Shown here: piece by piece, positions 1 to 64,000 of the stretch
Layout of the letters: the number at the start of each line of letters is the position of its first letter
Numbering within the stretch: the stretch's first letter is position 1
Assembly: GCF_004339465.1 (NCBI RefSeq)
Contig: NZ_SMFY01000002.1
Location: forward strand, 806,001-870,000
From: Ancylobacter aquaticus
Lineage (GTDB): Bacteria; Pseudomonadota; Alphaproteobacteria; Rhizobiales; Xanthobacteraceae
Reading direction: 5' to 3'
DNA: 64,000 nt
Made by a program: the position numbers and the translations under genes
Notes under the pieces: generated by a model
Database searches by the model: none
The model's input: the letters and a program-made list of their open reading frames with translations, nothing else
Told to the model about the DNA's origin: nothing

Positions 1-2167
<2,167 letters not shown>

Positions 2168-2488
2168 TGCCGGGCTCCGGGCTGTACGCAAGGGAAAAGG
2201 GGGATGGCTCTGAGACTGGCGTGAACGTACTTGCTTTGTTCGATGTTCGCAATATGTTCTTATCCCGTGCGGTATATTTTCTTGCGGTTGATTTTGTGCT
2301 GCCGGACCGGTCGCGTCGTTCGCCTTAACCGGCCCATCGGCGGCCTCGTTCCCGATCGCGCCGCCGGCCCGGCACGCCGCACCCAGAGGCTCCCCAGGAC
2401 CACGCCGGCAACCGCACGTAACGCCGCGCCGGTTCGCGCCTTCACCCGGCAGGGCGAGCAGGCTGCGGCACGCGCCATTCAGGCCGCA
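2168..2488. other. Intergenic region with recA control elements
   Basis: These 321 bases separate the recA start from the end of the cupin gene, both transcribed leftwards. The recA-proximal half is AT-richer and contains the SOS box at 2245-2259. I see no gene and no clear terminator for the cupin operon. Confidence 0.6.
2245..2259 (-). promoter_or_regulatory. SOS box (LexA operator) of recA
   Basis: On the recA strand the site reads GAACATATTGCGAAC, an exact match to the alphaproteobacterial LexA consensus GAAC-N7-GAAC. It lies 78 bases upstream of the recA start codon, a normal operator position. LexA binding here would repress recA until DNA damage. Confidence 0.9.
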
Positions 2489-2971
2489 TCACCCCGTCGG
2501 CCCCTCCGCCGCCCGCACCGGCGGCCCGAGAAATTCCACCTGCCATGTCGCCCCGAAGGCGTTCAGGGCGGCGGTGTCGGGCAGGCCGTCACGCATCACC
2601 CCGGCGAGTTCGGTGAAAAAGGCCACCGCGTCCAGCGCCGGGGTCATGAGGATGTACTGGCGCGCCGGCGCATCGGAGACATTGACGAAGCCATGCGCGG
2701 CGCCGCCGGGAATGCTGACCACGTCGCCGGCCTCGGCGAAGAAGCGCCGCCCGTCGACCTCGTAGAGATAGCGGCCCTCGATGACGCGGAAAATCTCCGC
2801 CTCGCGATGGCGGTGGCGCGGCGGGCCGGCACCGGGGGCGTTGGTGGTCTCGATGCAGCAGAAGGCGCCGCCGCTCATTGCCGGGGGCAGGCGGACGAGC
2901 AGGTCGAGCCCGATGGCCGGAATGCGGATCGGCGGCTCATCGCCGCGCGAATGGCGGAAGGACACGCTCAT
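2489..2971 (-). CDS. Cupin-domain protein
   Basis: This 160-residue protein is a small single-domain cupin. The conserved barrel motif is visible as PRHRHREAEIFRVIEGRYLY near residues 52-71 (two or three metal-binding histidines and a glutamate) followed by the second motif around GDVVSIPGGAAHGFVN. Cupins of this size act as dioxygenases, isomerases or sensors; nothing in the sequence fixes the substrate. The start ATG is preceded by AAGGAG at good spacing, preferred to an earlier GTG-type start. It lies 17 bases downstream of a flavin monooxygenase gene on the same strand, so the two are probably one operon acting on the same, perhaps aromatic, compound. The operon role is inference. Confidence 0.85.
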   Translation of the reverse strand: MSVSFRHSRGDEPPIRIPAIGLDLLVRLPPAMSGGAFCCIETTNAPGAGPPRHRHREAEIFRVIEGRYLYEVDGRRFFAEAGDVVSIPGGAAHGFVNVSDAPARQYILMTPALDAVAFFTELAGVMRDGLPDTAALNAFGATWQVEFLGPPVRAAEGPTG

Positions 2972-2988
2972 ACGTCTCTCCTTCGCGG

Positions 2989-4467
2989 TCAGACCGGGCC
3001 GAGCCGGCGCAGATAGGAAGCGATCGGCTCCCATTCCCCGTCCGCCACCGCCATGGCGAGATAGCCGTCCGGCCGGATCAGTTCGATGCCGCTGGCCACG
3101 TTGTGGGCCCGCACGGCCGGGTCGACGAGGGCGGCCGGCAGATTTGGGGGCGGCGCGCCGACCGAGGCGCCGACGCGCAGGGTGAAGCGGGGCGTGTCGC
3201 CGGCGCCATAGGGTGCCTCGCCCCCGAGCGGGGGCATGCGATCGCCGGCACGCGGACCGGCGCCCCAGGAGACGCCGTTCAGCGGGCTGTCCTCGTAATG
3301 GAGCGCGGTTTCGGTGAGTTCACCTTCCAGCCTGTGCTGCACCGGCACCAGGCCGAGCACGAAGGGCATCACCGCGTTGCGCAGATGGCGGGCGAGCGGG
3401 TTCTTCAGCGTTCCCATCCGGGTCAGCCGGCCGGAAGTGGCGATGACGGCCGCCCCCACCGCCCGACGCTCGGGGTCGTAGCTGTCGAGCAGCAGCGGGG
3501 CGGTGGCGAGCCCGCGCAGCACCAGCGCCAGCTTCCAGGCGAGGTTCACCGCGTCCTGCATGCCGGTGTTCATGCCCTGCCCGCCGGCCGGGCTGTGGAC
3601 ATGGGCGGCATCGCCGGCGAGGAAGACGCGCGCGGCCCGGTAGTTCTCGACCTGTCGCTCATTGATGCGGAACGAAGTCGTCCACAGCGTGTCGTGCAGC
3701 ACGATGCCACCGGGGCCGCGCCGGTCGAGCAGGGCCTGGAAGCCCTCCATGGACGGCGGCGACGGCACCTCCCCCGTCGAGGCGCCGAGGCCGACGATGA
3801 GGCGGTAGCGGCCGGGCGCCAGCGGAAACAGCACGGCCGGCCCGTCCTCGTGCAGGCAGGTGACGAACTCCCCCACCGGAAATGGCATGCCCGAGAGGTG
3901 GAATTCGCCCTGCGCCCAGTCGCTGCCCAGCGTGTCGCCGGCGAAGGAAAGGCCGAGTCGGTGGCGCACCGGGCTGTGGGCGCCGTCGCAGGCCACCAGC
4001 GCGCCATAGCGCCCCGTTTCCTCGCGGCCATCGGCATGGCGCAGCGTGGCGGTGACGGCCTCGCTGTCCTGCGTAAAGTCGGCGAGTGAAACACCAAGCT
4101 CCGGGTGGACGCCGAGCGCCTCCAGATGCGCGAGAAGAATCTCTTCGGTCTCGCTCTGGGGCAGCATCAGCGCGTAGGGATAAAGGGTCTGGACATCGTC
4201 GAGGGGAAGCCGGGCAAGGTGCTTCCCGTCCGCCAGAATATTGCCGGCCGTCACCTTGTTGCCGCGGGCGACGAGCTTGGCGGAGAGCCCGCCCCCGGCC
4301 CGCTCCAGCAGTTCCAGCGTGCGCGGCCAGATCGCCACGGCGCGCGAGGTGGTCGCCCGCGCGGTCATCGGGTCGACGATCCGCACCTTGACGCCATAGC
4401 GCGACAGTTCGAGCGCCGCCACCAGCCCCACCGGGCCGGCCCCGGCGATGAGAACGGGTTCGGTCAT
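2989..4467 (-). CDS. FAD-dependent aromatic-ring monooxygenase family protein
   Basis: The 492-residue product belongs to the FAD_binding_3 group (phenol hydroxylase/MhpA/TfdB-like), which hydroxylates aromatic rings using NAD(P)H and O2. The N-terminal Rossmann motif VLIAGAGPVGLVAALELSRY (residues 5-24), the DGAHSPVR motif mid-protein and the second FAD motif VFLAGDAAHVHSPAGGQGMN are all present, so the flavin site looks intact. The start MTEPVLIAGAG is chosen because the motif sits immediately after it; upstream in-frame sequence is low-complexity intergenic DNA. The cupin gene follows 17 bases downstream, suggesting a two-gene operon. The substrate is unknown; no transport or ring-cleavage genes are adjacent. 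Confidence 0.9.
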   Translation of the reverse strand: MTEPVLIAGAGPVGLVAALELSRYGVKVRIVDPMTARATTSRAVAIWPRTLELLERAGGGLSAKLVARGNKVTAGNILADGKHLARLPLDDVQTLYPYALMLPQSETEEILLAHLEALGVHPELGVSLADFTQDSEAVTATLRHADGREETGRYGALVACDGAHSPVRHRLGLSFAGDTLGSDWAQGEFHLSGMPFPVGEFVTCLHEDGPAVLFPLAPGRYRLIVGLGASTGEVPSPPSMEGFQALLDRRGPGGIVLHDTLWTTSFRINERQVENYRAARVFLAGDAAHVHSPAGGQGMNTGMQDAVNLAWKLALVLRGLATAPLLLDSYDPERRAVGAAVIATSGRLTRMGTLKNPLARHLRNAVMPFVLGLVPVQHRLEGELTETALHYEDSPLNGVSWGAGPRAGDRMPPLGGEAPYGAGDTPRFTLRVGASVGAPPPNLPAALVDPAVRAHNVASGIELIRPDGYLAMAVADGEWEPIASYLRRLGPV

Positions 4468-4495
4468 GCGCTTCCCCCAGCCGCGCCGCGCCGCC

Positions 4496-4535
4496 CCAAA
4501 AACTAAAGGCCCGCCGCGCCATGCGCAACGGGCCT
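4496..4535 (-). terminator. Probable terminator of katG
   Basis: On the katG strand the arms AGGCCCG (4529-4535) and CGGGCCT (4507-4513) enclose a 15-base loop with an inner GCGC pairing and are followed by TTTAGTTTTT. It starts about 60 bases after the katG stop. A second 7-bp hairpin without a T-run lies between it and the gene at 4552-4570. Confidence 0.75.
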
Positions 4536-4594
4536 GTCGTCCGTGTCCCTCCCCGCCGGGTGGCGGCGGGAAAGGCGCAATTCGCATCCGGCGG

Positions 4595-6826
<2,232 letters not shown>

Positions 6827-6869
6827 TCAGGCGTCCCGCCTGCGCGAGAGCCTTGGAATTAGAAGAGGT

Positions 6870-6933
6870 CTTATCGTAGGTCGGGCATAATGAAAATTTG
6901 CATTTTCTAATTGGCTCGATAAGCTAGGCTTAT
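6870..6933. promoter_or_regulatory. Palindromic katG-oxyR divergent control region
   Basis: The region between the two starts contains CTTATCG (6870-6876) and its exact complement CGATAAG (6917-6923), a GAAAAT-TTGC-ATTTTC palindrome (6892-6907) almost centred between them, and ATAAGC-TAG-GCTTAT (6919-6933) overlapping the oxyR start codon. LysR-type activators bind such dyads. The placement suggests OxyR sites for katG activation and for autoregulation, but the match to the enterobacterial ATAG-N7-CTAT consensus is poor, so assignment is inferred. Confidence 0.55.
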
Positions 6934-7870
6934 GACCGATATCTCAATGCGGCATCTGCGCTATTTCGAGGCGCTGGCCCAGCATGGCCATTTCGGCCGG
7001 GCGGCAGAGGCCTGCGCGATCTCGCAGCCGGCGCTGTCGCTGCAGGTCAAGGAACTGGAAGAGATCCTCGGCGCGCCGCTGGTCGAGCGCGGCATGCGGC
7101 AGATAAGGCTCACCCGTCTCGGCGCGGAATTCGCCACACGGGCCCGCAGCATATTGCGGGCGGTGGACGAGCTGGACGACCTCGCCCGCGCCTCGCACAG
7201 CCCGCTTGTCGGCCGGCTGCGCATCGGCGTGATCCCCACCGTCGCGCCGTATCTTCTCCCGGCCGTCATGCAGCGTCTGGCAGCCCGCTTCCCCGGCCTC
7301 GACCTGCGCCCGCGCGAGGCGGTGACGCAGAGGCTGGTGGACGATCTGGTGGAGGGCCGGCTCGACACTGCCATCGTCGCCCTGCCCGTCTCCGAGCCCT
7401 CGCTGAGCGAGCACGCGCTGTTCGAGGAAGAGTTCGTGCTTGTGCGTCCGCTGGACGATGCGGAGCTGCCGGTACCCAGTTCCGAAACGCTGCGCGAGAT
7501 GCGCCTCCTCCTGCTGGAGGAAGGTCACTGCTTTCGCGAGCAGGCGCTGTCGTTCTGCAATCTTTCCTCGCGCCTGCCGCGCGACCTGATGGAGGGCAGT
7601 TCCCTGACCACGCTGGTGCAGATGGTGGGCGCGGGCATCGGTGTCACGCTCATCCCGCAGATGGCGGTGGCCATCGAGACCCGCTCCGCCGCCGTCTCGG
7701 TCGCCCGGCTGGCGACGCCGCGCCCCTCGCGCACCATCGGCATGGTCTGGCGCCGGACCAACCCGCTCGCTGGCTTCTTCGAGCAGATGGCGGGAATTGT
7801 CCGCGAGGTGGGGCTCAATGGCGCCGCGGCCGGTGCCGGCCCTGTTCCGCCGCCACATCGCCTCGGCTAG
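6932..7870 (+). CDS. oxyR: Hydrogen peroxide-sensing regulator OxyR
   Basis: This 312-residue LysR-family protein has an N-terminal winged helix-turn-helix (MRHLRYFEALAQHGHFGRAA, QPALSLQVKELEE) and a C-terminal sensory domain. The peroxide-sensing cysteines of OxyR are visible as Cys200 and Cys209 in LEEGHCFREQALSFC, the same spacing as Cys199/Cys208 of Escherichia coli, which distinguishes it from other LysR proteins. It is divergent from katG and should activate it on oxidation. The start is uncertain by five codons: ATG at 6932 has only a weak AGG upstream and lies inside an inverted repeat, and Met6 (6947) is an alternative. It likely represses its own transcription. Confidence 0.93.
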   Translation: MTDISMRHLRYFEALAQHGHFGRAAEACAISQPALSLQVKELEEILGAPLVERGMRQIRLTRLGAEFATRARSILRAVDELDDLARASHSPLVGRLRIGVIPTVAPYLLPAVMQRLAARFPGLDLRPREAVTQRLVDDLVEGRLDTAIVALPVSEPSLSEHALFEEEFVLVRPLDDAELPVPSSETLREMRLLLLEEGHCFREQALSFCNLSSRLPRDLMEGSSLTTLVQMVGAGIGVTLIPQMAVAIETRSAAVSVARLATPRPSRTIGMVWRRTNPLAGFFEQMAGIVREVGLNGAAAGAGPVPPPHRLG

Positions 7871-7983
7871 AGTGCGATCTGATCAGATTGAACCAATCTG
7901 ATCAGTCAGTCGCCCTCTAACTCTATGATAGAGAACGCGTTATCCGATCACCTTGCGTTGCAAGCTGATCGGCGCGTGCTCTA
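7868..7983. repeat. REP-like palindromic element
   Basis: About 115 bases made of stacked inverted repeats: an 11-bp perfect stem at 7879-7889/7895-7905 with a GAACC loop, CTCTAT-G-ATAGAG at 7921-7933, and a compound hairpin CCGATCA/TGATCGG (7944-7950/7966-7972) enclosing CTTGC-GTT-GCAAG. The ends TAGAGTGCGATCTGATCAG and CTGATCGGCGCGTGCTCTA are inverted copies of each other at 14 of 19 positions. It begins at the oxyR stop codon. The structure resembles dispersed repeated palindromes of Rhizobiales genomes; it may also end the oxyR transcript. Confidence 0.7.
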
Positions 7984-8030
7984 GAACAGGCCGCAGGGCG
8001 GCCCGCGCCGCCAGCCGCCGGAGAGCTTTC

Positions 8031-9521
<1,491 letters not shown>

Positions 9522-9534
9522 GCGCGCCGACGCC

Positions 9535-10617
9535 TCAGGCGACCGAGAAGCGGTAGACGGAGACGTGCCGGTAGGTCTCGCCGGGGTCGAGCCGGGCGGA
9601 GGGATAGTCCGCCCGGTTCGGCGCGTCGGGCCAGATTTGCGGCTCCAGGCAGAAGCCGTCGGATTGGCGGTAGAGCCGGTCCTGTTTGCCTGCCGCCGTG
9701 CCATCGAGAAAATTGCCGGAATAGAACTGCAGCCCCGGCTGGTCGGTCAGCAACTCCATCACCCGGCCGGAGCCGGGATGCTCGACCCGGGCGGCAAGGC
9801 GCGGCGTTGGGGCAGGGCGGTCGTCGAGGCAGTAATTGTGGTCATACCCGCGCCCGCGATGAAGCTGCGGGTGGGCGTCGCGGATGCGGGCGCCGATCGG
9901 GTGCGGCGTGCAGAAATCGAACGGCGTGCCGTCCACGCTTTCCGGCCTGCCCAGTGGAACCGCTCCGTCGCCGACGGGCAGGTAATCGTCGGCATGGATG
10001 GTGAGCCGATGGTCCAGCACGTCGCCGCCCGCCTCCACCCCGCCAAGGTTGAAATAGCCGTGATGGGTGAGGTTGACGAGGGTCGGCGCGTCGGTGGTCG
10101 CCTCGAAGGCAATGGTGAGTTCGCCCGCCCCGCTCAGCGTGTAGGTCACGCTGGCCGCCAACGTGCCGGGAAAGCCCTGGTCGCCATCCGGGCTGACCAG
10201 GGTGAGGCGAAGCGAAGGCGCCTGCCCTTCGCACAGCTCGGCCAGCTTCCACACGCGCCGGTCGAACCCCTGCGGCCCGCCATGCAAAGCGTGGTCGCCA
10301 TCATTGGCGGGAACGCGATACTCCATCCCGTCCAGCGCGAAGCGCCCGTCGGCGATGCGGTTGGCATAGCGCCCCACCGCCGCGCCGAAAAAGCGCGGCT
10401 CGCTGATATAGGCGCCCGGCGCCTCATGGCCGAGGACGATGTCGGCAAGCCGCCCGTCGCGGTCCGGTACGTGAAGCGCCTGCACGATGGCGCCGAGGTC
10501 GAGCACCGCGACCTCGAATCCGCCCTCGCCAAGAAGCCGGAATCGCTGAATTTCGGTTCCATCGGGCAGGCTGCCGAAAGGCTCGCGCAGGATACGGGCG
10601 CAGACGCGGTGGTTCAT
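9535..10617 (-). CDS. galM: Aldose 1-epimerase (galactose mutarotase family)
   Basis: The 360-residue protein should interconvert alpha and beta anomers of aldohexoses. The catalytic histidine and glutamate are recognisable in VNLTHHGYFNLGG and FCLEPQIWPDAPN, and the NRIADGRF, HALHGGPQGFDRRVW and DHNYCLD motifs of the GalM superfamily are all present, at family-typical spacing and length. It is convergent with the M32 peptidase gene and divergent from ridA. No galactose catabolic genes are adjacent, so the natural sugar is not indicated. The start ATG gives MNHRVCARILREPFG; no strong ribosome site decides it. Confidence 0.93.
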   Translation of the reverse strand: MNHRVCARILREPFGSLPDGTEIQRFRLLGEGGFEVAVLDLGAIVQALHVPDRDGRLADIVLGHEAPGAYISEPRFFGAAVGRYANRIADGRFALDGMEYRVPANDGDHALHGGPQGFDRRVWKLAELCEGQAPSLRLTLVSPDGDQGFPGTLAASVTYTLSGAGELTIAFEATTDAPTLVNLTHHGYFNLGGVEAGGDVLDHRLTIHADDYLPVGDGAVPLGRPESVDGTPFDFCTPHPIGARIRDAHPQLHRGRGYDHNYCLDDRPAPTPRLAARVEHPGSGRVMELLTDQPGLQFYSGNFLDGTAAGKQDRLYRQSDGFCLEPQIWPDAPNRADYPSARLDPGETYRHVSVYRFSVA

Positions 10618-10791
10618 GCTCGCTACTCAGGAAATTCCGGGCGCGCCCGGCACGGGCCGTCGACGCGCCCATTGTCCTCCCGGTCCATCCCGAATGCCAG
10701 CCCCCCACGCCGCCCGCCCGCGTGCCGCATTGACGGCGCCGGTGCCACCGGTGAAAGGTCCGGAACCGTTGGCCAATGAGGAGACGAAACC

Positions 10792-11184
10792 TTGGCGCAG
10801 TTCCACACGATCCCCGGCGCGCCCACGCCGGTCGCCCCCTTCAGCCATGCGGTGGAGGCCGATGGCTGGGTGTTCATCACCGGCCAGATGCCGACCTGGC
10901 CGGACGATGATTCCCGCCCGCTTCCCGAAGGGGCCGAAGCACAGACGCGCCGCGTCATGGACAATCTGGTGCTGGTGCTTGGGGGCATCGGGCTGAACCT
11001 GTCGCATGTGGTGCAGGCGCGCGTGTACCTCACCGATTTCAAGGGCGACTACCCCGCCATGAACGCGGTCTACGCCTCCTATTTCCCCGGCGACCGCCGC
11101 CCGGCGCGCACCTGCGTCGGCGTCACCGGCCTCGCCCGCGACGCGCTGGTGGAGATCGACCTCGTCGCCCACCGCCCGGGCTGA
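10792..11184 (+). CDS. RidA/YjgF-family enamine-imine deaminase
   Basis: The 130-residue protein is a RidA-family member, which hydrolyses reactive 2-aminoacrylate-type enamines released by PLP enzymes. Family features are the N-terminal SHAVEADGWVFITGQ, the central VVQARVYLTDF strand-helix and the active-site arginine in RRPARTCVGV, with a terminal acidic residue in LVEIDLVA. Translation appears to start at a TTG codon: GAGGAG lies about eight bases before it and no in-frame ATG precedes the conserved region. It is divergent from galM across 173 bases and about 140 bases upstream of the phosphotransacetylase gene. Several RidA subfamilies exist and the exact substrate is unknown. Confidence 0.9.
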   Translation: MAQFHTIPGAPTPVAPFSHAVEADGWVFITGQMPTWPDDDSRPLPEGAEAQTRRVMDNLVLVLGGIGLNLSHVVQARVYLTDFKGDYPAMNAVYASYFPGDRRPARTCVGVTGLARDALVEIDLVAHRPG

Positions 11185-11324
11185 GCGCCCTCACCGATGC
11201 CGTTGCGTCAGATCATGGACGCTGGCGCCGAGGGCCGGCCTGTGTCGTCCTGTCGTCAGCGGCAATGATGACACTGGAAAGCGGCACAGACCGGCACGGC
11301 GCCGGCGGAACGGGAAGCGAGCAC

Positions 11325-12293
11325 ATGGACACGGCCACCCGGCCCGGCACCGTCCCCGGCATCGATCATGGCAATTACGAGCGCCTGATCGGCGGTGCCC
11401 GCGCGGTTGAGGCAATGGCCACCGCCATCGCCCATCCCTGCGACGCGGCCTCGCTGAGGGGCGCGCTCGACGCGGCCAAGGCCGGCTTCATCCTTCCGGT
11501 CCTCGTCGGCCCGAGCGCCCGCATCCACGCGGTGGCGCTGGCGGAAGGGCTGGACCTGGCCGGCACCGAGATCGTCGACACCCCGCACAGTGCCGCCTCG
11601 GCGGCGCGGGCTGTGGAACTGGTGCGCGAGGGGCGCGTAAGCCTCCTGATGAAGGGCAGCCTGCACAGCGACGAACTGCTCGCCGCCATCACCGCCCGCG
11701 ACACCGGCCTGCGCACCGGGCGGCGCATCAGTCATGTCTTCGTCATGGACGTGCCGCGCTATGCCGAGCCGCTGTTTATCACCGATGCGGCGGTCAACAT
11801 CTTTCCCGACCTCGATGCCAAGCGCGACATCGTGCAGAACGCCATCGACCTGCATCTCGGGCTCGGCCTCGGGCGTCCGCGCGTGGCCATCCTCTCGGCG
11901 GTGGAGACCGTCACCACCTCCATTCCCAGCACGATCGACGCCGCCGCCCTGTGCAAGATGGCCGATCGCGGCCAGATAACCGGCGCCGATCTCGACGGAC
12001 CGCTGGCGCTCGACAACGCCATCTCGCCGGAAGCCGCGCGGATCAAAGGCATCGTCTCCCCCGTCGCCGGCCGGGCGCAGATCCTCGTCGCGCCAGACCT
12101 CGAAGCGGGCAACATGCTGGCGAAAAACCTCACCTTCATGGCCGGTGCCGATGCGGCGGGCCTCGTTCTGGGCGCGCGGGTGCCGATCATCCTGACCAGC
12201 CGCGCCGACACGCTGAAGACCCGCCTCGCCTCCTGCGCGGTAGCGGTGCTTTACGCGCAAGCGCGGCTGCGACAGCCGGGACTGGGAGGGTGA
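11325..12293 (+). CDS. Phosphate acetyl/butyryl-transferase
   Basis: This 322-residue protein belongs to the short phosphotransacetylase/phosphotransbutyrylase family, which converts acyl-CoA and phosphate to acyl phosphate and CoA. Recognisable blocks are HPCDAASLRGALDAAKAG, LPVLVGPSARI, LMKGSLHSDELLAAI, LFITDAAVNIFPDL and AGRAQILVAPDLEAGNMLAK. It lacks the enoyl-CoA hydratase domain that some relatives carry. I use the ATG at 11325 (GGGAAG seven bases upstream); earlier in-frame ATGs at 11265 and 11268 are possible. The acetate kinase gene starts four bases after its stop, so the two form an operon making ATP from acyl-CoA or activating acetate. Acetyl and butyryl specificity cannot be told apart by eye. 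Confidence 0.9.
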   Translation: MDTATRPGTVPGIDHGNYERLIGGARAVEAMATAIAHPCDAASLRGALDAAKAGFILPVLVGPSARIHAVALAEGLDLAGTEIVDTPHSAASAARAVELVREGRVSLLMKGSLHSDELLAAITARDTGLRTGRRISHVFVMDVPRYAEPLFITDAAVNIFPDLDAKRDIVQNAIDLHLGLGLGRPRVAILSAVETVTTSIPSTIDAAALCKMADRGQITGADLDGPLALDNAISPEAARIKGIVSPVAGRAQILVAPDLEAGNMLAKNLTFMAGADAAGLVLGARVPIILTSRADTLKTRLASCAVAVLYAQARLRQPGLGG

Positions 12294-12297
12294 TCGA

Positions 12298-13482
12298 ATG
12301 AGCGAAGCGATCTTCGTCGTCAATGCCGGCTCGTCCAGCATCAAGTTCAAGCTCTACCGCGTCACCGGCCGCGATGTCGCCCTCGTGCTCGGCGGCGCGC
12401 TGGACGGCATCGGCACCCGCCCGCGCCTGCACGCGAAGGACGAGGCCGGCACGGTGCTGGTGGACCGCCGCTTCGCACCCGAAGAGATAGCCAGCGCCCC
12501 GCAGGCGCAGCACGCCATCAGCGAATGGGTACTGCCGCATCTCGCCGACGTCGACCTGATCGGCGTCGGCCATCGGGTGGTGCATGGCGGGCCGCATTAT
12601 TCCCACCCGGAGCGGGTCAACGACGAGGTACTGCGCACGCTCGAAAGCTTCATCCCGCTCGCGCCGCTGCACCAGCTGACCAATCTCGACCCTATCCGCG
12701 TCATCGCCGAACGCCGGCCGGACCTGCCGCAGGTCGCCTGCTTCGACACCGCCTTCCACCGCGGCCACCCGGACATCGCCGATCGCTTCGCTCTGCCCAG
12801 CGCCCTCTACGAGGATGGCGTGCGTCGCTACGGCTTCCACGGGTTGTCCTATGAGTATGTCTCGGGCGCCCTGCGCGAACTGGCGCCGGAGCTGGCGCGC
12901 GGGCGGGTGGTCATCTGCCATCTCGGTTCGGGCGCCTCGGCCTGCGCCCTGCTGGACGGGCGCAGCATGGAATCGACCATGAGCTTCACCGCGCTCGACG
13001 GCCTGCCGATGGGCACGCGCTGCGGGGCGCTCGACCCCGGCGTGGTGCTGCACCTCATCGAGCAGAAGGGCATGAGCCCGGCCCAGGTCGGCCACATGCT
13101 CTATCACGACAGCGGACTGAAGGGCCTTTCCGGTCTCTCAAGCGACATGCGCGAATTGCTGGCGAGCGATGTGCCCGCCGCCGCGCTGGCGGTCGACTAT
13201 TTCGCCCTTCATGTCGCGCAGGCGGTGGCGGGGCTCGCCGTGACGCTGGGAGGGCTCGACGCATTGGTCTTCACCGCCGGCATCGGCGAGCACGCCCCGG
13301 ACATCCGCGCCCGCATCTGCGCCCGGCTCGGCCTGCTCGGCGTCGCCCTCGACGCGCCTGCCAATGCAGCCGGCGAGACCTGGATCGACGCCGAAGGGAC
13401 CGGCCCGCATGTGCTCGTCATCCCGACCGACGAGGAGCGGATGATCGCCCTGCACACGCTGCGCCTGCTTCGCCCTGCCTAA
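12298..13482 (+). CDS. ackA: Acetate kinase
   Basis: Acetate kinase interconverts acetyl phosphate plus ADP with acetate plus ATP. The 394-residue product carries the ASKHA-fold signatures: VVNAGSSSIKFKLY at residues 7-20, VGHRVVHGG, CFDTAFHR with the catalytic aspartate, FHGLSYEYVS, CHLGSGAS, MGTRCGALDPGVV and VFTAGIGEHAPDIRARI. Length is typical. Its ATG lies four bases after the phosphotransacetylase stop and GGGAGGG is upstream, giving a tight operon. Its stop codon overlaps that of the convergent ATP12 gene (CTAA shared at 13479-13482). Some relatives act as butyrate or propionate kinases, which the sequence alone does not exclude. Confidence 0.95.
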   Translation: MSEAIFVVNAGSSSIKFKLYRVTGRDVALVLGGALDGIGTRPRLHAKDEAGTVLVDRRFAPEEIASAPQAQHAISEWVLPHLADVDLIGVGHRVVHGGPHYSHPERVNDEVLRTLESFIPLAPLHQLTNLDPIRVIAERRPDLPQVACFDTAFHRGHPDIADRFALPSALYEDGVRRYGFHGLSYEYVSGALRELAPELARGRVVICHLGSGASACALLDGRSMESTMSFTALDGLPMGTRCGALDPGVVLHLIEQKGMSPAQVGHMLYHDSGLKGLSGLSSDMRELLASDVPAAALAVDYFALHVAQAVAGLAVTLGGLDALVFTAGIGEHAPDIRARICARLGLLGVALDAPANAAGETWIDAEGTGPHVLVIPTDEERMIALHTLRLLRPA

Positions 13483-14237
13483 ATCAGAGCGTAGGCCCGT
13501 GATGCCGCCTCGAAATCACGAAAACGCTTGGCGCGACGCTCCTGCGCCTCGGCATCGGTGCCCCAGAGCTGTTCCTGCACCTCTTCATCGGCATGGGCGG
13601 CGCGCCACGCCTCTTCCGGGGAGAGGCGGCCATGCGCAACGGCGAAGGCAAGAAGGGCCGAGCCGCTCAGCGTCGTCATCAGGTTGAGTGCCGCCAGACG
13701 CAGCGGGTCGTCTGGCAGCGCGGCGGCCAGCGCCTCCAGCGTGCGCGGCGGCTGGGCCACATGCACCACGCCCTCGCTCAGCATGAAGGTCGCGCCGAAG
13801 CGCTCGCGCGCCCAGGCGAGCAGCGGGTCCCACAGCTCCGCGTGCAGCGCCACCAGCTGCGCCGGCGTGTCGACGCGGTAGCAGAGCAGGTCGCTGCCGG
13901 CATAGCGCACGATCTCGGCGCCGACCTCCTCCATCGCCGGGGCGACGCCGTCGATTGCGGAATTGGCCAGCCTGGTCATCGGCATGGTCATGGGGTCGAT
14001 GACCTCAACCTGCGCCTGCCATTCCACTGCCAGCGCCGCCGCCAGAGGCTGGCTCGCCACGGCGACGAGGTTGCGGCCCGGCGTCCGCACCGGGCGCCCG
14101 TCGAGCTCGATGCGGAACCGCCCGTCCTCCGTCGCTGCCGCCCGCGCCTCCTTGTAGAAGCGCTTGGGCAGCGGCGTGCGTTCGGTGAAGCCCGGCCGGG
14201 CGGGCGCCTTGGGGGTGTCGGGGCTCGCATCGTTCAC
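13479..14237 (-). CDS. ATP12-family F1-ATPase assembly chaperone
   Basis: ATP12 chaperones bind the F1 alpha subunit during assembly of ATP synthase and occur in mitochondria and alphaproteobacteria. The 252-residue product shows the family blocks LPKRFYKEA, FRIELDGRPVRTPGRN, MPMTRLANSAIDGV, VRYAGSDLLCYR and the C-terminal AAHADEEVQEQLWG. I place the start at the GTG at 14235-14237, because it overlaps the stop of the upstream HAD gene as GTGA and a GGGAG site lies about eight bases before it; an ATG five codons upstream would overlap the HAD gene by 19 bases. The pairing with a HAD phosphatase is common in Rhizobiales and implies translational coupling. Confidence 0.9.
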   Translation of the reverse strand: MNDASPDTPKAPARPGFTERTPLPKRFYKEARAAATEDGRFRIELDGRPVRTPGRNLVAVASQPLAAALAVEWQAQVEVIDPMTMPMTRLANSAIDGVAPAMEEVGAEIVRYAGSDLLCYRVDTPAQLVALHAELWDPLLAWARERFGATFMLSEGVVHVAQPPRTLEALAAALPDDPLRLAALNLMTTLSGSALLAFAVAHGRLSPEEAWRAAHADEEVQEQLWGTDAEAQERRAKRFRDFEAASRAYALI

Positions 14238-14905
14238 GCTACCGGCTCCCATGCATGGTCAATCGCTCGCAGCAACTCGTCGGCGTCCGAGACCAGCCAT
14301 TCGGCGCCGGACTGCTGCAACAGGTCCGGTGCGTGGTAGCCCCAGCTGACCCCGATGGCACGGGCGCCGGCGGCGCGGGCCATCACCATGTCGAAACTGG
14401 TATCACCGATCAGCACCGTGTCGACCGGCTCGGTCCCGGTCGCCGCCATCGCCTGCAGCACCATGGCCGGGTGTGGCTTGGAGGGGGCGTCGTCCGCCGT
14501 CTGGATGGTGACGAAGCGCCCTTCCAGCCCGTGATGGCCGAGCACCGCCGCCACGCCCCGCTGCGACTTGCCGGTGGCGATGCCGAGCAGCACGTCGTCG
14601 CGGGCGGAAAGCGTGTCGATCAGCCCCCGCATGCCGGGGAACATCGGCTCGCTGAAATCCGGCTCGGTGCGCAATTCGCGGAAGGCCTCGCGGTAGAGAT
14701 CGGCCAGGCGCTCGGCGGGAAAACGCGGATCGTCTTCGCCGAGCCGCTGCATCGCCTCGACCAGCGACAGGCCGACAATGCCCAGCACTGCCTCGCGCGG
14801 CGGCACGGCGAGTTCGGCGCGGGCAAACGCCCGGCCCATGGCGGCGACGATGACGTGCTGGCTGTCCACCAGCGTGCCGTCGCAATCGAACAGGATGAGT
14901 TTCAT
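14234..14905 (-). CDS. HAD-superfamily phosphatase (phosphoglycolate phosphatase-like)
   Basis: The 223-residue product is a subclass IA HAD hydrolase. Motif I is LILFDCDGTLVDS (nucleophile Asp7 and acid/base Asp9 by position), motif II the threonine in LLGIATGKS, motif III the lysine in DDAPSKPHPAM and motif IV VLIGDTSFDMVMARAAG. A helical cap sits between motifs I and II. Such enzymes dephosphorylate small phosphates, including 2-phosphoglycolate; the substrate is not determined by sequence. Its stop codon overlaps the likely GTG start of the ATP12 gene, so the two are coupled. Confidence 0.9.
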   Translation of the reverse strand: MKLILFDCDGTLVDSQHVIVAAMGRAFARAELAVPPREAVLGIVGLSLVEAMQRLGEDDPRFPAERLADLYREAFRELRTEPDFSEPMFPGMRGLIDTLSARDDVLLGIATGKSQRGVAAVLGHHGLEGRFVTIQTADDAPSKPHPAMVLQAMAATGTEPVDTVLIGDTSFDMVMARAAGARAIGVSWGYHAPDLLQQSGAEWLVSDADELLRAIDHAWEPVA

Positions 14906-14992
14906 CGGCAGAAGCCCCTTGCCGTCGCCGGCTCTCCGCCCCGTCGCACCGGGCCGCTGCGTGGTCGCTGGCGCTACCCGGCGGGCCGCAAA

Positions 14993-15068
14993 TGGTGGGC
15001 GGTGACGGGCTCGAACCGCCGACCCTCTCGGTGTAAACGAGATGCTCTACCAACTGAGCTAACCGCCC
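14993..15068 (-). tRNA. tRNA-Val(UAC)
   Basis: The minus strand folds as a 76-base tRNA including an encoded CCA end: acceptor GGGCGGT/ACCGCCC with discriminator A, D-arm GCTC/GAGC, anticodon stem TCTCG/CGAGA around loop TTTACAC, a five-base variable region and T-arm GGCGG-TTCGAGC-CCGTC. The anticodon is TAC, reading valine codons. It lies at the end of the tRNA-Leu-tig-clpP-clpX-lon-hup block. Confidence 0.97.
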
Positions 15069-15456
15069 GAACGGCCTTCGCCGGCCGCCTTTAAGCATCG
15101 ACGGCGGAAGGGGGCAAGAGCTTACTGAGGACAGCGCTTACTGAGGAGAGCGCCTTATGCGGGGCACGCTTCCATATGAAAGCTGGCGCCGCCCTGCCGC
15201 ACTGCCCGCGTGGCGGGCATCGGCCCCGGGGCTGCAACAGCGCGACGGTGGCGCGCTGCGGCAATAGCAGAGGCGGTATATCCGGACCGCCGAACCCCAC
15301 CAGCCCCCACTGGCCGGGCCTGGATCGACCAGGCAGGATCTGCCGGGCCGGCTTTCGGGTACGGGTCCGCCGGTAATGCTACCGGCGAACCTGTCCCTGT
15401 GGTACCGCACCACGCCCCGCGCCGTTTGGCACGGGGGGCGCGGCCCCGGATGAAGA
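15069..15456. other. Intergenic region between tRNA-Val and HU gene
   Basis: No gene is supported in these 388 bases. They hold the tRNA promoter (not recognisable by eye), a 16-bp tandem duplication at 15121-15152, and just beyond the HU stop a GC-rich hairpin GGGGC-CGC-GCCCC that lacks a T-run. Confidence 0.55.
15121..15152. repeat. 16-bp tandem duplication
   Basis: CTTACTGAGGACAGCG at 15121-15136 is repeated as CTTACTGAGGAGAGCG at 15137-15152, one mismatch. It lies about 55 bases upstream of the tRNA-Val 5' end. No known role. Confidence 0.75.
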
Positions 15457-15735
15457 TCAACCGTTGACGGTTTCCTTCAGGCCCTTGCCGGGCGTGAACT
15501 TCGGGGCCTTGGAGGCCTCGATCTTGACCGGGTTGCCGGTGCGGGGGTTGCGGCCCTCGCGCGCGGCGCGGGTCACGACGGAGAAGCTGCCAAAGCCGAT
15601 CAGCTTGACTTCTTCACCGGCCTTCAGCGAGGCGGCAATAGCATCGAAGGTCGCGTCGACCGCGGCCGCAGCAGCGGCCTTCGTCAGCTTGGCCTGCTCG
15701 GCCACGGCGGCGACGAGTTCGTTCTTCGTGGTCAT
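15457..15735 (-). CDS. hup: DNA-binding protein HU
   Basis: HU is a small nucleoid protein that bends DNA non-specifically. The 92-residue product starts MTTKNELVAAVAEQAKLTK, contains the conserved GEEVKLIGFGSFSVVTRAAR beta core and the DNA-binding arm with GRNPRTGNPVKI, and ends KAPKFTPGKGLKETVNG. GGAAGGA precedes the chosen ATG; the much longer upstream frame is intergenic. It follows lon in the same orientation, as in many alphaproteobacteria (hupB). The 480-base upstream region contains two long inverted repeats that may control it. Confidence 0.97.
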   Translation of the reverse strand: MTTKNELVAAVAEQAKLTKAAAAAAVDATFDAIAASLKAGEEVKLIGFGSFSVVTRAAREGRNPRTGNPVKIEASKAPKFTPGKGLKETVNG

Positions 15736-15808
15736 TTGACCGGTCCTTCCCTTGATTGCACAAGAATCGTCGGTCGCATGCACCGACGACGGGCGGGCAC
15801 ACTTTCCC

Positions 15809-15899
15809 CAAAATGCGGCGATTGCAAGCGCCCGCGCCGAGAAACCCGCACAAATACACGACTTCAAGGGGTTCGCGTGTATTTTGATACCGCATTTTG
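15809..15899. promoter_or_regulatory. Nested inverted repeats upstream of the HU gene
   Basis: CAAAATGCGG (15809-15818) and its exact complement CCGCATTTTG (15890-15899) flank a second perfect pair, AAATACACG (15852-15860) and CGTGTATTT (15876-15884) with a 15-base spacer. The block lies 74-164 bases upstream of the HU start codon. It could be an operator array or a long hairpin in the leader transcript; the two dyads are not exactly concentric. Function is not established. Confidence 0.5.
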
Positions 15900-16120
15900 T
15901 GACAATCGAGCACGCCCGCAATTTAGGCGGATGCGACCCATTCTCCACCCGCGCCGGGCGGCGGACCGGGCGGGAGGCTTTTCCGACCGGATGAAAGTAC
16001 AGGATAAGCAGGAAAGGGCTCTGCGGCTCATCGGCCGGAGCGTTTTTATGTCGCCATAGTTTGCCAGCATTGGCCAAGAAAGGCCCACGGTGGCGGCCTG
16101 CCGCCACACGCCCGGTACGC

Positions 16121-16152
16121 AAAAACGGCGGCGCCTGCCGGGCACCGCCGTT
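16121..16152 (-). terminator. Rho-independent terminator of lon
   Basis: On the lon strand AACGGCGG (16145-16152) pairs perfectly with CCGCCGTT (16124-16131) across a 13-base loop and runs into TTTTT. It lies about 65 bases past the lon stop, so lon and the HU gene are separate transcription units. Confidence 0.88.
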
Positions 16153-16216
16153 TCTGTTTCCGTATGCGCCGACCCACTCAATCCGAGCGGATCGCGCTCC
16201 GTTCTGAAACGCCCGT

Positions 16217-18655
16217 TCAGTGAGCGGCGAGGCCGCCGATTTCATCGCGGGCGATCACCGGCTCGACCTCGGTGGTCGGCGCCAGCACCTTCTCTTCCCA
16301 GACGATCGCCTCGGGCTGGCGGATGAGCGCATGCTGCAGCACCTCGTCCATCCGCGACACCGGCACGATCTCCAGCGCGTTCTTCACATTGTCCGGGATT
16401 TCCGCCAGATCCTTGGCGTTCTCCTCGGGGATCAGCACCTTCTTGATGCCGGCCCGCAGGGCCGCCAGCAGCTTCTCCTTGAGGCCACCGATCGGCAGCA
16501 CCCGGCCGCGCAATGTGACCTCGCCGGTCATGGCGATGTCACGGCGGATCGGGATGCCGGTCAGCACCGAGGTCAGCACCGTCGCCATGGCGACGCCGGC
16601 CGACGGGCCGTCCTTCGGGGTCGCCCCCTCGGGAACATGGACATGGATGTCGCGACGGTCGAACAGCGGCGGCTCGATGCCGAAATCGAGAGCGCGCGAG
16701 CGGACATAAGAGGCCGCTGCCGAAATCGATTCCTTCATGACGTCGCGCAGGTTGCCGGTAACGGTCATCTTGCCCTTGCCGGGCATCATCACGCCTTCGA
16801 TCGTCAGGATCTCGCCGCCCACCTCGGTCCAGGCAAGGCCCGTCACCACGCCGACCTGGTCCTCGGTCTCGGCCTCGCCGTAACGGTACTTCGGTGCCCC
16901 GAGATAGTCCTCCAGCTGCTGGACCGTGATCTTGACCGACTTCTTCTTGGTCAGCATCAGGTCCTTCACCGCCTTGCGGGCGAGGTTGGAAATCTCGCGC
17001 TCAAGGTTGCGCACGCCCGCTTCCCGCGTATAGCGGCGCACCAGCGTCAGCAGCGCTTCGTCGTCGATCGACCATTCCTTGGGCTGCAGACCATGCTTGG
17101 TCAGCGTCTGCGGAATGAGGTGGCGACGGGCGATCTCGAACTTCTCGTCCTCGGTGTAACCGGCGATGCGGATCACCTCCATCCGGTCCAACAGGGCCGG
17201 CGGGATGTTCAGCGTGTTGGCCGTGGTGACGAACATCACGCTGGAGAGGTCATAGTCGACCTCCAGATAGTGATCGGCAAAGGTGTGGTTCTGCTCGGGG
17301 TCGAGAACCTCGAGCAGGGCAGAGGACGGGTCGCCGCGGAAATCGGCGCCCATTTTGTCGATCTCGTCCAGCAGGAACAGCGGGTTGGACTTCTTGGCCT
17401 TGCGCATCGACTGGATGATCTTGCCGGGCATGGAGCCGATATAGGTCCGGCGATGGCCGCGGATCTCCGCCTCGTCCCGCACGCCGCCAAGCGCCACACG
17501 CACATATTCGCGGCCCGTCGCCTTTGCGATGGACTTGGCGAGCGAGGTCTTGCCGACGCCGGGCGGGCCAACCAGGCACAGGATCGGGCCGGTCAGCTTG
17601 TTCTGCCGGCTCTGCACGGCGAGATATTCGACGATGCGGTCCTTGACCTTGTCGAGGCCGAAATGATCGGTGTCGAGCACGTTCTGGGCGAAGGGCAGGT
17701 CCTTCTTGACCTTGCTGCGGTTGCTCCACGGGATCGACAGCATCCAGTCGAGATAGTTGCGCACCACGGTGGCTTCCGCCGACATGGGGGACATCTGGCG
17801 CAGCTTCTTCAGCTCGTGCGTGGCCTTCTCGCGGGCTTCCTTGGAGAGCTTGACGGTCTTGATGCGCTCTTCCAGTTCGGCCATTTCGTCACGGCCGTCC
17901 TCGCCGTCGCCCAGTTCCTTCTGGATCGCCTTCATCTGCTCGTTGAGATAGTACTCGCGCTGGGTCTTCTCCATCTGGCGCTTGACGCGCGTGCGGATGC
18001 GCTTCTCGACCTGAAGGACCGAGATTTCGCTCTCCATCAGCGAGAGCACCTTCTCAAGGCGGGTCGTGACCTTGAGGATTTCCAGCACCGCCTGCTTCTC
18101 GGGGATCTTGACCGCGAGATGCGAGGCCACCGTGTCCGCCAGCTTCGAGTGCTCCTCGATCTGGGTGACGACACCGACGACTTCCGGCGAAACCTTCTTA
18201 TTCAGCTTCACATAGCTGTCGAATTCGGCCAACACCGAGCGACCGAGCGCCTCGGCCTCGACCTTGGCGCCAAGCTCTTCCTCCAGCGCTTCCGCCTCGG
18301 CCTCATAGAGGTCGGCGCGGTCGGTGTAGTGGTTGACCTTGGCGCGCGAAATGCCTTCGACCAGCACCTTCACCGTTCCGTCCGGCAGCTTGAGCAGCTG
18401 CAGCACCGAGGCGAGCGTGCCGATCTTGTAGATGGACGAGGTCTCCGGGTCGTCGTCGGAGGCGTTCTCCTGCGTCGCCAGCAGGATGAAGGTGTCGTTG
18501 CGCATCACCTCTTCGAGGGCGCGGATGGATTTCTCACGGCCGACGAACAGGGGCACGATCATGTGCGGGAACACGACGATGTCCCGCAGCGGCAGGACCG
18601 GGAAGGTCTGCGCGACTCCCGGGGTGAGCGCGGTGCGAGGCTTGGGGCTCGTCAT
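16217..18655 (-). CDS. lon: ATP-dependent protease Lon
   Basis: Lon is the homohexameric cytoplasmic AAA+ protease that removes misfolded and short-lived regulatory proteins. The 812-residue product has the N-terminal substrate domain ([20 protein letters not shown]), a coiled region, AAA+ module with Walker [10 protein letters not shown] near residue 362, and C-terminal peptidase domain with the catalytic dyad Ser685 ([10 protein letters not shown]) and Lys728 (PIGGLKEK), spaced 43 residues as in Escherichia coli Lon. AAGGAAAGAG lies before the chosen ATG; the longer upstream frame has no conserved sequence. It follows clpX in the same direction. I looked for an RpoH-type promoter in the 252-base upstream gap and could not identify one. 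Confidence 0.98.
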
Positions 18656-18907
18656 GGCTCTTTCCTTTCTGTTGGCGGCAGGCGACGTGCCCGGACGACA
18701 GGCGTCGTCGGGCGGAACCGTGCCGCAATGCGGCCGGAACGCGAACGTTGATCTCTGTGCGGGGGCTGCGTGAGGCGCGCTGGGCACGTCGATGCGGTCG
18801 AGGACCGGGGGTTGGGGCTCAGATGGCGATGCCCCCGCCCCCCGTCAAGGGAGCGGGCCGCGCCGCTGGCCGGGCATGGCTGCCCGGCCGTGCCCACCGC
18901 CGGTTCC

Positions 18908-20179
18908 TCAGGCACTCGCGCCCGCATCGCCAGCTGCGCGGTCCGCATAGATGTAGAGCGGACGGGCGTTCTGCTCGACGACCTCTTTGCTGATGACGAC
19001 CTCCTCGACCCCTTCCAGGCCCGGCAGGTCGAACATCGTGTCGAGCAGGATGCCCTCCATGATCGAGCGCAGGCCACGCGCGCCGGTCTTGCGCTCGATA
19101 GCCTTGCGGGCGATGGCGCCCAGCGCTTCCTCGTGGATGGTCAGCTCGACATTCTCCATCTCGAACAGGCGCTGATACTGCTTCACCAGCGCGTTCTTCG
19201 GTTCGGAGAGGATCTTCTTCAGCGCTGCCTCGTCGAGATCGCCCAGCGTGGCGATGACGGGAAGGCGGCCGATGAATTCGGGGATGAGCCCGTACTTCAG
19301 CAGATCTTCCGGCTCGACCTCGCGGAACACCTCGCCCGGCTTGCGGTCCTCGGGCGCGTGGACGACCGCGCCGAAGCCGATCGACGTGCCCTTGCCGCGG
19401 GAGGAGATGATCTTGTCGAGGCCGGCGAAGGCGCCGCCGCAGATGAACAGGATGTTGGTCGTGTCCACCTGCAGGAATTCCTGCTGGGGATGCTTGCGCC
19501 CGCCCTGCGGCGGCACGGAGGCGACGGTGCCTTCCATGATCTTCAGCAGCGCCTGCTGCACGCCCTCGCCCGAGACGTCGCGGGTGATGGACGGGTTGTC
19601 GGACTTGCGGCTGATCTTGTCGATCTCGTCGATATAGACGATGCCCCGCTGCGCCCGCTCGACATTGTAGTCGGCCGACTGCAGCAGCTTGAGGATGATG
19701 TTCTCGACATCCTCGCCGACATAGCCCGCTTCGGTCAGCGTGGTCGCGTCCGCCATGGTGAAGGGCACGTCGAGGATGCGGGCGAGCGTCTGCGCAAGCA
19801 GCGTCTTGCCCGAGCCGGTCGGCCCAATCAGCATGATGTTGGACTTGGCCAGCTCGACATCGCCGGCGTGCTTGGTCGCGTGGTTCAGGCGCTTGTAGTG
19901 ATTGTGCACCGCCACCGAGAGGACGCGCTTGGCATGGAACTGGCCGATCACATAATCGTCAAGGACCTTGCAGATTTCCTTCGGGGTCGGGATGCCGTCG
20001 CGCGACTTCACCAGCGAGGATTTGTTCTCCTCGCGGATGATGTCCATGCACAGCTCGACGCATTCATCGCAGATGAACACGGTCGGTCCCGCAATGAGTT
20101 TGCGGACCTCGTGCTGGCTCTTGCCGCAGAACGAGCAGTAAAGAGTATTCTTGCTGTCGCCGCCGCCAACCTTGCTCAT
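18908..20179 (-). CDS. clpX: ClpXP ATPase subunit ClpX
   Basis: ClpX is the hexameric AAA+ unfoldase that feeds tagged substrates to ClpP. The 423-residue product has the N-terminal C4 zinc-binding dimerisation domain (Cys15, Cys18, Cys37, Cys40), Walker A GPTGSGKT at 120-127, Walker B YIDEIDKI, and the IGF loop that docks on ClpP within GTSIGFGA. The start [15 protein letters not shown] is the family start; upstream in-frame sequence is not conserved. It lies downstream of clpP by 377 bases in the same orientation. In alphaproteobacteria ClpXP degrades CtrA, linking this gene to the CckA pathway encoded further right. Confidence 0.98.
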
Positions 20180-20556
20180 GCGTCTCTCCGTCCGCTCGGC
20201 GGTCCAGGCATTGCCCGGAACCGCCCCAGTCCCGCGGCCGCCGCGGGCCTCCAAGAGGGGAGAAACGCGACGGCTCGAAAACGCCGTCAAAAGGAAGCGA
20301 CTTAAGGGTCCTTGTTCGATGGCACAGCCAAGCACGCTAGCAGCGACACGATCAAGCGGGCAATCGAACCATCCCCGATTTCGCGGATGGGGCGCTGGTC
20401 CCGTCGTACCCCCGTCACACCTCCGGGCGACACTTCATTCTGAAGTCATGCAAGCGCGATACCGCGAAGCATGCAAGCCCGCGCTTCATCTCGGCGCGGG
20501 CCCCAGTCTCAATATAGGAAGCCGACACGGCTTCGGAAACACGGCGCAAACGCCCG
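20180..20556. other. Intergenic region between clpX and clpP
   Basis: These 377 bases contain no supported gene. Two short hairpins are visible: CCATCC/GGATGG at 20379-20384/20395-20400 and GAAGCC-GACAC-GGCTTC at 20518-20534 just past the clpP stop. Neither has a T-run. A separate clpX promoter is therefore possible but not recognisable. Confidence 0.5.
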
Positions 20557-21189
20557 TCAGGGCTTCGCCGGGGCCTCTTCGGGACGCTTGTCGATCACTT
20601 TGTCGATAAGGCCAAAGGACTTGGCGACGTCGGCGGTCATGAAGTTGTCGCGCTCCAGCGCGTCCTCAACCGCCTTGATGTCCTGGCCGGTGTGCTTCAC
20701 GTAGATCTCGTTGAGCCGCTGCTTGAGGCTCATGATCTCTTTCGCGTGCAGCATGATGTCCGTCACCTGGCCCTGGAAGCCGCCCGAGGGCTGGTGCACC
20801 ATGATTCGCGCGTTGGGCAGGGCGAAACGCATGTCCTTCTCGCCGGCCGTCAGCAGCAGCGAGCCCATCGAGGCCGCCTGGCCGATGCACAGCGTCGACA
20901 CCGCAGGCTTGATGAACTGCATCGTGTCGTAGATCGCCAGTCCCGATGTCACCACCCCGCCCGGGGAGTTGATGTACATCGAGATTTCCTTCTTCGGATT
21001 CTCCGCTTCGAGGAACAGCAGCTGGGCGACCATGAGGGTCGCCATGCCGTCCTCGACCGGGCCGGTCAGGAAAATGATGCGCTCTTTCAGGAGCCGGGAA
21101 TAAATGTCGTAGGAACGCTCGCCCCGGTTGGTCTGTTCGACCACCATCGGGACCAGGTAGTTATTGAGGGTATCAATCGGGTCACGCAT
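20557..21189 (-). CDS. clpP: ClpP protease proteolytic subunit
   Basis: ClpP is the tetradecameric serine peptidase chamber of ClpXP/ClpAP. The 210-residue product shows the catalytic triad Ser107 (GQAASMGS), His132 (MVHQPSGG) and Asp181 (ALERDNFM). The start [20 protein letters not shown] is chosen by family similarity and the GAGGAT site before the ATG. The N-terminus includes the short propeptide that is removed autocatalytically. The gene lies between tig and clpX on the same strand, the usual tig-clpP-clpX-lon order of alphaproteobacteria. Confidence 0.98.
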
Positions 21190-21341
21190 ATTTCGATCCT
21201 CGGCGGTACGGCGCGCCGGCGCCGCCCGCGAATCCAACCACCCTACAATAAAGGGAAAGCGCGTCCCTACCAGCCCGCCGGCGCGAAAGCCGCGGTGGGC
21301 GGAGCCGCGCGCAGCGCACGACTCCGCGAGTTCCGTCGGCC

Positions 21342-22697
21342 TCAGGCCGCCTTTTCATCCTCGTCGTCGGCGTAGAGTTCCTCGCGGGTGACGGGGATCT
21401 CATTAACCGTGGCGAGTTCGAGAAGGTAGTCGACGACCTTCTCCTCGAAGATGGGCGCCCGCAGGCTGGCCAGCGCCTGGGCGTTGCTGCGGTAGAACTC
21501 CCACACCTGCTGCTCCTGCCCGGGAAACTGGCGGGCACGCTCGACGACGGCGCGGGTCACTTCGTCGTCCGTAACCTGTATGTTGTTCTTCTCGCCGATT
21601 TCCGCAAGCACCAGGCCAAGGCGCACGCGGCGCTCGGCGATCTTCTGGTAGTCCGCGCGGGCGGCTTCCTCGGTGGTGTCCTCATCGGCGAAGGTCTTCT
21701 TCTGGGTTTCCATCTCGGCCGTCACCGAGCCCCAGATGCCGTCGAATTCCTGCTGGGCCAGCGTCGGCGGCACGTCGAACTGATGCAGCCCGTCGAGTGC
21801 GTCGAGCAGGCGGCGCTTGGCCTTGTTGCGGCTCTGCGCGTTGTGCTCCTGGGCGATGCGGCTCTTCACCTGCTCCTTGAGCGCCTCAAGGCTGTCCATG
21901 CCGAGCGTCTTGGCGAACTCGTCGCCCATGTCCATCTCGGTCGGGGATTCGATCATCTTCGCCGTCACCTCGAACGAGGCTTCCTTGCCGGCCAGATGCG
22001 CCGCCTGATAGGCCTCGGGGAAGGTCACGTTGACGGTGCGGGTCTCGTCTTCCTTGATGCCGACGAGCTGTTCCTCGAAGCCGGGGATGAAGCTGTTGGA
22101 GCCGAGCACCAGCGGCACGTCCTCGCCCGAACCGCCCTCGAACGCCTCGCCGTCGATCGAGCCGACGAAGGACAGGGTGACGCGGTCGCCGTTCTCGGCG
22201 ATGCCGTCGGGCTTGGCGGCGTAGGGGCGGTTGGCCTCGGCGATCCGCTTGACGGTCTCCTCGACCTCCTCGTCGGACACCGCCAGCACCGGCTTGTCGA
22301 GGGTGATGCTCTTGAAGTCGCCGAGCGCGATCGCCGGCAGCACTTCGAGGTTCACGGTGTAGGACAGGTCGGCCTTGCCCTCGATCACCTCGTTGACCGC
22401 CGCCTCGTCCTGCGGCAGCTCGACCTTGGGCTGCATCGCGAGCTTGAAGCCGTTATCCTCGATGATCTTGGTGTTGGCCTCGTTCACCGCCTGGTCGATC
22501 ACCTCGGCCAGCACGGACTTGCCGTACATGCGCTTGAGATGGGCGACCGGCACCTTGCCGGGGCGGAAGCCGTTGAGGCGGACCTTGTCCTTGAGCTCGC
22601 TGAGGCGCGCATTGGCCTTGGCGTCAAGTTCGGCGGCCGGCAGCACCACGCGATATTCGCGCTTGAGACCTTCGGCGAGGAGTTCGGTGACCTGCAT
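21342..22697 (-). CDS. tig: Trigger factor
   Basis: Trigger factor is the ribosome-bound chaperone and prolyl isomerase that meets nascent chains at the exit tunnel. The 451-residue product has the ribosome-binding N-domain with the L23-docking signature GFRPGKVP at residues 43-50, a central FKBP-type domain ([20 protein letters not shown]) and a long helical C-terminal domain ending in an acidic tail DDEDEKAA. The ATG giving [15 protein letters not shown] is the family start; the longer frame runs back through the tRNA-Leu gene and is rejected. It begins the tig-clpP-clpX-lon series, with clpP 152 bases downstream. Confidence 0.97.
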
Positions 22698-22830
22698 TTT
22701 CAATCGGCCTTCGTCTTGTTTGCCGCTTGCGCGAGCTCTCGAATGTCTGTGTGCGGGCCCACCGCGTGAACGGAGCGAGCCTCGCTCGGTGCAAATGGGT
22801 CGGAAGGCGGCACCGGACAAGGGAAGGCAC

Positions 22831-22915
22831 TGGTGCGGGCGGAGGGACTCGAACCCCCACGACTCTCGCCACTGGAACCTAAATCCAGCGCGTCTACCAG
22901 TTCCGCCACGCCCGC
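22831..22915 (-). tRNA. tRNA-Leu(UAG)
   Basis: The minus strand gives an 85-base type II tRNA with encoded CCA: acceptor GCGGGCG paired with the 3' CGCCCGC, anticodon stem CTGGA/TCCAG around TTTAGGT, and the long variable arm expected of leucine tRNAs (TGGCGAGAGTCGT region). The anticodon TAG reads CUA and related leucine codons. It sits 133 bases upstream of tig in the same orientation and may share a transcript or flank it. Confidence 0.97.
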
Positions 22916-23062
22916 GGTCGCGCCTGTCGCCCGCCACCTCGTCCGGGAAGGACGCGCATGGACGCATGGGCGCGCACCCGAGAAGGTACCGCCAGCCGGG
23001 TGCGGGCTTATAACACGGTCATGACGCTGCGCCAGCGCAAAATGCGCGCCCTCGCCCACCCG

Positions 23063-24562
23063 CTACACGGCCCCCAGAAGCGCGAACAGCCGGCGATAGA
23101 CCGGACGCAGCGCGTCGATCAGATCGTCGGCGACAAGGCCGGGCCCGGCCTCCTGCGCGGCCTCGCCGTGCAGCCATACGGCAGCGCAGGCGGCCTCGAA
23201 GGGCGGCATGCCCTGCGCCAGCAGCCCGCCGACGATGCCCGCCAGCACGTCGCCCGCCCCTGCCGTCGCGAGCCAGGGTGGCGCGTTGGCGGCAATAGTG
23301 GCGCGGCCGTCCGGGCTCGCGACCACCGTGTCCGGCCCCTTCAGCAGCAGCGTCGCCCCCAGCCGCAAAGCGCCGGCGCGCGCCCGCTCCAGCCGCGAGG
23401 GGGCGTCCAGCACCTGCGGGCAGCCCTCGAAAATCCGCGCGAACTCGCCGTCGTGCGGGGTGGCGACCGCGGCCGGCGCAGCGGCGATGGCATGTGCCAG
23501 CGCGTCCACCCCACCCATGAACGAGGTGAGAAGGTCGGCGTCGAGCACCAGGCGCCGGTCGCCGCAGGCCGCCAGCCGGTCCCGCGCGCCCTGCCCCACG
23601 CCGAGGCCGGGGCCGAGCACCACAGTGGTCAGCCTTTGATCGGCCAGCACATGCGCCAGCCCGGCGGCGTCCTCGACCGGCCGCACCATGACGGCGGAGA
23701 GATTCGCCGCGTGGATCGGCAGCGCCTCGGCCGGGCATGCCACCGTCACCAGCCCCGCCCCGGCCCGCAGCGCGGCGCGGGCGGCCAGCCGCGTCGCGCC
23801 CGTCGCCTGTGCCGGTCCGGAGACGGCGACGAGATGACCGCGACTGTATTTGTGACCCTGCGGCGCCGGCACCGGGAAATGATCCGCCCACAGCGCCGGC
23901 ACGTTCTCGTGGGTCAGCGGACGAATCTCGTCGAGCGCCTCAGGCAGGATGCCGATGTCGGCGACGCTCAGTTCGCCCGCATGCAGGCGGCCCGGCAGCA
24001 GCACATGGCCGGGCTTGGGCCGGAAGAAGGTGACGCTCCAGCGCGCCTTCACCGCCGCCCCGCGCACGGCGCCGGTGGCGCCGTCAATGCCCGAGGGCAG
24101 GTCGACCGCCAGCACCGGCAGGCCGGCGGCGGCTATGGCGGCATTCACCCGCTCCACCAGCGCCCGCGCCGGACCCTCGAGATCGCGCGCCAGCCCGGCG
24201 CCGAACAGCGCGTCGATGATGAGATCGACGGCCTCCAGTGCCGCGCCTTCCGCCGGCTCGACAGGCCCCGTCCATTTCGCCGCCATGAGTGCGGCATCGC
24301 CGCGCAACTGCGCGCGGTCCCCGAGCAGCGCGAGCCGCACCCGGTAGCCGGCCTCGCGCAGCAGCCGTGCGGCGACGAATCCGTCGCCGCCATTGTTGCC
24401 CGGCCCACACAGCACCAGCACGCGCCCACCCGCCAAAGTCACCCGCGCGGCGAGGCGGGCGACCGCCTCTCCCGCCCTTTCCATGAGCACGGCACCGGGC
24501 ATGCCGGCGGCAATGGTGAAGGCGTCGGCGCGCGCCATCTCGCTGGGGGTGAGTAGCTCCAT
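23063..24562 (-). CDS. nnrD: Bifunctional NAD(P)H-hydrate repair enzyme (epimerase/dehydratase)
   Basis: This 499-residue fusion repairs hydrated NAD(P)H. The N-terminal YjeF_N epimerase domain (about 1-215) has the signature LCGPGNNGGDGFVAARLL; the C-terminal ADP-dependent dehydratase domain (about 230-499) is ribokinase-like, with TPHDGEFARIFEG and the catalytic aspartate in GAGDVLAGIVGG. Fusion of NnrE and NnrD is common in bacteria. Start MELLTPSEMARADAF is chosen by similarity; the upstream frame is not conserved. In Rhizobiales a gene of this family often lies next to the glnB-glnA pair, as here (divergent, 351 bases apart). Two activities in one chain; gene naming varies (nnrE/nnrD). 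Confidence 0.94.
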   Translation of the reverse strand: MELLTPSEMARADAFTIAAGMPGAVLMERAGEAVARLAARVTLAGGRVLVLCGPGNNGGDGFVAARLLREAGYRVRLALLGDRAQLRGDAALMAAKWTGPVEPAEGAALEAVDLIIDALFGAGLARDLEGPARALVERVNAAIAAAGLPVLAVDLPSGIDGATGAVRGAAVKARWSVTFFRPKPGHVLLPGRLHAGELSVADIGILPEALDEIRPLTHENVPALWADHFPVPAPQGHKYSRGHLVAVSGPAQATGATRLAARAALRAGAGLVTVACPAEALPIHAANLSAVMVRPVEDAAGLAHVLADQRLTTVVLGPGLGVGQGARDRLAACGDRRLVLDADLLTSFMGGVDALAHAIAAAPAAVATPHDGEFARIFEGCPQVLDAPSRLERARAGALRLGATLLLKGPDTVVASPDGRATIAANAPPWLATAGAGDVLAGIVGGLLAQGMPPFEAACAAVWLHGEAAQEAGPGLVADDLIDALRPVYRRLFALLGAV

Positions 24563-25252
<690 letters not shown>

Positions 25253-25283
25253 GAGCCAGCGTAGTATGGTCGCGCATATGAGC

Positions 25284-25310
25284 GCGCCGCATCCTGACAG
25301 GGTGCGGCGC
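25284..25310 (+). promoter_or_regulatory. Strong hairpin between glnB and glnA
   Basis: GCGCCGCATCCT (25284-25295) pairs with AGGGTGCGGCGC (25299-25310), twelve pairs with one G-T wobble and a GAC loop. No T-run follows, so complete termination is unlikely. It may stabilise or process the glnBA transcript or attenuate read-through into glnA, 75 bases downstream. Confidence 0.7.
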
Positions 25311-25384
25311 GTATCGTCGTTGACCATCCGCTTGGGACCAGCTGCCCCTCAAAAGTCGGCAGTATCAGAAGAGGTACGAACAAT

Positions 25385-26794
25385 ATGACGACGGCCAAGG
25401 ATGTACTGAAGCTAATAAAGGACAACGACGTTAAATACGTCGACCTGCGCTTCACCGATCCCCGCGGCAAGTGGCAGCACGTGACCTTCGATATCACGAT
25501 GGTCGACGAAGATTTCTTCGCCGAAGGTCAGGCATTCGATGGGTCCTCCATTGCCGGCTGGAAGGCGATCAACGAATCGGACATGCACCTGCAGCCCGAT
25601 CTCGACTCCGTCAGCATCGACCCGTTCTTCGCCGAGACCACCATGGTCGTGGTCTGCGACGTGCTGGAGCCGACCACGGGCGAGCCCTATGGCCGCGACC
25701 CGCGTGGCATGGCCAAGAAGGCCGAAGCCTATCTGAAGTCCACCGGGATCGGCGACACCATCTATATCGGGCCCGAAGCCGAATTCTTCATCTTCGACGA
25801 CGTGCGCTTCACGGCCGACCCCTACAACACCGGCTTCAAGCTCGATTCGGTCGAACTGCCGACCAATGGCGGCACCGAATATGAAGGCGGCAATCTCGGC
25901 CACCGCGTCCGCACCAAGGGCGGCTATTTCCCGGTGCCGCCGGTGGACAGCTGCCAGGACCTGCGGGGCGAGATGCTCGCCGCCATGGCCCGCATGGGCG
26001 CCAAGGTCGAGAAGCACCACCACGAAGTCGCCTCCGCCCAGCATGAGCTGGGGCTGAAGTTCGACACGCTGGTGACGATGGCCGACCAGCTGCAGATTTA
26101 TAAGTACTGCATCCACCAGGTCGCCAACGTCTATGGCAAGACGGCCACCTTCATGCCGAAGCCGATCTTCGGCGACAACGGCTCGGGCATGCATGTGCAC
26201 CAGTCGATCTGGAAGGAAGGCAAGCCGCTGTTCGCCGGCAACAAATATGCCGACCTCAGCCAGGAATGCCTGTGGTACATCGGCGGCATCATCAAGCACG
26301 CCAAGGCGCTGAATGCCTTCACCAACCCGCTGACCAATTCCTACAAGCGGCTGGTTCCCGGCTATGAGGCTCCCGTGCTGCTCGCTTATTCCGCGCGCAA
26401 CCGCTCGGCCTCCTGCCGCATCCCCTACACCACCTCGCCGAAGGCGAAGCGCGTCGAGACCCGCTTCCCGGACCCCGGCGCGAACCCTTACCTCGCTTTC
26501 GCGGCACTGCTCATGGCCGGCCTCGACGGCATCCTGAACAAGATCGATCCCGGTCCGGCCATGGACAAGGACCTTTACGATCTGCCGCCGAAGGAGCTGA
26601 AGAAGATCCCGACCGTCTGCGGCTCGCTGCGCGAGGCGCTGTCGTCGCTCGACAAGGATCGCGACTTCCTCAAGAAGGGCGGCGTGTTCGAGGACGACTT
26701 CATCAACGCCTATATCGAGCTGAAGATGGTCGAGGTGATGCGGTTCGAAATGACCCCGCACCCGGTCGAGTTCGAGATGTACTATTCGGTCTGA
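25385..26794 (+). CDS. glnA: Glutamine synthetase type I
   Basis: GlnA condenses glutamate and ammonia with ATP in the dodecameric cytoplasmic enzyme. The 469-residue product carries the beta-grasp signature [17 protein letters not shown], the ATP-site [25 protein letters not shown] and the adenylylation tyrosine Tyr398 in DKDLYDLPP, so it is the GSI-beta type controlled by GlnE. It ends with FEMYYSV. It lies 132 bases after glnB behind a strong hairpin and has a textbook terminator. Nitrogen control acts through the sigma-54 promoter of glnB, adenylylation and possibly an own promoter. Confidence 0.98.
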
Positions 26795-26821
26795 CCGGCA
26801 CGCCGTTCGACCAACGGAAAG

Positions 26822-26845
26822 GGGCGCCGCGAGGCGCCCTTTTTT
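26822..26845 (+). terminator. Rho-independent terminator of glnA
   Basis: GGGCGCC (26822-26828) and GGCGCCC (26833-26839) form a perfect 7-bp stem with a GCGA loop followed by six T residues, 28 bases past the glnA stop. Confidence 0.95.
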
Positions 26846-26955
26846 CGTGGGCCCACCCGTCGATTTGCTGCGGAAATCCAGCGGTAACCTAATCCAGCTC
26901 TGTCACGCACGCGTGAATCGTGTAGGACTTTCCTGTGGTACCTCAGGGGGGTTAT

Positions 26956-28566
26956 ATGCGTCATACCGTGTTGGGCGCCTTCGCGTCCGTCTTGCTGCTG
27001 GGGACCAGCAGCGCCGCGCTCGCGTCGGCCGGCTGCTCCGCTTTCAACGGCACCTTCTCCGGCGGTTCGATCTCCGGCAGCACCTCCGGCACGGGGTTCG
27101 TGGCCGGCGACACGATCAAGCTGACCGTCACCGCCGTCGGCGGCTCCGACAGGCTCGGCCTCTATGACGCCACGACCCACAATCCTCTGATCCTGAGCTT
27201 CGACACGGTCGGATCGCAGACCTATGTCGTGCCGGAGGCGACCTCGGATGAGTTCATCATCAGCGGCACGCAGTCCAACGCAGGCTCGAATTTCTCGTGG
27301 AGCTGCACGGCCGGCGGCGGTGGGAGCGGCGGCGTCACCGACAGCAAGAAACTGACCAGCGTCCAGTCCATCGGTTCGACGGTCGTGGCCAACACGTCGG
27401 GCGCCGCCATCAGCACCTCGGTGTCCACCGCCATCGATTCCACGCTGGGTGGGGGCGCACCCGGCACCTCGACACCGGCCGCCGTGGCGATGACCCGCGA
27501 GGAGTTTGCTGATTACGTAGCCCGGAAGGCCTCTCATGGGGCAGGCCCGGAAAACGGCGGCCCTAGTGCGAAGGTCTATAATTACTTTTACAAGGAGGCG
27601 CTGCAGCTTTACGATTTATATCTTGCCAAGGGTCAGGTGCCGGTACGGACGGCGGACGGCTATAAGTGGGTGGCACAATCTTCGGTCGCCTCCCGGTTCA
27701 CTGCCGAGGGCCGCTCCGGCGTGTCGGGAACCACCGACGAGGCCTTCTCGGCCCTCAGCTATGCGAACGTCAACAAGTCGCTCTCGTTCGCCACGCCGAT
27801 GGCCGAGCAGAACTGGAGCGCCTGGGTCGATGTGCGCGGCAGCGGATTCCAGCAGTCCGATTCCGACCTGATGAAGGGCACGCAGATCAACGCCACCGCC
27901 GGCCTCACCTATCGCCTCGCCCCCACCGTGGTGGTTGGCGTGTTCGGCGGTTACGAGAATTTCAACTATGACTTCGCCTGGCTCACCGGCAATCTGGAAG
28001 GCGACGGCGCCACGGTCGGCACCTATGCCGGCTGGCAGATCACGCCGACGCTGCGCTGGAAGGGCATGGTCGGCTGGACCGGGCTCAGCTACGACGCCTC
28101 CGCCGGGCTGGCGGCCGGCAGCTTCGACGGCTCGCGCTGGCTGCTCTCCACCGGGATCAACGGCACCTTTGATGTCGGCGGCTATGTCGTCGAACCCTCC
28201 GCCGATGTGTTCGCCCTCTGGGAAAGCCAGGGCAACTATATCGACACGCTGGGAGGTCTCCACGATTCGCGCGATTTCTCCACCGGGCGCGTCGCGCTGG
28301 GCGGCAAGGTGACGGCGCCGCACTGGGTCGAGGGCGTGATGCCCTATCTCGGTCTTTACGCCGACTGGCGCTTTGCCTCGGACGATGCAGTGGTGGCCGA
28401 TGTGCCCGACACCGGCATCGGCGACGGCTGGTCGGCACGGGTCACGGGCGGTTTCAGCATGCGTGTTCTCACGGCCGGATCGCTGTCGCTCGGCGGCGAA
28501 TATGGCGGCATTGGCGCCGATTACAGCGTGTGGACCGGCACCGCCCGGCTGACCGTGCCGTTCTGA
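26956..28566 (+). CDS. Outer-membrane protein with autotransporter-type beta-barrel
   Basis: The 536-residue product has a Sec signal peptide (MRHTVLGAFASVLLLGTSS, cleavage expected after ALA), a small Ser/Thr/Gly-rich N-terminal region with two cysteines (about 25-130) that looks like a beta-sandwich or short passenger, a linker rich in Ser and Thr, and from about residue 250 a C-terminal domain of alternating strands typical of the autotransporter barrel (NWSAWVDVRGSGF, GLTYRLAPTVVVGVFGGYE, LRWKGMVGWTGLSY) ending with terminal phenylalanine (LTVPF). The ATG follows AGGGGGG. The passenger is unusually short for an autotransporter, so it may instead be a surface barrel with a small domain. 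Function unknown. Confidence 0.8.
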   Translation: MRHTVLGAFASVLLLGTSSAALASAGCSAFNGTFSGGSISGSTSGTGFVAGDTIKLTVTAVGGSDRLGLYDATTHNPLILSFDTVGSQTYVVPEATSDEFIISGTQSNAGSNFSWSCTAGGGGSGGVTDSKKLTSVQSIGSTVVANTSGAAISTSVSTAIDSTLGGGAPGTSTPAAVAMTREEFADYVARKASHGAGPENGGPSAKVYNYFYKEALQLYDLYLAKGQVPVRTADGYKWVAQSSVASRFTAEGRSGVSGTTDEAFSALSYANVNKSLSFATPMAEQNWSAWVDVRGSGFQQSDSDLMKGTQINATAGLTYRLAPTVVVGVFGGYENFNYDFAWLTGNLEGDGATVGTYAGWQITPTLRWKGMVGWTGLSYDASAGLAAGSFDGSRWLLSTGINGTFDVGGYVVEPSADVFALWESQGNYIDTLGGLHDSRDFSTGRVALGGKVTAPHWVEGVMPYLGLYADWRFASDDAVVADVPDTGIGDGWSARVTGGFSMRVLTAGSLSLGGEYGGIGADYSVWTGTARLTVPF

Positions 28567-28670
28567 CCCTCTTCAAAGCGGAGGCGGCGGGGCGGCGATT
28601 GCCGACTTCGCCGCCCGCTGGCGCCGTACGGCAGCCACGGAAGCACCCGGCACACAGAGCGAGAGGCAAA

Positions 28671-28701
28671 CAAAAAGGGCGGGTCCAAGGACCCGCCCTT
28701 T
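28671..28701. terminator. Bidirectional terminator between OMP gene and rpsI
   Basis: GGGCGGGT (28677-28684) pairs with ACCCGCCC (28691-28698) with a CCAAGG loop that can itself pair. On the minus strand it is followed by TTTTTGTTTG and serves rpsI, 21 bases past its stop; on the plus strand it gives TTT for the autotransporter-like gene. Confidence 0.9.
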
Positions 28702-28721
28702 CGTATTGGTAGAGACGCCGA

Positions 28722-29198
28722 TCAGCGCTTCGAGAACTGGAAGCTGCGGCGGGCCTTGGCCTTGCCGTACTTCTTACGCTCGACAACGCGCGAATCGCGG
28801 GTCAGGAAGCCGCCCTTCTTCAGCGGGGCGCGCAGCTCGGGCTCGTAATAGGTGAGCGCGCGCGAAATGCCATGGCGCAGCGCGCCGGCCTGGCCGGAGA
28901 GGCCGCCGCCGGAGACGGTGCAGACCACGTCATACTGGCCGGTACGGGCCGCCGTGGTGAAGGGCTGCTGGATGATGAGGCGCAGCACAGGACGGGCGAA
29001 ATACACCTCGATCTCGCGCTCATTGACCAGGATCTTGCCGGTGCCGGGACGGACCCAGACGCGGGCGACCGCGTTCTTGCGCTTGCCGGTGGCATAGGCA
29101 CGGCCCTGGCGGTCCAGCTTCTGGACATGCTTGGGGGCCTCGGGGGCCTGGGACTTGAGGGCTTCGAGCCCGTCGAGCGACTGGATGAGCTCAGCCAT
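28722..29198 (-). CDS. rpsI: 30S ribosomal protein S9
   Basis: S9 (uS9) is a small-subunit protein whose C-terminal tail reaches the P-site tRNA. The 158-residue product has an N-terminal extension of about 30 residues common in alphaproteobacteria, then the conserved [38 protein letters not shown] and the basic end [17 protein letters not shown]. It starts two bases after the rplM stop, the universal rplM-rpsI operon. Confidence 0.98.
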
Positions 29199-29200
29199 GA

Positions 29201-29662
29201 TCAGATCCCCACATTCTTGCGGTTGAGCCCGGCGACGTCGAGCGTCTCCGGCTGCTGGGCTTCATGCGGATGGGTGGCGCCCTTGTAAACGCGCAGATTG
29301 CCCATCAGCTTGCGGCCAAGCGGGCCGCGCGCCAGCATGCGCTCCACGGCCTTTTCGACCACGCGCTCGGGGAAACGACCTTCGAGGATGAACTTAGCAG
29401 TCCGCTCCTTGATGCCGCCGGGGAAGCCGGTGTGGTGATAATAGACCTTGTCGTCGCGCTTGCGGCCGGTCAGCACCACCTTGTCGGCATTGATGACGAC
29501 GATATTGTCGCCGCAATCGACATGCGGGGTGTAGATCGGCTTGTGCTTGCCCTTGAGGCGGGTAGCGATGATGGTCGCGAGACGGCCGACCACGAGGCCG
29601 GAAGCGTCGATCACGACCCATTTCTTCTGAATATCGGCGGGTTTTGCCGAAAACGTCTTCAT
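29201..29662 (-). CDS. rplM: 50S ribosomal protein L13
   Basis: L13 (uL13) is an early-assembly large-subunit protein. The 153-residue product has [16 protein letters not shown] near the N-terminus, [20 protein letters not shown] and the signature [21 protein letters not shown]. The start [15 protein letters not shown] is the family start; the longer upstream frame is not conserved. First gene of the rplM-rpsI operon; no clear promoter could be read in the upstream AT-richer stretch. Confidence 0.98.
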
Positions 29663-29952
29663 GGGAAAATCCATATGCAAGGGCGCGGAATGCCCGCACC
29701 TCTCTCGTGGCGGGTTTCTAGACGAGCCCACGCGCGAGGTCAATGTCCACATGCGCCGAATTCACGTTACCGATCAATGGGTTGCAAATTAGGTAATTTA
29801 ATACCTCGGCCTAACCCCTTGAAATCGACCTTCCCCCGGCACTGATCCACCGTCCCGTCCGCTCCCCCGCCCCGTTCGCGCGAAAAAGCTCGCCTCGTCA
29901 GGCAGACACGTCCCATATGCAGGACGCGCCCGCCTCCAGCCCAGGTCCTTCG

Positions 29953-30393
29953 ATGAATCACGATCACTATGACGACGCCTTCCTCGCCGACTGGCTCGGC
30001 GGCGTGCGGACCATCGCCGTGGTCGGCGCCAGCCCGAAGCCCGAGCGCCCCAGCCATGGCGTCGCCCTCTATCTCGCTCAGCGCGGCTACAAGGTGTTCG
30101 CCATCAATCCCGGCCAGGCCGGGCGCGCCATTGCCGGCTTGCCGACCTACGCGCATCTGGCCGACGTGCCCGAGCCGATCGACATGGTCGACGTCTTCCG
30201 CGCCCCGGAGCATCTCGAATCGGTGGTCGGGGAGGCGCTCGCCCTCTCGCCCCGGCCCAAGCTCATCTGGGGCCAGCTCGGCGTGCGCGACGATGCGGCG
30301 GCGGCGCGCGCCGAGGCAGGCGGTATCGCGGTCATCATGAACCGCTGCCCGGCCATCGAAATCCCCCGGCTCCGCCTCGCCCGGCCGGCGTGA
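29953..30393 (+). CDS. CoA-binding domain protein (YccU family)
   Basis: The 146-residue product is a stand-alone Rossmann-fold CoA_binding protein of the YccU type: the nucleotide motif TIAVVGASPKPERPSHGVA, the YKVFAINPG strand, VDVFRAPEHLE and PKLIWGQLGVRDDAAAARAE are all family blocks. These proteins bind acyl-CoA or CoA; their cellular role is not known. I start at MNHDHYDDAFLADWL, which matches the usual N-terminus; an in-frame ATG at 29917 is an alternative, and neither has a strong ribosome site. It is divergent from rplM and convergent with the MipA/OmpV gene. Confidence 0.88.
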   Translation: MNHDHYDDAFLADWLGGVRTIAVVGASPKPERPSHGVALYLAQRGYKVFAINPGQAGRAIAGLPTYAHLADVPEPIDMVDVFRAPEHLESVVGEALALSPRPKLIWGQLGVRDDAAAARAEAGGIAVIMNRCPAIEIPRLRLARPA

Positions 30394-30406
30394 GCATGCC
30401 CGCAGC

Positions 30407-31249
30407 TCAGAACCGATAGCCGACCAGCAGCATCACCGAGGGCTGGAAGGCCTCCTGCACCACGGGGCTGTCGGCGGCATCGCCGAGGAGATAGCCGAGG
30501 CCGACCTCGCCACGCACCAGCCAGTGCTCGGTGACCGCATAGGTCGCCACCAGTTCGATGTCGACGCGCTTGAAGCCGGCGCCGATGTCGTAGCGCGACA
30601 GGCCCGACAGGGCGGACTGCGCCGCCGTCACGCCGAAATAGGCCTGCATGTAGTCCTCGTCGGCCCAGGTGGTCGAAACGCCGGCGGAGAAGCGGAACTG
30701 CCCGGCATCGTGGGCGAGCTTGAAGCCGAGCGTCGCCTGCGTGCCGTCGCTCCCGCCGATGATCCGCTCGATCGAGGCGTAGATTTCAGCCGCGCCTCTC
30801 TCATAGGTAAGCGTCGCGCCGACCACGCCACCCATGTCGATGTCGCCAAGCCCCCGGAGATGGTCCGAATCGCTCTGCTCACGGCCGGTGTCATAGCCAA
30901 GCTGCCCACTCAGGGTGAGGTCGCCCAGGCTGTGGAGGTTCACCGACACGCCGCGCGGGTCGACCGTCACATGCTCGCCGAAGCTGGCGGTGATGAACGG
31001 AACGGGCTGGAAATCGAACTCGTCCGATCCCTCATATTTCGGCGCCATCATCACGCCGCCGCCCAGCACGACATTCCAGTCCGCCAGCGTGCCGGCGACG
31101 AAAGCCCAGCCATCGGCGGCGGAGGCCGTCGCGGCGCCGCCGTCGAGGGTGGCCGCCGGCCCGGCCAGATGACCGGCGAGGGCGGGAGGAAGCAGAAGAG
31201 CGGAACAGGCCAGCGGCAGGCCAAGGCGGGCAAGGTGTCGGATACGCAT
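30407..31249 (-). CDS. MipA/OmpV-family outer-membrane protein
   Basis: The 280-residue product has a signal peptide (MRIRHLARLGLPLACSALLL, then ALAG) and the MipA/OmpV barrel signature VLGGGVMMAPKYEGSDEF followed by FQPVPFITASF, with alternating hydrophobic strands and a terminal aromatic residue (LLVGYRF). MipA was described as a scaffold for murein synthesis and hydrolysis in Escherichia coli, but many family members are of unknown function. It is divergent from a membrane-bound LytTR regulator gene, with only 157 bases between starts, suggesting that the regulator controls it. A second family member is encoded at 52336-53202. Confidence 0.88.
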   Translation of the reverse strand: MRIRHLARLGLPLACSALLLPPALAGHLAGPAATLDGGAATASAADGWAFVAGTLADWNVVLGGGVMMAPKYEGSDEFDFQPVPFITASFGEHVTVDPRGVSVNLHSLGDLTLSGQLGYDTGREQSDSDHLRGLGDIDMGGVVGATLTYERGAAEIYASIERIIGGSDGTQATLGFKLAHDAGQFRFSAGVSTTWADEDYMQAYFGVTAAQSALSGLSRYDIGAGFKRVDIELVATYAVTEHWLVRGEVGLGYLLGDAADSPVVQEAFQPSVMLLVGYRF

Positions 31250-31406
31250 GCGCGGTCTCTGTATGGCCGGGGGGGGGAATGTCCCGCGGAAACGTTCCGG
31301 GGCCGGCCACCCATCCCGCGCCCTGGACTGCCGGGGCCAGCGCCGCTTCGTAATTGCGTCAAACTCTTCGCTAATGTGCAGTGCAGCACGCACGGGAAGG
31401 CTGAAC

Positions 31407-32300
31407 ATGCGCGATTTCGCGAACGGACGTCTGGCGAAAGGACCGCTGGCGCGCTGGCTGCGGGCGCGGGCGCCGGAGGTCAGCTTCGCCCTCGCGCTCA
31501 GCCCGGCTTTCGCCTGGATGGCGCCGTTCGACACCACCGATGGCAGTTTCCTCGAGCGAATCGTGTTCTGGGGCTGGCTGCTGCCCTCGTGGTTCCTGGT
31601 GCTGGCGGTGACGCAGGCCCGGGCGCATCGCATCCGCACTCTCGAGGCACTGTCTCCGGCGGCACGGTCGACGGTGATGCTGGCCTTGTCGGCGGTGCCG
31701 ATGATCGGGATAGCCGGCCTTGCCGCCAGCACGATGCAGGGCTGGCAGGTCAGCCCGTGGGAAGTGTCCAAACTCTATATCAGGGTGCTTCTCATCGGCG
31801 CGCTGGTGACGCTGCTGTGGAAGGCCATCGGGCTCTCCCGTCCGGGCGCGGCGCGCTACGCCCCCGCACTGGCCGCGCCTGAAGTGGCACAGCCGCCGGC
31901 TTCGGTCCCGACGGCACCAGCCATTGCCCGGCCGGTCACCGCCCTGCCCTCCGCCGAACTGCTCGCCCGGCTGCCTCCCGCCCTGCGCGGTCCCCTGCTC
32001 TGCCTGCAGATGGAGGACCACTATGTCCGCATCCACACCGCCAAGGGCTCCGCGCTGGCGCTGCTGCGCCTGAGCGACGCCATCGCCCAGACTGGCGCCA
32101 CCCCGGGGCGGCAGGTCCACCGCTCCTGGTGGGTGTCGGACGACGCGGTGGAGGGTTTCGAGAAACAAGGACGCACGGGCCGGCTGCGGCTGGGCAACGG
32201 GCTGCGCGTGCCGGTGTCGCAGCGCTATGCGCGGGAGGTCGAAGTCGCCTTCGGCCCGGCGACCGCGGGCGAGCCGCCTTCCCCTCGGCGCATGACCTGA
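31407..32300 (+). CDS. Membrane-anchored LytTR-type transcriptional regulator
   Basis: The 297-residue product has an N-terminal membrane region with about four hydrophobic segments (roughly residues 23-40, 50-68, 88-108 and 128-148), a Pro/Ala-rich linker and a C-terminal LytTR DNA-binding domain (about 195-290) recognisable in LLCLQMEDHYVRIHTAKGS, GRQVHRSWWVSDDAV and LRLGNGLRVPVSQRYAREV. Such one-component membrane LytTR proteins sense an unknown signal and bind promoter repeats. GGGAAGG lies before the ATG. The divergent MipA/OmpV gene is the obvious target. No histidine kinase is adjacent. Function inferred from domains only. Confidence 0.88.
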   Translation: MRDFANGRLAKGPLARWLRARAPEVSFALALSPAFAWMAPFDTTDGSFLERIVFWGWLLPSWFLVLAVTQARAHRIRTLEALSPAARSTVMLALSAVPMIGIAGLAASTMQGWQVSPWEVSKLYIRVLLIGALVTLLWKAIGLSRPGAARYAPALAAPEVAQPPASVPTAPAIARPVTALPSAELLARLPPALRGPLLCLQMEDHYVRIHTAKGSALALLRLSDAIAQTGATPGRQVHRSWWVSDDAVEGFEKQGRTGRLRLGNGLRVPVSQRYAREVEVAFGPATAGEPPSPRRMT

Positions 32301-32349
32301 TCGTCCAGCCTGCCGGCGGCTGATGGCGCTCGCTAACGCGCCGGATATC

Positions 32350-32369
32350 AACAGCCATATTTCGCTGTT
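32350..32369 (+). promoter_or_regulatory. Inverted repeat upstream of the sulfhydrylase gene
   Basis: AACAGC-CATATTTC-GCTGTT is a perfect 6-bp dyad in an AT-richer patch 119 bases before the start codon. It could be an operator for a sulfur or methionine regulator. I compared the leader with the SAM-II riboswitch pattern common before methionine genes in alphaproteobacteria and saw no match. Confidence 0.4.
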
Positions 32370-32487
32370 TGAATCTTTATCCAATCCTGTTGCGTTTTTT
32401 AGCCGAGGCGCGACACTGCCGGGCAAGACGCCCGCGGCGTCCAGCGCCGCACGCGCGGATCGCCGGCCCGTCGACAGGAGAACGCCA

Positions 32488-33780
32488 ATGACCGACGCCC
32501 CCACTCCCGCCCCCGGCTTTGCCACCGTCGCCGTCCATGCCGGCGCCGCGCCCGACCCGACCACCAAGGCGCGCGCCACGCCGATCTACCAGACGACGTC
32601 CTTCGTGTTCGACGATGTCGACCACGCGGCCTCGCTGTTCGGGCTAAAGGCGTTCGGCAACATCTATACCCGCATCGGCAACCCGACCAACGCGGTGCTG
32701 GAAGAGCGCGTCGCAGCGCTGGAAGGCGGCACCGCCGCGCTGGCCGTCGCGTCCGGCCATGCCGCGCAACTGCTCACCTTCCAGACGCTGCTGACCCCGG
32801 GTGACGAGTTCATCGCCGCGCGCAAGCTCTATGGCGGGTCGATCAACCAGTTCAACCACGCCTTCAAGAGCTTCGGCTGGAACGTCGTCTGGGCGGATTC
32901 GGACGACGTCGCCTCTTTCGAGCGCGCCATCTCGCCGCGCACCAAGGCCATCTTCATCGAGTCGATCGCCAATCCCGGCGGCATCGTCACCGACATCACC
33001 GCCATCGCCAAGATCGCCAAGCGCGCCGGCGTGCCGCTCATAGTCGACAACACGCTGGCGACGCCCTACCTCATCCGCCCCTTTGAGCACGGCGCCGACA
33101 TCATCATCCATTCAGCCACCAAGTTTCTCGGCGGCCACGGCAATTCCATCGGCGGGTTGATCGTCGATGGCGGCTCGTTCGACTGGATGCGCGAGGGGCG
33201 CTATCCTTTCCTGTCGCAGCCGCGCCCGGAATATGAGGGCATCGTCATCGGCGAGGCCTTCGGCAATTTCGCCTTCGCCATCGCCGCCCGCGTGCTCGGC
33301 CTGCGCGATCTCGGCCCGGCGCTTTCGCCGTTCAACGCGTTCCTCCTCCTCACCGGCATCGAAACCCTGCCGCTGCGCATCCAGCGCCATTGCGACAACG
33401 CGTTGGCGGTGGCCAAGCATCTCGCCGACCACCCCAAGGTCTCCTGGGTCAGCTATCCCGGCCTGCCGGGCGACCGCTATTACAACCTCGCCCAGCAGTA
33501 CACGCCGAAGGGCGCGGGGGCGGTGTTCACCTTCGGGCTCAAGGGCGGCTTCGAGGCCGGCGTGGCGCTGGTGTCGGGGGTGAAGCTGTTCTCGCACCTC
33601 GCCAATATCGGCGACACCCGCTCTCTCATCATCCACCCCGCTTCCACCACCCATCGCCAGCTTGCCGACGACCAGAAGGTGCTCGCCGGTGCGGGGCCCG
33701 ACGTGGTGCGGTTGTCGGTGGGCATCGAGGACGCCGCCGACATCATCGCCGATCTGGATCAGGCGCTGGCGCGCGCCTGA
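32488..33780 (+). CDS. metY: O-acetylhomoserine sulfhydrylase
   Basis: This 430-residue PLP enzyme of the Cys/Met metabolism family uses O-acetylhomoserine and sulfide (or methanethiol) to make homocysteine or methionine. The PLP lysine is Lys212 in [18 protein letters not shown]; other family blocks are [41 protein letters not shown]-like [20 protein letters not shown] and [10 protein letters not shown] near the end. AGGAG precedes the ATG by eight bases. Length and the [15 protein letters not shown] block favour MetY over cystathionine gamma-synthase. It is a single gene behind an upstream inverted repeat. Confidence 0.93.
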
Positions 33781-33985
33781 TTCCGCCCGCATTGCGGACA
33801 ATCTTGCGGATCGTGAACGAATTATGAGCGTGTCATGCGCGGCCCGCAGGGCTGGGATGCGGTATATTTCCTACCAAACGAGCAGGATGTCGAATATCTA
33901 GGCATCGGAATGATTAACGGACGTGCAGCTGCCGGGAATGCCCGGAGGCCGCGATCCGATTAACCGAAAACCGATGGAGACTGAC

Positions 33986-34147
33986 ATGCTGCTTTGGGGC
34001 CTCGTTGCCAAGCAGATCCGCCGTTACCAGGCGTATCGCCGCACTCTTATCGAGCTTTCCCAGCTCGACGATCGCACGCTCGCTGACATCAACGTCACGC
34101 GCGGCGAAATCACCAGCGTTGCCCGTCGCGCCGCCGCTGCGGCGTGA
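33986..34147 (+). CDS. DUF1127 small basic protein
   Basis: This 53-residue peptide (MLLWGLVAKQIRRYQAYRRT..., with ELSQLDDRTLADINVTRGEI) is a DUF1127/YjiS-like protein, Arg-rich, of the kind abundant in alphaproteobacteria. Members have been linked to RNA turnover and to phosphate or carbon metabolism in Agrobacterium and Rhodobacter. GGAG lies eight bases before the chosen ATG; an ATG four codons upstream would overlap that site. It is a free-standing gene with its own very strong terminator. Confidence 0.88.
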   Translation: MLLWGLVAKQIRRYQAYRRTLIELSQLDDRTLADINVTRGEITSVARRAAAAA

Positions 34148-34186
34148 TGAGCGAGCGGACCTCGCGTCCGACGCATGGCTCTGCAA

Positions 34187-34222
34187 GAACGGCCCCGGAA
34201 ATTTCCGGGGCCGTTCTTTTTT
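34187..34222 (+). terminator. Strong rho-independent terminator after the DUF1127 gene
   Basis: GAACGGCCCCGG (34187-34198) and CCGGGGCCGTTC (34205-34216) form a 12-bp perfect stem with an AAATTT loop, followed by six T residues, 39 bases after the stop codon. Confidence 0.97.
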
Positions 34223-34273
34223 GCCCCCGTTCCGTGCTAAGCCGCGCGCGGGTTTGTTGAGCAGCGGCAGAAT

Positions 34274-35707
34274 ATGAGCATCACCGAAAAGCGCCCGGTC
34301 CACATTGTCGGCGGCGGCCTCGCCGGATGCGAAGCCGCTTGGCAGCTCGCCCGGCGCGGCATCCCGGTGGTGCTGCACGAAATGCGCCCGACGCGCGGCA
34401 CTGACGCGCACAAGACCGACAGCCTCGCCGAGCTGGTCTGTTCCAACTCCTTCCGTTCCGACGACGCGCAGAACAACGCGGTTGGCGTGCTGCACGCTGA
34501 GATGCGCCGGCTCGGCTCGCTCATCATGTCTTGCGCCGACAGCCACCAGATCCCGGCCGGCGGCGCGCTGGCGGTGGACCGCGAGGGCTTCGCGCAGGCC
34601 GTCACCGCCGCCATCGCCGGCCATCCGCTGATCACGGTGGAGCGCGGCGAGGTTGAGGGGCTGCCCCCGGAGGAGTGGGAATCGGTCATCATTGCCACCG
34701 GCCCCCTCACCTCCCCGTCCCTCGCTGAGGCGATCCGCGCCCGTGCGGACGAGCAGGCGCTCGCCTTCTTCGACGCTATCGCCCCCATCGTCCATTTCGA
34801 TTCCATCGACATGGACGTCTGCTGGTTCCAGTCGCGCTATGACAAGGTGGGCCCCGGCGGCACCGGCGCCGACTACATCAATTGCCCGATGGACAAGGAG
34901 CAGTACGACGCCTTCGTCGCCGCGCTGGCCGCCTCCGACACCGTCCCGTTCCGCGAATTCGAGGCCAACACGCCCTATTTCGACGGCTGCCTCCCGGTCG
35001 AGGTGATGGCCACGCGTGGCCCGGAGACGCTGCGCCACGGCCCGATGAAGCCGATGGGGTTGACCAACGCCCACAACCCGACCGTGAAGGCCTATGCCGT
35101 GGTCCAGCTGCGCCAGGACAACGCGCTGGGCACGCTCTACAATATGGTCGGCTTCCAGACCAAGACCCGCCACGGCGATCAGGTACGCCTGTTCCGCATG
35201 ATTCCGGGGCTGGAGAAGGCCGAGTTCGCCCGGCTCGGCGGCCTCCACCGCAACACCTATCTCAATTCGCCGCGCGTGCTCGATCACACCCTCCGCCTGA
35301 AAGCCGAGCCGCGCCTGCGCTTCGCCGGCCAGATCACCGGCTGCGAGGGCTATGTGGAAAGCTCCGCCATGGGCCTGATGGCCGGCCTGTTCGCGGCCGC
35401 CGAGCAGCGCCGGCAGGAGCCCGCCTTGCCCCCACCGACCACCGCCCATGGCGCCCTGCTCAACCACATCACCGGCGGCCATATCGAGACGGTGGAGGCG
35501 GGACCCCGCTCCTTCCAGCCGATGAACGTCAATTTCGGCCTGTTCCCGCCGCTCGACGCCAATCCCACCCGCGACACCGAGGGCAACCGCCTGCGCGGCT
35601 CGCAGAAGACAGTGGCTAAGAAGCAGGTGCTGGCCGCCCGCGCCCTCGCCGATCTGGACGCATGGGCGAAAACCCATGCCGACGAGCCGAGCGAGGCCGC
35701 CGCGTGA
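34274..35707 (+). CDS. trmFO: tRNA (uracil-5-)-methyltransferase TrmFO
   Basis: TrmFO makes 5-methyluridine 54 in the tRNA T-loop using methylenetetrahydrofolate and FADH2, instead of the SAM-dependent TrmA. The 477-residue product is GidA-related: N-terminal dinucleotide motif [34 protein letters not shown] with the first functional cysteine, [27 protein letters not shown] and [19 protein letters not shown] with the second cysteine, then FGLFPPL. Its stop overlaps the GTG start of the next gene (GTGA), so the two are translationally coupled. A genuine housekeeping gene of alphaproteobacteria and Firmicutes. Confidence 0.97.
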
Positions 35708-36780
35708 GCCTCAACATCCCCGCCAAAGGCGGCGTGTTCGAGCTCGACACCGTGCTCAAGCGCGACACCTTCTCCACCATCGAACGCGGCCTCTGGCGCG
35801 ATGCCGCCGGCAACGTCTTTCCGGCGGTGCGACGCAATTATGCCGGGGTGAAATGGTGGGTGAAACCCCTCGCCCGCCATTTCGCCGGCCGCGAGGCGCG
35901 CGCGCTGATCCGCGCCGAGGGCAGCGGCCACACCGTGCCGGTCTATGCGCTGGAGGAAGGCCACCTCGTGCGCGGCTTCGTCGACGGCATCCCGCTGCAG
36001 ATCGCTAAGCCGCGCGGCGACCTCGCCTATTTCGCCTCCGCCCGCAAGGGCCTGCGCGAAGTACACCGGCGCAACATCGCCCATAACGATCTCGCCAAGC
36101 CGCAAAACTGGCTCTATGCGGCGGACGGGCGTGCGGTGCTGATGGATTTCCAGCTGGCCATGGTGTTTTCCCACCGCAGCAAGGCGTTCCGCGTCGCGGC
36201 CTATGAGGACATCCGCCACTTCCTCAAGCAGAAGCGCAGCTACTGCCCGGAGGCGCTGACCGCGCGGGAAAAGAAGATACTGGCCCGCAAGAGCCTTTTC
36301 ACCCGGGTGTGGATGAAGACCGGCAAGAAGGTCTACAATTTCGTCACCCGGCGCCTGCTGAATTATCACGACACGGAAGGGCGCGGCCCGCGCGCCATGG
36401 AACAAGGCCCACGCATCGCAAGCGCGCTAGCCGAGGTCGGCGGCGTGCTTGCCGTGCACATCTGCGACTTCCCCACCGCCGGCCACAGTTTTGGGCTCTA
36501 CGCCTTTGTCGAGGCCGAGGAGGGCGTGAGCGAGGACGCGTTGCGCGCCCATCTCACCGCCCGGCTGGCGGATATCCTGCCGCCCGAGCACCTGCAGATT
36601 GTCCCCGCTTTGCCGCGCGACGCGGCCGGCACCGTGCGCGACGACCTGCTGCGCCTTGTCGCGCTCAACCAGCTCGACCAGCTCTCGCAACTGCCGCGCG
36701 GGCCACAGGAGGATAAAGCGCTGAGCGTGATCGTCCGCGACCGCCGCAACCTCAGCGACCGGGTGCGCGGCGGCATCTAA
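35704..36780 (+). CDS. Kinase-like domain fused to an ANL C-terminal subdomain
   Basis: The 358-residue protein has two parts. Residues about 14-180 form a small RIO/Kdo-kinase-like fold: Lys54 ([10 protein letters not shown]) and Glu64 could be the ATP-binding pair, the catalytic loop is H127-N-D129 with Asn135 (HNDLAKPQN), and the metal motif is DFQ (148-150) in place of DFG. A basic region (185-225) follows. Residues about 237-320 resemble the C-terminal subdomain of acyl-CoA synthetases and NRPS adenylation domains, including an A10-like block [15 protein letters not shown] (303-317), in which the catalytic lysine after glycine is threonine. No adenylation core is present. It starts at GTG inside the trmFO stop, so it is co-expressed with trmFO. 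Substrate and role are unknown. Confidence 0.8.
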
Positions 36781-37700
36781 TCCGGCTCGGCGGCGCCCGC
36801 ATGGCCCTGCGCCTGCGCCTTCAGTTCGCGCACGAAGGCGTCGACCAGTGGCTGCTCGCCCTTCAGTCGCCGGGTGGCGGCGAAATGGGTGGTCTCGAAG
36901 CCATAGGCTTCCGGCTTCAGCACCCGCATCTGGCCGCGCCCCACCCAGTCCTCGCCGATATGGCGCGGGAGATAGCCGATGAAGCGCCCAGACAGGATCA
37001 TCATCACCTGCGCCTCCATCTGCACGATGGCGCCGCTCGCGCGCGGATGGTTGACCCGGTAGAGATCGTCGAGGTGCCGATAGCGCCGCACCGAGAACAG
37101 CGCCTCCTCGATCCGGGCATGGGTGATGTCGGCCCCGGGGACGGCGAACAGCGCGTGCTCCCGCCCGCAATAGAGCGCCTGTGCCTCCCGGTTCAGCGGG
37201 ACATAGGTGATGCCCGGCACCTTCTGCGAGAACGGCCCGACGACGAGGTCGCGCGCCCCGTCCATCAGAGCCCGTTCCAGCACCAGCGGCGTTCCGAGTT
37301 CCAGATCTACGAACACTTCCGACGCATAGGCCATGTAGCGCGACAGCGCCGTCTGCAGGCCCAGTTTCGGGTTTGTGACGACGCCATCGACGATGCCGAC
37401 ACGCAGCCGTCCGACGAGGCGCTGCTGGTCGCGGCCGATCCGGCCATGGAAGGCGTCGATATCTTCAAACAGCTGCTTGGCGGCGGCGAGCGTCGATTCG
37501 CCGAAAGGCGTCAGCCGGAACCCCGCCCGTCCCCGCTCGCACAATTGCCCGCCAAGCTTGCGCTCAAGCGCGGCCAGATGGGTGGAGAGGGTGGATTGCG
37601 ACAGGTTCAGCGCGATCTGCGCGTCCTGGAAGCCGCCTTCCTGCACCAGCACGACGAAGACCCGCAGCAGCCGCAGGTCGATATTGTCGAGACGGCGCAT
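36777..37700 (-). CDS. LysR-family transcriptional regulator
   Basis: The 307-residue product has the LysR helix-turn-helix (NIDLRLLRVFVVLVQEGGF, LSQSTLSTHLAALERKLG) and a periplasmic-binding-fold effector domain (LVGRLRVGIVDGVVTN onwards). GGGGAG lies before the ATG. Its stop overlaps that of the convergent kinase-like gene. It is divergent from the SDR-creatininase-ureohydrolase cluster and is the natural candidate for its regulator, with the unknown substrate as co-inducer. It lacks OxyR-type cysteines. Confidence 0.92.
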   Translation of the reverse strand: MRRLDNIDLRLLRVFVVLVQEGGFQDAQIALNLSQSTLSTHLAALERKLGGQLCERGRAGFRLTPFGESTLAAAKQLFEDIDAFHGRIGRDQQRLVGRLRVGIVDGVVTNPKLGLQTALSRYMAYASEVFVDLELGTPLVLERALMDGARDLVVGPFSQKVPGITYVPLNREAQALYCGREHALFAVPGADITHARIEEALFSVRRYRHLDDLYRVNHPRASGAIVQMEAQVMMILSGRFIGYLPRHIGEDWVGRGQMRVLKPEAYGFETTHFAATRRLKGEQPLVDAFVRELKAQAQGHAGAAEPD

Positions 37701-38005
37701 GCACGCTCCCCTTCCGTCAGGGCGGCGCGCCAGCCGCCGAAGTCCCCGTCATCCCGGCCGAGCGCAGCAAGAGCCGGGACCGTCCTCCGTCGTCGCTTCG
37801 CACGCGACACGCGATCCCGGATCGCTCCTGCCCAACCGTTCGGAAGTACGGCGGGTGGGGGCACCGCCCGGCTCTCTCGGTCACATTGATATTCGCCGAT
37901 GCTTCCTTCCATTAATTCCGATTACTCTGAAAGTGAAGATGCGCGAGCATGGCACGTCCTCATGGAGCCTGCCGTGCCCCTCCCCTTCGTCTCCCGGTCC
38001 CACCC
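37701..38005. other. Divergent promoter region of the catabolic cluster
   Basis: These 305 bases between the LysR gene and the first SDR gene contain no gene. The LysR-proximal part is a dispersed-repeat-like element (37748-37825); the part near 37860-37940 is AT-richer and should contain the promoters. I did not find an unambiguous T-N11-A dyad. Confidence 0.55.
37748..37825. repeat. Dispersed palindromic repeat, copy 1
   Basis: The stretch begins GTCATCCCGGCCGAGCGCAG, continues with GAGCCGGGAC and ends GATCCCGGATCG. These blocks are shared, with internal differences, with the element at 40315-40447 in the same gene cluster. Elements of this wording are common between genes in Rhizobiales. 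Confidence 0.6.
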
Positions 38006-38764
38006 ATGACACTTGACGGCATTTCCGGCCGCACCGTGCTGGTCACGGGAGCCAGCCGAGGGATCGGGCTTGGCATCGCCCGCGCCTTCGCCACGGCGGG
38101 GGCGGAACTGCACATGCTGGCAGAGGATGAGGCGATCTTCGAGGCAGCCGAACGCCTCGGCGCGCGCGGCCACCGCGCGGACATCACTTCTGCGGAACAG
38201 GTCGCCGCCGTTGCCGAGGCCATTCCCCATCTCGACGTGCTGGTGAACAATGCCGGGCTGGAGCGCGTCACCCCGCTGGACGACGCAAGCGTCGAGAACG
38301 AAGCGATCTTCCGCCGGGTGGTGGAGATCAATGTCGTTGGCACGTTCCTCGTCACCCGCGCTTTGCTGCCGCGCCTCTCCCATGGCGGGCGCATCATCAA
38401 CACCGCCTCCATCTGGTCGCGCGGGGCCGAAAAGCTGTTCGGCGCCTATGTCGCCTCCAAGCACGCGGTGATCGGCCTCACCAAGACCTGGGCCAAGGAA
38501 TTGGGCCCGCACGGCATCACGGTGAATGCCGTCTGCCCCGGCTGGGTGCGAACGGAAGCCTCGCTGCGCTCGCTCCACGCCATGGCGGCCCGCACGGGAA
38601 TAGCGCCGGAGGTGCTGCTGGAGGAAATCGTCGCGGCGCAGATCCTGCCCGGTTTCATGGACCCCGAGGATGTCGCGGGCACGTATCTCTTCCTCGCCTC
38701 CGACCTTGCCGGCAACATCACCGGCCAGAGCCTGGGCGTCGATCGAGGAGAATTTCCATGGTAG
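38006..38764 (+). CDS. SDR-family oxidoreductase
   Basis: The 252-residue protein is a classical short-chain dehydrogenase: cofactor motif TVLVTGASRGIGLGIARAF (about 10-28), NNAG in LDVLVNNAGLERVTP, and the active-site YxxxK in AYVASKHAVIGL with the serine in NTASIWS. The PG motif VNAVCPGWVRTEA and C-terminal VDRG block complete the fold. Preferred cofactor cannot be told; an aspartate/arginine signature after the second strand is not clear. It is the first gene of the cluster; the second SDR starts seven bases before its stop. Start at 38006 lacks a strong ribosome site. Confidence 0.9.
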   Translation: MTLDGISGRTVLVTGASRGIGLGIARAFATAGAELHMLAEDEAIFEAAERLGARGHRADITSAEQVAAVAEAIPHLDVLVNNAGLERVTPLDDASVENEAIFRRVVEINVVGTFLVTRALLPRLSHGGRIINTASIWSRGAEKLFGAYVASKHAVIGLTKTWAKELGPHGITVNAVCPGWVRTEASLRSLHAMAARTGIAPEVLLEEIVAAQILPGFMDPEDVAGTYLFLASDLAGNITGQSLGVDRGEFPW

Positions 38765-39498
38765 CCCCGCACAAGGACGCCCCTCACAAGGATATGCGCG
38801 TCATCGTCACCGGCGCGGCGAGCGGCATTGGCCGGGCGAGCGCGAACGCGCTCAGCGCCGCCGGTGCCAGGGTGGTCGGCTTCGACCTGCACCCGCCCCC
38901 GGACGAGACCCGCTGGCCGACCATTCTGGTGAATGTGGCGGATGAGGCCTCGGTGATCGGCGGCATGGAGGCAGCAGAGGCGGAACTGCGCGGCCTCGAT
39001 CTCATCGTCAATTGCGCCGGAATCTGCGTGGAAACGCCGCTGGCGAGTTTCGACATCGCCGCCTTTGAGCGCATGGCAGCGGTGAATATGCGCGGGCCGA
39101 TCCTGATGGCGCGCGAGGCGCTGTCCCGCTTCAGTGGTGAGGGTCCGGTGCGCGGCCGCATCATCAACATTGCTTCGGAACTCGCCTATCTCGGCCGCGC
39201 AGGCTTCTCCGGCTATGCCGGCACCAAGGGCGCCATCCTCGCTCTCACCCGCTCCTGGGCGCGCGAGCTTGGGCCGGACATTCTGGTCAACGCCATCGCG
39301 CCGGGTCCGGTGGATACGCCGCTGCTCGATTTCGACAATCTCAGCGAGGAGTTGAAGCGGCTGGAGACGGGCAACCCGTCCGGCCGCGTCGGCCGCCCGG
39401 AAGAGGTCGCGCAGGCCGTGCTGTTCCTGGCGAGCCGCTCTACCACCTTCATCACCGGCCAGTGCCTCAGCGTCGACGGCGGCGCTGCGATGCACTGA
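38758..39498 (+). CDS. SDR-family oxidoreductase
   Basis: The 246-residue protein is a second classical SDR: MRVIVTGAASGIGRASANAL near the N-terminus, NCAGICVETPL, the SDR active site with ASELAYLG serine and SGYAGTKGAILALT tyrosine-lysine, and DGGAAMH at the C-terminus. Acidic Asp43 in VVGFDLHPP after the second strand suggests NAD(H). Its ATG lies inside the end of the upstream SDR gene with GAGGAG upstream, so the pair is translationally coupled. It probably works with its partner in two oxidation or reduction steps on one substrate. Confidence 0.92.
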   Translation: MVAPHKDAPHKDMRVIVTGAASGIGRASANALSAAGARVVGFDLHPPPDETRWPTILVNVADEASVIGGMEAAEAELRGLDLIVNCAGICVETPLASFDIAAFERMAAVNMRGPILMAREALSRFSGEGPVRGRIINIASELAYLGRAGFSGYAGTKGAILALTRSWARELGPDILVNAIAPGPVDTPLLDFDNLSEELKRLETGNPSGRVGRPEEVAQAVLFLASRSTTFITGQCLSVDGGAAMH

Positions 39499-39530
39499 GC
39501 GACTTTACGATCAGCACTCAGGGGGACCGG

Positions 39531-40307
39531 ATGGTCGACAGCGTACGTCTCGACGAACTCAGTTGGCCGGAATTCGCGGCGAAGATGGCCGCGGGCGCGC
39601 CGGTGCTGCTGCCGCTCGGCTCCACAGAGCAGCACGGGCCGCATCTGCCGCTCAATGTCGACGTGGTGCTGCCCACCGGCGTGTGCGAGCGCATCGCCCG
39701 CGAGGTCGGCGGCATCGTTGCTCCAACTGTGGCCTATGGATGCAAGTCGATGCCGCGCTCGGGCGGCGGCGAGCAGTTTCCCGGCACGCTGAGCGTCGAC
39801 GCCCACACCTTCGCGCTGGTGCTGCGCGACGTCATCCGCAACCTCGCCCGGCAGGGCGTGCGCCGCCTCGTCGTGGTGAACGGCCACTACGAGAACCTCT
39901 GGCCCTCGGTGGAAGGCCTCGACCTCGCCCGCCGCGAGATCGCCCGCGACGGCATCACCGACTTCACCGTGATGCGGCTCGAATACTGGGACTTCGCCAC
40001 CCGCCCGACGCTTGAGAGTATCTTTCCGGACGGCTTCCCCGGCATCGAGCTCGAACATGCCAGCTTGATGGAGACGTCGCTGATGCTGGTCCTGCGGCCA
40101 GACCTGGTGGAAATGGACAAGGTACCCTCGGACGGCCCCGCCACTTTCCCCACCTATGACCGCTTCCCGGTGCCGGATGATTTCGGCCTGCCGCCCTCCG
40201 GCGTGCTGGCCGTGGCCACCGGCTCGACCGTGGAGAAGGGCGAAGTGCTGATGGCCGATTATGTCACCCATATTTCCACCGCCATCCGCAAGGAATTCGG
40301 GCTGTAG
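39531..40307 (+). CDS. Creatininase-family amidohydrolase
   Basis: The 258-residue protein belongs to the creatininase/MftE/FAPy-deformylase family of metal-dependent amidohydrolases. Metal ligands are visible as Glu33, His35 and Asp44 in STEQHGPHLPLNVDVVLP, with GGEQFPGTLS, the VVNGHYEN block and the later glutamate in ELEHASLMETS. The length is typical. GGGGGACCGG lies upstream and it starts 32 bases after the second SDR stop. The family acts on creatinine, cyclic amides and formamides; creatinine itself is not indicated, since no creatinase or transporter is adjacent. It probably opens a cyclic amide or hydrolyses an amide within this cluster's pathway. Confidence 0.9.
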   Translation: MVDSVRLDELSWPEFAAKMAAGAPVLLPLGSTEQHGPHLPLNVDVVLPTGVCERIAREVGGIVAPTVAYGCKSMPRSGGGEQFPGTLSVDAHTFALVLRDVIRNLARQGVRRLVVVNGHYENLWPSVEGLDLARREIARDGITDFTVMRLEYWDFATRPTLESIFPDGFPGIELEHASLMETSLMLVLRPDLVEMDKVPSDGPATFPTYDRFPVPDDFGLPPSGVLAVATGSTVEKGEVLMADYVTHISTAIRKEFGL

Positions 40308-40314
40308 GACCCTG

Positions 40315-40447
40315 TGTCCCGGCCCAGCGACGCCGCAGGCGGAGCGCCGAGCCGGGATCCAGGGAAAATGCGCGAAGCGCTGCTTTGCTTTTTCCATTGC
40401 CGCCTGTGGCGACGTCTTGCGCTGGGTCCCGGATCGGCGCCGCGCCG
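40315..40447. repeat. Dispersed palindromic repeat, copy 2, inside the operon
   Basis: This element fills the 196-base gap between the creatininase and first ureohydrolase genes. It begins GTCCCGGCCCAGCGACGCCG, contains GAGCCGGGATCCAGGG and ends with CTGGGTCCCGGATCGGCGC; the last two are near-complementary and can form a long hairpin. It shares blocks with 37748-37825. If the genes form one transcript, it has been inserted into the operon. Confidence 0.6.
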
Positions 40448-40503
40448 TGCGCGGCTTGTCCGGGAAACAGGGAAAATCCGGGCAGCACCCCAATGAGGTT
40501 GAG

Positions 40504-41460
40504 ATGACCACCACGTTCGAGCCGCTCGATTCCGGCACCGTCCCGCGCTTTGCCGGGCTGCCTACCTTCATGCGGCTTCCGGTGGCCGAGCCCTCGCAGG
40601 TCGACATCGCCATCATTGGCGTGCCGTTCGATCTCGGGACCACAAACCGTGCCGGCACCCGCCACGGCCCGCGCGAACTGCGCAACCAGTCGAGCCTGAT
40701 GCGGCGCGTACACCATGTCACCGGCCTGTCGCCCTATGACCGCGCCCGGGCCGCCGATTGCGGCGACGTCATCATCGACCCGTTCGACCTGATGCGCTCG
40801 CTCGACATCATTGCCGCGCACTATGACGGCGTGCGCGCAGCCGGAGCCCTGCCGCTCACCGCCGGCGGCGACCACCTCATCACCCTGCCCATCCTGCGCG
40901 GGCTGGCCAAGAACGGTCCCGTGGGCCTCATCCAGTTCGACGCCCATTCCGATACCTATGACAGCTTCTTCAACGGCTCGCGCTACACGCACGGCACGCC
41001 CTTCCGTCGCGCCATAGAGGAAGGGCTGGTCGACCCGAAGCGCTTCGTGCAGATCGGGCTGCGCGGCGCCATTTCCGATGCCGGCAATTATGATTATGCC
41101 CGCGACATGGGCGTGCGCATCATCTTCATCGAGGAATTCATCGAACGCGGCGTCGCCGACGTGATGGCGGAAGCGCGCGCCATCGTCGGTGACGCCCCGA
41201 CCTATGTTACTTTCGACATTGACGGCATCGACCCCTCGCAGGCGCCCGGCACCGGCACGCCGGAAATCGGCGGCTTCTCCACCCGCGAGGCACAGCAGAT
41301 GGTGCGCCTGCTCGATGGACTCGACATCATCGGCGCCGATCTCGTCGAGGTCGCCCCGCCCTTCGATCCCTCCGGCCTCACTGCGCTCACGGGCGCGACG
41401 ATCATGTTCGAGTTGCTCTGCGTGCTGGCAGGCGCCGTTGAAAAGAAGGGGGTACGCTGA
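40504..41460 (+). CDS. Ureohydrolase (agmatinase/guanidinobutyrase family)
   Basis: The 318-residue protein is an arginase-superfamily enzyme that releases urea from a guanidino compound. The binuclear manganese site is complete: His124 (GGDH), Asp146, His148 and Asp150 (FDAHSD), Asp238 and Asp240 (TFDIDGIDPSQAPGTGTPE). The sequence is of the agmatinase/4-guanidinobutyrase type rather than arginase. Its stop codon overlaps the start of a second ureohydrolase gene. The neighbouring SDRs and creatininase suggest a guanidino substrate that is oxidised before or after urea release. Exact substrate unknown. Confidence 0.92.
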   Translation: MTTTFEPLDSGTVPRFAGLPTFMRLPVAEPSQVDIAIIGVPFDLGTTNRAGTRHGPRELRNQSSLMRRVHHVTGLSPYDRARAADCGDVIIDPFDLMRSLDIIAAHYDGVRAAGALPLTAGGDHLITLPILRGLAKNGPVGLIQFDAHSDTYDSFFNGSRYTHGTPFRRAIEEGLVDPKRFVQIGLRGAISDAGNYDYARDMGVRIIFIEEFIERGVADVMAEARAIVGDAPTYVTFDIDGIDPSQAPGTGTPEIGGFSTREAQQMVRLLDGLDIIGADLVEVAPPFDPSGLTALTGATIMFELLCVLAGAVEKKGVR

Positions 41461-42416
41461 TGGCCCATGGTTACGAGGGCGGCCGGCTCGATCTCCCATT
41501 CGTCGGCATCTGCACCTTCGGCAAATACCCGCTGCAGCTTGACTGGGACAAGATCGACGCCGATGTCGCCATTGTCGGTGCGCCGTTCGATCTCGGCACC
41601 CAATGGCGCTCGGGCGCCCGCTCGGGGCCCCGCGCCATTCGAGAGGCGTCGACGTTGTTTTCATTCGGTCATGCCGGTGCCTACGATCACGAGGACGACG
41701 TCACCTATCTGGCGGCGGAGACCACCCGGATCGTCGACATCGGCGATGCCGACATGATCCACACCGATACCGAGGGCAGCCACGCCAATATCGAATATGC
41801 GGTGCGCAAGATTCTGAGCGCCGGGGCCCTGCCTGTCGTGCTCGGCGGCGACCATTCCATCAACATCCCCTGCATCGAGGCTTTCTCTGAGCAGGAGCCG
41901 ATCCATATCGTCCAGTTCGACGCCCATCTCGACTTCGTCGACGAGCGCCACGGCGTACGGCGCGGCCATGGCAACCCGCTGCGCCGTGCGGCGGAAAAGC
42001 CCTATGTCACCGGCCTTACCCAGCTCGGCATCCGCAACGTTTCCTCCACCGCGCGCGAAGGCTATGAGGCCGCCCGCGCCATGGGGTCGGACATCCTGTC
42101 CGTGCGCCAGATTCGCAAGCTGGGGACGGAAGCGGTGCTGGCCCGCATCCCCGAGGGTCGCCGTTACTACGTCACCATCGACATTGACGGCTTCGACCCT
42201 TCCATCGCGCCCGGCACCGGGACGCCGAGCCATGGCGGCTTTACCTATTACGAGGTGCTGGAACTGATGGACGGGCTGACCAAACGCGGCACAGTGGTCG
42301 GCGTCGACCTTGTGGAGGTGGCCCGCGAGTACGATCCTTCCGGCGTCACCGCCATTCTGGCTGCCCAGGTGCTGCTGAACTTCATTGGCCGGATTCTTCA
42401 CCGCCGGGGCTCTTGA
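41460..42416 (+). CDS. Ureohydrolase, second paralogue
   Basis: The 318-residue protein also keeps the whole metal site: His132 (LGGDHS), Asp154, His156 and Asp158 (FDAHLDFVDERHG), Asp241 and Asp243 (IDIDGFDPSIAPGTGTPSHGG). It shares the fold with its upstream neighbour but differs clearly in the active-site loops (DERHGVRRGHGNPLRR), so it is not a recent duplicate and may act on another substrate or form a hetero-oligomer. Its ATG overlaps the upstream stop as TGATG. Related sequences include guanidine hydrolases, but those need HypA/HypB-like nickel chaperones, which are not encoded nearby. Confidence 0.92.
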   Translation: MAHGYEGGRLDLPFVGICTFGKYPLQLDWDKIDADVAIVGAPFDLGTQWRSGARSGPRAIREASTLFSFGHAGAYDHEDDVTYLAAETTRIVDIGDADMIHTDTEGSHANIEYAVRKILSAGALPVVLGGDHSINIPCIEAFSEQEPIHIVQFDAHLDFVDERHGVRRGHGNPLRRAAEKPYVTGLTQLGIRNVSSTAREGYEAARAMGSDILSVRQIRKLGTEAVLARIPEGRRYYVTIDIDGFDPSIAPGTGTPSHGGFTYYEVLELMDGLTKRGTVVGVDLVEVAREYDPSGVTAILAAQVLLNFIGRILHRRGS

Positions 42417-42470
42417 ATACCGTTTGATAGGTCCAATCTTCTTCGTGCCGGTGCGACTTCCGCGCCGCTC

Positions 42471-42500
42471 GACAGCCCGATGGCCCCGATGCGGGCTGTC
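42471..42500 (+). promoter_or_regulatory. Hairpin between the ureohydrolase gene and dps
   Basis: GACAGCCCG (42471-42479) pairs perfectly with CGGGCTGTC (42492-42500) around a 12-base loop. It lies in the 102-base gap, ending 18 bases before the dps start codon. Without a T-run it could be either a weak terminator for the cluster or a leader element of dps. Confidence 0.55.
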
Positions 42501-42518
42501 ACATGAAGAGGACCTCCC

Positions 42519-43007
42519 ATGCCCGTCCACAAGACCGCCAACGACGTTCCCTCCAACGCCAAGAAGGTCGCCATCGAACTGCTCAACGCCAATCTCGCTG
42601 CGGGCATCGATCTCGCGCTGGCGATCAAGCAGGCGCACTGGAACCTGAAGGGCCCGCAGTTCATCGCCGTCCACGAAATGCTCGACGGCTTCCGCACCGA
42701 GATGGACGGCCACACCGACACCATGGCCGAGCGTGTCGTGCAGCTGGGTGGCACGGCGCTGGGAACGACGCAGACGGTCGCCGAGGCGAGCCCGCTGAAG
42801 CCTTACCCCACCGACATCTATGCCATTCCCGAGCACCTGAAGGCTCTGGCCGAACGTTTCGGCATGGTGGCAAACAATGTGCGCAAGGCCATCGCTGATT
42901 CCGACGACGCCGGAGACGCGACGACTGCCGACATCTTCACCGCCGCCTCGCGCTCCCTCGATAAGGCACTCTGGTTTCTCGAATCACATCTCGAGGCCCC
43001 GCGCTGA
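42519..43007 (+). CDS. dps: DNA-protecting ferritin-like protein Dps
   Basis: Dps forms dodecamers that bind DNA and oxidise Fe(II) with hydrogen peroxide, storing iron. The 162-residue product has the inter-subunit ferroxidase residues His40 ([10 protein letters not shown]), His52 and Asp56 (AVHEMLDGF) and Asp67 and Glu71 (HTDTMAERV), at the same spacing as in Escherichia coli Dps. The short lysine-bearing N-terminus ([16 protein letters not shown]) could bind DNA. It probably has its own promoter and has a good terminator; with katG and oxyR it belongs to the peroxide defence of the cell. Confidence 0.95.
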
Positions 43008-43026
43008 CAAGCGAGGGCCTCTTTTT
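42993..43026 (+). terminator. Terminator of dps, overlapping its 3' end
   Basis: GAGGCCC (42993-42999) pairs with GGGCCTC (43015-43021), with a CGC/GCG inner pairing, followed by TTTTT. The left arm is coding and the dps stop codon lies in the loop. Confidence 0.9.
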
Positions 43027-43246
43027 CCTTTAACCTCAATGCCTTGACCGGCAGCCTCTTGCCCATTGGCGAGCCTGCCGGTCTCCTAATTCAGTGGACA
43101 GATTCTTCTTCTCATAAATACGTTAGCTGCTGCCCCATTTTCTCAATAATCTTCTGGCCATCTGCTTGTGGGCGCAACCGTCACGGCGGATTGCGGGGGC
43201 TGGCACATCGGCTGCGGGAAGCCGATATGGGGACAGGAATGGCAGT

Positions 43247-43795
43247 ATGGGGTCAACCGCAGGCAAGGCCGCCGAGGAGGCGGCCCCGGCCGCACTTTCC
43301 AATGTGGAACGGGCATTTTTGCCGGCATCGAGCTTGATCGAGTCGGCCGGAAGCGAGGGGCCGATCACTCATCTGGAGATCGGGCGCCTGATCGAGCGCG
43401 CACACCGCCGCTTTCTGGATGTATTGCGCGCTGAACTGACCCGCCTCGGGGTCGACGATATCAGCCCGTCGCAGGTGATGCTGTTGTTCACCATCGGCAA
43501 TGACGAGCTTTCCGTCCGCGATCTGCTGGAGCGCGGGCATTATCTCGGCTCGAACGCTTCCTACAATCTCAAACAGCTTGTCGATGCCGACTATGTCCAT
43601 CGCGCCGCCTCGCAGCGCGACCGTCGCTCGGCTCGCTTGCGGCTGACCGACAAGGCGCAGGGCCTGTGCGACGCCATTCGTGCAACGCATGACAGCCGAC
43701 AGAGCGACCAGGACAGCGAACAGACCGCCGAACTGGGTATCGCCTATGGCGTGCTGCGCCGGCTGGAACTGCTATGGACCGGCTCCCTGCGCTGA
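43247..43795 (+). CDS. MarR-type winged-helix regulator
   Basis: The 182-residue product has a winged helix-turn-helix (about 65-145): ISPSQVMLLFTIGNDELSV, DLLERGHYLGSNASYNLKQL as recognition helix region, and the basic wing RAASQRDRRSARLRLTDKA. It resembles the Rhizobiales MarR-like group that includes LdtR of Liberibacter, a regulator of an L,D-transpeptidase, but I cannot assign it firmly. AGGA lies about ten bases before the chosen ATG. It has no operon partner; the divergent or target gene is not evident. The region upstream (43027-43246) is AT-richer and should hold its promoter. Confidence 0.82.
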   Translation: MGSTAGKAAEEAAPAALSNVERAFLPASSLIESAGSEGPITHLEIGRLIERAHRRFLDVLRAELTRLGVDDISPSQVMLLFTIGNDELSVRDLLERGHYLGSNASYNLKQLVDADYVHRAASQRDRRSARLRLTDKAQGLCDAIRATHDSRQSDQDSEQTAELGIAYGVLRRLELLWTGSLR

Positions 43796-43819
43796 GGCGC
43801 AGCTTGCTCCACCGCTAAA

Positions 43820-43848
43820 GACACATCCCCGCACACCGGGGATGTGTC
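43820..43848. terminator. Hairpin between convergent MarR and pgm genes
   Basis: GACACATCCCC (43820-43830) and GGGGATGTGTC (43838-43848) form a perfect 11-bp stem with a 7-base loop. No T-run follows on either strand, but the position between two convergent genes argues for a transcription barrier. Confidence 0.65.
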
Positions 43849-43859
43849 GCTAGACCCGC

Positions 43860-45512
<1,653 letters not shown>

Positions 45513-45607
45513 TCATCCCCCGACAGCCGCAGCCGACCCGGGATCGTTAGACGTTTGGCGCGGCGTCCCGGTTCCCGCCATGGGCGGGCCCGAAACGACG
45601 CCCGGCA

Positions 45608-47251
45608 CTATCTGGTCACGAGATGGCGCAGCAGACCGGCCGCCGAGGTCGAGAGGCTGTCCGGCGCAACGCCGCTTTCCACCGCCGGCAGCAGCGTGTT
45701 GGCGAGTTCCTTGCCGAGTTCCACGCCCCACTGGTCGAAGCTGTTGATGTTCCAGATCGCGCCCTCGACGAACACCCGGTGCTCGTACAGCGCGATGATG
45801 CGCCCGAGCGTGTAGGGATCGAGTGTCTCATAGGCGATCGTCACCGAAGGCCGGCTGCCGGTGAAGACGCGGTGCGGAGCAATCTTGTCGGCGGTGGCCT
45901 CGTCGCGGCCCGCCGCCAGAAGCTGCGCCTTCGCCTCTTCCAGCGTGCGCCCGCGCATCAGCGCCTCGGACTGGGCGAGGCAGTTGGCGATCAGCATGGC
46001 GTGCTGGCGCTTGAGGCCCGGCTCCTTCTCTTCGGCATGGCCCTTCGCCGCGATCAGGAATTCGACCGGGATCGGGCTCGTGCCTTGATGGATGAGCTGA
46101 AAAAAGGCGTGCTGGCCATTGGTGCCCGGCTCGCCCCAGACCACGGGCCCCGTGTCATGGGCCACGGTCTTGCCATCGAGCGTCACATGCTTGCCGTTGC
46201 TCTCCATGTCGAGTTGCTGGAGATAGGCCGGCAGCCGCGCGAGGTGCTGGTCGTAGGGGATCACCGCCCGGGTGGCGTAGCCGCACACGTCGCGATGCCA
46301 GATGCCAACCAGCGCCAGCAGCACCGGCAAGCTCTGCTCCAGCGGCGCGGTGCGGAAATGCTGGTCCATGGCGTGGCCGCCGGCGAGGAAGCGACGGAAA
46401 TGCGCCTCGCCAACCGCGATCATGACCGGCAGGCCGATGGCCGACCAGACCGAGTATCGCCCGCCCACCCAGTCCCAGAAGCCGAACACCCGGTCGGGCG
46501 CGATGCCGAAGGCGGCCACTTTGTCGAGCGCGGTGGAAACGGCGGCGAAGTGGTTGGCCACCGCCGCCTCGCCCAGCGCCTCGACGATCCAGTGCCGGGC
46601 ACTCGCGGCATTCGACATCGTCTCCTGCGTGGTGAAGGTCTTGGAAGCGACGATGAACAGGGTCGAGGCCGGATCGAGGTCCTTCACCGTGTCGTAGAGA
46701 TGGGCGCCGTCGACATTGGAGACGTAATGCGCGCGCGGCCCGTCGTGATAGGGCGTCAGCGCGATGGTCGCCATGACAGGGCCGAGGTCCGAACCGCCAA
46801 TGCCGATATTCACCACATCGGTGATCGGCTTGCCGGTCCAGCCCTTCAGCGTGCCGGAGCGGATGCCCTCGGCAAAGCTGGCCATGGCGGCGAGCACGGA
46901 GGCCACGTCCGCGCGCACATCCTGCCCGTCCACGCTGAGCGGCGTCTCGCCCGGATCGCGCAGCGCCGTGTGCAGCACGGCGCGATCCTCGGTCAGGTTG
47001 ATGTGCTCGCCGGCGAACATCGCCGTGCGCTTGGCCTCGACCCCGGCCGCGCGGGTCAGGTCGAGCAGCAGGGCAAGCGTGTGCGCGGTCAGCGAACATT
47101 TGGAGAAATCGAGCAGCATGTCCTCGAAAGAGGCGGAGAAGCCGGCGAAACGGTCGGGGTCGGCGGCGAACAGGCTTCCCACCTTCTCCTCGGCCCGGGA
47201 AGCATGGTCGGCGGCCAGAGCCTTGAAGACGTCCTCGGTCGCTGCGCTCAT
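45608..47251 (-). CDS. pgi: Glucose-6-phosphate isomerase
   Basis: Pgi interconverts glucose 6-phosphate and fructose 6-phosphate. The 547-residue product shows both family signatures, [20 protein letters not shown] with [17 protein letters not shown], and the late [18 protein letters not shown]; the [16 protein letters not shown] block with the catalytic histidine is intact. It lies between cckA and pgm on the same strand; its start is 31 bases downstream of the cckA stop, so read-through from cckA is possible. GGATGAG precedes the ATG. Confidence 0.97.
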
Positions 47252-47282
47252 CTCATCCTCCAGACGGTCCCCTCACGGGACA

Positions 47283-49937
47283 TTACTCGGTACGGCCCGG
47301 CTCGCTCCGGCCCATGCTCGCCTTCACCGCCTCGATCAGTTGCTTGAGGGTGAAGGGCTTCGGCAGGAAGCCGAAATCCGCGCCCTCGGGCAGGTTCTTG
47401 GCGAAGGCTTCCTCGGCATAACCCGACATGAATATCACCTTGATGTCGGGATGGGTGGGGCGCAACTCTTTCAAGAGCGTCGGCCCGTCCATTTCCGGCA
47501 TCACCACGTCGGAAAGGATCAGCTCGACCTCGCCGGGGTGCTGGGCCATCACCTCCAGCGCCTCGACGCCGGAACCCGCCTCCAGCACGTGATAGCCGCG
47601 AGACATCAGCGCCCGGGCAGCGAAGGCGCGCACCGCTTCCTCGTCCTCCACCAGCAGCAGCGTGCCGCGCCCGGTAAGGTCGGTGGCCTTGGCCGGAAGA
47701 TCGGGCTCCGGTGCGCGCGGCGCCAGCTCGGCTGCATCGGGCACGTGGCGCGGCAGGAAGACCCGGAACACCGAGCCCTGCCCCATCTCGCTCTCCACCT
47801 GCAGGGTGCCGCCGGTCTGCTTGACGATGCCATAGACGGTCGAAAGTCCGAGGCCGGTGCCCTTGCCGACTTCCTTGGTGGAAAAGAACGGCTCGAAGAT
47901 CTTGTCGAGAATGGCCAGCGGGATGCCCGTGCCGGTGTCGGCTACCTCCACCAGCACATGGTCGGCCTGCGGAAGGCCCGCCTCGGCATAGGCCTCGGCC
48001 TGCGCCGTATTCACATTGGCGGTGCGGATGGTGAGCGTGCCGCCCCCCGGCATGGCGTCGCGGGCATTGACGGCGAGATTGACGATCACCTGCTCGAACT
48101 GGTTGAGGTCCGCCTTCACCGGCCAGAGGTCGCGCTCTTCCTTGACCTCCAGCTTGATGGTCTCGCCCAGCAGCCGGCGCAGCAGCATGGTGAGGTCGCT
48201 CATCACATCGCCGAGGCGCAGCACCTGCGGGCGCAGGGTCTGTCGGCGCGAAAAGGCGAGAAGCTGGCGCACCAGCCCCGCCGCCCGGTTGGCGTTTTGC
48301 TTGATCTGCATCACGTCCTGGAAGGACGGGTCGGTGGGCCGGGCATTGGCCAGCAGAAGGTCGGAATAGCCGATGATGGCGGTCAGCACATTGTTGAAAT
48401 CGTGCGCCACGCCGCCGGCGAGTTGGCCGACCGCCTGCATCTTCTGCGACTGGGCGAACTGAGCTTCCAGCGCCCGCTGCTCGGTCGTCTCGATGACATA
48501 GACAATCGCCGCCTCGCGCGCTCCGATTCCATCCTCGACCGAGGCGAAGTAGAGGCGCGCCGAGCGCCCGCCCTCGCGCTCCAGCACGATGTCTAGTGGC
48601 GCGGCGGGCGCCTGCCCGTGCACCGCCGCCGCCAGCGCTAGCTCCAGCGGGCTGCGCGCCGCCTCGGGCACGATATCGACAATGCGCCGGCGCTCGTCCT
48701 CGCGCCCGCCGAACAGCCGTGCGAACATCGCATTGGCGCGAACGATGCACCCCTCCACGTCGACCTCGGCGATGGCGATCGGCGAGTTATGGAAGAATCG
48801 CGCGAACCGCACCTCGGCTGCGCGGGCCGGATCGGCGGCATTGTCCTCGCGCGAGCGGTTGACCACCAGCGTGCGCGACGCCCCGGGTGTGCCGTCCGAG
48901 GCGTAGGCAACCCGATGCCACAGCCGAACCGGCAGCTTCTGGCCATTCTTGCGCTTGAGGTCGAGGTCGAGCACCTCGGTACGCACCCCGCCGGGCAGCG
49001 GCGCCATGCCGGTCAGCAGCGCGGCCGCCGGGCCGGGCACGATGTCGCCGACGGAAAGACCGCCCGGGCCAAACTCGGCGAGATCGTAGCCCAGCCAGTC
49101 CACCAGCGTGGCGTTGATGTAATGGATCGCCCCGCCCGCTGCCGAGAAGAATCCGGCCGGCGCATGGTCGAGATAGTCGATGGCGTGCTGCAATTCGAGG
49201 AACGCCGTCTCCTGCCGCTCGCGCTCGCGGGTGAGGTCGCTCACCGTCCACACGGTCGCGCGCACGCCCTTGCCTGAATTCGCCGCGCGCCGCGCCGCCA
49301 GCCGGAGCCAGCGCACCGGCTGGCCGGGGCCGGCGAGGCGCACCTCTTCGACGGCCGCGCGGCCCTCGCGAACCCCCTGCACGAGGCGATAGACCGCCTC
49401 GGAGGCGTCGGGGTCGCTGGTGAACAGGCGCTCGACCGGCCGCGCCTCCGCTGGCGTGGCGGCACCCGTAATCTCGAAATAGCGCGGATTGGCGTAGAGC
49501 ACGCGTCCCAGCGTGTCGACGATGCTCACCCCCTCGGGGGCGCTGTCGACGATTCGCCGAGCCAGTTCATCACGCAGATCCGGCGCGCCGAAGCGCAGCA
49601 GGCCGGCGGCATAGGCGAAAAGGGCAAAGACGCCGACGACCGCCAGAACGGTCAGAAGCCCGATGATCCATGGGTCGGCGCGGTCCCGCCCCAGCAGCAG
49701 CAGCGACACCACGGCACCGACAAGCGCCAGCGCCACCAGAAGCACCAGCCTTATGCTGCCGCCGATCTCGGTTCGGTCGATCGTGGGATCGTCGCGTCCG
49801 CCGTTCGCCATATCCAAGCCAGAAGCCTTTCGCTGCCGCCACCGACGCAGCGCAGCGAGGCGATTCAACCCGACCTTCTTGGTGCCTGACACGCTCCCCG
49901 GGAGCAAGGCCCGATTGGGCTTATCCGCCGCCGGCAT
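47283..49937 (-). CDS. cckA: Cell-cycle hybrid histidine kinase CckA
   Basis: CckA phosphorylates ChpT, and through it CtrA and CpdR, in the alphaproteobacterial cell-cycle circuit; it switches to phosphatase on binding c-di-GMP. The 884-residue product has two N-terminal membrane segments (about 62-82 and 89-113), PAS domains ([49 protein letters not shown]), the kinase H box with His512 ([17 protein letters not shown]), N/G boxes ([33 protein letters not shown]) and a receiver domain with Asp810 ([12 protein letters not shown]). The start is uncertain: Met43 (49811) is an alternative and neither has a good ribosome site. Confidence 0.95.
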
Positions 49938-50072
49938 GGTTCTGCAAGGCGCCCGGCAGGGTGGAAAAGCGGGCGGGGCTTGCCCGCCGCGCCCTTACGC
50001 GACACAAAGGGCGCTTGTGATCGGCCTGTGCGACGCCTGCGCAGGCCTTCGGCCTTGCAGGAGATGTGGCTC

Positions 50073-51362
50073 ATGATGGATGTACTGGCCGATCTCGGAT
50101 CGCTTACCGTACCGATCCTCGCCTTCATCGGGCTGATCGTGCTGGCGGGTCTCGTCGTGTGGCTCGGGCGCCGGGCGCGGCGCAACCGGAGCCATGGGCT
50201 GGTTGCTGGCCATCGGCTGGCCGTCATCGACCATATACAGATCGACGAGACCCGACGCCTCGTGTTGATCCAGCGCGACGATGTCCAGCACCTCGTCGTG
50301 CTCGGCGGGGGCAGCGACTTTCTGGTGGAAAGCGGCATCGGTGCCATCCCTGCCCGTGCGCAACAGCATCCGCACGCGCCGCCCCGTGAATTCGAGCCGC
50401 CACGAGCCCCCGAGCCGGCGGCTGCGCACGACTCCCTCCGGGCAGGCGAGCCCGCGCGTCCGACTCCCCCGCGCGCCGAGCCGCTGCGCGAACCGCCCCG
50501 CAACCTGCGCGACGTACCGCCGCCTCCGCCAGCGTCCCGGCCGCAGCGCCCCATCCCTCTCCCCCCCGAGGCGCGCACCCCCGTCGAGCCTCGCCCGACG
50601 ATGGTTTCCCGCGGCCCTGCACGCGATATCCCCGTCGAGCCGATGGCCTTGGCTCCCGCCCCGATGGCGCCGGCGCCCATCCTTGCCGCCCCGCCCTTCG
50701 CCCGGCGTTCGGCAGAGCCCCACCGTGCGGAGCCAGTCATCGCGGGGCCTTCCGAGCCGGAGTCCGGCGCACGGGTGACGGTGAAAGTCGATCCGCTCTT
50801 CGCCGGCATGGCGGACCACCTCGAAGAGGCGTTGCGGCGCCCGGCGCTGCCCGAGGGCGAGGCCGGCCGGCAATCGGACCCGAGCCTGCCGCCCCCGGCC
50901 ATTACCTCGCCGGCCTTCGAGCGCGCTCTCGAACGGGCGATCGACCGTCCGGCCGCTCCCCCGCGCGGGGCCGAAGGTCGGCGGATGGAGGAGCCGGGCC
51001 GTCCGGCAGGACCCCCTGCCGCCTCCTCGACGCCGATTGTCGTCGCCCCCCCGGCGGCAGGCCCCGCGCCTGTCCTGGGCCCCCCACCCGTGCTGGCCTC
51101 GCCGGCCCTGCACGCAGGCGGACCCGGGAGTGAGCGTCCGTCGGCACCTTTGCCCGATGCGCCGGCCCCGGAAATACGCATGGACGTGAGCCCGCCCGAA
51201 TCGCTCTCGACAGGGCCGGCGGCGCCACCGATCCGCGCCATCGACATGTTCGCGCCAGAGAGAGACCTCCCCGCGGCGACCGACGAACCGCAGCCGACCG
51301 AGCCCGCCGATCTGTTCGAGGAAGAAATGGCCAATCTTCTGGGGCGAAACCGCCGCCCCTGA
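50073..51362 (+). CDS. FliO-like membrane protein with long proline-rich tail
   Basis: The 429-residue protein has one membrane segment (residues 11-31, VPILAFIGLIVLAGLVVWL), a FliO-like domain (about 48-90: RLAVIDHIQIDETRRLVLIQ, HLVVLGGGSDFLVESG) and a 340-residue Pro/Ala/Arg-rich tail that is predicted disordered. FliO helps assemble the flagellar export gate, but no flagellar genes are nearby. GGAG nine bases upstream favours the ATG at 50073; an ATG at 50064 lies too close to it. It is divergent from cckA, a conserved pairing in Rhizobiales to my knowledge, and has its own terminator. Whether it works in flagellar export or in something linked to CckA is open. Confidence 0.72.
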   Translation: MMDVLADLGSLTVPILAFIGLIVLAGLVVWLGRRARRNRSHGLVAGHRLAVIDHIQIDETRRLVLIQRDDVQHLVVLGGGSDFLVESGIGAIPARAQQHPHAPPREFEPPRAPEPAAAHDSLRAGEPARPTPPRAEPLREPPRNLRDVPPPPPASRPQRPIPLPPEARTPVEPRPTMVSRGPARDIPVEPMALAPAPMAPAPILAAPPFARRSAEPHRAEPVIAGPSEPESGARVTVKVDPLFAGMADHLEEALRRPALPEGEAGRQSDPSLPPPAITSPAFERALERAIDRPAAPPRGAEGRRMEEPGRPAGPPAASSTPIVVAPPAAGPAPVLGPPPVLASPALHAGGPGSERPSAPLPDAPAPEIRMDVSPPESLSTGPAAPPIRAIDMFAPERDLPAATDEPQPTEPADLFEEEMANLLGRNRRP

Positions 51363-51698
51363 CAGCCCGGCCAAGCCGGGCAAAGCGTTGAAACAGAAAA
51401 GGGCGGCCCGATGAAGCGGGCCGCCCTTTTTCATTTCACCTCGCCACCCGAGGGACTTTCGTGACAAATGCTCTGCGAGTTAACCGGTGGCGGGCGCGCG
51501 GTCCGCCGGCCCTGAGCCTCCGCGCTACAGCTAGCAGACCATCGGCCACCGTTGCCACGCAGACACCTGCGGTGGCCGGCCGTCTACCGCACGAACCACA
51601 TGCCTCGACCGAATGGTCGTCCGCATCTTTCAGGGCTGCGAAGCATCGTGACCCCAGCCCTCGGCCTGGATCAGATGACCCCGGTCGAGAACGCCCGC
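51363..51698. other. Intergenic region between FliO-like gene and dksA
   Basis: The genes are convergent. The region contains hairpin GCCCGGC-CAA-GCCGGGC at 51365-51381, the terminator at 51397-51431, and a 9-bp dyad CGGCCACCG/CGGTGGCCG at 51543-51551/51570-51578 with an 18-base loop that may end dksA transcription but has no T-run. No gene is supported. Confidence 0.6.
51397..51431 (+). terminator. Rho-independent terminator of the FliO-like gene
   Basis: GGGCGGCCCG (51401-51410) and CGGGCCGCCC (51417-51426) form a perfect 10-bp stem with an ATGAAG loop, preceded by AAAA and followed by TTTTT, so it can act from both sides. Confidence 0.96.
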
Positions 51699-52115
51699 CT
51701 AGTCGTCGCGATAGACGCGCTCGCGGCGCTCGTGGCGCTCCTGCGCTTCGATCGACAGCGTCGCGATCGGACGGGCCTCGAGCCGCTTGAGCGAGATCGG
51801 CTCGCCGGTTTCCTCGCAATAGCCGTAGGACCCGTCGTCGATCCGCTCAATCGCCGATTCGATCTTGGCGATCAGCTTGCGCTGGCGGTCACGGGCCCTG
51901 AGCTCGATAGCGCGGTCGGTTTCCGACGACGCGCGGTCGGCGATGTCAGGGTGATTCTGATTCTCGTCCTGAAGGTGCTGAAGCGTCTCTTTCGCCTCGC
52001 GCAGGATGTCTTCCTTCCATTGCAGCAGCTTCTGGCGGAAATACTCCCGCTGCCGCTCGTTCATGAAAGGCTCGTCCTCGCGGGGACGGTACTCTTGGTC
52101 GATCTCAACCGACAT
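51699..52115 (-). CDS. dksA: RNA polymerase-binding transcription factor DksA
   Basis: DksA enters the RNA polymerase secondary channel and mediates the stringent response with ppGpp. The 138-residue product has the coiled coil (about 22-90) with the tip motif HPDIADRA that carries the functional aspartates, and a C-terminal globular end RRERVYRDD. Of the four zinc cysteines only Cys100 (GYCEETGEPI) remains; the other positions are Thr103, Ser121 and Ala124. This degenerate finger is normal for alphaproteobacteria and should make function independent of zinc and less sensitive to oxidation. Confidence 0.96.
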   Translation of the reverse strand: MSVEIDQEYRPREDEPFMNERQREYFRQKLLQWKEDILREAKETLQHLQDENQNHPDIADRASSETDRAIELRARDRQRKLIAKIESAIERIDDGSYGYCEETGEPISLKRLEARPIATLSIEAQERHERRERVYRDD

Positions 52116-52335
52116 CGGCCTTCGTCCTCGTGTTCCGGGGGCACCCCTATCGGGCGGAGCTTATATCGCCCCGTCCCGCCCTACACAACACCTCACAGCG
52201 TCATGCGGGTGACACAAAATGCCGGATTTTTCAGCAGCTTGAGCGCCGAAACGAGGCAGAGGGCAGGGTTTGCTCCCCGTCGCGGTAACAGTCGGCGCCG
52301 CTGCCGGGTGCGAGGCTCCTGCCGGACCCGCGCGA

Positions 52336-53202
52336 CTATTCGAAACCGAGGAAGAAAGTGTAGGAGAGCGAGACGCCCGTCTGGAACTGGTTGCGATCGC
52401 CGTGCTGCACAACGAGCGGGCTGTCGGCGGCATCGTCCATCAGATATTTGTACTCGGCGAACACCGAGCCGGTGATGTTCTCGGTGAAGCGCTTCACGAC
52501 CTGGCCGCCGAAGCCCACCGAATAAATGCCGCCGCCCGCTTGGTAGGGCGTCAGCGGATTGCCGAGAGCCTGGGCGAAGGCCGCCTCGGTCGGCGTGACG
52601 CCGTAATAGGTGTCGATATAGCCGGAGCTCGCCAGCGTCATGCGCGGGCCGGCCGAAAGGGTAACGCCCCAGAGTTCCGGGCTGAAGTGAATGGCGTCGA
52701 TCGCGAAGTCGGCCACCACGCCCTCGAACCCGCCGAAGCCGTAGCGCACATCACCGCGCAGGCGCAGCCAATCCATGGGGAACCACTGCGCGTAGCCACC
52801 GATCTGGAAGGCATAATCAATGTCGGACATGCCGCGCAGGGCGTTGGCGTTCGACGAATCGCGCTTCCAGTCCATCGTGCCGGTGATGCCGGCCTCGAAG
52901 GTGCCATTGTCGAACAGCGCAAGGCTGGGATTGTCGTTGAAGCTGCTGAAGCGGCTGAGCCGGTCGGCGCGGGTGATGCTGATGATCGGCTTGAAGCCGA
53001 ACTCATAGTCGTCCGAACCCATCCACTCGGGCTGCGCCATCACGTAGCCGCCCAGGGTCAGCGTCCACTGACGGTCCGTCGATTCCGCCGCAGCGTAGGT
53101 TGGGTCGCCCTTATAGGACATATCGGCAGCCTGAGCCATCGAGGCCGACAGACCGATCGTCCCCGCGATAACCGCGACACTAGCGAAGCCGACTGACCGC
53201 AT
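52336..53202 (-). CDS. MipA/OmpV-family outer-membrane protein, second paralogue
   Basis: The 288-residue protein has a clear signal peptide (MRSVGFASVAVIAGTIGLSA, then AQAA) and a MipA/OmpV-like barrel: TLGGYVMAQPEWMGSDDYEF and FGFKPIISITRA at the start, then alternating strands (GVTLSAGPRMTLASS, YSVGFGGQVVKRFTENI) and LSYTFFLGFE at the end. It shares the DDAADSP loop and the order of strands with the protein encoded at 30407-31249 but is clearly divergent. AAGG is spaced well before the ATG used. It stands alone between dksA and sixA; function unknown. Confidence 0.83.
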   Translation of the reverse strand: MRSVGFASVAVIAGTIGLSASMAQAADMSYKGDPTYAAAESTDRQWTLTLGGYVMAQPEWMGSDDYEFGFKPIISITRADRLSRFSSFNDNPSLALFDNGTFEAGITGTMDWKRDSSNANALRGMSDIDYAFQIGGYAQWFPMDWLRLRGDVRYGFGGFEGVVADFAIDAIHFSPELWGVTLSAGPRMTLASSGYIDTYYGVTPTEAAFAQALGNPLTPYQAGGGIYSVGFGGQVVKRFTENITGSVFAEYKYLMDDAADSPLVVQHGDRNQFQTGVSLSYTFFLGFE

Positions 53203-53379
53203 TGCAACCACCTTATGAAATCCAGAACCTCTTCCTTACAGCAGCTTATCAGCGAAGTGGTTGCCGAAAAGTCACTTAACGCGCGTCAATCATTTCGGCG
53301 GCAATGCGCCGGGCGCTCGCACCCGGCGCCGTCGTGCCTATATGATCCCTACCCTCTCACCGGACCTGACACGAACCTC

Positions 53380-53898
53380 ATGCTGCGCCTCATCCTTCTG
53401 CGTCACGCCAAATCCGCCTGGCCGGACGGCGTCACTGATATCGACCGCCCCCTTGCCGGGCGGGGCGAGCGCGCCGCCGCCGCCGTCGGCGCTTACATGG
53501 CGCAGGAAGAACTGCTTCCGGCGCGCATCTTCGTCTCACCGGCGCGGCGCACCATCGAGACCTGGGAGATCGCCACCCGCGACTGGCCTTCCCATCCCCT
53601 GCCCTCCTATGAGCGCAGCATCTATGAAGCGCCCGCCGACAGCCTGATGCGCCTGATCACAGCGCAGGGCGAGGCCTCGCCGCTGATGCTGGTTGGGCAC
53701 AATCCGGGCATGGAAGACGTCACAGCGCTCCTCCTGCGGCGCAGCCAGCGCGCCAAGGTGCTGCCGAAATTTCCCACCGGAGCCCTCGCCGTCATCGACG
53801 TGCCGGTGAAGGACTGGTCCGATATCGAGCCGGGCATCGGCACGCTGGAGCGCTTCGTCGCTCCGCGCGCGCTCGGCGTCCAGAAGGAGAAGGACTAG
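53380..53898 (+). CDS. SixA-type histidine phosphatase
   Basis: The 172-residue protein is a short branch-1 histidine phosphatase: RHAKS with catalytic His9 at the N-terminus (MLRLILLRHAKSAWPDG), the arginine in SPARRTIETWE and the second histidine in LVGHNPGMEDV. SixA proteins dephosphorylate histidine phosphotransfer domains such as those of ArcB or the nitrogen PTS, but the target here is unknown. The ycjX-like gene begins two bases after its stop, so sixA, ycjX and ycjF homologues form an operon. The earlier in-frame ATG is not conserved. Confidence 0.9.
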   Translation: MLRLILLRHAKSAWPDGVTDIDRPLAGRGERAAAAVGAYMAQEELLPARIFVSPARRTIETWEIATRDWPSHPLPSYERSIYEAPADSLMRLITAQGEASPLMLVGHNPGMEDVTALLLRRSQRAKVLPKFPTGALAVIDVPVKDWSDIEPGIGTLERFVAPRALGVQKEKD

Positions 53899-53900
53899 CC

Positions 53901-55364
53901 GTGCCCTCCCGCATTGAATGGCTGCTGGACGAGGCCCGCCTGACCGCGCAGACCCTCATCGACCGCGCCGAGGACCTCGCGAGCCCGACGCTACGGCTCG
54001 GCATCACGGGCTTGTCGCGGGCGGGCAAGACGGTCTTCACCACGGCGCTGATCCACGCGCTGATGCGCGGAGGAAGGCTTCCGGTCTTCCGCGCCATGCA
54101 TGAGGGGCGCATCGCTACCGCCCGGCTAGAACCGCAACCGGACGACGGCGTGCCGCGCTTCGACTATGAAGGCCATCTGGCGACGCTGGTGGATGAGCGC
54201 CGCTGGCCGGAATCGACGCGGCGGATCAGCGAGTTGCGCCTCGCCATCGATTACGCGCCCGCGCGCGGCGGGCGGCGCACGCTCACCCTGGACATCGTGG
54301 ATTATCCCGGCGAGTGGCTCCTCGACCTGCCGCTGCTCGACCAGTCCTTCGCCGAATTCTGCGCCAACAGCCTGGCGCTCGCCCGCGCCCCGGCCCGCCG
54401 CCCCCTCGCCGGCCCGTTCCTCGCCGCGCTGGGGGCGTCAGACCCTGCCGTACCGGCCGACGAGACCGAGGCCCGCAAGCTCGCCGCCCTGTTCACCGAC
54501 TATCTCGCCGCCTGCCGCGCCGAGACCGTCTCGATGAGCCTGCTGCCGCCCGGGCGCTTCCTCATGCCCGGCGATCTGGAGGGCTCGCCCGCCCTCACCT
54601 TCGCTCCGCTCGACCTCGCCGAGACGGCGGATGCCCCCGCCGGCTCGCTCCACGCGATGATGGAGCGGCGCTTCGAGGCGTATAAAGAGCGAATCGTCCG
54701 CCCGTTCTTCCGCGACCATTTTGCCCGGCTCGACCGGCAGATCGTGCTGATCGACGTGCTGTCCGCGCTCAATGCCGGGCCGGCGGCGCTGGCCGACCTC
54801 GAATCGGCGCTGGACGGCATCCTCGCGGCCTTCCGCATCGGCCGGAATTCGTGGCTCGCTTCCCTGTTTCGCCATCGCATCGGCAAGGTGCTGTTCGCCG
54901 CCACAAAGGCCGATCACCTTCACCACACAAGCCACGACCCCCTGGAGGCGATCCTGCGCCGGCTGGTCGAGCGGGCGCTGGCGCGGGCGGAAGGCGCGGG
55001 CGCCGATATCGATATGGTGGCCATCGCCGCCGTGCGGGCGACGCGGGAGGCGATGGTAAAGCGCGGGCGGGCGCACCTGCCGGCCATCGTCGGGGTGCCG
55101 GAGGCCGGCCAGCACGGTGCCGACGCCTTTGACGGGCTGGCCGAGGCCGCCGTCTTTCCCGGCGACCTGCCGGAGAACCCTTCCGCCTTGTTCGATCCCG
55201 CCCATGGCTTCAACGGACTTTCGGACGCGGCCGGCGGCGACTTTCGCTTCCTGCGCTTTCGCCCCCCGCCGGTCCAGCGCAACGCCGACGGCCTCGCTTT
55301 GCCGCTACCTCACATTCGTCTCGATCGCGCGCTGGAATTCCTGCTCGGTGATCGGCTCAAATAG
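53901..55364 (+). CDS. ycjX: YcjX-family P-loop protein
   Basis: The 487-residue protein is a YcjX/DUF463 P-loop NTPase. Walker A is GLSRAGKT (37-44), with the conserved LDIVDYPGEWLLDLPLL block and FAATKADHLHHTSHD, typical of the family. YcjX is a stress-induced protein associated with the phage-shock regulon in Enterobacteria; biochemical work indicates GTP binding. It starts at GTG just behind GGAGAAGGA and only two bases after sixA. The following gene is its usual partner, YcjF. Function in alphaproteobacteria is not established; no psp genes are adjacent. Confidence 0.93.
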   Translation: MPSRIEWLLDEARLTAQTLIDRAEDLASPTLRLGITGLSRAGKTVFTTALIHALMRGGRLPVFRAMHEGRIATARLEPQPDDGVPRFDYEGHLATLVDERRWPESTRRISELRLAIDYAPARGGRRTLTLDIVDYPGEWLLDLPLLDQSFAEFCANSLALARAPARRPLAGPFLAALGASDPAVPADETEARKLAALFTDYLAACRAETVSMSLLPPGRFLMPGDLEGSPALTFAPLDLAETADAPAGSLHAMMERRFEAYKERIVRPFFRDHFARLDRQIVLIDVLSALNAGPAALADLESALDGILAAFRIGRNSWLASLFRHRIGKVLFAATKADHLHHTSHDPLEAILRRLVERALARAEGAGADIDMVAIAAVRATREAMVKRGRAHLPAIVGVPEAGQHGADAFDGLAEAAVFPGDLPENPSALFDPAHGFNGLSDAAGGDFRFLRFRPPPVQRNADGLALPLPHIRLDRALEFLLGDRLK

Positions 55365-55385
55365 AACCCGCGGAAACACAAACGC

Positions 55386-57152
<1,767 letters not shown>

Positions 57153-60100
57153 ATGTCGACGAATACGAAGAAGCTTCAGCAGGATCCCGCCGAGGCCGCA
57201 TTGTCGGCCATCGAGGAGGCGCTGAGTCTCGACCATACGCCCGATGACGGCTTCGCCTCATCGGCGCAGGACGACTTTGAGCTTCCCCCGGCCCGCGAGC
57301 CGGAGGGGCCGCGCATCGAAACCCGCGCCGGTGCGACCGGCGAGGCCGGCTCCGCGCGCTTCCTCGACGACATCGACCTGTTCGGCGATACGACGGACCC
57401 GGAGGACTTCGAGACCTCATCGCTCGACGATGACGGGTTCACCCTGTCGGAAGCCGATCTCGCCGAAACCTCCGAGCCAGATCGCACGAGCGAACCGAAT
57501 TTCGACTTCGGCTCTGCCGCAGGCGAGGCCGATCTCGCCCCCGCCGCCCCCGCCCTTGCGGCGAGTGCGGCGGCTGCCGGCGCTGCGGCCGTCCTGCCGC
57601 GCGGCGAGGCCCGTACCGAAACCGAACCCACGGATTCCTCGCGGTCCGGCCCCAAGGGCCGCCGTGCGGCCAATGACGACCGCGAGAGCATCGGTCAGTT
57701 GCTGGCATCGCTCCAGCGCCGGCCCTCCTCCGCTCCCTATGTTTTCGCGACCATCGCCTCGCTCGGCTGGCTCGTCGCCGGGGGCGTGCTGCTGCAGGCC
57801 CAGTTCGGCAGCCTGACCGGCAATCTCCCCGCACTGGTGAACGCCCCCGGCTTCCTCGCCGGCGTGGCAGCAACCATCATCCCGCCGATCTTCTTCCTCG
57901 TCCTCGCCGCCATGGTGCGGCGGATGCAGGAAATGCGGATCGTCGCCTATTCCATGGCGCAGGTCGCCATCCGCCTCGCCGAACCGGCCCGGACTCCGTC
58001 CCCCGCGCCGGCCGCCGTCGCGACGGGCGCGGCCCTTCCCGCGATCCAGATGCCCGCCGGCGTCTCGCCGGACACGCTTGCCCAATATGCCGGCCTGGAG
58101 CAGTCCGTCACCCGCGCCAGCGAGGCGGAAGCCTTCGTGCGCGGCGAAGTCGCGGCGCTCTCGCAGGCCTATGACGACAATAACCGCAAGATGCATCAGC
58201 TGATCGAGCGCCTGCAGCTCGAACGCGACGCGATCCTGACCCAGACGGAGCATGTGCGCGAGACGCTCGCCGCCTCGCAGTTCACCTTCGCCGAGGAAGT
58301 CGGCAATGTCAGCGAGCGCATCAACGAAACCGTCATGCTGGCCGCCGACCGGGTGGCGCATACGCTTTCCGATCGTGGCGAACACATCACCCTCGCGCTC
58401 GGCCGCGTCGGCGACACCATCATCGAGGCCCTGTCCGACAAGGGCGGCGACCTGATCGACCGGCTGCAGGCGACCGGATCGGAGGTCAACACCAACCTCT
58501 CCGACGCCAGCGACCACCTCCTCTCGACACTGTCGGTGCAGAGCGACCAGATCAGCGACCGCCTCTCCGGCGTCACCAACCAGCTGACCGAAACGCTGTC
58601 CACCCGGACCGACGAGATCAGCCGCCAGCTTTCCGGCGCCACCGACACGCTGTCCAGGACCCTCACCGCGCGCTCCGACGAAATCGGCCTGCGGCTTTCC
58701 GGCATCGCCGAAAACCTCACCGATACCCTGGCCTCGCGCACGGATGCGATCAGCCGCCAGCTGGCCGGCGTCACCGAAAACCTGTCCGACACTCTCGCCT
58801 CCCGGACCGACGAGATCAGCCGCCAGCTCTCGGGCGTTACCGAGAACCTGAGCGACACGCTGGCCGCCCGCACCGACGAGATCGGCGATCGCCTGCTGCG
58901 CACCGCTGCCGAGCTGTCGCATGTGGTGAACCTGCGCACCGAGGAGATGGGCGACAAGCTGTCCGCCACCACCATCAACCTCACCAGCACGCTCACGGCC
59001 CGTTCCGACGAGATCACCGACGCGCTGGTGAGCACCGGCACGCGCCTCGCCGACGAAATCGCCATTCGCGCCAGCCAGGTGAACCAGACGCTCAAGAGCA
59101 CCGGCGACGCGCTGGTACTCGACCTCTCGGTGCGCGGCGGCGAAGTCGTCCGCAAGCTGGAGGAGACCGGCAACCGGGTGGCCGACACCATCACCGTGCG
59201 CGGCGACGACCTCGCCGATCGCATTGCCGACACCGGCAACCGCATCTACGACGCCGTCGCCGTGCGCGGCGCCGAGCTGGAGCGCCTGCTGGGCGAGACC
59301 GGCCAGCGCGTCGTCCACCAGCTCTCGCAGGCCGGCACCGGCATCCACGACGCCCTCGCCGAAGCGGCAGGGCGCGTCTCGCAGGATATCGACTATCGCG
59401 GCCAGGCCCTGACGCAGCAGCTCGCCCATGTCGGCGCCGAGGCGGCGCAGACCCTCGCCGACAATGGCGCCCGCGTGACCGAGCAGTTCCGCGACGCCGC
59501 CGATTATCTTGCCTCCGACCTCACCACGCGCAGCGAGAACATGCGCGACCATCTGGAGCAGCAGTTCCGCAACATCGAGGACCTGGTCAGCGTGCGCGGC
59601 GGCGAGATTGCCGACCGCATCTCGACCGACACCTCGTCGCTCGGCCGACAGATCGTCGACGGCCTGCGCGACTTCGACACCGTCCTGCACACCCATGGCG
59701 GCGAGATGGTCCAGCGTATTTCGGATCGCGTCGAGGCCGTGACCCGGGCCATCGACACCAACCTTTCAGGCTTCGACGACCAGGTTTCCAACAAGGCCGA
59801 GCAGGTGGCCGCTGCGCTCGACATGCGCATCGCCAACATCGAGGGCGTGCTCGACCGCGGCGTCGATGGCCTCAACGCGACGCTCGGCAACCGCACCGTC
59901 GAATTCGCCCAGACGCTGTCGGAAGGCGCGCGCCAGGCCAATGACGCGATGAGCCAGTCGCTCGAAATGCTGAGCAGCTTCTTCGACGAGCGCGCCGGCA
60001 CCATCACCGACCAGCTCTCCCAGCATATCGACCAGGCCGACCGCACGCTCGCGGCGCGGGCTCAGGATATCGCCACCTCGCTCGACGACCGCGTCGGCCG

Positions 60101-62909
60101 GTTCGAGGCGACCGTCGTCAGCCGCATCGAAAATGTCGCAACCTCGGTCGAGGTGCGCGGCGCCGCCATGGCCGACCTTCTCGGCCAGCGCATCGGCGCG
60201 GTCGCCGGCCAGCTGCGCAGCGAGGCTGCCGAGATCGAAACCAGCCTCACCTCGCTCGCCGACAATGTCAGCCGCACGCTGGTCGACCGCGCCGGTGAGG
60301 TGACGACGCTCTTCGACTCCCGCACGGACGAGATCGCCCGCATTGTCGAAGAGCGTGGCAACGGGCTGCTCACGGCGCTGGAAGACCGCAGCATCTCCAT
60401 CACCAGCGAGATCGCCCGCGCCAGCACCGAACTGCTCTCGGCCATTGATGATCACCGTCAGAACCTGGTGACGGCGCTCGACACCACCCGCAACGGCGCG
60501 GTCTCCGACATCATGCGCGCCAGCGACGAATTGCTGAACACGCTGGAGACGCGCTCGGACGCCATCATCTCGGCCTTCGAGACAGCGACCACGGGCCGGG
60601 CCGACCAACTCATGCAGATCAGCGGCGATGTCGTCTCCTCGCTGCAGCAGATCACCGGCGATGTCGCCGCCTCGCTTCAGGCCGCCGGCGGCGAAGTCAC
60701 CGCCTCGCTCCAGTTGGTCGGCAGCGACGTCAACACCTCGCTCAAGCTTGCCACCGGCGAGGTTTCGACCTCGCTGCAGCAGATCGGCGGACAGGTCACG
60801 CAGGAGATTGCCCGCGCTGGCGACACGCTGCTCAGCGAGTTTGACGGGCGCGGTGCCCAGCTGGTGGAAAGCGCGCGCCAGGCGACCGAAATCGCCTCCA
60901 GCGAGTTCTCCCGTCTTGTCGATGAGTTCGATGGGCGTGGCGTCCAGTTGGTGGACAGCGCCCGCCAGGCGACCGAAATCGCCTCCGGCGAGTTCTCCCG
61001 CCTCGTCGATGAATTCGACGGGCGCGGCACCCAGCTGGTCGCAAGCGTGCGCCAGGCGACCGGCGGCGTCTCCGATGAGTTCGCTCGCCTGGTCGACGAG
61101 TTCGGCGGCCAGGGCGTCCAGTTTGTCGACAGCGCCCGCCGGGCCACCAATGTCGCCTCCGAAGAGTTCGCCCGGCTTGCCGAAGAGTTCGCGGCGTCGC
61201 TCGAAGGCCGCGGCAGCGGCCTGATCGAGGCGATCGCGGCCAGCGGCCGTTCAGCGGTGGCGGAAATCGCCGCTACCAACGAGGCGCTGCAGGGCGATGT
61301 CACCGGCCTGCTGGAACGCCTCGGCGATGTGAACGTCCAGCTTCAGGACGTGCTCGCCTCCTCGGTCAACAACCTCGCCGATACCGAAAAGACCATCACC
61401 GAGCGGCTGGAAGCCTTCCGCAGCACGGTCACCAATGTCGAGGAAGCCAGCACCCTCGCCTCCTCGCGCATGGACGAGCAGATCCGCGATCTGCGCTCGG
61501 TGTCCACCGACGTTCTCAAGGATGTCGCCCGGCTCAGCCATTCCTTTGGCGAGCAGGCGAGCCTCATCACCAGCGTCGCCAACGCCCTTGGCACCGCGCA
61601 TGAAAACCTCGACGACACGCTCGGCGGCCGGCACGAGGCGCTTCTCGCCGTCGCCGAGCAGGTTACGGGACGGACGGCCGATCTCGATACCCGCCTGTCC
61701 CAGTATACCAGCACGCTGGAGACCACGTTCGGCCGCGCCGAGGAGCGCGTGAGCGCCATCTCCAAGACCATCCTCGCCGCTGCCAGCACCTCCACCGACG
61801 CCATCGTGCGCCAGCAGCAGGACGTCCGCGAGACCACCGAAGCCGAACGCGAGCGCACGCTCGCCTCGCTGCACGAGACCTATGAGCAGGCCGTGCGCGA
61901 GGTCGACACCCTGATGCGCCAGGCCAATCAGGGCTTCTCCGGCGCCGCCCAGGCGCTGCGTGCCTCCGTGCTCGACATCCAGCGCCTGCTGGAGACGACC
62001 CGCGAGGAGATCAAGCGCGGCATTCTGGAACTGCCGGAGGAGACCGAGGCCAACGCCTCCGCCATGCGCCGCACCGTCGCCGAGCAGATCAAGGCACTGG
62101 CCGAGCTGAACGAGATCGTCTCGCGTCACGGCCGCACGCTCGACGTCGATGCCGGATCGCGCCCGCGCCTTGCCGGGCCGCTTGTCGGGCCGGCACCGCT
62201 TCCCTCCGCCCCGCTGGCGCCTGCGCCCCGCGCGTCACTCTCGCGTGTCCAGCCGGCCGCGCCGCGTCCCGAGCCGACCCGTTCGGAAGCGCCGTCCTAT
62301 TTCGATCCGCCGCGCAGCAACGGTAATGGCGGCAACGGCGCCGTTGGCAATGGCGGCAACGCCCCGCAGCGCCGGGCCAACATCGCCCCCCTGCCGCCGG
62401 AGCGTGGTGGCGCGCCGGACAAGGGCGGCTGGCTCTCCGAGCTGCTAGCGCGCGCCTCCGATGGCGAAGGCCCGGCACCCACGGGTCCCGTTCCCCGTAG
62501 CGTTCCTGTCACGCCCCCGCGCAATTTCGATCCGCGCCAGGGCCAGCCGGAGCGCCCCGTTCACCACACCATCGAGTCGCTTGACTCGCTGTCGGTGGAC
62601 ATCGCCCGGATGATCGACCACGAAGCCGCGGTCGATCTGTGGGAGCGCTACAAGAAGGGGGAGCGTAATGTCTTCACCCGTCGGCTCTACACCATGCAGG
62701 GGCAGCAGACCTTCGAGGAGATCCGCCGTAAATACCGGCGCGACCTCGAATTCCGCGACACGGTCGACCGCTATATCGGCGAGTTCGAGCGGCTGCTGGA
62801 GCAGGTCTCGCGTGACGAGCGCGGGCAGGAGCTGACCAAGACCTATCTGACCTCGGATACGGGCAAGGTCTACACGCTGCTCGCCCACGCCGCCGGCCGC
62901 TTCGACTGA
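57153..62909 (+). CDS. Giant apolipoprotein-like coiled-coil membrane protein (GPR-like)
   Basis: The 1918-residue protein has an acidic disordered N-terminus (1-190), two membrane segments (about 195-215, APYVFATIASLGWLVAGGVL, and 234-255), and a very long helical region. Residues 405-822 are nineteen consecutive 22-residue units (consensus-like SGVTENLSDTLASRTDEIS), the periodicity of apolipoproteins; residues 1229-1344 are four 29-residue tandem repeats (EFDGRG-QLV-SARQATEIAS type). A Pro/Gly-rich linker (about 1670-1800) precedes a conserved C-terminal segment (IARMIDHEAAVDLWERYKKG). This architecture matches the growth pole ring protein of Agrobacterium, an apolipoprotein-like membrane protein of about 2,100 residues needed for polar growth. 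GGAGG precedes the ATG. The assignment is by architecture and recall, not by alignment. Confidence 0.82.
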   Translation: MSTNTKKLQQDPAEAALSAIEEALSLDHTPDDGFASSAQDDFELPPAREPEGPRIETRAGATGEAGSARFLDDIDLFGDTTDPEDFETSSLDDDGFTLSEADLAETSEPDRTSEPNFDFGSAAGEADLAPAAPALAASAAAAGAAAVLPRGEARTETEPTDSSRSGPKGRRAANDDRESIGQLLASLQRRPSSAPYVFATIASLGWLVAGGVLLQAQFGSLTGNLPALVNAPGFLAGVAATIIPPIFFLVLAAMVRRMQEMRIVAYSMAQVAIRLAEPARTPSPAPAAVATGAALPAIQMPAGVSPDTLAQYAGLEQSVTRASEAEAFVRGEVAALSQAYDDNNRKMHQLIERLQLERDAILTQTEHVRETLAASQFTFAEEVGNVSERINETVMLAADRVAHTLSDRGEHITLALGRVGDTIIEALSDKGGDLIDRLQATGSEVNTNLSDASDHLLSTLSVQSDQISDRLSGVTNQLTETLSTRTDEISRQLSGATDTLSRTLTARSDEIGLRLSGIAENLTDTLASRTDAISRQLAGVTENLSDTLASRTDEISRQLSGVTENLSDTLAARTDEIGDRLLRTAAELSHVVNLRTEEMGDKLSATTINLTSTLTARSDEITDALVSTGTRLADEIAIRASQVNQTLKSTGDALVLDLSVRGGEVVRKLEETGNRVADTITVRGDDLADRIADTGNRIYDAVAVRGAELERLLGETGQRVVHQLSQAGTGIHDALAEAAGRVSQDIDYRGQALTQQLAHVGAEAAQTLADNGARVTEQFRDAADYLASDLTTRSENMRDHLEQQFRNIEDLVSVRGGEIADRISTDTSSLGRQIVDGLRDFDTVLHTHGGEMVQRISDRVEAVTRAIDTNLSGFDDQVSNKAEQVAAALDMRIANIEGVLDRGVDGLNATLGNRTVEFAQTLSEGARQANDAMSQSLEMLSSFFDERAGTITDQLSQHIDQADRTLAARAQDIATSLDDRVGRFEATVVSRIENVATSVEVRGAAMADLLGQRIGAVAGQLRSEAAEIETSLTSLADNVSRTLVDRAGEVTTLFDSRTDEIARIVEERGNGLLTALEDRSISITSEIARASTELLSAIDDHRQNLVTALDTTRNGAVSDIMRASDELLNTLETRSDAIISAFETATTGRADQLMQISGDVVSSLQQITGDVAASLQAAGGEVTASLQLVGSDVNTSLKLATGEVSTSLQQIGGQVTQEIARAGDTLLSEFDGRGAQLVESARQATEIASSEFSRLVDEFDGRGVQLVDSARQATEIASGEFSRLVDEFDGRGTQLVASVRQATGGVSDEFARLVDEFGGQGVQFVDSARRATNVASEEFARLAEEFAASLEGRGSGLIEAIAASGRSAVAEIAATNEALQGDVTGLLERLGDVNVQLQDVLASSVNNLADTEKTITERLEAFRSTVTNVEEASTLASSRMDEQIRDLRSVSTDVLKDVARLSHSFGEQASLITSVANALGTAHENLDDTLGGRHEALLAVAEQVTGRTADLDTRLSQYTSTLETTFGRAEERVSAISKTILAAASTSTDAIVRQQQDVRETTEAERERTLASLHETYEQAVREVDTLMRQANQGFSGAAQALRASVLDIQRLLETTREEIKRGILELPEETEANASAMRRTVAEQIKALAELNEIVSRHGRTLDVDAGSRPRLAGPLVGPAPLPSAPLAPAPRASLSRVQPAAPRPEPTRSEAPSYFDPPRSNGNGGNGAVGNGGNAPQRRANIAPLPPERGGAPDKGGWLSELLARASDGEGPAPTGPVPRSVPVTPPRNFDPRQGQPERPVHHTIESLDSLSVDIARMIDHEAAVDLWERYKKGERNVFTRRLYTMQGQQTFEEIRRKYRRDLEFRDTVDRYIGEFERLLEQVSRDERGQELTKTYLTSDTGKVYTLLAHAAGRFD
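58365..59618 (+). repeat. Nineteen tandem 66-bp units (22-residue repeats) in the GPR-like gene
   Basis: Counting by hand, each unit begins with a hydrophobic residue (Leu in most) and carries R/G near position 15-16, as in LSGVTENLSDTLASRTDE (start of units at residues 559 and, with one change, 537). Units at 471-580 are the most alike and appear to have expanded most recently. No insertion or deletion breaks the phase from residue 405 to 822. Confidence 0.85.
60837..61184 (+). repeat. Four tandem 87-bp units (29-residue repeats) in the GPR-like gene
   Basis: The units begin EFDGRGAQLVESARQATE, EFDGRGVQLVDSARQATE, EFDGRGTQLVASVRQATG and EFGGQGVQFVDSARRATN, each followed by eleven further residues with a FSRLVD/FARLVD end. 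Together they fill 348 bases exactly. They encode residues 1229-1344 and look like a local duplication inside the coiled-coil region. Confidence 0.9.
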
Positions 62910-62950
62910 CGCGAGGCGCCACACGGCGCCGACTGAGCCCACCGCCTACG

Positions 62951-62984
62951 AAAACCCCCGCCCTCGCGCGGGGGTTTTCTTTTG
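62951..62984 (+). terminator. Rho-independent terminator of the GPR-like gene
   Basis: AAAACCCCCG (62951-62960) and CGGGGGTTTT (62969-62978) form a perfect 10-bp stem with an 8-base loop, followed by CTTTT, 41 bases past the stop codon. Confidence 0.95.
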
Positions 62985-63063
62985 CCGGGAGCCCGGCGCG
63001 GGGATGGGGACGGCCCGGCCCCCTTCAAGGCGCGTACCGAAGCACAGTTCCCGTCCGGTCCGT

Positions 63064-63462
63064 TCATCGGGCTTTGGCAAAGGCGGCTTCGCCGCCGGCG
63101 GAGCGTCGGGCTGACGTGGCGATGCGGGCGCGGATGATCGTTGCGTCGGCCAAGCCCGGATCGCAGGGCGCGCCCTGCCAGAGCGCAAATTCGTCGTGCT
63201 CCTGATGGCGGGATCGGCGAGAGCGTCGAGGACGGGCCGGCAAAGCGCCGCCCGCCGGCGCAGAACTCAAGCCGGCGATAGTGCTCGACCGGCACCCACC
63301 GGAAATCCCGCGTCGGCCGCTCGAAACCAAGCAGACGCTTTCGCCGGCGTGCAGGATCGCCTCCCGGATCGCCGGGCCGAGGCAGGGAGTGAGAGCCCGC
63401 TCCGACCATCGAGTTGGGGAGTGGCGCCGAGCCGGGAGGGCGCGGCGCGTCGTCGGCATCAA
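63064..63462 (-). pseudogene. Possible decayed protein gene, frameshifted
   Basis: Two minus-strand frames give short natural-looking protein blocks in a consistent order: one frame has LTPCLGPAIREAILHAGES, then the other has ERPTRDFRWVPVEHYRRLEF, then the first again has EHDEFALWQGAPCDPGLAD followed by ATIIRARIAT. Each block is surrounded by Arg/Pro-rich sequence typical of a wrong frame. This suggests a small protein gene broken by at least two frameshifts. I do not recognise the family, and chance cannot be excluded. Confidence 0.3.
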
Positions 63463-63465
63463 ACA

Positions 63466-63502
63466 AAAAACCCCGCCGCTCGGCAGGAGCGGCGGGGTTT
63501 TT
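63466..63502 (-). terminator. Strong terminator of the RND pump gene
   Basis: A perfect 16-bp stem (63466-63481 with 63487-63502) with a GGCAG loop. On the minus strand it follows the RND gene stop by 29 bases and runs into TTTTTTGTTTG. It can also act on the plus strand. Confidence 0.96.
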
Positions 63503-63531
63503 GAACTGCACGCGCAGCCGGGCGAGCCGGG

Positions 63532-64000
63532 TCAGTGCGTCGAAGGTGCCGCCGCTTCCTGTTTGCGGGCGCGGCGGCGCTCGCCGAAGCCCGCGATCCA
63601 GCGGGCGACGACGTAGAAGGTCGGGGTGAACAGCAGCCCGAAGATGGTCACGCCGATCATGCCGGAGAACACCGCCGTGCCCAGCGACTGGCGCAGCTCG
63701 GCGCCGGCGCCGGTGGCGATCACCAGCGGCACCACACCGAAGATGAACGCCAGCGAGGTCATGATGATGGGCCGCAGGCGCAGCTGGGCGGCTTCGGTGG
63801 CGGCGTCGAAGCGGTTATGCCCCCGATCCTCCAGCTGCTTGGCGAACTCCACGATCAGGATGGCGTTCTTCGCCGCCAGGCCGATGAGCACGATGAATCC
63901 CACCTGGCTCAGGATATTATTGTCCTGCCCTCGTATCTGGATGCCCACCACGGCGGCGATCAGGCACATGGGGACGATGAGGATCACCGCCAGCGGCAGC
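63532..64000 (-). CDS. RND-family efflux pump inner-membrane subunit, C-terminal part (runs off right edge)
   Basis: The last 156 codons of an AcrB/HAE1-type resistance-nodulation-division transporter, which uses proton flow to export drugs and toxic compounds through a tripartite complex. Visible are the transmembrane helix pair VGFIVLIGLAAKNAILIVEF, the cytoplasmic loop EAAQLRLRPIIMTSLAF, and the final helices GVVPLVIATGAGAELRQSLG with GMIGVTIFGLLFTPTFYVVA. The frame is open to base 64000 and the translation continues upstream without a start (LPLAVILIVPM). The membrane-fusion partner should be outside the window. It ends just before a strong terminator, so it is the last gene of its operon. 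Confidence 0.95.
   Translation of the reverse strand, partial: LPLAVILIVPMCLIAAVVGIQIRGQDNNILSQVGFIVLIGLAAKNAILIVEFAKQLEDRGHNRFDAATEAAQLRLRPIIMTSLAFIFGVVPLVIATGAGAELRQSLGTAVFSGMIGVTIFGLLFTPTFYVVARWIAGFGERRRARKQEAAAPSTH

Follow-up and report, generated by a model that had tools for sequence, protein, structure and literature searches.

Kinases that depart from the usual placement of the ATP-binding lysine have been described before. In the passages of Kannan et al. 2007 (PMC1821047) drawn on here, CAK kinases carry a Lys72-to-Arg exchange with compensating changes, and WNK and CAK-chloro kinases shift the positive charge from position 72 to position 55 in the glycine-rich loop; CAK-chloro also has Q186. 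The excerpt of PMC6147952 considered here gives RioK1 as the closest structure to WaaP and describes a requirement for acyl-ACP. The small C-terminal domain of acetyl-CoA synthetase (Acs) is known in turn as a binding partner. Entry 4u5y describes this domain with the Pat GNAT domain, and the part of PMC11910552 used here reports that the AcsA C-terminal domain of B. subtilis binds AcuA and that AcsA K549A affected this binding.

A gene that joins a kinase to an Acs-type C-terminal domain lies in the window, by which we mean the whole 64,000-nucleotide stretch from Ancylobacter aquaticus that was analysed. No paper describing the kinase and ANL/Acs architecture, or a move of the lysine in this family, was found in the literature searched.

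The gene and its family

The locus consists of the following genes.

34274..35707, + strand: trmFO, the upstream neighbour, with a 4-nt overlap (TIGR00137, 531.0 bits, cut-off 428.65)
35704..36780, + strand: gene for a kinase with an Acs-type C-terminal domain (358 aa; NCBIfam PRK09188, 514.5 bits, cut-off 490)
36777-37700, - strand: ORF for a LysR-type regulator, tail to tail with the kinase gene, the ends overlapping by 4 nt

The upstream gene is certainly trmFO, and the GTGA overlap that the preliminary description had reported is indeed present, with the GTG start codon of the 358-residue ORF at 35704 overlapping the trmFO stop. An in-frame ATG lies 14 codons further upstream, within trmFO. 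From sequence comparison, the GTG is the likely start because it was the only one found at loci L002-L008 of the genus.

The protein matches NCBIfam PRK09188 (NF006620) over residues 6-355 and exceeds its cut-off. Thus, the joined architecture is that of a previously modelled, uncharacterised family and not of a unique protein. The preliminary description knew of no protein that joins the two modules; this agrees with our finding no text on the architecture, but the combination already exists as an NCBIfam model. A unique or chimeric protein was also considered and rejected, given at least 573 related stretches and the PRK09188 model. The model has the same architecture as the window protein, and its name, 'serine/threonine protein kinase', omits the Acs domain and the altered ATP site. 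This generic name hides two oddities carried by many Alphaproteobacteria, namely a rearranged ATP site and a catalytically dead Acs domain.

A second NCBIfam model, PRK12274 (NF008910), gives 192.1 bits against a cut-off of 372, and the window protein is therefore not a member. The stand-alone PRK12274 kinases share with it the Lys19/Arg44 pattern described below, the HND motif, the K and N of the catalytic loop and the D-x-EG tail, and most have DFQ as in the fused family, whereas they are without the Acs domain. The literature searched contained no mention of PRK09188 or PRK12274.

Pfam profiles fall below their gathering scores for the window protein: Pkinase (PF00069) reaches 22.4 bits against 31.7, RIO1 (PF01163) 19.2 against 22, and AMP-binding_C (PF13193) 19.1 against 24.5. 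Across 44 family members, matches at E<=0.01 were obtained in four cases with PF06293 (Kdo) and in 16 with PF01636 (APH). The same threshold yields PF13193 matches in 16 of the 44 (best 2e-12), and so the profile named in the preliminary description recognises part of the family but not the window protein itself.

A RIO-like kinase domain with an altered lysine pattern

The AlphaFold model comprises a kinase fold and a C-terminal ANL subdomain, both with high confidence, and the kinase domain has a RIO-like fold. Its features are as follows.

35734..36369, + strand: RIO-like kinase domain, about residues 11-222, without an extended activation segment
35758..35760, + strand: Lys19, at the end of beta-1 and the start of the glycine-rich loop (L-K-x-D-x-F); K in 128 of 129 rows
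35833..35835, + strand: Arg44, in place of the beta-3 ATP lysine; R in 128 of 129 rows
35893..35895, + strand: Glu64, the helix C glutamate, in helix 54-71 of the AlphaFold model; 129 of 129 rows
36082..36108, + strand: catalytic loop H127-N-D129-L-A-K132-P-Q-N135; H, D, K and N each in 129 of 129 rows
36145..36153, + strand: D148-F-Q150 metal-binding motif, DFQ for DFG; D and Q each in 129 of 129 rows

These counts come from a 129-row alignment of 126 distinct places (three occur twice), in which L029 (a miscalled start) and L001 (the window itself) were left out; L162 (Bartonella) was left out of set A3. Because rows aligned to the full model covered only residues 2-200, the second domain was given a separate model.

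The kinase-like module recognised earlier, with H127-N-D129, N135 and DFQ, is confirmed by the invariance of H, D, N and Q and by the predicted fold. What had been missed is the exchange of the beta-3 lysine for arginine and the constancy of Lys19. The beta-3 lysine, a trait of active protein-kinase-like enzymes, is absent from all 128 family rows, with Arg44 standing there in the window protein, which also lacks the P-loop glycines. The sole row without Lys19 and Arg44 is an outgroup kinase (L035), which has His and Lys at these positions.

Lys19 and Arg44 occur together in 12 of 12 distinct family places, fused or stand-alone. Outgroup kinases have the beta-3 lysine in 17 of 17 distinct places (41 rows before repeats were removed; near-copies persist among the 17). 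At position 19, these 17 places show R (8), H (4), A (2), K (2) and G (1), in an alignment that is unsure in the far rows. As far as these sequences indicate, a basic residue at position 19 is often seen outside the family too, and some outgroup kinases also carry DFQ. A tree of the kinase part separates family and outgroup with support of 99/99. One outgroup kinase ORF, L182, has both a Lys at the position of Lys19 and the beta-3 lysine, and may resemble an intermediate. The Arg44/Lys19 pattern thus offers a simple test of how a central lysine is replaced, with outgroups and a possible intermediate at hand.

By hand alignment to PKA, Lys19 appears to stand where GxGxxG has its first glycine. 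We infer the geometry of Lys19, Arg44 and Glu64 from secondary structure and alignment. Relative to RIO1 and RIO2, the window protein has an arginine in place of the beta-3 lysine, its PF01163 score is below the cut-off, and its catalytic loop is presumably one residue longer than the RIO1/RIO2 motif. In the AlphaFold model, only nine residues separate DFQ (148-150) from helix 160-180. Because there is no extended activation segment, a general Ser/Thr kinase activity on peptides is improbable, whatever the family name suggests.

The parallels to described families are partial. The loop charge of WNK and CAK-chloro kinases is at position 55, whereas in the window family hand alignment places it at about 50, with an Arg kept at 72. 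Other CAK kinases have Lys72 changed to Arg, as Arg44 here, and Q186 of CAK-chloro parallels the DFQ motif (passages of PMC1821047). The Arg44/Lys19 combination is absent from these passages and is, to that extent, new here.

The Acs-type C-terminal domain

The second domain has the following features.

36388..36756, + strand: Acs-type C-terminal ANL subdomain, about residues 229-351 (profile comparison, AlphaFold)
36610..36654, + strand: A10-like block, residues 303-317, with the catalytic lysine replaced by Thr310 (36631-36633)

The domain has the C-terminal subdomain fold of the ANL superfamily (PF13193). This identity, proposed in the preliminary description, is borne out by AlphaFold with high confidence for about residues 229-351; the Acs type had gone unnoticed. 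The domain is closer to the Acs C-terminal domain than to other ANL enzymes, and shares fold and sequence with it (4u5y, 1pg3) to near the Acs C-terminus. For the window protein alone, the Acs profile (23.6 bits) and a mixed profile of other ANL enzymes (23.1) are practically tied. A generic acyl-CoA-ligase type was rejected in favour of Acs on profile and sequence comparisons; the domain tree does not itself settle this choice because of the long branch leading to the fused clade. Second-best matches to the Acs model carry our own label, 'PrpE-type'.

Acs possesses an adenylation core and the A10 lysine, which the 1pg3 title gives as Lys609, whereas the window protein has Thr310 and no core, its 358 residues covering the kinase and the C-terminal domain only. 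Both points agree with the preliminary description. Judged from its sequence, the second domain cannot form acyl-adenylates, because the adenylation core and the catalytic lysine are absent.

We considered and rejected the possibility that loss of the A10 lysine is confined to the window protein. Only 10 of 129 rows have K in this column (one place counted twice), eight of which belong to a single genus in the window's family; the column otherwise holds T (35), E (24), A (15), S (10) and R (10), among others. The lysine occurs in none of the 29 rows from the window's genus, and the column is a gap in six fused Rhodobacteraceae-type rows. Thus, the catalytic lysine is mostly, although not completely, lost in the family.

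Other positions are strictly kept. G264, Y266, F268, Q298, P304, A320 and N322 are invariant over 44 diverse members, as is the tail motif R347-N349-D352-R353. Within the genus, the kinase has a dN/dS of 0.27, the second domain 0.33 and trmFO 0.19 (400-403 of 406 pairs, with pairs outside dS 0.2-1.5 dropped and row L029 left out), and so the second domain is under purifying selection. Mean identity within the genus is 74% for this domain versus 83% for the kinase, meaning that the domain evolves faster. In two genomes of the window's family, a single ORF encodes the kinase and two Acs-type domains, and the tandem copies in the two proteins are 49% and 39% alike, respectively.

L249:2478-4118, - strand: kinase ORF of G1265 with two tandem Acs-type C-terminal domains
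L250:3219-4682, + strand: kinase ORF of G1252 with two tandem Acs-type C-terminal domains

Because the domain is kept and sometimes doubled, mostly without the catalytic residue, its conservation suggests that it works by binding rather than catalysis.

Distribution and origin of the fusion

The gene was found in all 30 genomes of the genus, including the window's own. Among 61 genomes of relatives, 42 have a match at E<=0.001; 35 of these are near full-length and 7 are weak and partial, the latter mostly hitting the ANL portion of longer ORFs. The family model at E<=1e-15 matched 71 of 119 same-family genomes, a few as fragments at contig ends. Wider counts, which score first-look candidates only, are 15 of 297 genomes of the order and 5 of 385 of the class at the same threshold, the latter including the stand-alone kinase of G427 and the outgroup kinase of G139, and 23 of 398 genomes of the phylum with the PRK12274 model at E<=1e-10 (13 fused, 6 stand-alone members of the family and 4 outgroup, by our reading). 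In another class, the PRK12274 model at E<=1e-6 matched 13 of 229 genomes, mostly through outgroup kinases. Stand-alone PRK12274 kinases turned up outside the class and, within it, in one genome (G427). As a positive control, all six genomes known to hold the family were recovered. A plasmid search for the family gave no match.

A scan of genome contigs returned at least 591 pattern matches, at least 573 of them encoding a relative; two patterns were used, and one gene may count twice. The best 80 of these at least 573 stretches, ranked against an Amorphus-type query, include Amorphus, Aurantimonas, Aureimonas, Mesorhizobium, Aminobacter, Xanthobacter, Blastochloris, Ochrobactrum/Brucella and roseobacter-type genera.

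In the kinase tree, 28 of 29 fused kinases fall on one side (90/94), and the kinase of L033 (the same as L057) joins the stand-alone L034 weakly (84/58), at a point where long outgroup branches meet. The domain tree groups 32 of 33 fused rows on one side (97/85), with L033 on a long branch near Acs; its second domain is the most Acs-like of the fused members. Neither tree rejects a single fused clade (p-AU of 0.357 for the kinase and 0.181 for the domain).

Gene neighbourhoods

trmFO lies directly upstream on the same strand at all 30 genus loci (in seven the BLAST ranges abut, and in the others the distance stays within 600 nt) and at 41 of 43 loci in other genera within the window's family, one with a BLAST overlap of 19. 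The 43 loci were mostly the best-scoring ones, with several picked by hand. In two other families, none of four loci has trmFO directly upstream; it lies instead beyond an opposite-strand gene. Among the best 80 of at least 573 genome-scan loci, trmFO is directly upstream at 11 and beyond an opposite-strand gene at 2, and the remaining 67 have no trmFO within usually about 5 kb on each side (shorter for some). The locus sets overlap by three places, and L032 and L044 were left out of the collected loci as places already present. The trmFO linkage is therefore a trait of the window's own family, and the coupling highlighted in the preliminary description does not generalise. A functional trmFO link as a general rule was rejected on the same 67 loci.

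Amorphus-type loci have an opposite-strand gene between the kinase gene and trmFO. At L054:6524-7114 and L055:6233-6907, a gene of about 200 residues with no Pfam match at E<=0.001 lies on the opposite strand between the kinase gene and trmFO. In several relatives, a yajC-secD-secF-DUF498-squalene/phytoene-synthase row is convergent to the kinase-trmFO pair. It was identified by Pfam at L062:1753-6137, is indicated by similar gene lengths in several relatives, and is absent beside the window's pair.

Other lineages carry other genes. In rhizobia, uvrD is often the next gene downstream (at +1 in 32 of 79 loci from the best 80, and somewhere on the stretch in 47 of 79; L095 was left out because its kinase ORF was not called). 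Some Rhodobacteraceae-type loci have an aldehyde dehydrogenase gene upstream (6) and a pseudouridine synthase gene downstream (6). The most Acs-like fused member (L057:5689-9308) is flanked by a divergent lpxB and, at its other end, by a PAP2 phosphatase gene. At L170:5857-9102, the stand-alone PRK12274 kinase gene shares 4 nt with a DUF2867 gene and has a divergently oriented VTT-PAP2-LssY gene as neighbour. No neighbour that names a pathway was found among the annotated neighbours, which differ between lineages, and the annotated part of the stand-alone kinase neighbours names no common pathway.

Proposed function and alternatives

New here are the Arg44/Lys19 pattern, an Acs domain that has mostly lost its catalytic lysine yet is under purifying selection and doubled in two genomes, and a trmFO linkage belonging to the window's family. 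On the strength of sequence and structure model, we lean towards a catalytically active, atypical kinase in which the dead Acs domain serves as a docking or regulatory module. The N-terminal 222 residues form a minimal RIO/KdoK-like kinase that would bind ATP in a rearranged site. Arg44 would fill the place of the beta-3 lysine and pair with Glu64, Lys19 at the glycine-rich loop would help to hold the phosphates, and D129, N135 and D148 would serve catalysis and metal binding. The C-terminal residues, about 123 in number, correspond to the small and normally mobile Acs C-terminal domain, which might dock or regulate and so recruit the kinase to a partner. The boldest candidate for this substrate or partner is Acs or its acetyltransferase.

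Several observations temper this preference. An arginine at beta-3 can also accompany loss of activity, and position 19 is often basic in the outgroup (R 8 and K 2 of 17, in an unsure alignment). The neighbouring genes vary by lineage and name no pathway, and the two profiles are nearly tied for the window protein (23.6 versus 23.1). The second domain evolves faster than the kinase, and the A10 lysine persists in 10 of 129 rows.

A more elaborate history seems improbable to us: a kinase clade moved its ATP lysine to the first-glycine position, adding to the solutions known from WNK/CAK-chloro and CAK, and Alphaproteobacteria captured an Acs domain as a docking mimic, doubled in some lineages, through which phosphorylation is coupled to the synthesis of acetyl-CoA or to the acetylation of proteins.

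A KdoK/WaaP-like kinase acting on a lipid, sugar or LPS-like small molecule, with the Acs domain holding a CoA- or acyl-carrier-linked substrate or stabilising the kinase in the way acyl-ACP stabilises WaaP, is possible, if on the unlikely side. The Kdo and APH profile matches (4 and 16 of 44 members, respectively) and the missing activation segment in the AlphaFold model are consistent with such a role, as is the acyl-ACP requirement of RIO-like WaaP (excerpt of PMC6147952). The L057 kinase gene between lpxB and a PAP2 gene and the stand-alone L170 gene divergent to VTT-PAP2-LssY point the same way; however, these are single cases, and other loci carry other genes. Acting on lipids or sugars is at least as likely for this kinase as Acs mimicry.

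The idea that the domain mimics Acs to dock on the acetate-activation circuit, via the Acs N-terminal domain or a Pat/AcuA-type GNAT acetyltransferase, with the kinase phosphorylating its partner or the domain acting as a decoy, we regard as doubtful. It draws on the Acs type of the domain, on the known use of Acs C-terminal domains as docking surfaces (4u5y; the part of PMC11910552 cited above), and on the consideration that a lysine-less domain could bind without being acetylated. Acs is over the cut-off in 9 of 9 genomes searched, the window's own included, which adds weak support because Acs is common (7 of 14 control genomes). However, AcuA binding leaned on a lysine that most of the family lacks (same part of PMC11910552), six fused Rhodobacteraceae-type rows delete the A10 column altogether, and neither acs nor pat occurs among the part of the neighbours that was annotated. 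If the domain does dock on acetate metabolism, it would constitute a new link from phosphorylation to the control of acetyl-CoA.

We consider it quite unlikely that the protein is a pseudokinase, i.e. a scaffold that may bind ATP and in which the beta-3 Arg marks the loss of catalysis. The absence of the beta-3 lysine from 128 of 128 family rows and of the P-loop glycines from the window protein would fit. In contrast, E64, H127, D129, N135 and D148 are present in 129 of 129 rows, Lys19 is constant in the family whereas K occupies only 2 of 17 outgroup places, and both a K72-to-Arg exchange and a glycine-loop lysine are described in working kinase families (passages of PMC1821047).

The C-terminal domain, for which the preliminary description allowed a protein-binding relic, is very unlikely to be an inert leftover of an accidental fusion. 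Its A10 column drifts and it evolves faster than the kinase, but a dN/dS of 0.33, residues invariant over 44 diverse rows and doubling in two genomes all argue against it. A partnership with TrmFO in tRNA modification through translational coupling is highly improbable: the GTGA overlap and the upstream trmFO at 30 of 30 genus and 41 of 43 other-genera family loci would suit it, but trmFO is missing from the stretch at 67 of the best 80 of at least 573 genome-scan loci, 32 of 79 are followed directly by uvrD, and Amorphus-type loci place an opposite-strand gene before trmFO.

Elsewhere in the window, at 57153-62909 on the + strand, an ORF of 1918 residues matches an apolipoprotein A1/A4/E domain (1.9e-54, seven stretches) and probably encodes a long helical repeat protein.
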